Source: a virus. From it: DNA of 21,261 nucleotides. Below the pieces are notes generated by a model that saw only the letters and a list, made by a program, of their open reading frames with translations, ran no database searches and was not told where the DNA came from. The DNA lies in the IMG/VR virus record IMGVR_UViG_3300030090_003838, positions 1-21,261 of that record, one strand, 5' to 3'. The translations under genes were made by a program, and so were the position numbers. Positions 1 to 21,261 of the stretch are shown piece after piece. The first letter of the stretch is position 1. Each line of letters opens with the position of its first letter.

Positions 1-365
1 AGTAATTCCAATGCTCTAACTCTACTAGCATCTGATTCGCTGTCTTGGCTCTCTTTATAAAGCTGATCTATCACATAGTTCCTTGTACGGAGGCTAGAAG
101 CTATTACACTCCTTTCCTTACGCTCAATAGCCTTTTGTATGCTTATTGCTATCTTAGGGTTAGCGACTAGCTTAGATGCTTCGACCTCACACCATTTAGG
201 TATCTTTCCTTGCTTGGTGAGTTTCACATCATAGACCTTTGCATAAGCCTCTTTATAACTGCCTAACTTCCCCTTAACAATTTCATTCACGAAGGCTCTC
301 TGCTTAATGGTTAAATCAGGCTCTTTTTTGACCAATTTAAGATCAGGTTTTTTGTCGTCTTTCAT
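1..365 (-). CDS. terS: Terminase small subunit, N-terminal part (runs off left edge)
   Basis: An open frame reads leftward from ATG at 365 to the window edge without a stop, about 121 residues. After a lysine-rich start (MKDDKKPDLKLVKKEPDL) comes a pattern typical of phage terminase small subunits, LTIKQRAFVNEIVKG, followed by SYKEAYAKVY, a conserved W-C-E-V-E-A-S-K-L block and NPKIAISIQKAIER. In this family the segment forms the helix-turn-helix domain that recognises the packaging site and recruits the large subunit. The C-terminal oligomerisation part and presumably the large subunit lie beyond the left edge. It is divergent from the early operon, with 125 bases between the two starts. The function rests on motif recall, not a search. 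Confidence 0.8.
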   Translation of the reverse strand, partial: MKDDKKPDLKLVKKEPDLTIKQRAFVNEIVKGKLGSYKEAYAKVYDVKLTKQGKIPKWCEVEASKLVANPKIAISIQKAIERKERSVIASSLRTRNYVIDQLYKESQDSESDASRVRALEL

Positions 366-429
366 ACAAAGAATATTAACAGGTTCTTTTATCTTCCGTA
401 ATGATCACAAAATGATTGCTATTAAAGTG

Positions 430-457
430 TTGAAAATGATGAGAGAGGGTATATAGT
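430..457 (+). promoter_or_regulatory. Sigma70-type early promoter
   Basis: TTGAAA at 430-435 (5 of 6 to TTGACA) and TATAGT at 452-457 (5 of 6 to TATAAT) are separated by 16 bp. This predicts a start near 464, about 27 bases upstream of the first early gene. It is the best host-type promoter in the left part of the window and would drive the long rightward run of small genes, in line with early phage transcription by host RNA polymerase. Seen by eye only. Confidence 0.6.
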
Positions 458-490
458 GGGTTCTATAAATTAACTTTTAGGAGAAAAAAC

Positions 491-817
491 ATGGCACATA
501 AAACAATCAAATACGGAAGAATGGAACTGACACCAGTAAAGGATAGCAATGAATGGGGTCTGTTTATCTGCAAGACTCATTCTGGGGATTTCTTTGTTGA
601 GAGAGTGGATGAGGATCATACTGGATACCATAAGGGAACTTACTGGAATCTTTATAGGTGGGATTGTTTAGCTTTCGGTGATATTGATGATCTCAAGACA
701 ACTTGCGATTTACCCAATAATTACAGGGATAAATGGATGGAGTCATTCGATAGATTGAAAGATACACTTCCATCTATCTCTGATTACCTTATCAATGGCT
801 ATAGCTATGCGGATTGA
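491..817 (+). CDS. Hypothetical early phage protein, 108 aa
   Basis: First gene of the early operon, with a strong ribosome binding site (TAGGAG) 7 bases before the ATG. The product is soluble and rich in aromatic and acidic residues (WNLYRWDCLAFGDIDDL). It has no membrane segment and no motif I recognise. The leader TAGGAGAAAAAACATG is nearly identical in front of many of the following genes, which suggests uniform strong translation. The stop at 815-817 lies directly against the first hammerhead motif. Function unknown; the position suggests a small host-takeover or regulatory protein, which is inference only. Confidence 0.75.
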   Translation: MAHKTIKYGRMELTPVKDSNEWGLFICKTHSGDFFVERVDEDHTGYHKGTYWNLYRWDCLAFGDIDDLKTTCDLPNNYRDKWMESFDRLKDTLPSISDYLINGYSYAD

Positions 818-878
818 ACCAACTGACGAGACTCAGCGAGAATCTGAGCGAAACCCAATTGAAAGATTGGGTCTTGGT
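818..878 (+). ncRNA. Type I hammerhead ribozyme, copy A
   Basis: Stem I is open: ACCAA 818-822 pairs with UUGGU 874-878. The core block CUGACGA is 823-829. Stem II is G830-C849, then a bulged A831, then CUCAG 832-836 with CUGAG 844-848, loop 837-843. GAAA is 850-853. Stem III is CCCAAUU 854-860 with GAUUGGG 865-871, capped by a GAAA tetraloop. A853 pairs with U872, C873 is the cleavage-site nucleotide, and the cut is predicted between 873 and 874. All invariant hammerhead nucleotides are present; the bulge in stem II is the only irregularity. The 3' product would carry the ribosome binding site of the next gene. Confidence 0.85.
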
Positions 879-906
879 AATTAACAAATATGGAGGATTA
901 AATACC

Positions 907-1152
907 ATGAAAAAAATATCAATCTTAACCAAGCAATTTAACAGCCGATATGGAATCAATAACTGGTGTCTGTATAACCAAGAGGATCAGGATAGGACAT
1001 CATTAATAGTGAGAGGAGAATCTGGCTTTTATAATACAACTTGGAGTTTTAGTGATGATTATGTTCAAGAGATACACAAAGAGAATGGTATTTCTGAAGA
1101 TGATGTCACTGAGATTATCTGTTCATCAATGTTCAACTTGGGTAGTGCTTAG
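907..1152 (+). CDS. Hypothetical early phage protein, 81 aa
   Basis: Start chosen at ATG 907, preceded by GGAGG at 892-896. An in-frame TTG at 814 would extend the frame through the hammerhead motif, so that extension is treated as artefact. The product begins MKKISILTKQFNSRYGINNW and continues with CLYNQEDQDRTSLIVRGESG. It is small, soluble and slightly acidic, with no known motif. If ribozyme A is active, this gene's message would start with a 5'-hydroxyl at 874, giving a 33-base leader. Function unknown. Confidence 0.7.
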   Translation: MKKISILTKQFNSRYGINNWCLYNQEDQDRTSLIVRGESGFYNTTWSFSDDYVQEIHKENGISEDDVTEIICSSMFNLGSA

Positions 1153-1182
1153 GCTCTACCCTTTTTTTGTAGGAGAAAAACA

Positions 1183-1428
1183 ATGCAAATAAACGTAAAG
1201 GTAAACGAGAAAGATATTCTTGAGGAGACTTACACGATCACATTAGATCGTGATGAGATAGAGCAAGTAGAACAGGCTCTATTAGACCAAAGAATGAATC
1301 TAATAACTTTCATACAATCTACACATGACCATGATCTGATTGATGAGCATGAAGACCTCAAGCAATTAGAAAAACTAATTGATCGAATACAACTAAGTCA
1401 TCTTTTCATATATGGAGAAAACACATGA
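1183..1428 (+). CDS. Hypothetical acidic early protein, 81 aa
   Basis: ATG at 1183 follows TAGGAGAAAAACA. The protein reads as a short beta-rich start (MQINVKVNEKDILEETYTIT) followed by acidic amphipathic helices (RDEIEQVEQALLDQ, LIDEHEDLKQLEKLIDRI), possibly a small coiled coil. The stop overlaps the next ATG by four bases (ATGA), so the two are translationally coupled. No family recognised. Confidence 0.7.
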   Translation: MQINVKVNEKDILEETYTITLDRDEIEQVEQALLDQRMNLITFIQSTHDHDLIDEHEDLKQLEKLIDRIQLSHLFIYGENT

Positions 1429-1793
1429 AAATAAAGAAATCCAAAACGACAGGGAAAATAAAACTCAAGAGGCTGAATAAACCTCATACCCATATGCAAG
1501 GCATCATCAATGGGTATTACTACAATGCCAGTCTGACCGAATACGGATACGGAGATTTTAGAATCAAAGGCGGTAATTTTGGTTGGGAGGTTTACGATGG
1601 TGATGGGAATAGATTGGATCATCCTTTTGCAGATTTAATAAAAAGAGAGGATGCAAGACAATTTCTGACTGACTACCTTGAGGGTAAAACCATTGAGGTT
1701 GAGTCTGCTAGGTCAGGTAAAACCTATCATGTTCAAAATAACCCAGACAATGAATGGTTGCTTAAAGGAAAGCCAACTGATGAGTCTTTGTGA
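1425..1793 (+). CDS. Hypothetical early protein, 122 aa, with a C-terminus encoded inside a ribozyme
   Basis: ATG at 1425 overlaps the previous stop, and TGGAGAAAACAC supplies the ribosome binding site. The N-terminus is basic (MKIKKSKTTGKIKLKRLNK) and the rest is mixed, with glycine/aromatic stretches (YGYGDFRIKGGNFGWEVYDG). The last seven codons (K-P-T-D-E-S-L and TGA at 1791-1793) lie inside hammerhead copy B, the stop falling in the stem II loop. Translation to the end and ribozyme folding therefore compete for the same RNA. Function unknown. Confidence 0.75.
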   Translation: MKIKKSKTTGKIKLKRLNKPHTHMQGIINGYYYNASLTEYGYGDFRIKGGNFGWEVYDGDGNRLDHPFADLIKREDARQFLTDYLEGKTIEVESARSGKTYHVQNNPDNEWLLKGKPTDESL

Positions 1794-1830
1794 TAAGACG
1801 AAACTGGATAAGAAATTATCCAGTCTTGGT
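1772..1830 (+). ncRNA. Type I hammerhead ribozyme, copy B (fully canonical)
   Basis: Stem I is GCCAA 1772-1776 with UUGGU 1826-1830 (outer pair G-U). CUGAUGA is 1777-1783. Stem II is GUCUU 1784-1788 with AAGAC 1795-1799, loop UGUGAU. GAAA is 1800-1803. Stem III is CUGGAUAA 1804-1811 with UUAUCCAG 1816-1823, capped by GAAA. U1824 and C1825 complete the cleavage site, with the cut predicted between 1825 and 1826. It includes the G10.1-C11.1 pair and matches every conserved position of the family. Its stems II and III differ in sequence from the other copies yet pair perfectly. It overlaps the end of the upstream coding region. Confidence 0.92.
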
Positions 1831-1856
1831 AAATTTTTAAACAGGAGAAAAAACAC

Positions 1857-2333
1857 ATGAGAAAAATTACTAAAGAAGCAAGTGAAGCCTTTAAGGCTGA
1901 AATAAATAACGATAGCGAAAACTATCGACCTTTACCCTACGACCAAGAGAAAGTTGTTTTCTCAAAGGACAACACTCAAGTAGTGATCTATTGGACTGAG
2001 GGAACATGGGAAGGGAGAGATAAACATACACTTTTGAAACTGCATGGGAATACAATCTCTCATCATGTTCAGAATTTGTTTTCTTTCGAGTCATCTATTG
2101 CACAATTCGATATCAATCTTTGTGGGTGGGGTACACCTACGACTAGAGAGAGGCTTAATGGCTTGTTAGAGACTCTAGGATTTGATTTTAGGGTTAAGCA
2201 ACAAAAGGGTGAGCAAATTGCCTATGGAAGGAAATATGGCTCTAGCATCAATCGAAGCTATACGCTCAATGAAGATGGCAACACAAATGTCTTTTTAATT
2301 AACAGGATCATCACAGGGAGGAATATCACATGA
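1857..2333 (+). CDS. Conserved phage-type hypothetical protein, 158 aa
   Basis: ATG at 1857 follows CAGGAGAAAAAACAC, 31 bases after the predicted cut of ribozyme B. The sequence contains LLKLHGNTI and a later NLCGWGTPTTRERLNGLLE block. A similar TTRERLN-type block occurs in uncharacterised phage proteins I have seen; no biochemical role is known to me. No membrane segments or catalytic motif. The stop overlaps the next start (ATGA at 2330-2333). Function unknown. Confidence 0.75.
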   Translation: MRKITKEASEAFKAEINNDSENYRPLPYDQEKVVFSKDNTQVVIYWTEGTWEGRDKHTLLKLHGNTISHHVQNLFSFESSIAQFDINLCGWGTPTTRERLNGLLETLGFDFRVKQQKGEQIAYGRKYGSSINRSYTLNEDGNTNVFLINRIITGRNIT

Positions 2334-2551
2334 AAATAAAAGATAGCACAGCAAAGAAAATCGCTACTGATTTGGTAGAGGAACAAATCATTTGTGGTTG
2401 CAACAATATATCTCAAGAGATTGAGTACATGGTTGGGTGTGATCTCACCGAGAAGCAACAAGAAGCGATTATGGAACAAGTGAATAAGATAGCCAAAAGG
2501 GCATTGATTAAGATCAATTCTGATTGGAAGAACTACAGACTTGTTTATTAA
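2330..2551 (+). CDS. Hypothetical early protein, 73 aa
   Basis: Translationally coupled to the upstream gene through ATGA; GGGAGG at 2316-2321 is the likely ribosome binding site. The product is probably all helical (DSTAKKIATDLVEEQIICGC, DLTEKQQEAIMEQVNKIAKR). It has two cysteines close together (CGC), too few for a zinc site on their own. No family recognised. Confidence 0.7.
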   Translation: MKIKDSTAKKIATDLVEEQIICGCNNISQEIEYMVGCDLTEKQQEAIMEQVNKIAKRALIKINSDWKNYRLVY

Positions 2552-2582
2552 CAACAACTAATTTTTCAACATAGGAGAACAC

Positions 2583-3059
2583 ATGAAAAATTTAACTGAA
2601 GCAGAAAAAAACTGGAAAAATATAAATCAAACTTATCTATATGCTTTTTGCTATACATCAAGGGAAAGAGTCAGATTCTCGATTAGATACTTTTGGGAGA
2701 ATGTCCTTGCAAAGGATATTAGTTGGATTGATAGCCAACACAGAAAGGGTATCGGTTGCGATCTCATGGTCTTTCTGTCTGAAAGTGAAAGGGATGAATA
2801 TGCAAAACAAGCTTATGATGATTATGACTTAGACCAAAGGAAAAGATTGCCACTTTACTTTCAAACGCATTGCATTGATGCAGAGCGTTATGGACTTCCT
2901 AGAGGGTTAGGTGATGACTCATGGGATATAGATGATGCTCGTAGCCCAAGAATAAAGGTCAATGATGTACTCATTGAGTATAAGACTTTAATCGCTGTTC
3001 AAGGCTATTCGAGTTTAGCCAAAGATAAGGACAATCAACATGAGCCAACTGACGATTAG
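2583..3059 (+). CDS. Hypothetical early protein, 158 aa, ending inside a ribozyme
   Basis: ATG at 2583 follows TAGGAGAACAC. The protein has many tyrosine, tryptophan and charged residues (YLYAFCYTSRERVRFSIRYF, QAYDDYDLDQRKRLPLYF) and no recognisable domain. The final residues E-P-T-D-D and the stop TAG (3057-3059) are encoded by the 5' half of hammerhead copy C, like the K-P-T-D end of the 1425 gene. The shared C-terminal P-T-D is thus a by-product of ribozyme sequence rather than a protein motif. Function unknown. Confidence 0.75.
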   Translation: MKNLTEAEKNWKNINQTYLYAFCYTSRERVRFSIRYFWENVLAKDISWIDSQHRKGIGCDLMVFLSESERDEYAKQAYDDYDLDQRKRLPLYFQTHCIDAERYGLPRGLGDDSWDIDDARSPRIKVNDVLIEYKTLIAVQGYSSLAKDKDNQHEPTDD

Positions 3060-3100
3060 CTGAAATGCTATGAAACCCAATCGAAAGGTTGGGTATTGGT
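3044..3100 (+). ncRNA. Type I hammerhead-like ribozyme, copy C
   Basis: Stem I is GCCAA 3044-3048 with UUGGU 3096-3100. CUGACGA is 3049-3055. Stem II is UAGC 3057-3060 with GCUA 3067-3070, loop UGAAAU, closed next to the core by a U3056/U3071 mismatch where a purine-pyrimidine pair is normally found. GAAA is 3072-3075. Stem III is CCCAAUC 3076-3082 with GGUUGGG 3087-3093 and a GAAA tetraloop. U3094 and A3095 form a UA cleavage site, with the cut between 3095 and 3096. The mismatch at 10.1/11.1 may slow or abolish cleavage. Confidence 0.8.
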
Positions 3101-3123
3101 AAATAAACATAGGAGAAAAAATT

Positions 3124-3387
3124 ATGAGAAAACTAACAAAAACACAACAAAATGAGCTTGATAATCTAGCAGTCTCATTGAGTGCAATTAGATTGCTCAA
3201 TGCTTGGTTATTCAATACAAACGTAGAAGGCGATTATGAAAAAGCACTTCAAAAGATTGTTGCGAAAGTCTACACAAGCAACTCAATGACTCACAATGAG
3301 TTCATCAACCTTTGCGACAGAGCGAACCAAATAGTCAGCAAAGGAAGATCGGCTTTCGAAACTGAATTATCAAAATCAATTATATAA
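3124..3387 (+). CDS. Hypothetical early protein, 87 aa
   Basis: ATG at 3124 with AGGAGAAAAAATT in front, 28 bases after the predicted cut of ribozyme C. The product is likely all-helical (KTQQNELDNLAVSLSAIRLL, KALQKIVAKVYTS, EFINLCDRANQIVSKG). It has no membrane segment or family signature I recognise. It is followed after four bases by hammerhead copy D. Function unknown. Confidence 0.7.
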   Translation: MRKLTKTQQNELDNLAVSLSAIRLLNAWLFNTNVEGDYEKALQKIVAKVYTSNSMTHNEFINLCDRANQIVSKGRSAFETELSKSII

Positions 3388-3391
3388 ATGA

Positions 3392-3449
3392 ACCAACTGA
3401 TGATTAGGTGCAATCCCTATGAAAGCCAATCGCAAGATTGGCTATTGGT
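3392..3449 (+). ncRNA. Type I hammerhead-like ribozyme, copy D
   Basis: Stem I is ACCAA 3392-3396 with UUGGU 3445-3449. CUGAUGA is 3397-3403. Stem II is UAGG 3405-3408 with CCUA 3416-3419, 7-base loop, with the same U/U mismatch (3404, 3420) as copy C. GAAA is 3421-3424. Stem III is GCCAAUC 3425-3431 with GAUUGGC 3436-3442 and a GCAA tetraloop. U3443 and A3444 are the cleavage site. Relative to copy C there are compensatory changes in both helices (stem II C-G to G-C, stem III outer C-G to G-C, and a G-U to A-U). This supports selection for the fold. Confidence 0.8.
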
Positions 3450-3482
3450 AAACAATAATTTTATTTATATAGGAGAACGAAA

Positions 3483-3704
3483 ATGAAACTAATAGTGATA
3501 GATGAGAAAAATTATCGCGCACACATACTAAATGATGAAGGCGTTTTAATCTCTTCCGAGATTGATTTTACGGAAGATTACAATCAAGAGAAGGTTGGTG
3601 GTTGGATTATTCATAATGATGTTGGTGATCGAGCTTGGGAAGAACACAATCCTCGATTTATTCCAAATTATGAACGAATTATGAAACTGCTTACAACAAA
3701 ATAA
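3483..3704 (+). CDS. Hypothetical early protein, 73 aa
   Basis: ATG at 3483 after TATAGGAGAACGAAA; its message would begin at 3445 if ribozyme D cuts. The product reads MKLIVIDEKNYRAHILNDEG with a later GGWIIHNDVGDRAWEEHNP. It looks like a compact beta-rich domain and is acidic. No known family. The next gene starts 25 bases downstream behind the same TATATAGGAGAA leader. Confidence 0.7.
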   Translation: MKLIVIDEKNYRAHILNDEGVLISSEIDFTEDYNQEKVGGWIIHNDVGDRAWEEHNPRFIPNYERIMKLLTTK

Positions 3705-3729
3705 TTTCATTTATATAGGAGAAAACACA

Positions 3730-4065
3730 ATGAAAAACAAAAAAACTGAAAACGAAATAATCCAGTATCGAAAAATGTTTGGTAGAGCATCCTTTTTGGG
3801 AAACACCATAGAGGAAAGCAATACTGTAAGACGTTATCTGCTCAAAGCAGTAGGAGTATTACACGATATTGGATATGAAGACAGAACGATTGAAGATGAT
3901 CGTTTAATTAAGGTGCTTGAAGAAATACTTTTTCCTAAAAGTAGGCAAAATCCAAATCCTTATGATGGAACGAGAGATAATGATCGTATAGGGATTGATG
4001 TTTCTATAGGGGAGAGTTTAAAACTAAATCAAGTCATTGAATACATAGAGGAGATAAAACAATGA
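3730..4065 (+). CDS. Hypothetical protein, 111 aa, upstream of the AAA+ ATPase
   Basis: ATG at 3730 behind TATAGGAGAAAACACA. The sequence is mostly helical and charged (TENEIIQYRKMFGRASFLGN, RRYLLKAVGVLHDIGYEDR), with an acidic C-terminal helix. Its stop overlaps the start of the AAA+ ATPase gene (ATGA at 4062-4065), so it may be co-translated with that module. No family recognised and no link to ATPase function visible beyond position. Confidence 0.7.
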   Translation: MKNKKTENEIIQYRKMFGRASFLGNTIEESNTVRRYLLKAVGVLHDIGYEDRTIEDDRLIKVLEEILFPKSRQNPNPYDGTRDNDRIGIDVSIGESLKLNQVIEYIEEIKQ

Positions 4066-5150
4066 AACCAAAACAAGCAAAAGAAACAATGATCCATGTA
4101 CTGAGAGGAGGGAATACACCTCTCCTCATTGGAGGTACTGGTATCGGTAAGTCAGCAGTAGCTAAGCAAACAACATATGAATTAGCAGATGGGAGGACTG
4201 TAAGAGTGGATAAGATCGATCCAAATAAAAATGAGTTTGGGTTTATCGATTTCCGATTAAGTCTTTATGAATCTATTGATCTGGGAGGGCTATGCTACAT
4301 TGAGGAAGGGAAGCAACTTAGAGCCTTTCTAGGCAACTTGCCTATCAAGGGTGAGGGCATCCTATTCCTAGATGAATATGGACAGGCTCATCCCAATTTA
4401 CAGAGCGTATGTGGACAACTGATTTATGAAAGGAGAATCGGTGAATATACAATGCCTGATGGGTGGCAAATAATTTGTGCCTCAAACAGGGCTAGTGATA
4501 GAGCTGGATCGGTAAAACTTCCTTCCCATGTTATCGGAAGATGCTCAATTATTGAGTTTGAGTCAGATTACAATGACTGGTTAGATTGGGCTATGGATAA
4601 TGATGTTCATCCTCACGTTATGAGTTATCTAAACTTTAGACAGGGAGAAGATTTAAATAAGTTTGATCCCAAAGTAATTTCACCTCAGCCCTCACCTAGA
4701 TCATGGGTAAGGCTATCGGACACCTTAAAGACTAATCCTCCTTTGGAGATCGTTCAAAGGTTGGCTGAATGTGATGTCGGTGAGATTTCTGCAATAGATT
4801 TTAGGAACTTCATACAAACATTTAAAAACTTGCCAAACATAGAGGCAATATTAAATGGGAGTGATGTCGATAATCCATATAGCGACATGGAAAGTATTAA
4901 GGACAAAAAAGAGAAACAAGGTGCAATGGGTATTTCTTATGCGATCACTATTGCGTTGGTCGAAGGTATCCGTAATGCAGATAATCTGATGTACGAATAC
5001 TTTGAGAATGGTCTTGCCTATGTCTCTAAATTTCCGACACCTGAGTACAAAATTTTCTTTGTAAGAATGGCAACAAGAAAAAGACCTGAACTCATGGAAA
5101 CCAAAACTTATTCTAAATTCAAAATCGATAATCAAGATGTTGAGTTTTGA
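4062..5150 (+). CDS. MoxR-like AAA+ ATPase, 362 aa
   Basis: Walker A is GGTGIGKSAV at about residues 24-33. Walker B is GILFLDEYGQ at about 98-107, followed by a sensor-1-like segment IICASNRASD (about 136-145) and an arginine-containing HVIGRCSIIEF block. This matches the MoxR/dynein-related AAA+ group, whose members usually act with a VWA-domain partner as chaperones or remodelling machines on other proteins. The gene directly precedes a DUF3150-like gene and a metallopeptidase/VWA gene, the usual company of phage MoxR proteins. The phage substrate is unknown. The C-terminal third is a divergent helical region. Confidence 0.85.
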   Translation: MKPKQAKETMIHVLRGGNTPLLIGGTGIGKSAVAKQTTYELADGRTVRVDKIDPNKNEFGFIDFRLSLYESIDLGGLCYIEEGKQLRAFLGNLPIKGEGILFLDEYGQAHPNLQSVCGQLIYERRIGEYTMPDGWQIICASNRASDRAGSVKLPSHVIGRCSIIEFESDYNDWLDWAMDNDVHPHVMSYLNFRQGEDLNKFDPKVISPQPSPRSWVRLSDTLKTNPPLEIVQRLAECDVGEISAIDFRNFIQTFKNLPNIEAILNGSDVDNPYSDMESIKDKKEKQGAMGISYAITIALVEGIRNADNLMYEYFENGLAYVSKFPTPEYKIFFVRMATRKRPELMETKTYSKFKIDNQDVEF

Positions 5151-5201
5151 TAAGAATATTTTATTAACCAATTTATTTTCTTTTTTAGAGGAGGAAACAC
5201 A

Positions 5202-6185
5202 ATGAAAAATAAAGAAAAAAATATGCTCTCACAGACTGCAACGAAAGTGAGATTCAATTCTAAAATTTGGAGTGGGATCAAAACTGATAGGAGTCTTAGA
5301 AAGAAGTTAGCAGATGATGTGAATATCAATAATGATAAGCATCTTCTTGTTTCTAAACACTTGGTTGGATTTAATTCCAGTAAATACTTTAGAAGAATAA
5401 CAGGCAAAGTTAGATCAGAAAGTTATTATCCATTAACTTGTGCATGGGATGATAGTAGCGCAGATGCCACAGGAAAAATGCAATCAGGTTGGAGGTTATG
5501 TGCTAACTCTTTGTTAGACCAATTACAGGAATCTATGGAGAAGGCTCGAACTGAGTTTTTTAAAGAGGTCGATGGATTTTGTAAAGATTATCCAAGATAT
5601 GTTGAAGAAGCTAGGCACAATCTAGGAGATGCTTTTGACGAAAATGATTATCCTAAAATTGAGGAGATCAGAGAACGATTTAGGTTTTCTTTTGAATTAG
5701 AGGAATTACCTAGTTTTAGTAATTCATCCGATATTCGATTAAACGTATCTGAATCTATGAGACAAAGGATCGTAGCTGATACTGAGAATCGTATGAGAAA
5801 CAATGTTTCAAACATCTTTAAAACGACTGTTGATGCTCTATTGGAACAGGTGGATCACATATCCGAAAAAGTTGAATCTTATGATCCCAACAACAAGCAG
5901 AAGGGAGGGTTCTTTAAGAACTCTAGTTTCGATAAGTTGAGAAAAGCTGTAGAGGTTATGCCATCAATCAATAAAGACATATTGGGTGATGATAAGCAGA
6001 TCAAAAACGCTCATCAAAACTTGCTTAGGGTTTTAGCCAGTATCGACTCAATCGATGATCTAAGAGGAGATACCAAAGATAGTGATGCAAAAAGAAAGAA
6101 GGTTGCTAGTGATCTGAAGAAGGCGGTTGATCCTTTGAAAAATGATTTCTTGGGTAAATTATATGGAGGGAATAACAATGACTAA
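5202..6185 (+). CDS. DUF3150-like helical phage protein, 327 aa
   Basis: ATG at 5202 after GAGGAGGAAACACA. The early part shows W-S-G segments (NSKIWSGIKTDRSLRKKLAD), then HLLVSKHLVGFNSSKYFRRI, then a long charged helical region (EKARTEFFKEVDGFCKDYP, FRFSFELEELPSF). This layout resembles phage DUF3150 proteins that sit between a MoxR-like ATPase and a VWA protein; I assign it by pattern and context, not by search. A predicted role is scaffold or adaptor of the complex. The C-terminal four codons overlap the start of the next gene. Confidence 0.55.
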   Translation: MKNKEKNMLSQTATKVRFNSKIWSGIKTDRSLRKKLADDVNINNDKHLLVSKHLVGFNSSKYFRRITGKVRSESYYPLTCAWDDSSADATGKMQSGWRLCANSLLDQLQESMEKARTEFFKEVDGFCKDYPRYVEEARHNLGDAFDENDYPKIEEIRERFRFSFELEELPSFSNSSDIRLNVSESMRQRIVADTENRMRNNVSNIFKTTVDALLEQVDHISEKVESYDPNNKQKGGFFKNSSFDKLRKAVEVMPSINKDILGDDKQIKNAHQNLLRVLASIDSIDDLRGDTKDSDAKRKKVASDLKKAVDPLKNDFLGKLYGGNNND

Positions 6186-7548
6186 TCCTATTGATAAAAT
6201 TGTTATGGCTCGATCTCGACTCATGCGAAAAGATGTTGGGTTTGCCTCCATGCTTTTGAACTTGGAACTCGTTGAGGATGGTGAGAGGTTTGACTCAATG
6301 GCTACTGATGGACAGAGAATCTTTTGGAATCCCAAATTCATTGAAGAATGTACGAAGGAGGAATTGGAAGGTGTGCTGATCCATGAGGCTTGTCATGTCG
6401 TATATGAGCATCCCTTGAGGAGAGGCAAGAGGAATCCTAAACTTTGGAATATAGCAACTGACTACATAATAAATGCATATCTCAAATATGATTTAGGGTA
6501 TGAACTTCCTGAGGGTGGATTGATTGATTTCGATTATAGGAATATGTCAGCAGAGGCAGTCTATAAGATTCTTGATAATGACGATGATGCACTTGAGAAA
6601 GCAAAGCAACAAGCAAAGCAACAAGCAAAGGATCAAAATGAATCAGAGGATCAAAATTCCGAAGGCGGAAATTCAGAAAATTCTGAGGCGCAAGAAGGAA
6701 ATAAAAATACTGGTCAATCTTCTTTGGACTCTCAAGCAAAAGGTGAGGGGGGGGATAAGTATGCAGATATCCCATCCCTTGTTGGAGAGGTCATTGATCC
6801 TGAGGATGATAGTGGGAAGAAATTAAATGAATCAGAAATAAAAGAGTTGCAAGATACTATTCGTGCCAATCTATTTAATGCTGATAAATTTGCTTCACTT
6901 CATGGCACTTCTTCTGTATCAGGCAGAGTTCATGAGATCGAGGGTGGATCAGTTGATTGGAGAGAGGTTATGTCTAGCCTTCTTCAGTCAACTATAAAGA
7001 ATGATTACACCTACAATAGACCGAACAGGAGGCACTCTTGGAGAGGTTTGCATCTCCCCTCTAAGGTTCATTCTGTAGATGGTGGTGAAATTGCCATAAT
7101 CTTTGATACGAGTGGATCATTCTCTCAGCAAGAGATTAATATGTCAGCAAAAGAGGTTGAGAATATGTGCATCGACCTAAACATTGAGAGGATTAGAATA
7201 TGCTACTGCGATAGTGTCGTTAGAAAGAATGATAAGGGTGAATGGTGGGATCACTATGATCTATCTCAAGGTGAAGAACTAGACCTCAATATCAGAGGCG
7301 GTGGGGCAACTAAACTTGATCCTCCTTTTAATCTTATAAATGATTTTACTGAAGACATGGACTCTGTATCTGCTGTTATTTATTTTACAGATGGTTATGG
7401 ACAGATAGTAAACAAAGAAGGAGATGTCGTCAGCAAAGAGGTTGAACCGAATATCCCTGTGATATGGGCTATAACGACACCGATAAAGACGAATCCACAA
7501 ATTACTTTCGGTGAGATCATTCACATAAACATAAACGATTTTCATTAA
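6178..7548 (+). CDS. Metallopeptidase-like plus VWA-like domain protein (DUF2201 type), 456 aa
   Basis: Start set at ATG 6178, behind GGAGGG and overlapping the previous stop; an upstream in-frame ATG at 6142 lacks a ribosome binding site. The N-terminal domain has a zinc-peptidase signature HEACHVVYEH at about residues 70-79. A low-complexity Gln/Lys/Asp/Asn linker follows (about 140-215). The C-terminal half is a VWA fold: the MIDAS motif DTSGS at about 310, a GGGATKLDPPF loop that can supply the MIDAS threonine, and YFTDGYG, whose aspartate completes the site. This is the canonical partner of the MoxR-like ATPase at 4062. An eight-G run at 6747-6754 lies in the linker. Confidence 0.85.
   Translation: MTNPIDKIVMARSRLMRKDVGFASMLLNLELVEDGERFDSMATDGQRIFWNPKFIEECTKEELEGVLIHEACHVVYEHPLRRGKRNPKLWNIATDYIINAYLKYDLGYELPEGGLIDFDYRNMSAEAVYKILDNDDDALEKAKQQAKQQAKDQNESEDQNSEGGNSENSEAQEGNKNTGQSSLDSQAKGEGGDKYADIPSLVGEVIDPEDDSGKKLNESEIKELQDTIRANLFNADKFASLHGTSSVSGRVHEIEGGSVDWREVMSSLLQSTIKNDYTYNRPNRRHSWRGLHLPSKVHSVDGGEIAIIFDTSGSFSQQEINMSAKEVENMCIDLNIERIRICYCDSVVRKNDKGEWWDHYDLSQGEELDLNIRGGGATKLDPPFNLINDFTEDMDSVSAVIYFTDGYGQIVNKEGDVVSKEVEPNIPVIWAITTPIKTNPQITFGEIIHININDFH
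6601..6630 (+). repeat. 12-bp tandem repeat in the linker of the VWA protein gene
   Basis: GCAAAGCAACAA occurs at 6601-6612 and 6613-6624 with a third half-copy to 6630. It encodes the Ala-Lys-Gln-Gln repeat of the interdomain linker. Such repeats change copy number easily by slippage, which here would only alter linker length. Confidence 0.7.
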
Positions 7549-7565
7549 AAACTAGGAGGTAAATA

Positions 7566-7766
7566 ATGACAATACAAGAACTAATTGATGAACTCAAAAG
7601 ATGTATAGATGAAGAAGGGTTTGACTCGGATGCATTGGTTTTAATTGATGTAATAGACGATGGAGGATTAGCATATCAAACACCAAATACCCTTGTTGAT
7701 TTCGATTCATCTTGTAAGCAACTGCTTTCTATAAACGCTCATGTAGAGGAGATAAATAATGAATAG
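7566..7766 (+). CDS. Hypothetical acidic protein, 66 aa
   Basis: ATG at 7566 after TAGGAGGTAAATA. The product is acidic (DELKRCIDEEGFDSDALVLI, DVIDDGG) and has a small alpha/beta look. It overlaps the next membrane-protein gene by eight bases. A similar D-D-G-G segment is found in short phage proteins of unknown role. No family assigned. Confidence 0.65.
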   Translation: MTIQELIDELKRCIDEEGFDSDALVLIDVIDDGGLAYQTPNTLVDFDSSCKQLLSINAHVEEINNE

Positions 7767-7953
7767 AACAATACTAGGTGTACTTACATCAATAACTGGT
7801 TGGCTTATGGTAGCTAGTGGTTTGTTCCTTTGGAATATGCCTAACATAAACTTGCTCGGTTTAATACTTGCTGTAATGGTGATAATAGGTGGGTTAGCCT
7901 TAAACTATTTGGCATTTTTAATTTGGATAAAAAAGGAGAAAAACTATGAGTAG
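7759..7953 (+). CDS. Small membrane protein, 64 aa, two transmembrane helices
   Basis: Two hydrophobic stretches are obvious: ILGVLTSITGWLMVASGLFL and, after a short polar turn (NMPNIN), LLGLILAVMVIIGGLALNYL. A lysine-rich tail (IKKEKNYE) suggests a cytoplasmic C-terminus. Size and topology are like phage inner-membrane accessory proteins, but it lies far from any visible lysis gene and has no holin-specific feature. Role unknown. Confidence 0.65.
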   Translation: MNRTILGVLTSITGWLMVASGLFLWNMPNINLLGLILAVMVIIGGLALNYLAFLIWIKKEKNYE

Positions 7954-8149
7954 AGGAGTTGAAATAAGTTTTAGAGACAAAATCAGAATTAAATCTATTG
8001 ATGATGATTTTGTTTTTGAAATAGAAATTGGAGATCAAATTCATCTTTTAATTCATTCTTTAGATGAAGTTGATTACGAAGGAAACAAAACTTATAAAAC
8101 AATATTTGAAGAATTTATAAATAAAACCAATGGGGAGATTTTAAAGTGA
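7946..8149 (+). CDS. Hypothetical acidic protein, 67 aa
   Basis: ATG at 7946 overlaps the upstream stop by eight bases; AAGGAGAAAAACT provides the ribosome binding site. The product is probably beta-rich (EISFRDKIRIKSIDDDFVF, EIEIGDQIHLLIHSLDEV) with an acidic middle. No motif recognised. Its stop overlaps a GTG that opens the 18-codon remnant described next. Confidence 0.65.
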   Translation: MSRGVEISFRDKIRIKSIDDDFVFEIEIGDQIHLLIHSLDEVDYEGNKTYKTIFEEFINKTNGEILK

Positions 8150-8202
8150 GTAAGCGATTAACAGTAGAACAAATAAAAAAATGGGAGGCAAATAATGACT
8201 AA
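8146..8202 (+). CDS. 18-aa mini-ORF, truncated duplicate of the start of the 8678 gene
   Basis: GTG at 8146 overlaps the previous stop (GTGA) and the frame ends at TAA 8200-8202, overlapping the next ATG at 8195. It encodes MSKRLTVEQIKKWEANND, clearly related over its first eleven residues to MSNKLTVEQIK of the gene at 8678. The DNA matches too (ACAGTAGAACAAATAAAA in both). It may be a degenerate duplicate, or serve to couple translation: its GGGAGG (8183-8188) is the ribosome binding site of the next gene. Either reading is inference. Confidence 0.5.
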   Translation: MSKRLTVEQIKKWEANND

Positions 8203-8455
8203 ATATAAACATATATATAGAGTATCTGAGCAGACTGTAGATGTGAGAAACTTCACTATTGAAACCGATAGACCATTTACTGACAATGATGATGATGGAC
8301 AAAGTTATATTCTTGAAGCTATATGTGAAGTTGGTATTACCAAAGAAGGAGATACGGAAACAGGTACGACAGATGATGGAGTTAATTACAAAGTCACTTA
8401 TGTTGATACAGATTATGGTGATGATGGACAAATGGATTGGGAGTATGAGGGATGA
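8195..8455 (+). CDS. Hypothetical very acidic protein, 86 aa
   Basis: ATG at 8195 behind GGGAGG. After a short basic start (MTKYKHIYRV) the protein becomes strongly acidic, with TDNDDDGQSY, a threonine/aspartate-rich middle (GDTETGTTDDG) and DTDYGDDGQMDWEYEG at the end. The charge pattern would suit a DNA-mimic or a partner-binding protein, but many small phage proteins look like this and no specific function can be claimed. It overlaps the next start (ATGAG). Confidence 0.65.
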   Translation: MTKYKHIYRVSEQTVDVRNFTIETDRPFTDNDDDGQSYILEAICEVGITKEGDTETGTTDDGVNYKVTYVDTDYGDDGQMDWEYEG

Positions 8456-8685
8456 GTAATAAATTGAAAGCATGGATGTTAATAAAGACAGATAAAGACT
8501 TAAATGTAGAGATTGCTACAGTCGAAGCCAGTAGTTCTCAAAATGCTTTAGATTGGGTTAGTGATGTTGAATTTGAAGAAGCAGACAATGAATCTTCAAT
8601 GTTTGATTATGTCGAATTATACCCTGATGATGTGCAAGTAATAAAGTTGAGTATGGTTAATTGGTGGGGGGTTTCTGATGAGTAA
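8452..8685 (+). CDS. Hypothetical acidic protein, 77 aa
   Basis: ATG at 8452 overlaps the preceding stop. The protein (MSNKLKAWMLIKTDKDLNVE, EASSSQNALDWVSDVEFEEA) has an alpha/beta pattern with a small conserved-looking A-L-D-W-V segment. It shares its first five codons, ATGAGTAATAAAYTG, with the gene at 8678, part of a local duplication pattern. No family recognised. Confidence 0.65.
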   Translation: MSNKLKAWMLIKTDKDLNVEIATVEASSSQNALDWVSDVEFEEADNESSMFDYVELYPDDVQVIKLSMVNWWGVSDE

Positions 8686-8860
8686 TAAACTGACAGTAGA
8701 ACAAATAAAAGACAGGTTGTATGAAGTTGAAAGCAGATACTATAAAGGTTGGAGACAGAGTGAGTATTGGTGGCGTGTGTGTGGTGATGTTCATCCAACA
8801 GACAGACGACTATGGACGAGATATACGAACTTACTAAATAAAAGAAAACAGGAGAGTTAG
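8678..8860 (+). CDS. Hypothetical basic protein, 60 aa, last gene of the early operon
   Basis: ATG at 8678 overlaps the upstream stop; GGGGGG at 8665-8670 is the only upstream purine run close enough to act as a ribosome binding site. The product is basic and tryptophan-rich (SRYYKGWRQSEYWWRVCGDV, RRLWTRYTNLLNKRKQES). Its N-terminus is duplicated in the mini-ORF at 8146. It ends 29 bases before a strong terminator. Function unknown; the charge would allow nucleic-acid binding, which is speculation. Confidence 0.65.
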   Translation: MSNKLTVEQIKDRLYEVESRYYKGWRQSEYWWRVCGDVHPTDRRLWTRYTNLLNKRKQES

Positions 8861-8889
8861 GAATCAATAAATAATTGCGGAAAAAAGAT

Positions 8890-8929
8890 TAGCGATCATC
8901 GTTATTACTCGGTGGTCGCTATTTTTTTT
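8890..8929 (+). terminator. Strong rho-independent terminator of the early operon
   Basis: A 12-bp stem (8890-8901 with 8910-8921, including two G-U pairs) with an 8-base loop is followed by eight T residues at 8922-8929. An A-run upstream (8880-8886) would let it work on the opposite strand to some degree. It closes the rightward transcription unit that begins near 464. Confidence 0.9.
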
Positions 8930-8960
8930 GACTGCAAAAAAGCACGAGCAAAGCCCAAAC

Positions 8961-8988
8961 CCGAAGAACATAAACCAGTTAAATATTT
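8961..8988 (+). repeat. Dispersed repeat, copy 1 (divergent)
   Basis: CCGAAGAACATAAACCAG followed by TTAAATATTT. It matches the family consensus (GAAGAATAT, two or three bases, ACCAGTAAATATTT) with one inserted T. It lies just downstream of the early terminator. Confidence 0.6.
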
Positions 8989-9304
8989 TTTTTAGTCTTT
9001 ACAGATAAGACCTCTAAACAAAATTCTTTATTATAATTTGCCTATTCTGTATGCAAGAAATAGCCAAATAATTTGTTCTTGTTTTTATTGTGGCTATTGA
9101 ATGTTGCATTATGCTATCAATCCATTATCATTTAATTACCGATTGATCCTCAAATTTGATTGGTATTTAATCAAGCGAGAGGGAGAGGCTAATGTTTTCT
9201 CCTATGGTTTCACGAATTATTATTGTGGCATTGGCTTTTCCCTCAAACTTTACCCCTTATATGTGTTGATCCCCTTCTTTCTTTGAAGGTTGGGGATTTG
9301 CACT

Positions 9305-9324
9305 TTGTTGTTGCGCGACAACAA
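9305..9324. promoter_or_regulatory. Palindromic operator-like site
   Basis: TTGTTGT (9305-9311) and ACAACAA (9318-9324) form a perfect 7-bp inverted repeat around TGCGCG. It sits upstream of the two promoter-like elements of this region, so a dimeric regulator site is a reasonable guess. It has no T-run and is not a terminator. Confidence 0.5.
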
Positions 9325-9335
9325 TATTAACTATG

Positions 9336-9460
9336 TAAATCAATAACTTAGACAATCATCGTCTAATAAATCATGCAAAAAAGCATGGTTTTTCTATCGT
9401 TTTTTCCCATTTTTCCAAATTAGAATGTTCCAATATTACCTTATAAATCAATGACTTAGG
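9336..9460 (+). repeat. Duplicated promoter-like element (9336-9353 and 9443-9460)
   Basis: GTAAATCAATAACTTAGA at 9336 and ATAAATCAATGACTTAGG at 9443 match at 15 of 18 positions. Each lies 11-13 bases upstream of a -10-like hexamer (TAATAA near 9364, TATAAT at 9471). The pair may be two tandem promoters, or two binding sites for one activator at the -35 region. Confidence 0.55.
9370..9394 (+). terminator. Weak terminator or attenuator hairpin
   Basis: ATCATGC (9370-9376) pairs with GCATGGT (9383-9389) around an A6 loop, followed by TTTTT at 9389-9393. The stem is short, so it is more likely an attenuator between the upstream promoter-like element and the main promoter than a full terminator. 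Confidence 0.5.
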
Positions 9461-9476
9461 GGTGTCGTGGTATAAT
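9452..9476 (+). promoter_or_regulatory. Extended -10 promoter for the metallohydrolase unit
   Basis: TATAAT at 9471-9476 is perfect and is preceded by TGG, giving an extended -10 (TGnTATAAT). No good TTGACA is present at the usual distance; the duplicated TGACTT element lies there instead. The predicted start is near 9483, at the base of a GTGC/GCAC hairpin. Confidence 0.7.
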
Positions 9477-9482
9477 ATAAGG

Positions 9483-9514
9483 GTGCATTAAAAAGCACAT
9501 TGCGATCTTTAACA
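9483..9514 (+). promoter_or_regulatory. rrn-like antitermination leader: hairpin plus boxA
   Basis: A 4-bp hairpin (GTGC 9483-9486 with GCAC 9495-9498) is followed by GATCTTTAACA at 9504-9514. The bacterial rRNA boxA is GCTCTTTAACA, so 10 of 11 bases match. The hairpin-then-boxA order is that of rRNA leaders, where boxA binds NusB/NusE and makes RNA polymerase resistant to terminators. Its place right behind the promoter fits such use; activity is inferred. Confidence 0.5.
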
Positions 9515-9567
9515 ACAGGACTCACAGAGAGAAAAAATTAAATACAAATTTATTTGAGGATATTATT

Positions 9568-10293
9568 ATGAATAAAATAAGAGACTTTCAAAGGCAACGA
9601 GTATATGACTGGGAACGATCTCAGGAATGGTTTAACCCTTTTGTAAGCTATTTAACGCAACAACAAGTAAGATCAGTAATCGAAAGATTAGATAAGGTCT
9701 TTAAAAGAAAAACCAAAACCAAAATCTTTTTTAAAGGTGGTTATGGTGGTTCTTATGCTAAAGGTAGCACTGAGATACACCTTAGAAAAAAATGGGCTTT
9801 GAATTATGGAGTGATCCTACATGAATACGCTCATCTTTTGACAAAGGATAAACATGGTCGTCAATTTGTTTCAGCCTATTGTAATCTTCTTAACATCTTT
9901 CATCCCAAACAACCAAGCATCGATGAACTGTGCCAAACAATGTATCAGTTTAGAGTTAGCCACGATTGTTTTGATGAATGGAAAAGAAAACATAAACTCA
10001 GCAGAAGGCATAAACCTTTTGAGGCTGTTCCAGAAATCGCAATCGTTGAGGTTGAGAAACCTAAGAAGAAAAGGATTTCAGCCAAACAAAGATGTCAGAT
10101 GTTGACAGAGGAACACGATTGGTTGCACATTTACCACGATGATTGGTTCGAGTATGAAACAATTATTGAGGTCTATGACAAAACTCTTGTTGACGAAGAA
10201 ACCATCGATGATTACTCAGAGTTTCGGTTCTATGGTTGGAAAGAGGCAAAAGAAGAAGCCTTAGAACTAATCAAGGAGAAGGAACATGAGTAA
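9568..10293 (+). CDS. TIGR04338-like putative zinc metallohydrolase, 241 aa
   Basis: The protein starts MNKIRDFQRQRVYDWERSQE; a D-x-Q-R-x-x-V-Y start is characteristic of the TIGR04338 putative metallohydrolase family. At about residue 85 is HEYAHLL, the HExxH zinc site, followed by a third possible ligand in KDKHGRQF (about residue 95). This spacing resembles SprT-like enzymes. A basic segment (VEKPKKKRISAKQR) and a long acidic C-terminal half follow. The substrate of this family is unknown. It heads its own transcription unit and overlaps the next gene by eight bases. Confidence 0.75.
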   Translation: MNKIRDFQRQRVYDWERSQEWFNPFVSYLTQQQVRSVIERLDKVFKRKTKTKIFFKGGYGGSYAKGSTEIHLRKKWALNYGVILHEYAHLLTKDKHGRQFVSAYCNLLNIFHPKQPSIDELCQTMYQFRVSHDCFDEWKRKHKLSRRHKPFEAVPEIAIVEVEKPKKKRISAKQRCQMLTEEHDWLHIYHDDWFEYETIIEVYDKTLVDEETIDDYSEFRFYGWKEAKEEALELIKEKEHE

Positions 10294-10633
10294 ACAAGAA
10301 CCAAAAATAGGCGACAAAGTTTTATCCTTTGACGATAACATCTACTACGATGGTTATATGAAGAAATCTTGGAGGGATGTTTGGTACATAAGTGTTATTA
10401 CAAACATTTATTCTGAGGGAGAAGACACGCCTTATGGAAGTGGAGACAACATAGAGTATGAGATGATAAACGAGACTGGAGAAGGCAAACATCGTTTTCT
10501 TGGAGTTGGTCTTAAATCATACGTTATGAGAGATGGAAAGAATCCACTTAAACCTTTGGGGTTTGATTCACAAGGAAAACCAAACCTATGGATTTTCCCA
10601 CACACCTTAAAGAATCTTCATAACTCGAAGTAA
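10286..10633 (+). CDS. Hypothetical protein, 115 aa
   Basis: ATG at 10286 overlaps the metallohydrolase stop; AAGGAGAAGGAAC serves as ribosome binding site. The sequence (KIGDKVLSFDDNIYYDGYMK, WRDVWYISVITNIY) looks like a small beta-barrel of the SH3/KOW kind, with the opening I-G-D-K-V-L common to such folds. That is a guess from pattern only. It ends nine bases before the terminator at 10642, so it is the last gene of the two-gene unit. Confidence 0.65.
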   Translation: MSKQEPKIGDKVLSFDDNIYYDGYMKKSWRDVWYISVITNIYSEGEDTPYGSGDNIEYEMINETGEGKHRFLGVGLKSYVMRDGKNPLKPLGFDSQGKPNLWIFPHTLKNLHNSK

Positions 10634-10641
10634 GAAACAAG

Positions 10642-10677
10642 AAACCCACATTGGAGAAATCTAGTGTGGGTTTTTTT
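10642..10677 (+). terminator. Strong rho-independent terminator
   Basis: A stem of about 14 bp (10642-10655 with 10660-10673, including two G-U pairs) is capped by a GAAA tetraloop and followed by a run of T to 10677. The outer part is AAACCCAC with GTGGGTTT, so it can also form on the minus strand. It ends the metallohydrolase unit. Confidence 0.92.
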
Positions 10678-10692
10678 ATGCGCTGACGGAAA

Positions 10693-10722
10693 AGCAGAAA
10701 GACCTGCGACCAGTAAAATATT
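10693..10722 (+). repeat. Dispersed repeat, copy 2
   Basis: GACCAGTAAAATATT at 10708-10722, preceded by AGCAGAAAGACCTGC. It matches the consensus core with one extra A; the upstream GAATAT half is not kept. Located between a terminator and the next promoter. Confidence 0.65.
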
Positions 10723-10810
10723 CTTTGGAGTGTGGGCTGACACAACATCTTGTGGTTTGGTCTTTACATAAAGCAACTTCAACACTATATCTTGTGTTCC
10801 ATGTGAAACA

Positions 10811-10844
10811 TTGATTTCATTTTGATTTCATTTTGCTTTATAAT
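10811..10844 (+). promoter_or_regulatory. Promoter with 11-bp tandem repeat, possibly giving a leaderless mRNA
   Basis: TTGATTTCATT is repeated head to tail at 10811-10821 and 10822-10832, followed by TATAAT at 10839-10844. The hexamer at the proper -35 distance (10816-10821, TTCATT) is poor, so the tandem repeat may bind an activator or repressor. Six bases after TATAAT comes ATG (10851), the expected transcription start. Confidence 0.5.
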
Positions 10845-10850
10845 GATTGG

Positions 10851-11168
10851 ATGTTTTGTGTAATTAGACATACTTTTGAGATTGATACCACCGACAAATA
10901 CAATTCTGTTGGTGAGTGGAAGCATTTAGTATGGTTGTTTGATACTGAAGAAGAAGCCATGACTTTTGCCATAAGTCTTTTAGATAATCCTTTGCTCGTT
11001 GCAAATGAACATTACATGAACCATGCGATTGAAAGTTTACAAGAGGGCAGATACTGGCAAGTTGGCAGAGAGAGTGTTGCTGTTGGAATGATTGCAAACG
11101 AAAAGATAGAAATAATTTATGAGGACTTAGAAGATGACGAACAAGACAGCGAAAAGCATATTCATTAG
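10851..11168 (+). CDS. Hypothetical protein, 105 aa
   Basis: Start chosen at ATG 10851 (MFCVIRHTFEIDTTDKYNSV). A TTG at 10833 extends the frame but lies upstream of the -10 box and is unlikely. No Shine-Dalgarno sequence precedes the ATG, consistent with leaderless initiation. The W-L-F-D-T-E-E-E-A-M-T-F-A segment suggests a small alpha/beta domain, and the tail is acidic (EDLEDDEQDSEKHIH). It overlaps the following ribbon-helix-helix gene by 35 bases, so the two are probably co-translated. Function unknown. Confidence 0.65.
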   Translation: MFCVIRHTFEIDTTDKYNSVGEWKHLVWLFDTEEEAMTFAISLLDNPLLVANEHYMNHAIESLQEGRYWQVGRESVAVGMIANEKIEIIYEDLEDDEQDSEKHIH

Positions 11169-11433
11169 ATGTAGCCAAGAAACTTTTGATTTGGCTCATG
11201 CACTAAAAGACCATGAGAATAGAAGCCTCAACAAACAAATGATTCACATGATTCATGCTGTTGCAAAAGAGAAAGGGGTTGAAGCAGTAAATGATCCAGT
11301 ATCAGAAGAAGCCAATGAAGACATTTTGATTACAAACTGCAAAGGTGATGAGATAGAAATAGAAGGTCAAGAAACTAAAGTTGGTTTGACAGGGCTTCTT
11401 GAAACAAAGAAACAGGGCTTTCCTGACCGCTAA
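11134..11433 (+). CDS. Ribbon-helix-helix (Arc-like) DNA-binding protein, 99 aa
   Basis: Residues 7-50 fit the Arc/MetJ fold: a short basic strand KSIFIRCSQ, helix 1 ETFDLAHALKDHEN, the R-S-L-N turn and helix 2 KQMIHMIHAVAKEKG. The acidic C-terminal half is unrelated and may bind a partner. Such proteins dimerise and bind short direct or inverted repeats. Candidate targets nearby are the 11-bp tandem repeat at its own promoter and the TAGTATCTA repeats at 13654-13721. The 3' end overlaps the opposing gene by 59 bases. Confidence 0.65.
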   Translation: MTNKTAKSIFIRCSQETFDLAHALKDHENRSLNKQMIHMIHAVAKEKGVEAVNDPVSEEANEDILITNCKGDEIEIEGQETKVGLTGLLETKKQGFPDR

Positions 11434-11923
11434 ACCAATAACCCATTAGCACATCCCCACAATCAGATACCACATCTATATCATCAAGGTATATGTTCGT
11501 TGGACTGTTCACCATCAAAGACCAAAACCTTGATTCCTTTGTTCTGCCGACTTCTTCTTTGAGCCTACGATGAACACCAACCAAAACCAACGCTCTCGAA
11601 AACCCAGAAGAATATTGACCAGTAAATATTTTTTCTAATTGGCTGGAAGAACTGACTGTTGCACCGCTTCGACTAAGGACATCTAAGTATTTATTACAGG
11701 CGCAATGTTGTCTCTCATCTATTTGTTTTTCAAGATAGAGTTTATCAATCAGATGTTGATCGCATACGATGGCTCGACCAACCTTGCTTTTGCCAATGCC
11801 AGTAATTCCGACTTTGTTTCTTTTGTGAAGGAAAGGACTCCCTATGTCATTAACTTGTAATGACTTCTTAGATATCCCAATCGAAGTTATCTTCAATTTT
11901 TTCTTGCTCAAAATACCTACCAT
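11375..11923 (-). CDS. Possible DUF6456-like phage protein, 182 aa
   Basis: The frame begins at ATG 11923, overlapping the end of the primase-helicase gene by 56 bases, with no clear ribosome binding site; the true start may lie further in. The middle (HLIDKLYLEKQIDERQHCAC, then KYLDVLSRSGATVS) resembles the DUF6456 type found in alphaproteobacterial regulators: an aliphatic L-Y-x-K-x-x-I block, Q-H, then a helix. This is weak evidence. The residues I-F-T-G-Q-Y-S-S are encoded by a copy of the dispersed repeat. It sits downstream of the helicase in the same minus-strand unit. Confidence 0.5.
   Translation of the reverse strand: MVGILSKKKLKITSIGISKKSLQVNDIGSPFLHKRNKVGITGIGKSKVGRAIVCDQHLIDKLYLEKQIDERQHCACNKYLDVLSRSGATVSSSSQLEKIFTGQYSSGFSRALVLVGVHRRLKEEVGRTKESRFWSLMVNSPTNIYLDDIDVVSDCGDVLMGYWFSGQESPVSLFQEALSNQL
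11601..11634 (+). repeat. Dispersed repeat, copy 3 (inside a coding region)
   Basis: CCCAGAAGAATATTGACCAG followed by TAAATATTTTTT: the fullest match to the family. On the minus strand it is translated as IFTGQYSS in the gene at 11375-11923, the same peptide pattern (FTGKYSS) that copy 6 encodes in the virion protein gene. Confidence 0.75.
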
Positions 11924-13637
11924 TTATGACATTGTATCCCAATCTTACATTACCTAGTGATCCATTCCAACTGAAACGACATTTCCAAGAGTGAATTTCC
12001 ACATCGTTTTCATTTCGATGAACTGTAATTCCTACGTCTGCTTTACTACTCCATGCGAAACTGCCTGATATATCAATGCCATTGACAACTCTTTTCTTTC
12101 CATCTCTGAGCATGGGCTTAGATGGGTGAGCCACAAAGAAAACCATGATGTCATGTTTCTTTGCATGAAGCTGTGTTTTAGTAAGCAGATCGCTGATGTA
12201 ATCAGTCTCTAATCCATTTGATCTATCACGATGTATGAAGTTATAAGGATCAATAACCAAACATCTAATGCCATATCTACATACTGCACTAGCGGATTTT
12301 TCTAACACCGCTTCGATTGTTGGCAACTCATCTCCCATATAATCTTGAAACAGTATATGATCGTTGATCCATGTTTCCGCAAAGTCTTTTTCTTCTTGGC
12401 TCATTCGTTGGTTTGCACCTTGAAAAAATGGTTTACCTGTTTTGAGTTGCATGAGTTGTACGCTATGCAGACTAGGACTTTTTTCAAAACTACAATAACA
12501 GGTTTTCCAACCATAAGTATTAGCCATGTTGACGACTAAGGAATCAATGAACGCTGACTTTCCATCACCAGCATAACCTGTAAAAATATAGAGTTGTCCA
12601 GTTGAAAGGGTGAACAGGCTATCAACGCTTTTGAACCCTGTCGAAACCCCTTTGGGTTTGCCTCCATCGTATAAGTTTTGTATCTGATCTTGGTAATGAT
12701 CGAGACTATGCAATCCGTGAAGGGGTATTTCCTCCGAACCAAGAACCATTTTTCTCAACGCTTCAGAACCCTCTGCCAACAATACCTCATTGGAATCTTT
12801 GAAGCCTCTGTAATCCATGCGATAACATTTAGCCATGTTCATTCTTCTAGCCAACTCTTGTGCCAAGACATCTCCAGCTTTGTCATTGTCTGTGGCAAGT
12901 ATGATTCGATTCACATTCTCAAACTTCTCTCTGTCCTCCCAAACATACTTGAACTTGGTATCTTCGCTTGGATGAACTTTTCCAGATTTGATCTTAGAAG
13001 GTGCGCCATTGGGTACAGAATAAACATCGATGTTCGCATAGTCTTTAAACGCTGTCTTTATGGCAAGGGCATCTATCTCTCCCTCTGTAATAACAACTGT
13101 ATCTTCTATCGTCTTCAACTCAGGATCAGGCTCATTGTTTCCCCAAAACTTATCAGAATTACCTTCCCACCAAAAAACTTTAGAGCCATTGGCACTTCTA
13201 TACTTGACCGCTTCTAACTCACCATCGCTTGAAACATAAGAAAAACCTATGACTGGTTTATATTTTCTTGTATGCAGGGTTGTGCCGTACTTGATTGCAG
13301 TTTGCAAGTGTATCCCTCTTTCCTCTAACCACTTAGCAGATTCACCTGTCATGTCGTTATCAGGGAGTTTATCAGGAGGGTTGTTCCCATTTGTCTTTGT
13401 GTTTTTATTCGTATTAGTATTGCCTTTAACAATTTCCATTTTGAATTTCCTCTCTTTGTTGATTACACCATTCTCTCCGCAATGATGGCAGTTATAAACG
13501 ATAGCATCATGGCTAACATTCACCGATAAAGGTTTATCTCTTTTGTGTTTTTTTCTTTGGTCGCTACACAATGGACAAACTACTTTGTGTTGTCCATATG
13601 ATAAATGATTCGTGGTCGCTTCTATTTGCTCAAGCAT
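11868..13637 (-). CDS. T7 gp4/Twinkle-like DNA primase-helicase, 589 aa
   Basis: The N-terminus has a zinc-binding domain with cysteine pairs CPLC (about 21-24) and CHHC (about 50-53). The TOPRIM primase domain follows, with VVITEGEIDALAI (about 180-192) and LATDNDKAGD (about 247-256). The DnaB-type helicase core has Walker A in FTGYAGDGKSAF (about 350-361), Walker B in CLVIDPYNF (about 455-463) and motif H3 in VFFVAHPSKP (about 496-505). The enzyme would prime and unwind at the phage fork. Its gene is preceded by AT-rich iteron-like repeats, and GAGGAG lies before the ATG at 13637. No DNA polymerase is visible in the window. Confidence 0.93.
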   Translation of the reverse strand: MLEQIEATTNHLSYGQHKVVCPLCSDQRKKHKRDKPLSVNVSHDAIVYNCHHCGENGVINKERKFKMEIVKGNTNTNKNTKTNGNNPPDKLPDNDMTGESAKWLEERGIHLQTAIKYGTTLHTRKYKPVIGFSYVSSDGELEAVKYRSANGSKVFWWEGNSDKFWGNNEPDPELKTIEDTVVITEGEIDALAIKTAFKDYANIDVYSVPNGAPSKIKSGKVHPSEDTKFKYVWEDREKFENVNRIILATDNDKAGDVLAQELARRMNMAKCYRMDYRGFKDSNEVLLAEGSEALRKMVLGSEEIPLHGLHSLDHYQDQIQNLYDGGKPKGVSTGFKSVDSLFTLSTGQLYIFTGYAGDGKSAFIDSLVVNMANTYGWKTCYCSFEKSPSLHSVQLMQLKTGKPFFQGANQRMSQEEKDFAETWINDHILFQDYMGDELPTIEAVLEKSASAVCRYGIRCLVIDPYNFIHRDRSNGLETDYISDLLTKTQLHAKKHDIMVFFVAHPSKPMLRDGKKRVVNGIDISGSFAWSSKADVGITVHRNENDVEIHSWKCRFSWNGSLGNVRLGYNVINGRYFEQEKIEDNFDWDI

Positions 13638-13653
13638 GATTAACTCCTCTACA

Positions 13654-13721
13654 TAGTATCTAATCTATTTAGTATCTAATAATTAAAACTATCTAGTATC
13701 TATATAGCTATATAGTATCTA
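13654..13721. repeat. Four iteron-like repeats (TAGTATCTA) with a 16-bp palindrome
   Basis: TAGTATCTA occurs at 13654-13662, 13670-13678, 13694-13702 and 13713-13721, all in the same orientation; an imperfect fifth (TAGTATCGA) begins near 13753. Between copies 3 and 4 lies CTATATAGCTATATAG (13700-13715), a perfect palindrome. The tract is extremely AT-rich and directly upstream of the primase-helicase gene. It could be an origin or a multi-site operator. Confidence 0.8.
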
Positions 13722-13732
13722 TATAGAGAGCC

Positions 13733-14002
13733 TTAATTATCTTTTACTATTTTAGTATCGATGATCCGTGCCAATCTATCTGCAATCTTTTTCCTTGTAA
13801 GCAAGGGATACTGAAACAGTTTGTGAACTGATTCCCTGACTTTATCGGATTGGATTTCTAGTGATGAACACAGATTATCAAAATCTTTTGTGTTAAAATA
13901 TTCTATTGCCTCTTGAGAAAGATGACTATCTTTTGATGCAATGTCTCTTACCGCCTGTTTAAGAATTGATGCCGATAGTGTTTTTCTTTCTTGATTTTCC
14001 AT
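13733..14002 (-). CDS. Conserved small phage protein, 89 aa
   Basis: ATG at 14002. The pattern ILKQAVRDIASKDSHLSQEA followed by I-E-Y-F-N-T-K-D-F-D-N-L-C is typical of a short uncharacterised protein seen in many phages and prophages (A-x-R-D-x-x-S-x-D, then a D-F-x-x-L-C helix). The C-terminal half is basic (LLTRKKIADRLARIIDTK). Its role is unknown; basic helices and position before the primase-helicase would suit DNA binding. No ribosome binding site is obvious before the ATG. Confidence 0.65.
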   Translation of the reverse strand: MENQERKTLSASILKQAVRDIASKDSHLSQEAIEYFNTKDFDNLCSSLEIQSDKVRESVHKLFQYPLLTRKKIADRLARIIDTKIVKDN

Positions 14003-14006
14003 AGAT

Positions 14007-14034
14007 CAAATATCTTAAATCATAATGTTGTCAA
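14007..14034 (-). promoter_or_regulatory. Sigma70-type promoter for the replication unit
   Basis: On the minus strand a perfect TTGACA (14034-14029) lies 16 bp from TATTTG (14012-14007). The predicted start falls almost on the ATG at 14002, so the mRNA would be nearly leaderless. The -10 is poor (4 of 6) and the call depends on the -35. Confidence 0.45.
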
Positions 14035-14070
14035 AATCAAATCTTCATGTTATCATCTTAAAATCATCAA

Positions 14071-14191
14071 TGTTGGTTAGGACACGAGCTACTGTAAAAT
14101 CCTTGACCTCTTTTAAATGAGAGTAAACAAGAGATAGGTTGTAGATGAAGGTGGGGATGAGAACTAGACCGAGTACCCATACTAACCAACA
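14071..14191 (+). ncRNA. Candidate structured 5' leader with a 10-bp closing stem
   Basis: TGTTGGTTAG (14071-14080) is perfectly complementary to CTAACCAACA (14182-14191), enclosing 101 bases. The right arm ends 10 bases before GAGGAGGAG, the ribosome binding site of the gene at 14210. Inside, small helices such as CTCT/AGAG (14109-14124) and GTGGG/CCCAU (14151-14179) can form. No known riboswitch class is recognised. A cis-regulatory leader is plausible but could be chance. Confidence 0.35.
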
Positions 14192-14209
14192 CCAAAAACT
14201 GAGGAGGAG

Positions 14210-14458
14210 ATGATGGACTTTGAAATCAAGAAGGGTATTCCTTTACCTAGAGAAAAAGGGCGACCAAGAAAGTACGACATACCGCTTGAGACAATGGAGG
14301 TTGACGATATGGTTATGGTCGAACTTCCGAAAACAAAAATCCAAATCGAACAAAAGATCATTAGGAACTTTGTCCTAAGATACACTCACAAAAACCCCAC
14401 AAAGAAATACACAGTAAGACAACTCGACAATGGCATTGGGGTTTGGAGAGTTAAGTGA
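14210..14458 (+). CDS. DUF7303-like phage protein, 82 aa
   Basis: ATG at 14210 behind GAGGAGGAG. The sequence follows a widespread small phage family: FEIKKGIPLPREKGRPRKYD, then L-E-T-M-E-V-D-D-M-V-M-V, and a C-terminal Y-T-V-R-Q-L-D-N-G-I-G-V-W-R-V. I recall this as the DUF7303 type; the name is less certain than the resemblance. The R-x-R-x-x-K-Y start may bind DNA. It opens the recombination operon and overlaps the next start (GTGA). Function unknown. Confidence 0.65.
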   Translation: MMDFEIKKGIPLPREKGRPRKYDIPLETMEVDDMVMVELPKTKIQIEQKIIRNFVLRYTHKNPTKKYTVRQLDNGIGVWRVK

Positions 14459-15339
14459 AGTACACTAATCACCACAATTTACCTGACGAGATTATCAGGG
14501 CAATAGAGAACGACCAATACGATAAAGGGGATTCAGTTATATCTATAACTGGATTGCTTCAGCCTCCTAGAATTAGACTGCTAAATAAAACACACGAAGA
14601 AGAACTGGTTGAGGACTATTCAGATCAAATATGGAAAATACTAGGTCAATCAGTACATACGATATTAGAACGAGCCAATGAGAACTATGAAGACACCATA
14701 ACTGAGGAGAGATACTTTGCTCAAGTCATGGGTTGGAAGATATCAGGGCAGACTGATAGTTTCTCAATGGAGGACAGAACGCTCAAAGATTATAAGATCA
14801 CTTCGGTATGGACAATCATATCTGCATCTAAGGGTGGGAAATCAGATTGGGAACAGCAACTCAACTCATACGCTTATCTGCATCACAGGGTGCATGGAGA
14901 GAGTATTGAGGCACTACAAATCATAGCAATCGCTAGAGACTGGAATAAGAGAGAAAGACAAAGAAGGGGTGGTGATTATCCTCCCTCACCTGTTTCAGTC
15001 ATTGACATACCTCTATGGACTTTTGAAGAACAAGAGGAGTTTGTTTATACAAGAGTAAAGCTACACCAAGATTGGGAGGTGAAATATCTTATGGATGAAA
15101 TACTTCCTGATTGTAGTGATGAGGATAGGTGGAAGAAAGACGATACATGGAGGGTGATGAAGAAAGGAAGGAAGTCAGCACTCCGAGTTTTATATTCAAA
15201 TGAAGATGCAGAACAATACATAGAGAACAGCGAACAAAAGGGTTTAACCATCGAACACGCTCTCGGTGAACCCATGAGATGTACTGGAAACTATTGTGGT
15301 GTTGCTGAATTTTGTAATCAATTCAAAGAGGAGAAATAA
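14455..15339 (+). CDS. PD-(D/E)XK exonuclease, Cas4/RecB-like, 294 aa
   Basis: The GTG start at 14455 overlaps the previous stop. Nuclease motifs appear in order: a histidine in GQSVHTILER, a glutamate in EERYFAQ, GQTDSF carrying the first acid, LKDYKIT as the D-x-K pair, and WEQQLNSYAYL as the RecB glutamine motif. Near the C-terminus, RCTGNYCGVAEFC holds three cysteines, as in Fe-S cluster Cas4/AddB nucleases; a fourth could be C in LPDCSDED. Its predicted role is resection of DNA ends to make single strands for the annealing protein encoded next. Confidence 0.85.
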   Translation: MKYTNHHNLPDEIIRAIENDQYDKGDSVISITGLLQPPRIRLLNKTHEEELVEDYSDQIWKILGQSVHTILERANENYEDTITEERYFAQVMGWKISGQTDSFSMEDRTLKDYKITSVWTIISASKGGKSDWEQQLNSYAYLHHRVHGESIEALQIIAIARDWNKRERQRRGGDYPPSPVSVIDIPLWTFEEQEEFVYTRVKLHQDWEVKYLMDEILPDCSDEDRWKKDDTWRVMKKGRKSALRVLYSNEDAEQYIENSEQKGLTIEHALGEPMRCTGNYCGVAEFCNQFKEEK

Positions 15340-16059
15340 ATGGATAAGAAAGAACTAACATTTAAAGAAATATGGGATACCTTGTACGAGATAGATGTGT
15401 CGAAACACACAGAGAAGAAAATGAATCTAACCTATCTCTCTTGGAGTAGGGCATGGACTTTACTTATGAAGGAGTATCCTCAAGCAACTTATACTTTCGT
15501 TGATTTCGAGGGTGTTCCATATAGGGCTTTACCTGATGGAACTACTGAGGTAGCTACACAAATAAAGATAGAAGATCATGTTAGGAGTATGCTTCTTCCG
15601 ATCATGGATCATAAGAACAACGCTGTCGAAAACCCAAATGCTAGACAAGTAAACGATAACCGAATGAGGTGTCTCGTTAAGAACTTAGCTATGTTTGGTT
15701 TAGGCATGAAAGTTTTTACACAATTTGAAGATCATCTTCCTGATCCTGAGAAGGACAAGAAACCAGTAGCAAAAAAGAAAACCAAGAAAGAAGAAGGGTT
15801 TGATGCCAATGGATCGCCAACAAAAGAAGAACCCAAGAAAGAAGACGATGTTTCAATGAACGAGGCATGGGCTAAAACTTTCGTTGAGGGCTTTGAAAAA
15901 ATGGTTGTTGCTTTCGATAAGGCTGAACAGGTCAAAGATTTCTATATGTCCAATGAACAAGACATACTTGCAATCAAAGATATAGACAAGAAATACAAGA
16001 AACAAATAGATGATATTGTTAAAAAACAAATACGATTAAAGGAGGATAACAATGGATGA
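15340..16059 (+). CDS. Sak-type (DUF1071, Rad52-like) single-strand annealing protein, 239 aa
   Basis: ATG directly follows the upstream stop, with GAGGAG as ribosome binding site. The family hallmarks are present: LTYLSWSRAWTLLMKEYPQA (about 29-48), V-P-Y-R-A-L-P-D-G, MLLPIMDHKNNAV, and MRCLVKNLAMFGLGMKV (about 108-124). These match the Sak group of phage recombinases, which form rings that anneal complementary single strands. A lysine/glutamate-rich linker (about 140-172) leads to a C-terminal helical tail. It lies between the exonuclease and the SSB-like gene, the usual recombination cassette order. Confidence 0.9.
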   Translation: MDKKELTFKEIWDTLYEIDVSKHTEKKMNLTYLSWSRAWTLLMKEYPQATYTFVDFEGVPYRALPDGTTEVATQIKIEDHVRSMLLPIMDHKNNAVENPNARQVNDNRMRCLVKNLAMFGLGMKVFTQFEDHLPDPEKDKKPVAKKKTKKEEGFDANGSPTKEEPKKEDDVSMNEAWAKTFVEGFEKMVVAFDKAEQVKDFYMSNEQDILAIKDIDKKYKKQIDDIVKKQIRLKEDNNG

Positions 16060-16408
16060 CAATAAAAAATTTAGAAACACAAAACATTGTGGAGGTGCAG
16101 TATTCAAAAATGGGTACAAAGACAATGATAAAAAGCCTGAGTGGGTTAATGCTGAGTTTGAGATTACTGGTGAGTTTATGAAGCCATTGATAAATGAGTA
16201 TAAAAAGAAATATGCTAATGACTCAACAACACCTGAAGCAGAAAGGACTGTATCATTCAATCTTGCCATGTGGGAAAGACAATCTAAAAATGGAAACCCA
16301 TACTTCTATCTTAAATTTGAGAAACAAATAGAAGATGAATCAGAAGAAATCATTGAACCAAAGGTCAATGAGAATGATGGATTCAACGATGACGACATCC
16401 CATTTTGA
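16052..16408 (+). CDS. SSB-like single-stranded DNA binding protein, 118 aa
   Basis: ATG at 16052 overlaps the annealing-protein stop by eight bases. The body (FEITGEFMKPLINEYKKKYA, TVSFNLAMWERQSKNGNPYF) suggests an OB-like fold. The C-terminus is acidic and ends DDDIPF, the conserved tip through which bacterial SSBs recruit repair and replication proteins. It is shorter than a cellular SSB and the fold is not obvious from sequence; the tip and context carry the call. Confidence 0.75.
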   Translation: MDDNKKFRNTKHCGGAVFKNGYKDNDKKPEWVNAEFEITGEFMKPLINEYKKKYANDSTTPEAERTVSFNLAMWERQSKNGNPYFYLKFEKQIEDESEEIIEPKVNENDGFNDDDIPF

Positions 16409-16409
16409 T

Positions 16410-16604
16410 ATGAGCAGACATTCAGATTTGATAATGGAAATCTCAGAGAACGTAGATGACTATGAGGTATTTCGATTTATGACTAGTTATAACTCTTTAT
16501 TGGAACAACTATCAGAAGTTGATGATGGGTTTGGAACAAGCAAACATGATCTACTAATGATCTATGTTTACCATATAATCAGAGAGTCAGAAAATGCCAG
16601 TTGA
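16410..16604 (+). CDS. Hypothetical protein, 64 aa
   Basis: ATG at 16410 begins one base after the SSB stop, but no ribosome binding site is clear; in-frame ATGs at 16368 and 16374 inside the SSB gene, behind AAAGG, are alternatives. The product (MSRHSDLIMEISENVDDYEV, TSYNSLLEQLSEVDDGFG) is acidic and helical. It overlaps the next gene by 11 bases. No family recognised. Confidence 0.55.
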   Translation: MSRHSDLIMEISENVDDYEVFRFMTSYNSLLEQLSEVDDGFGTSKHDLLMIYVYHIIRESENAS

Positions 16605-16926
16605 TAGCTACGTCAATCTCGAAAATCTGCTCGACAACATCAAGCAAAAACTTGAGGAGAGATCAGAAAGGCATAAGAAAAAAAAGGCTCAACATTGGGG
16701 GAGACAAGTCAAATGTTTTCATTCATTCGATACCACGAAAACTAATATGTGGTATGACGATAGAAGGGATGATGGAAGGGTTTCTGATATAAGTTATAAC
16801 GATGGATCAATCAAAAGAATTTTACATGACCACGATGATGAGGTCGTTTACTTCGAGCAAAACAAAACAAAGGGAAGCAGTTTGGTTGATCTATATCAAA
16901 GGATAAAGGTTAATAAATATGGATGA
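16594..16926 (+). CDS. Hypothetical protein, 110 aa
   Basis: ATG at 16594 lies within the end of the upstream gene. The N-terminal third is helical and strongly basic (QKLEERSERHKKKKAQHWGR); the rest is mixed (KCFHSFDTTKTNMWYDDRRD). A nucleic-acid contact by the basic helix is possible. No family recognised. It overlaps the following gene by eight bases inside the recombination operon. Confidence 0.65.
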   Translation: MPVDSYVNLENLLDNIKQKLEERSERHKKKKAQHWGRQVKCFHSFDTTKTNMWYDDRRDDGRVSDISYNDGSIKRILHDHDDEVVYFEQNKTKGSSLVDLYQRIKVNKYG

Positions 16927-17257
16927 GCAAATAGAATTATGGATGAACCGCATAAGAGAACTTTCAACTGTTATAGAAAAAGCTGAATACGAACTCGTAG
17001 CATCAGAGGCAGATGTAAAGAAGATCAATGCCACACTAAAAATGACCGCACTATCTGAGGGATTCAAAACCAACTCTGCTCAAGAGACTTACGCTGAGAA
17101 CCAAGACGAACTTTATAATGCGAGACTCAAAGTGGGTGTCGCAAAAGGTTTCTTGTCATCGGTTAAGCTACAAATCAGAGCATTAGAAATTGGGTTTGAG
17201 GAGTGGAGAACCAAGATGGTGAACGAGAGAGAAGAAAGAAAAAGATATGGGGCTTAA
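16919..17257 (+). CDS. Coiled-coil phage protein, 112 aa
   Basis: Nearly the whole product reads as two long helices: RELSTVIEKAEYELVASEAD and the segment around VAKGFLSSVKLQIRALEIGF, ending E-E-W-R-T-K-M-V-N-E-R-E-E-R-K-R. This helical-hairpin pattern with a terminal W-R-x-K-M is familiar from small phage proteins encoded near annealing proteins; their role is unknown to me. It overlaps the HNH gene by 11 bases. Confidence 0.65.
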   Translation: MDEQIELWMNRIRELSTVIEKAEYELVASEADVKKINATLKMTALSEGFKTNSAQETYAENQDELYNARLKVGVAKGFLSSVKLQIRALEIGFEEWRTKMVNEREERKRYGA

Positions 17258-17588
17258 AGGAAGAACACCAAACAAAGAAGAAAAACAACACATGGACAGG
17301 GTATGCACTATTGGGTGCATCGTATGTTTCAATCAGGGTTATATGTTCGTTCCATGCGAGATACATCACATAAATGGAAAGACAAAAGAGGGATGCCATT
17401 TCGAGGTACTTCCTCTTTGTTTTAAACATCACAGAGAAGGCAACTCAAAACCTCCATACATAAGCAGACATCCTTACAAGAAAAGGTTTGAGGATGCTTA
17501 TGGGAAAGAGGAAGAACTGCTAGAGAAAGTAAATCAGATAATAGGAGACAAAGAGTTTTATGACTCATTCGATGACATACCTTTCTAA
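17247..17588 (+). CDS. Ref-like HNH endonuclease, 113 aa, with an SSB-type C-terminal tip
   Basis: Cysteine pair CIVC (about 24-27), EIHHINGK (about 38-45), LPLCFKHHREG (about 56-66) and a HPYKKRFEDAYG block (about 74-85) follow the pattern of the Ref nuclease of phage P1, a RecA-dependent HNH enzyme. The order C-x-x-C, H-H, L-C-x-x-H-H fits a zinc-supported HNH site. Unusually, the protein ends DSFDDIPF, like the acidic tip of the SSB encoded at 16052. It belongs to the recombination operon. Confidence 0.78.
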   Translation: MGLKGRTPNKEEKQHMDRVCTIGCIVCFNQGYMFVPCEIHHINGKTKEGCHFEVLPLCFKHHREGNSKPPYISRHPYKKRFEDAYGKEEELLEKVNQIIGDKEFYDSFDDIPF

Positions 17589-17617
17589 AAGCCAACAGAG
17601 CGTCTTGGGTGAGAACT

Positions 17618-17649
17618 AAATATTTACTGGCATATATTCTTTGCTGGGG
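17618..17649 (-). repeat. Dispersed repeat, copy 4
   Basis: On the plus strand AAATATTTACTGG, then CATATATTCTTTGCTGGGG; the reverse complement matches the consensus core and its GAATAT half. It lies in the 102-base gap before the gene at 17691, in the opposite orientation to copies 1-3. Confidence 0.7.
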
Positions 17650-17690
17650 TGCAGAGACAAACACTAACCTTGAACTGATAGAGGACTAAC

Positions 17691-18029
17691 ATGAAGCCAC
17701 AAAGCGCAAAAGCAAAAGGAAGGAAACTACAACAATGGTTTACGGAACTTTTAATAGAAAGATTGAAACTGGACAAGGATGATCTTGAATCAAGACCTAT
17801 GGGTAGTCAGGGTGAAGATATAATCATGGGAAAAGAATCGAGAATAAAATTCCCTTACAGCATCGAGTGTAAAAATGTTGAGAGACTTAATGTTTGGGAT
17901 GCTTATTCTCAAGCAGAAGCGAACTGTAAAACCTATGAGCCATTGGTGGTAATCAAAAGAAACAGGAGTAAACCATTGGTGGTTGTAGATGCAGAACACT
18001 TTATTGAATTATACAGAGATAGAATATGA
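17691..18029 (+). CDS. PD-(D/E)XK endonuclease, Holliday-junction-resolvase-like, 112 aa
   Basis: The short sequence KAKGRKLQQWFTELLIERL, then SQGEDII (catalytic aspartate, about residue 43) and SIECKNV (E-x-K, about 57-63), is the minimal PD-(D/E)XK core found in phage resolvase-like nucleases. The later strand PLVVIKRNRSKPLVVVD completes the fold. In this operon it would cut branched DNA made by the annealing protein. GAGGA lies before the ATG, and the stop overlaps the next start (ATGA). Confidence 0.75.
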   Translation: MKPQSAKAKGRKLQQWFTELLIERLKLDKDDLESRPMGSQGEDIIMGKESRIKFPYSIECKNVERLNVWDAYSQAEANCKTYEPLVVIKRNRSKPLVVVDAEHFIELYRDRI

Positions 18030-18280
18030 GGAGAGGAGATATGATTAGATATTTTTGTGATGATTGTGGAAAGGAATTGGTAATAGACCAACATCCTTTG
18101 GATATGGAATGTGAGGTGGCAGAGGGTGTTGATCTTCTGTATCACGAAACTGGATTAGAGGTTCATTCATACGACAGAAGAACCGATGAGATGAGTTATC
18201 AACACCAATGCAAAAACTGTCATGTAAAAACCCACAAAGAAGAATCATTTTACTTTGATTTGCAAGGGAGTATGGCATGA
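18026..18280 (+). CDS. Small zinc-ribbon protein, 84 aa
   Basis: Two cysteine pairs, CDDC (about 11-14) and CKNC (about 62-65), are separated by about 48 residues, and a cysteine in DMECEV lies between. This is a treble-clef or ribbon-like zinc site. Overlapping starts and stops (ATGA) link it to both neighbours. Possibly DNA or protein binding; no family recognised. Confidence 0.65.
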   Translation: MRRGDMIRYFCDDCGKELVIDQHPLDMECEVAEGVDLLYHETGLEVHSYDRRTDEMSYQHQCKNCHVKTHKEESFYFDLQGSMA

Positions 18281-18483
18281 AGAACAAAGACAACATCAAC
18301 CCAAACTATTACAAAGAGGGCATACAAGTTACCGACTTCATACTGTCTTACAACATGGAGTGGTGTGAAGGAAACATCATTAAGTATGTAACAAGATACA
18401 AAGCCAAGAATGGGCTAGAGGATTTAAAGAAAGCCAAGTGGTACTTGGAAAAACTAATTGAAAAAACAAAGGGGGAGAAATGA
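18277..18483 (+). CDS. DUF3310 protein, 68 aa
   Basis: The whole protein is the DUF3310 domain: N-P-N-Y-Y-K-E-G-I-Q-V-T-D-F-I, then EGNIIKYVTRYKAKNGLEDL and KKAKWYLEKLI. This short helical family is very common in tailed phages, often near nucleotide-metabolism or recombination genes. It is sometimes annotated as a nucleotide kinase-like protein, though its function is not established. ATGA overlaps on both sides. Confidence 0.9.
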   Translation: MKNKDNINPNYYKEGIQVTDFILSYNMEWCEGNIIKYVTRYKAKNGLEDLKKAKWYLEKLIEKTKGEK

Positions 18484-18644
18484 AGAAGCTGACAGAACAG
18501 ATAATTGAGGACTTTGAAAAAACAATTAAACAAGAGAAAAAAAACATCGACCAGATAGATATTTTAAAAACATACTCAGAACCAGACAAAGAACTGGTTC
18601 GCATTGAGGCTTGTATAAATTTAAAACTAGAGGGTGACAAATGA
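18480..18644 (+). CDS. Hypothetical small helical protein, 54 aa
   Basis: A short frame starting with ATGA coupling to the DUF3310 gene behind GGGGGAG and ending in ATGA coupling to the next gene. It reads MKKLTEQIIEDFEKTIKQEK followed by K-N-I-D-Q-I-D-I-L-K, a single charged coiled-coil-like helix, and then ELVRIEACINLKLEGDK. Tight packing on both sides supports its being translated. Function unknown. Confidence 0.6.
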   Translation: MKKLTEQIIEDFEKTIKQEKKNIDQIDILKTYSEPDKELVRIEACINLKLEGDK

Positions 18645-18808
18645 ATGAATACGATGAAATGACATTGAAAGTGATGGAAGATATAGTGGATGCTGACTTA
18701 GATGAATACCAAGTAAAACAACTAATTATGTTTTTGATTGCTGGAACATTGACTTATGACACAGCAAGAAAAACAGCCGAGCAAATTGTTGAGAGGTGTT
18801 CAAAATGA
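18641..18808 (+). CDS. Hypothetical small acidic protein, 55 aa
   Basis: Coupled by ATGA at both ends. It reads MNEYDEMTLKVMEDIVDADL, then E-Y-Q-V-K-Q-L-I-M-F-L-I-A-G-T and TYDTARKTAEQIVERCSK. It is likely three short helices, the middle one rather hydrophobic. No family recognised. Confidence 0.6.
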   Translation: MNEYDEMTLKVMEDIVDADLDEYQVKQLIMFLIAGTLTYDTARKTAEQIVERCSK

Positions 18809-18984
18809 AAACATTTAGTGTGTTACAGTCTGCAAGTTATGGACAATGGGTTAAGGTAAAAGCTAACAACAAAGAAGAAGCAATAAAAAAAGTAAATGAT
18901 GGTGATTGGACTGATGAAGATATTGTTTCTTCTGAATTAGTAATTCGTGAAACAACAGGTGATGTAGAGGAGGTATCTGAATGA
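18805..18984 (+). CDS. Hypothetical small protein, 59 aa
   Basis: Start set at ATG 18805 because it overlaps the upstream stop (ATGA); a GTG at 18796 is possible but lies inside the previous gene. The product (MKTFSVLQSASYGQWVKVKA, NNKEEAIKKVNDGDWTDEDI) has a beta-alpha-beta pattern of the kind seen in small phage proteins with an N-x-E-E-A-x-x helix. The tail is acidic. Function unknown. Confidence 0.62.
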   Translation: MKTFSVLQSASYGQWVKVKANNKEEAIKKVNDGDWTDEDIVSSELVIRETTGDVEEVSE

Positions 18985-19178
18985 AAACTTATAAAACTTA
19001 TAAAATTTATTTCGATTATAGCCAATGGGGTATGCCCGAACTTGGCAAAGTATATCAAGGAACTACAAATGATTTAGATGCTTGGCTAGAAGAAGGTAAT
19101 AAACTTATTAGAGCAAAAAATGGTTTTATGAAAGAAGAGACACTTGATGATTATATAATTGAGGAGGTATCTGCATGA
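18981..19178 (+). CDS. Hypothetical small protein, 65 aa
   Basis: GAGGAGGTATCTGAATGA couples it to the previous gene. It reads MKTYKTYKIYFDYSQWGMPE, then NDLDAWLEEGNKLIRAKNGF, and ends IIEEVSA. It is an alpha/beta product with a lysine/tyrosine-rich first strand. The ends of this and the upstream gene are similar (E-E-V-S) because both end in a ribosome binding site GAGGAGGTATCTG. No family recognised. Confidence 0.62.
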   Translation: MKTYKTYKIYFDYSQWGMPELGKVYQGTTNDLDAWLEEGNKLIRAKNGFMKEETLDDYIIEEVSA

Positions 19179-19423
19179 AAGCGTTAGGTTTATTTATATT
19201 TTTACTAGGAATGTTTGTATTCACAAGTGGTTGGGTGCTTTTAGATTTGGCATCTATGCCATTGAAGAATGATCTTTATTCATTGGATGTGTTGGGTTTC
19301 TTTAACAATATGTTTTCAATAAATCCAACGATAGCAAGTTTTCAGTCATTTATGTCTCTTATGTTCATCATCATGGGTTGCTTCATGGCATTTAGTGGTG
19401 CGATTATGTGCGACAGAATATGA
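19175..19423 (+). CDS. Small membrane protein, 82 aa, two transmembrane helices
   Basis: Two hydrophobic segments, ALGLFIFLLGMFVFTSGWVL (residues about 3-22) and MSLMFIIMGCFMAFSGAIMC (about 60-79), flank a polar loop of about 37 residues. No signal cleavage site is apparent. It resembles the 64-residue membrane protein at 7759 only in topology. Role unknown; a holin-like function cannot be excluded, but no endolysin gene is nearby. Confidence 0.65.
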   Translation: MKALGLFIFLLGMFVFTSGWVLLDLASMPLKNDLYSLDVLGFFNNMFSINPTIASFQSFMSLMFIIMGCFMAFSGAIMCDRI

Positions 19424-19445
19424 CGCAGCCTGACGCTGCAATAAT

Positions 19446-19470
19446 AAATATTTACTGGTCTATTGTTATT
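19446..19470 (-). repeat. Dispersed repeat, copy 5
   Basis: AAATATTTACTGGTC at 19446-19460; the reverse complement gives GACCAGTAAATATTT, identical to the core of copy 3. The outer half is only partly kept. A small GCAGC/GCTGC hairpin (19425-19439) precedes it. Located in the 65-base gap before the gene at 19489. Confidence 0.7.
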
Positions 19471-19488
19471 ACTGACTGAGGAGGTGGT

Positions 19489-19899
19489 ATGTTGGATTAT
19501 TACGAAAAGAAATTGCGTGAGAGAAAAAAGAAATGGTGGGAGTGGCACAAAGAAAATCCCCAAGTGTGGGATAAGTTTAAAGAGTACACCTTCGATGCCA
19601 TAGGAAGTGGTAGGAGACATTATTCACATTGGGCTATAGTCAATCGCATTAGATGGAACAAAGAGATTGAAACAAGTGGTGAGGACTTTAAGATCAGCAA
19701 CGACTACATATCTTTTTATGCAAGACTGTTCCATGCGAAATACCCTGAGTATGATGGATTTTTCAAACTAAAACCATTGAAAGAAGAAAAAGAAATAGAA
19801 AGACTTCGTATCATTAATAAGAGTTTAAAAGAGTTTGGCTACGACCAAGACAAGACCGATGCGAACTATAATAGAATTAAAGCAGAGTTGTTTGGATAG
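19489..19899 (+). CDS. Conserved phage protein, 136 aa
   Basis: GAGGAGGTGGT precedes the ATG. The central block SGRRHYSHWAIVNRIRWNKE, then I-E-T-S-G-E-D-F-K-I-S-N-D-Y and FYARLFHAKYPEYDGFF, belongs to an uncharacterised family that is common in phages and prophages. It probably forms a helical, winged-helix-like domain. The N- and C-terminal parts are highly charged helices. It converges on the giant virion protein gene with a 23-base overlap, and no terminator is visible between the two. Confidence 0.7.
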   Translation: MLDYYEKKLRERKKKWWEWHKENPQVWDKFKEYTFDAIGSGRRHYSHWAIVNRIRWNKEIETSGEDFKISNDYISFYARLFHAKYPEYDGFFKLKPLKEEKEIERLRIINKSLKEFGYDQDKTDANYNRIKAELFG

Positions 19900-21261
19900 C
19901 TTCCTCTTTCGCTTTCTTCCTTAGCATTGGCACGATTGCAAGTCTGCGATCTCTTTCCATTTCCATTTGTGCCAGTAATTCTCCTCTAGCCATAGGCGAT
20001 ATATCTGTCCTTCTCAGAAGGAAATCTCTCCTTCTTCTCCAGTTATCCATGTATCTTTCGATTGCCCTGATCTGACCTTTGACATTTGAAACCCCTTGTA
20101 CGCTTGAACGATAGGCACTATATTCATCGAACCTTCCATCTTTTCTTAGCTTGTTCATAGTTTGAACTGCTGTGTCAACTTCTGACCTTAACTCATAGAA
20201 CTGTTGCTGTAGCCCTCCTCCTGATCTTGTAGGGTCTAAGAAAAACCTTTTTAATACTGGTATGTTATTCATGCTTGGTGGAATCAATGGCTCACCAGTT
20301 GCGCCTCTAGCTACTACATCTGATATGTCTAATAAATATCCTCCGAGTGTTCCTGTATATCCACGAAAGATGTGTTCCATTTTTGCAGGAGATATATTAA
20401 ATGTCTCACCGATGTCTTTAAGTAATTGATTGGTTGATGGTCTTGATTGCAGACCAGCCTCTAGTTTTTGTTTGTAGTAAGGAATGATCTCTGTATTCGT
20501 AAATGTATTCCTGTTGTTATATACCTCAGCAATAGGCTTAAATGCTTGGAAACCGAATGCAGGTTCTAAGAATGGAACTGCTGTTGTTGTCTTGAGTTGT
20601 CTAGTGATTGATCGCAAAGGATCAGGCTCGATCTCTCTACCAAAAAACTCATCTATAAACCTCTCAGGGAATGTCTTAAACAACATACCTACTTCAAAAG
20701 GAATAGGTATTTTGATTGCAGGAATATCAGCAGGGAGTGGGATGATCCAGTTGTCATCTCTGACCTCTCTCCTTGCGTTCTTATACTCCTCATCATCGCT
20801 GACCATCATGTAATAGAGGGCAGTCAAGAACATCAAGAACGATCCCCTAGTAAATGCTGTTTTAATGATTTGGTTCTGTACTTCTTCAAGACTCTGCCCT
20901 TCTTGGAGTTTTTCAATAGAAGAATATTTACCAGTAAATGATCTGAACAAGACATCCAAACCCTGTATCCTTGCGTTGAAAAATGGGATCGCAGCAGTCA
21001 CAATCCTAAATGTTGGTGATAGTCCTCTTCTTCCAAAATTAATTATTTCTAATCCTTGATAGGCTGCTTCTGATTGTGCTTGTGCTTCTGTGTACCCCTC
21101 TGATTTAAGTTTGTTATACACCGCATCATAGACAGCTTTCCTTGTTGCTCCATCTGATTTAGTGGTAAGCGCACCCAACCCATCCCATACTTTGAAGAAA
21201 GCACTAGATGCAGTCATGCCATTGTCAGGTGCTAATCCCTCTTTCCTCATGGCTCGATTGA
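19877..21261 (-). CDS. C-terminal part of a giant virion-type protein with an LPD38-like domain (runs off right edge)
   Basis: The frame stays open to the right edge beyond an internal ATG at 21250, so this is a fragment (about 460 codons) of a longer protein. Landmarks are FGRRGLSPTFRIVTAAIPFF followed by N-A-R-I-Q-G-L-D, a hydrophobic stretch GSFLMFLTALYYMMV, then IPIPFEVGMLFKTFPERF and SPAKMEHIFRGYTGTLGGYL. These recall large polyvalent protein-associated domain 38, found near the C-terminus of very long phage proteins thought to enter the host with the DNA. The tail is basic and helical. The assignment is from memory of the family. Confidence 0.75.
   Translation of the reverse strand, partial: NRAMRKEGLAPDNGMTASSAFFKVWDGLGALTTKSDGATRKAVYDAVYNKLKSEGYTEAQAQSEAAYQGLEIINFGRRGLSPTFRIVTAAIPFFNARIQGLDVLFRSFTGKYSSIEKLQEGQSLEEVQNQIIKTAFTRGSFLMFLTALYYMMVSDDEEYKNARREVRDDNWIIPLPADIPAIKIPIPFEVGMLFKTFPERFIDEFFGREIEPDPLRSITRQLKTTTAVPFLEPAFGFQAFKPIAEVYNNRNTFTNTEIIPYYKQKLEAGLQSRPSTNQLLKDIGETFNISPAKMEHIFRGYTGTLGGYLLDISDVVARGATGEPLIPPSMNNIPVLKRFFLDPTRSGGGLQQQFYELRSEVDTAVQTMNKLRKDGRFDEYSAYRSSVQGVSNVKGQIRAIERYMDNWRRRRDFLLRRTDISPMARGELLAQMEMERDRRLAIVPMLRKKAKEEAIQTTLL
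20915..20940 (+). repeat. Dispersed repeat, copy 6 (inside a coding region)
   Basis: GAAGAATATTTACCAG then TAAATG. It keeps the GAATATT half and ACCAGTAAAT core and diverges at the end (GATC in place of ATTT). On the minus strand it encodes FTGKYSS in the virion protein gene. Confidence 0.55.

Follow-up and report, generated by a model that had tools for sequence, protein, structure and literature searches.

What are four hammerhead motifs doing among consecutive genes of a single phage operon? The question is raised by the window, the whole 21,261-base stretch of viral DNA analyzed here, and it touches on a wider one, as what hammerheads do for bacteria and phages is still an open question (PMC3088659, PMC6155905).

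We scanned both strands with a descriptor that requires the core and all three stems and recovered the four motifs at the sites named by a first-pass annotation, all on the + strand. Hammerhead A (815 to 882, core 819 to 877; 60.8 bits with model R1) consists of CCAA (819 to 822), CUGACGA (823 to 829), stem II (830 to 849), GAA (850 to 852), stem III (853 to 872), and UUGG (874 to 877), with a bulged A in stem II adjoining the first pair, a G-C pair at 10.1/11.1, and a predicted cleavage bond between C873 and U874. A near-identical copy is found at 424 to 491 of locus L008. Hammerheads B (1769 to 1834, core 1773 to 1829; 79.2 bits), C (3041 to 3104, core 3045 to 3099; 74.4 bits), and D (3389 to 3453, core 3393 to 3448; 74.6 to 74.7 bits) are predicted to be cut after C1825, A3095, and A3444, respectively. 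These four bonds, derived from the recovered structures, are the ones annotated previously, and cleavage at each remains a prediction.

The core CUGANGA ... GAA, the A15.1-U16.1 pair, and H17 are present in all four copies, as is the type I permutation, in which stem I (CCAA/UUGG) is open and a loop caps each of stems II and III. The stem III loops are of the GNRA type, as had been claimed, with GAAA in A, B, and C and GCAA in D, and the compensatory changes reported between C and D were seen in both stems II and III. Loop II (Y-G-n-n-A) and the UAA after stem I are also conserved across copies, which bears on a tertiary contact between loop II and stem I that is itself conjectural. The 10.1/11.1 position is the usual G-C pair in A and B and a U.U mismatch in C and D; Perreault et al. 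found this mismatch in natural hammerheads in 2011, and earlier work that they cite indicates that cleavage is better sustained with it than with other mismatches (PMC3088659). When the segments were folded in isolation, the hammerhead was the MFE structure of B and C. The MFE fold of A was not a hammerhead, which appeared instead as the centroid, and neither was that of D, in which the AU-rich flanks pair instead. Judged from their sequences, A to D have every structural part of a type I hammerhead ribozyme; their catalysis is inferred, and there are no cleavage data for any copy.

The motifs had been called hard to explain by chance, and the type I descriptor bears this out, with four matches in the window and none in 3.2 Mb of control sequence, made up of 150 Markov shuffles of 21,261 bases each. 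A type III descriptor (core, open stem III, and closed stems I and II) gave 74 distinct matches in relatives of the window and none in 2.1 Mb of shuffled sequence. The window has CTGANGA...GAAA matches at four further positions (6114, 6800, 14199, and 19476), which had support from neither the descriptor nor R1 and were rejected. Six of 40 viral pattern matches (L020, L026, L027, L031, L034, and L037) have no stems and resemble coding sequence and were likewise rejected, and weak model matches that overlap a type III copy, such as a type I match of 25.9 bits at position 9534 of L084, were excluded from the evidence. The type I pattern also matched GTDB genomes 43 times, but none of these matches reached at least 30 bits with R1 and all were treated as chance.

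Scoring with Rfam covariance models had been proposed as a check, the absence of a match above threshold to count as refutation, and formally this is what occurred, since no hammerhead match was found in the window at the gathering threshold. In E-value mode only B scored, reaching 30.3 bits with Hammerhead_3 (RF00008; cut-off, 48.5), and it also weakly matched RAGATH-1-hammerhead (RF03152; 28.3 bits against a cut-off of 56.3), whose extra 5' elements are absent from B. We attribute the failed check to a limit of Rfam, because Rfam also misses other hammerheads: a scan of phage PaP3 at an E value of ≤0.05 returned none, despite its hammerhead being listed as an active variant (PMC3088659), and a gathering-threshold scan of 124 kb from the relatives returned none, though dozens of hammerheads lie there. 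A gathering score is a database criterion and not a property of a ribozyme. The present copies share with Hammerhead_1 (RF00163) and Hammerhead_3 the same core, three stems, and type I or III permutation but are sub-gathering or undetected.

Each window copy lies ahead of a gene on the + strand. The gene downstream of A (907 to 1152) is an open reading frame of 81 amino acids with a Shine-Dalgarno sequence and has homologues at ∼99% identity in L008, L001, and L024; that downstream of B (1857 to 2333; 158 amino acids) is phrog_554-like, with homologues near hammerheads in many loci; and those downstream of C (3124 to 3387) and D (3483 to 3704) encode 87 and 73 amino acids. The predicted cuts fall 33, 31, 28, and 38 nt before the AUGs at 907, 1857, 3124, and 3483, respectively, all with a Shine-Dalgarno sequence, in keeping with the annotated position ahead of ribosome binding sites. 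B overlaps the 3' end of the gene at 1425 to 1793, and C overlaps that of the gene at 2583 to 3059, so that their stop codons (1791 to 1793 and 3057 to 3059) sit inside the ribozymes. A candidate sigma70-like promoter of the operon (430 to 457, + strand; TTGAAA-16-TATAGT) was the best match in a consensus scan, at 10/12 positions, but the evidence for it is weak, as the scanned region has fewer consensus matches than shuffles. The "early" timing of the operon is inferred from gene content alone. Further along the + strand are an AAA ATPase gene (phrog_1297; 4062 to 5150), which serves as the lineage marker, and a DUF3150-like gene (5202 to 6185) overlapping a VWA/metallopeptidase (DUF2201) gene (6181 to 7548).

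We consider it likely that the four type I hammerheads self-cleave and cut the polycistronic mRNA of the phage at gene borders. The evidence in hand lies in sequence and structure, in covariation, and in the placement of the copies, which is sense-only and conserved by junction, while catalysis, coupling to ribosomes, and mRNA stabilization are inferred. In the proposed mechanism, the ribozyme would fold during transcription, once the upstream gene has been translated, A and D lying just past the upstream stop codon and B and C across it, and would cut after H17. The upstream message would then carry the ribozyme at its 3' end, terminating in a 2',3'-cyclic phosphate, and the downstream message would begin with 5'-OH-UUGG 28 to 38 nt before the AUG, at position 874 in the case of A. 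Such a defined 5' end near the ribosome-binding site, made without host RNases, could let each gene's message decay and be translated independently of its neighbors.

Relatives were recovered with an ATPase alignment as the query; the single ATPase protein, run against viral contigs, confirmed none. The sample comprises 80 IMG/VR loci, picked solely by a relative of the window ATPase gene, and contains 135 hammerheads of type I and 154 of type III, the window bringing type I to 139. All 293 model matches in the 80 loci and the window are on the sense strand. With the window counted, the junction upstream of the ATPase gene is occupied in 71 of 81 loci (64 type I and 7 type III), and the ATPase-DUF3150 junction is occupied in 63 of 74 (54 type III and 9 type I); the nine type I calls at the latter need a distant 3' partner, and such a partner could be identified in five loci but not in L077. 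None of 68 DUF3150-VWA borders, where the genes overlap, is occupied, and a hammerhead follows the VWA gene in 49 of 51 loci: the ribozymes flank this pair and never split it. In the sample, which spans 21 ATPase clusters at 90% identity, types I and III substitute for each other at the same junctions. Loci carry up to 8 hammerheads, and matches in the three large records inspected (G007, G022, and G023; 46 to 58 kb) are confined to about 5 kb. An open reading frame preceded by a Shine-Dalgarno sequence lies downstream of 93 of 100 distinct type I copies and 112 of 114 distinct type III copies. The window phage has only its four copies. Each precedes an accessory gene, and none of them occupies a core junction used in the relatives; unlike in the relatives, no hammerhead lies within 600 nt upstream of its ATPase gene.

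The idea that the phage cuts its polycistronic mRNA is strongly supported by this comparison, given the shared junctions, the two topologies, the sense-only placement, and the absence between overlapping genes, but it is still an inference, as 5' ends are unmapped. Segmentation of polycistronic mRNA by ribozymes, into single-gene pieces and without a protein enzyme, is probably a lineage-wide trait, with cleavage and function deduced from comparative data alone. A counterweight is the weaker U.U/A17 core of C and D.

Among 27 distinct type I relatives, covariation was seen in stems II and III and at one stem I pair. Standard pairs fill 96% of type I pair cells, with 100 double-change cells against 32 in shuffles, and 94% of type III pair cells, with 100 against 27. 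The type I identity first assigned to the window copies agrees with core, topology, covariation, and sense-only placement alike. A strict core pattern is matched by 85 of 97 distinct type I and 68 of 90 distinct type III copies, the remainder having core changes, and such deviations in several relatives could be taken to mean that the motifs are structured but noncatalytic look-alikes of hammerheads, serving as terminators, RNase sites, or translational couplers. This we find scarcely credible, as the core columns are the least variable while the stems vary freely, no U-run lies downstream, and two circular permutations of one catalytic core occur at the same place. The motifs might otherwise be mainly cassette borders, stretches of repeated DNA that let accessory genes recombine, and catalysis would then be incidental or the relic of a mobile element; accessory genes are indeed reshuffled around hammerheads among the window, L008, and L001. 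However, the stems vary yet stay paired, which is unexpected under selection for DNA identity, orthologous junctions retain a ribozyme despite a change of topology, and all copies are sense, making this explanation very unlikely.

Returning to cleavage of the mRNA at gene borders, we examined the leaders of the predicted downstream products. A lax 5'-hairpin test, which about 50 to 70% of shuffles passed, was dropped in favor of a strict one requiring a hairpin of at least 6 bp no more than 6 nt from the predicted new 5' end. Such hairpins were found in none of 29 leaders starting with UNGGUAA, in 31 of 48 other leaders, and in 5% of shuffles; by this test, none of the four leaders in the window has a strong 5' hairpin. 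Those of the relatives have two origins, stem I of type III or an extra hairpin right after the type I UNGGU, and the Shine-Dalgarno sequence of the downstream gene is intact, 24 to 132 nt from the predicted new 5' end. In Escherichia coli, RNA is stabilized by a 5' stem-loop leaving at most 2 to 4 unpaired nucleotides, and RNase E acts on a monomeric 5'-hydroxylated oligonucleotide about 40-fold more slowly than in the rapid multimer phase (PMC2948425). RNase E is known to be slowed by 5'-OH ends and by stem-loops at the 5' terminus, and the relatives' downstream messages would have the former and often the latter. Its role in decay is uncertain because the host of the window phage is unidentified. 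GTDB genomes gave no host link, no prophage link, and no match to any window protein, and neither megablast nor distant BLAST found a close relative of the window among INPHARED phages, where a 23-base Gordonia match was due to chance.

The same leaders weigh against a different main role, that of switching messages off: once a burst of expression is over, self-cutting would destroy or uncouple the polycistronic RNA, and ribosomes passing over the ribozyme would delay the cut. The core lies 8 nt past the start of the upstream stop codon in about 15 of 38 distinct copies, and in B, C, and others that codon falls inside the ribozyme, so translation and folding would be mutually exclusive, and the 5' fragments would lack a terminator. 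What stays constant, however, is the downstream product, a message whose Shine-Dalgarno sequence is intact and to which a 5' hairpin is often added, and this looks built for keeping. Since type III leaves the upstream 3' end bare, the benefit common to both types sits at the downstream 5' end, and we regard a switch-off role as improbable. In L134 and L119, consecutive ribozymes bracket single genes, and the ends expected on such pieces, 5'-OH and 2',3'-cyclic phosphate, suit RtcB-type ligation, so that excised gene-length RNAs might be ligated or circularized. Neither RtcB (PF01139) nor RNA_ligase (PF09414) was found in 13 records, including G000, in which controls were detected, though the records may be incomplete and a host RtcB falls outside this search; Perreault et al. 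sought circular or spliced products and found none (PMC3088659). Circular mRNA is thus highly doubtful.

In phage T7, RNase III cuts the early polycistronic mRNA between genes into stable messages. That enzyme is a host protein acting on double-stranded sites, whereas cutting by self-cleaving RNA is proposed here. The first-pass description of a new system was too strong, as the essentials were published in 2011: prophage DNA carries closely spaced hammerheads of types I, II, and III on either side of single genes or short blocks, Perreault et al. proposed processing into operon- or gene-length mRNAs, and tandem sets cleave in vitro, one of them in E. coli too (PMC3088659). As in those clusters, several sense ribozymes flank consecutive phage genes in the window and its relatives. 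The genes flanked in the earlier clusters vary, whereas the present lineage keeps the same core-operon junctions in most of the 21 ATPase clusters; it also differs in being known from viral contigs, with no structurally sound GTDB match, in the exchange of types I and III, and in the 5' hairpins on many products. What is new is the lineage-wide conserved placement, the type exchange at one junction, the post-cut hairpins, and the invisibility to Rfam thresholds, and the set is unusual in its density, conservation, and type replacement.

Since these ribozymes are sub-threshold in Rfam, similar systems have probably been overlooked in viral metagenomes, and models R1 and R2 offer a way to find them. 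More speculatively, and we hold this only as a tentative possibility, self-cleaving RNA may be the regular operon processor of the lineage, with a ribozyme at most translationally uncoupled borders of an early operon, topologies freely exchanged, and cutting rates set border by border (G-C/C17 versus U.U/A17 cores, and conserved domains, possibly sensors, inserted in the core or in stem III), so that the ribozymes as a set would program when and in what proportion the early proteins are made. The lineage provides a natural experiment in which the same borders keep a ribozyme over large protein divergence while one type is replaced by the other. This separates a cut that is needed at a border from a sequence that is merely inherited there, and the exact bonds are named for testing.

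The four hammerhead motifs claimed by the first-pass annotation, here A (818-878), B (1772-1830), C (3044-3100) and D (3392-3449), are real and complete. Every copy contains CCAA, CUGANGA, a closed stem II, GAA, a closed stem III starting with A-U, H17 and UUGG, and the cleavage bonds predicted there match exactly those found here, these being predicted bonds with no cleavage shown. A structural descriptor requiring the core and all three stems matched the window, which comprises the first 21,261 bases of a 26,593-base IMG/VR virus record, at A to D only, and 150 shuffled windows gave no match. Scored with a covariance model trained on 27 distinct relatives, A to D reached 60.8 to 79.2 bits and the next best window match 11.3; since the four copies are among those 27 training sequences, their scores are partly built in.

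The annotation had also held that the absence of a covariance-model hit above threshold would refute the motifs, and formally this is what we obtained from Rfam: no hammerhead family reached its gathering score in the window, and below threshold only B scored, against Hammerhead_3 and RAGATH-1. This does not refute the four hammerheads, because Rfam at E≤0.05 likewise misses the phage PaP3 hammerhead, which is listed among active variants (PMC3088659), and at gathering detects not one copy in 124 kb of relatives rich in intact ones.

Scanning IMG/VR by pattern returned 40 contigs, of which about 34 carry true type I hammerheads. The stems covary strongly, with standard pairs in 96% of pair cells, 100 cells changed on both sides versus 32 in shuffles, and pairing reduced to 38-39% when the partner is shifted by one column. 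The same pattern gave 43 matches in bacterial and archaeal genomes (257 billion bases), none of which reached 30 bits with the type I model.

So that relatives were not picked by their ribozymes, an alignment of the ATPase (window 4062-5150) served as the IMG/VR query, and the 80 best loci were kept. The alignment was made from loci found via hammerheads, so the sample is centered on that lineage, while the ranking depends on the ATPase only. In these loci plus the window, the type I model found 139 hammerheads (135 without the window's four), and a second family, type III, came to light through loci lacking type I; its model showed covariation as strong and counted 154 copies. All copies of both types lie on the sense strand. 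With duplicates removed, 97 type I and 90 type III sequences were distinct, and 85 and 68 of these, respectively, match the strict core pattern. Ribozymes are also present in more distant ATPase relatives (loci L191-L201) but absent from those at 24-26% identity (L202-L210), and they are therefore a mark of a lineage, not of the ATPase gene.

Their positions are conserved at gene borders. A ribozyme lies upstream of the ATPase gene in 71/81 loci (64 type I and 7 type III), between the ATPase and DUF3150-like genes in 63/74 (54 type III and 9 type I) and 3' of the VWA gene in 49/51, whereas the DUF3150-VWA border, where the two genes overlap and leave no room, has none in 68 loci. Counted per ATPase cluster (90% identity), the figures are 16/21, 16/20, 15/17 and 0/20. 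The nine type I calls at the ATPase-DUF3150 border required a partner strand about 130-230 nt away; in five (L072:3318, L073:3057, L076:1992, L080:3108 and L081:3334) we could see by eye the stem III insert of that length, the matching distant strand that closes it and a hairpin following. Topology can be exchanged at the same border between phages with ATPases 91-93% identical, type III in L088 facing type I in L082, L083 and L095. It is common for upstream accessory genes to have a ribozyme of their own, and L134, with eight ribozymes in total, has one ahead of each of five consecutive genes.

In the window phage, each of the four type I copies lies ahead of an accessory gene and the core borders have no ribozymes, so the window represents a reduced or different form of this arrangement. 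Its ATPase shares 54-59% identity with those of the relatives compared, and no INPHARED match to its primase-helicase, VWA protein or ATPase reaches 60%. Cassette-like shuffling of accessory genes around hammerheads is seen in close relatives (window 491-1793, L008 100-1706 and L001 4812-5968). Between genes 907-1152 and 1183-1428 sits a terminator-like hairpin with T7 (1140-1168; GGGTAG...CTACCC TTTTTTT), which accounts for weak SorY and sbrA Rfam matches; the L008 homologue of gene 907-1152 has a hammerhead 3' of it instead.

Several relatives carry unusual variants. Type III copies in which CUGANGA and stem II are separated by two extra hairpins, giving a five-way junction, occur at L134:6739-6831 (fold z -4.3), L140:6600-6692, L144:9678-9770, L085:6184-6270, L107:7110-7196, L124:5860-5948 and L128:3275-3363. 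A two-hairpin domain (UUAAA..AGGUAGCAGUnAUGCYCUnACCCUUUCGAGGG) recurs in stem III of type I copies at L015:1899-1990, L015:2559-2651, L140:2740-2832, L141:2285-2374, L138:1924-2015 and L085:4939-5030, and a second insert type (UUAAAUAGGGAUAUCCCUAGCCUGUAA) is found in L109, L124, L127 and L015:1523. Such inserts could possibly be sensor or docking domains. L087 and L127 have hammerhead-like elements in which an inserted AA precedes the GAAA that follows stem II (GGGUGCAAGAAACUG), located about 90 and about 577 nt, respectively, upstream of the ATPase gene; the covariance models gave neither a score.

The cores fall into two classes. In type I, U.U at 10.1/11.1 is coupled with A17, and G-C with C17, A being present in 18/18 U.U copies (Fisher p 8e-13); type III has the same linkage (37/39, p 2e-7). 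These p values are inflated by shared ancestry, and five G-C copies with apparent G17, probably misparsed long-insert copies, were omitted. The linkage spans copies of both types across L072-L146. U.U here is a documented natural, relatively tolerated variant, and the two classes are possibly two rate classes.

Of 38 distinct copies, about 15 have an upstream stop codon that starts 8 nt before the core (one nucleotide before CCAA), and in some others it lies inside the core or stem II; B and C of the window both overlap coding sequence. From this layout we infer that a translating ribosome would therefore block ribozyme folding until its departure.

Clustered hammerheads flanking phage genes were described in 2011, with processing into gene-length mRNAs proposed, and cleavage was seen in vitro for three tandem sets and in E. 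coli for one (PMC3088659); their role in prokaryotes was still an open question in 2017 (PMC6155905). We found nothing on the present lineage in openly licensed papers, and we therefore regard it as a variant of that known kind. Our observations cover sequence, structure, covariation, orientation, junction conservation and type exchange, and cleavage is not among them.

In the predicted products, a type I ribozyme remains on the upstream RNA and a type III ribozyme on the downstream RNA, whose 5' start is the stem I hairpin. Type I copies ahead of core genes often have an extra hairpin straight after UNGGU, so that their downstream product also starts with a hairpin; by a strict definition it is present in 31/48 leaders not starting UNGGUAA, 0/29 starting UNGGUAA and 5% of shuffled leaders. 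We cannot exclude that this hairpin instead serves ribozyme folding. A recurrent element (GACCUUGGAGGGUC) in leaders of L015, L009 and L040 places the Shine-Dalgarno sequence within the loop of a small hairpin, as before the AUG after hammerhead L015:2255. A search of 13 partial records revealed no ligase genes that would support circular RNA. In E. coli, RNase E is stimulated by a 5' monophosphate, and a 5' stem-loop leaving 2-4 unpaired nucleotides stabilizes RNA (PMC2948425, PMC7509114); that the same holds in this phage's unknown host is an inference. With type III stem I and the extra type I hairpin taken together, the common trait is thus a downstream message that has a 5'-OH and, in many cases, a hairpin at its 5' terminus, the cleavage itself being inferred.
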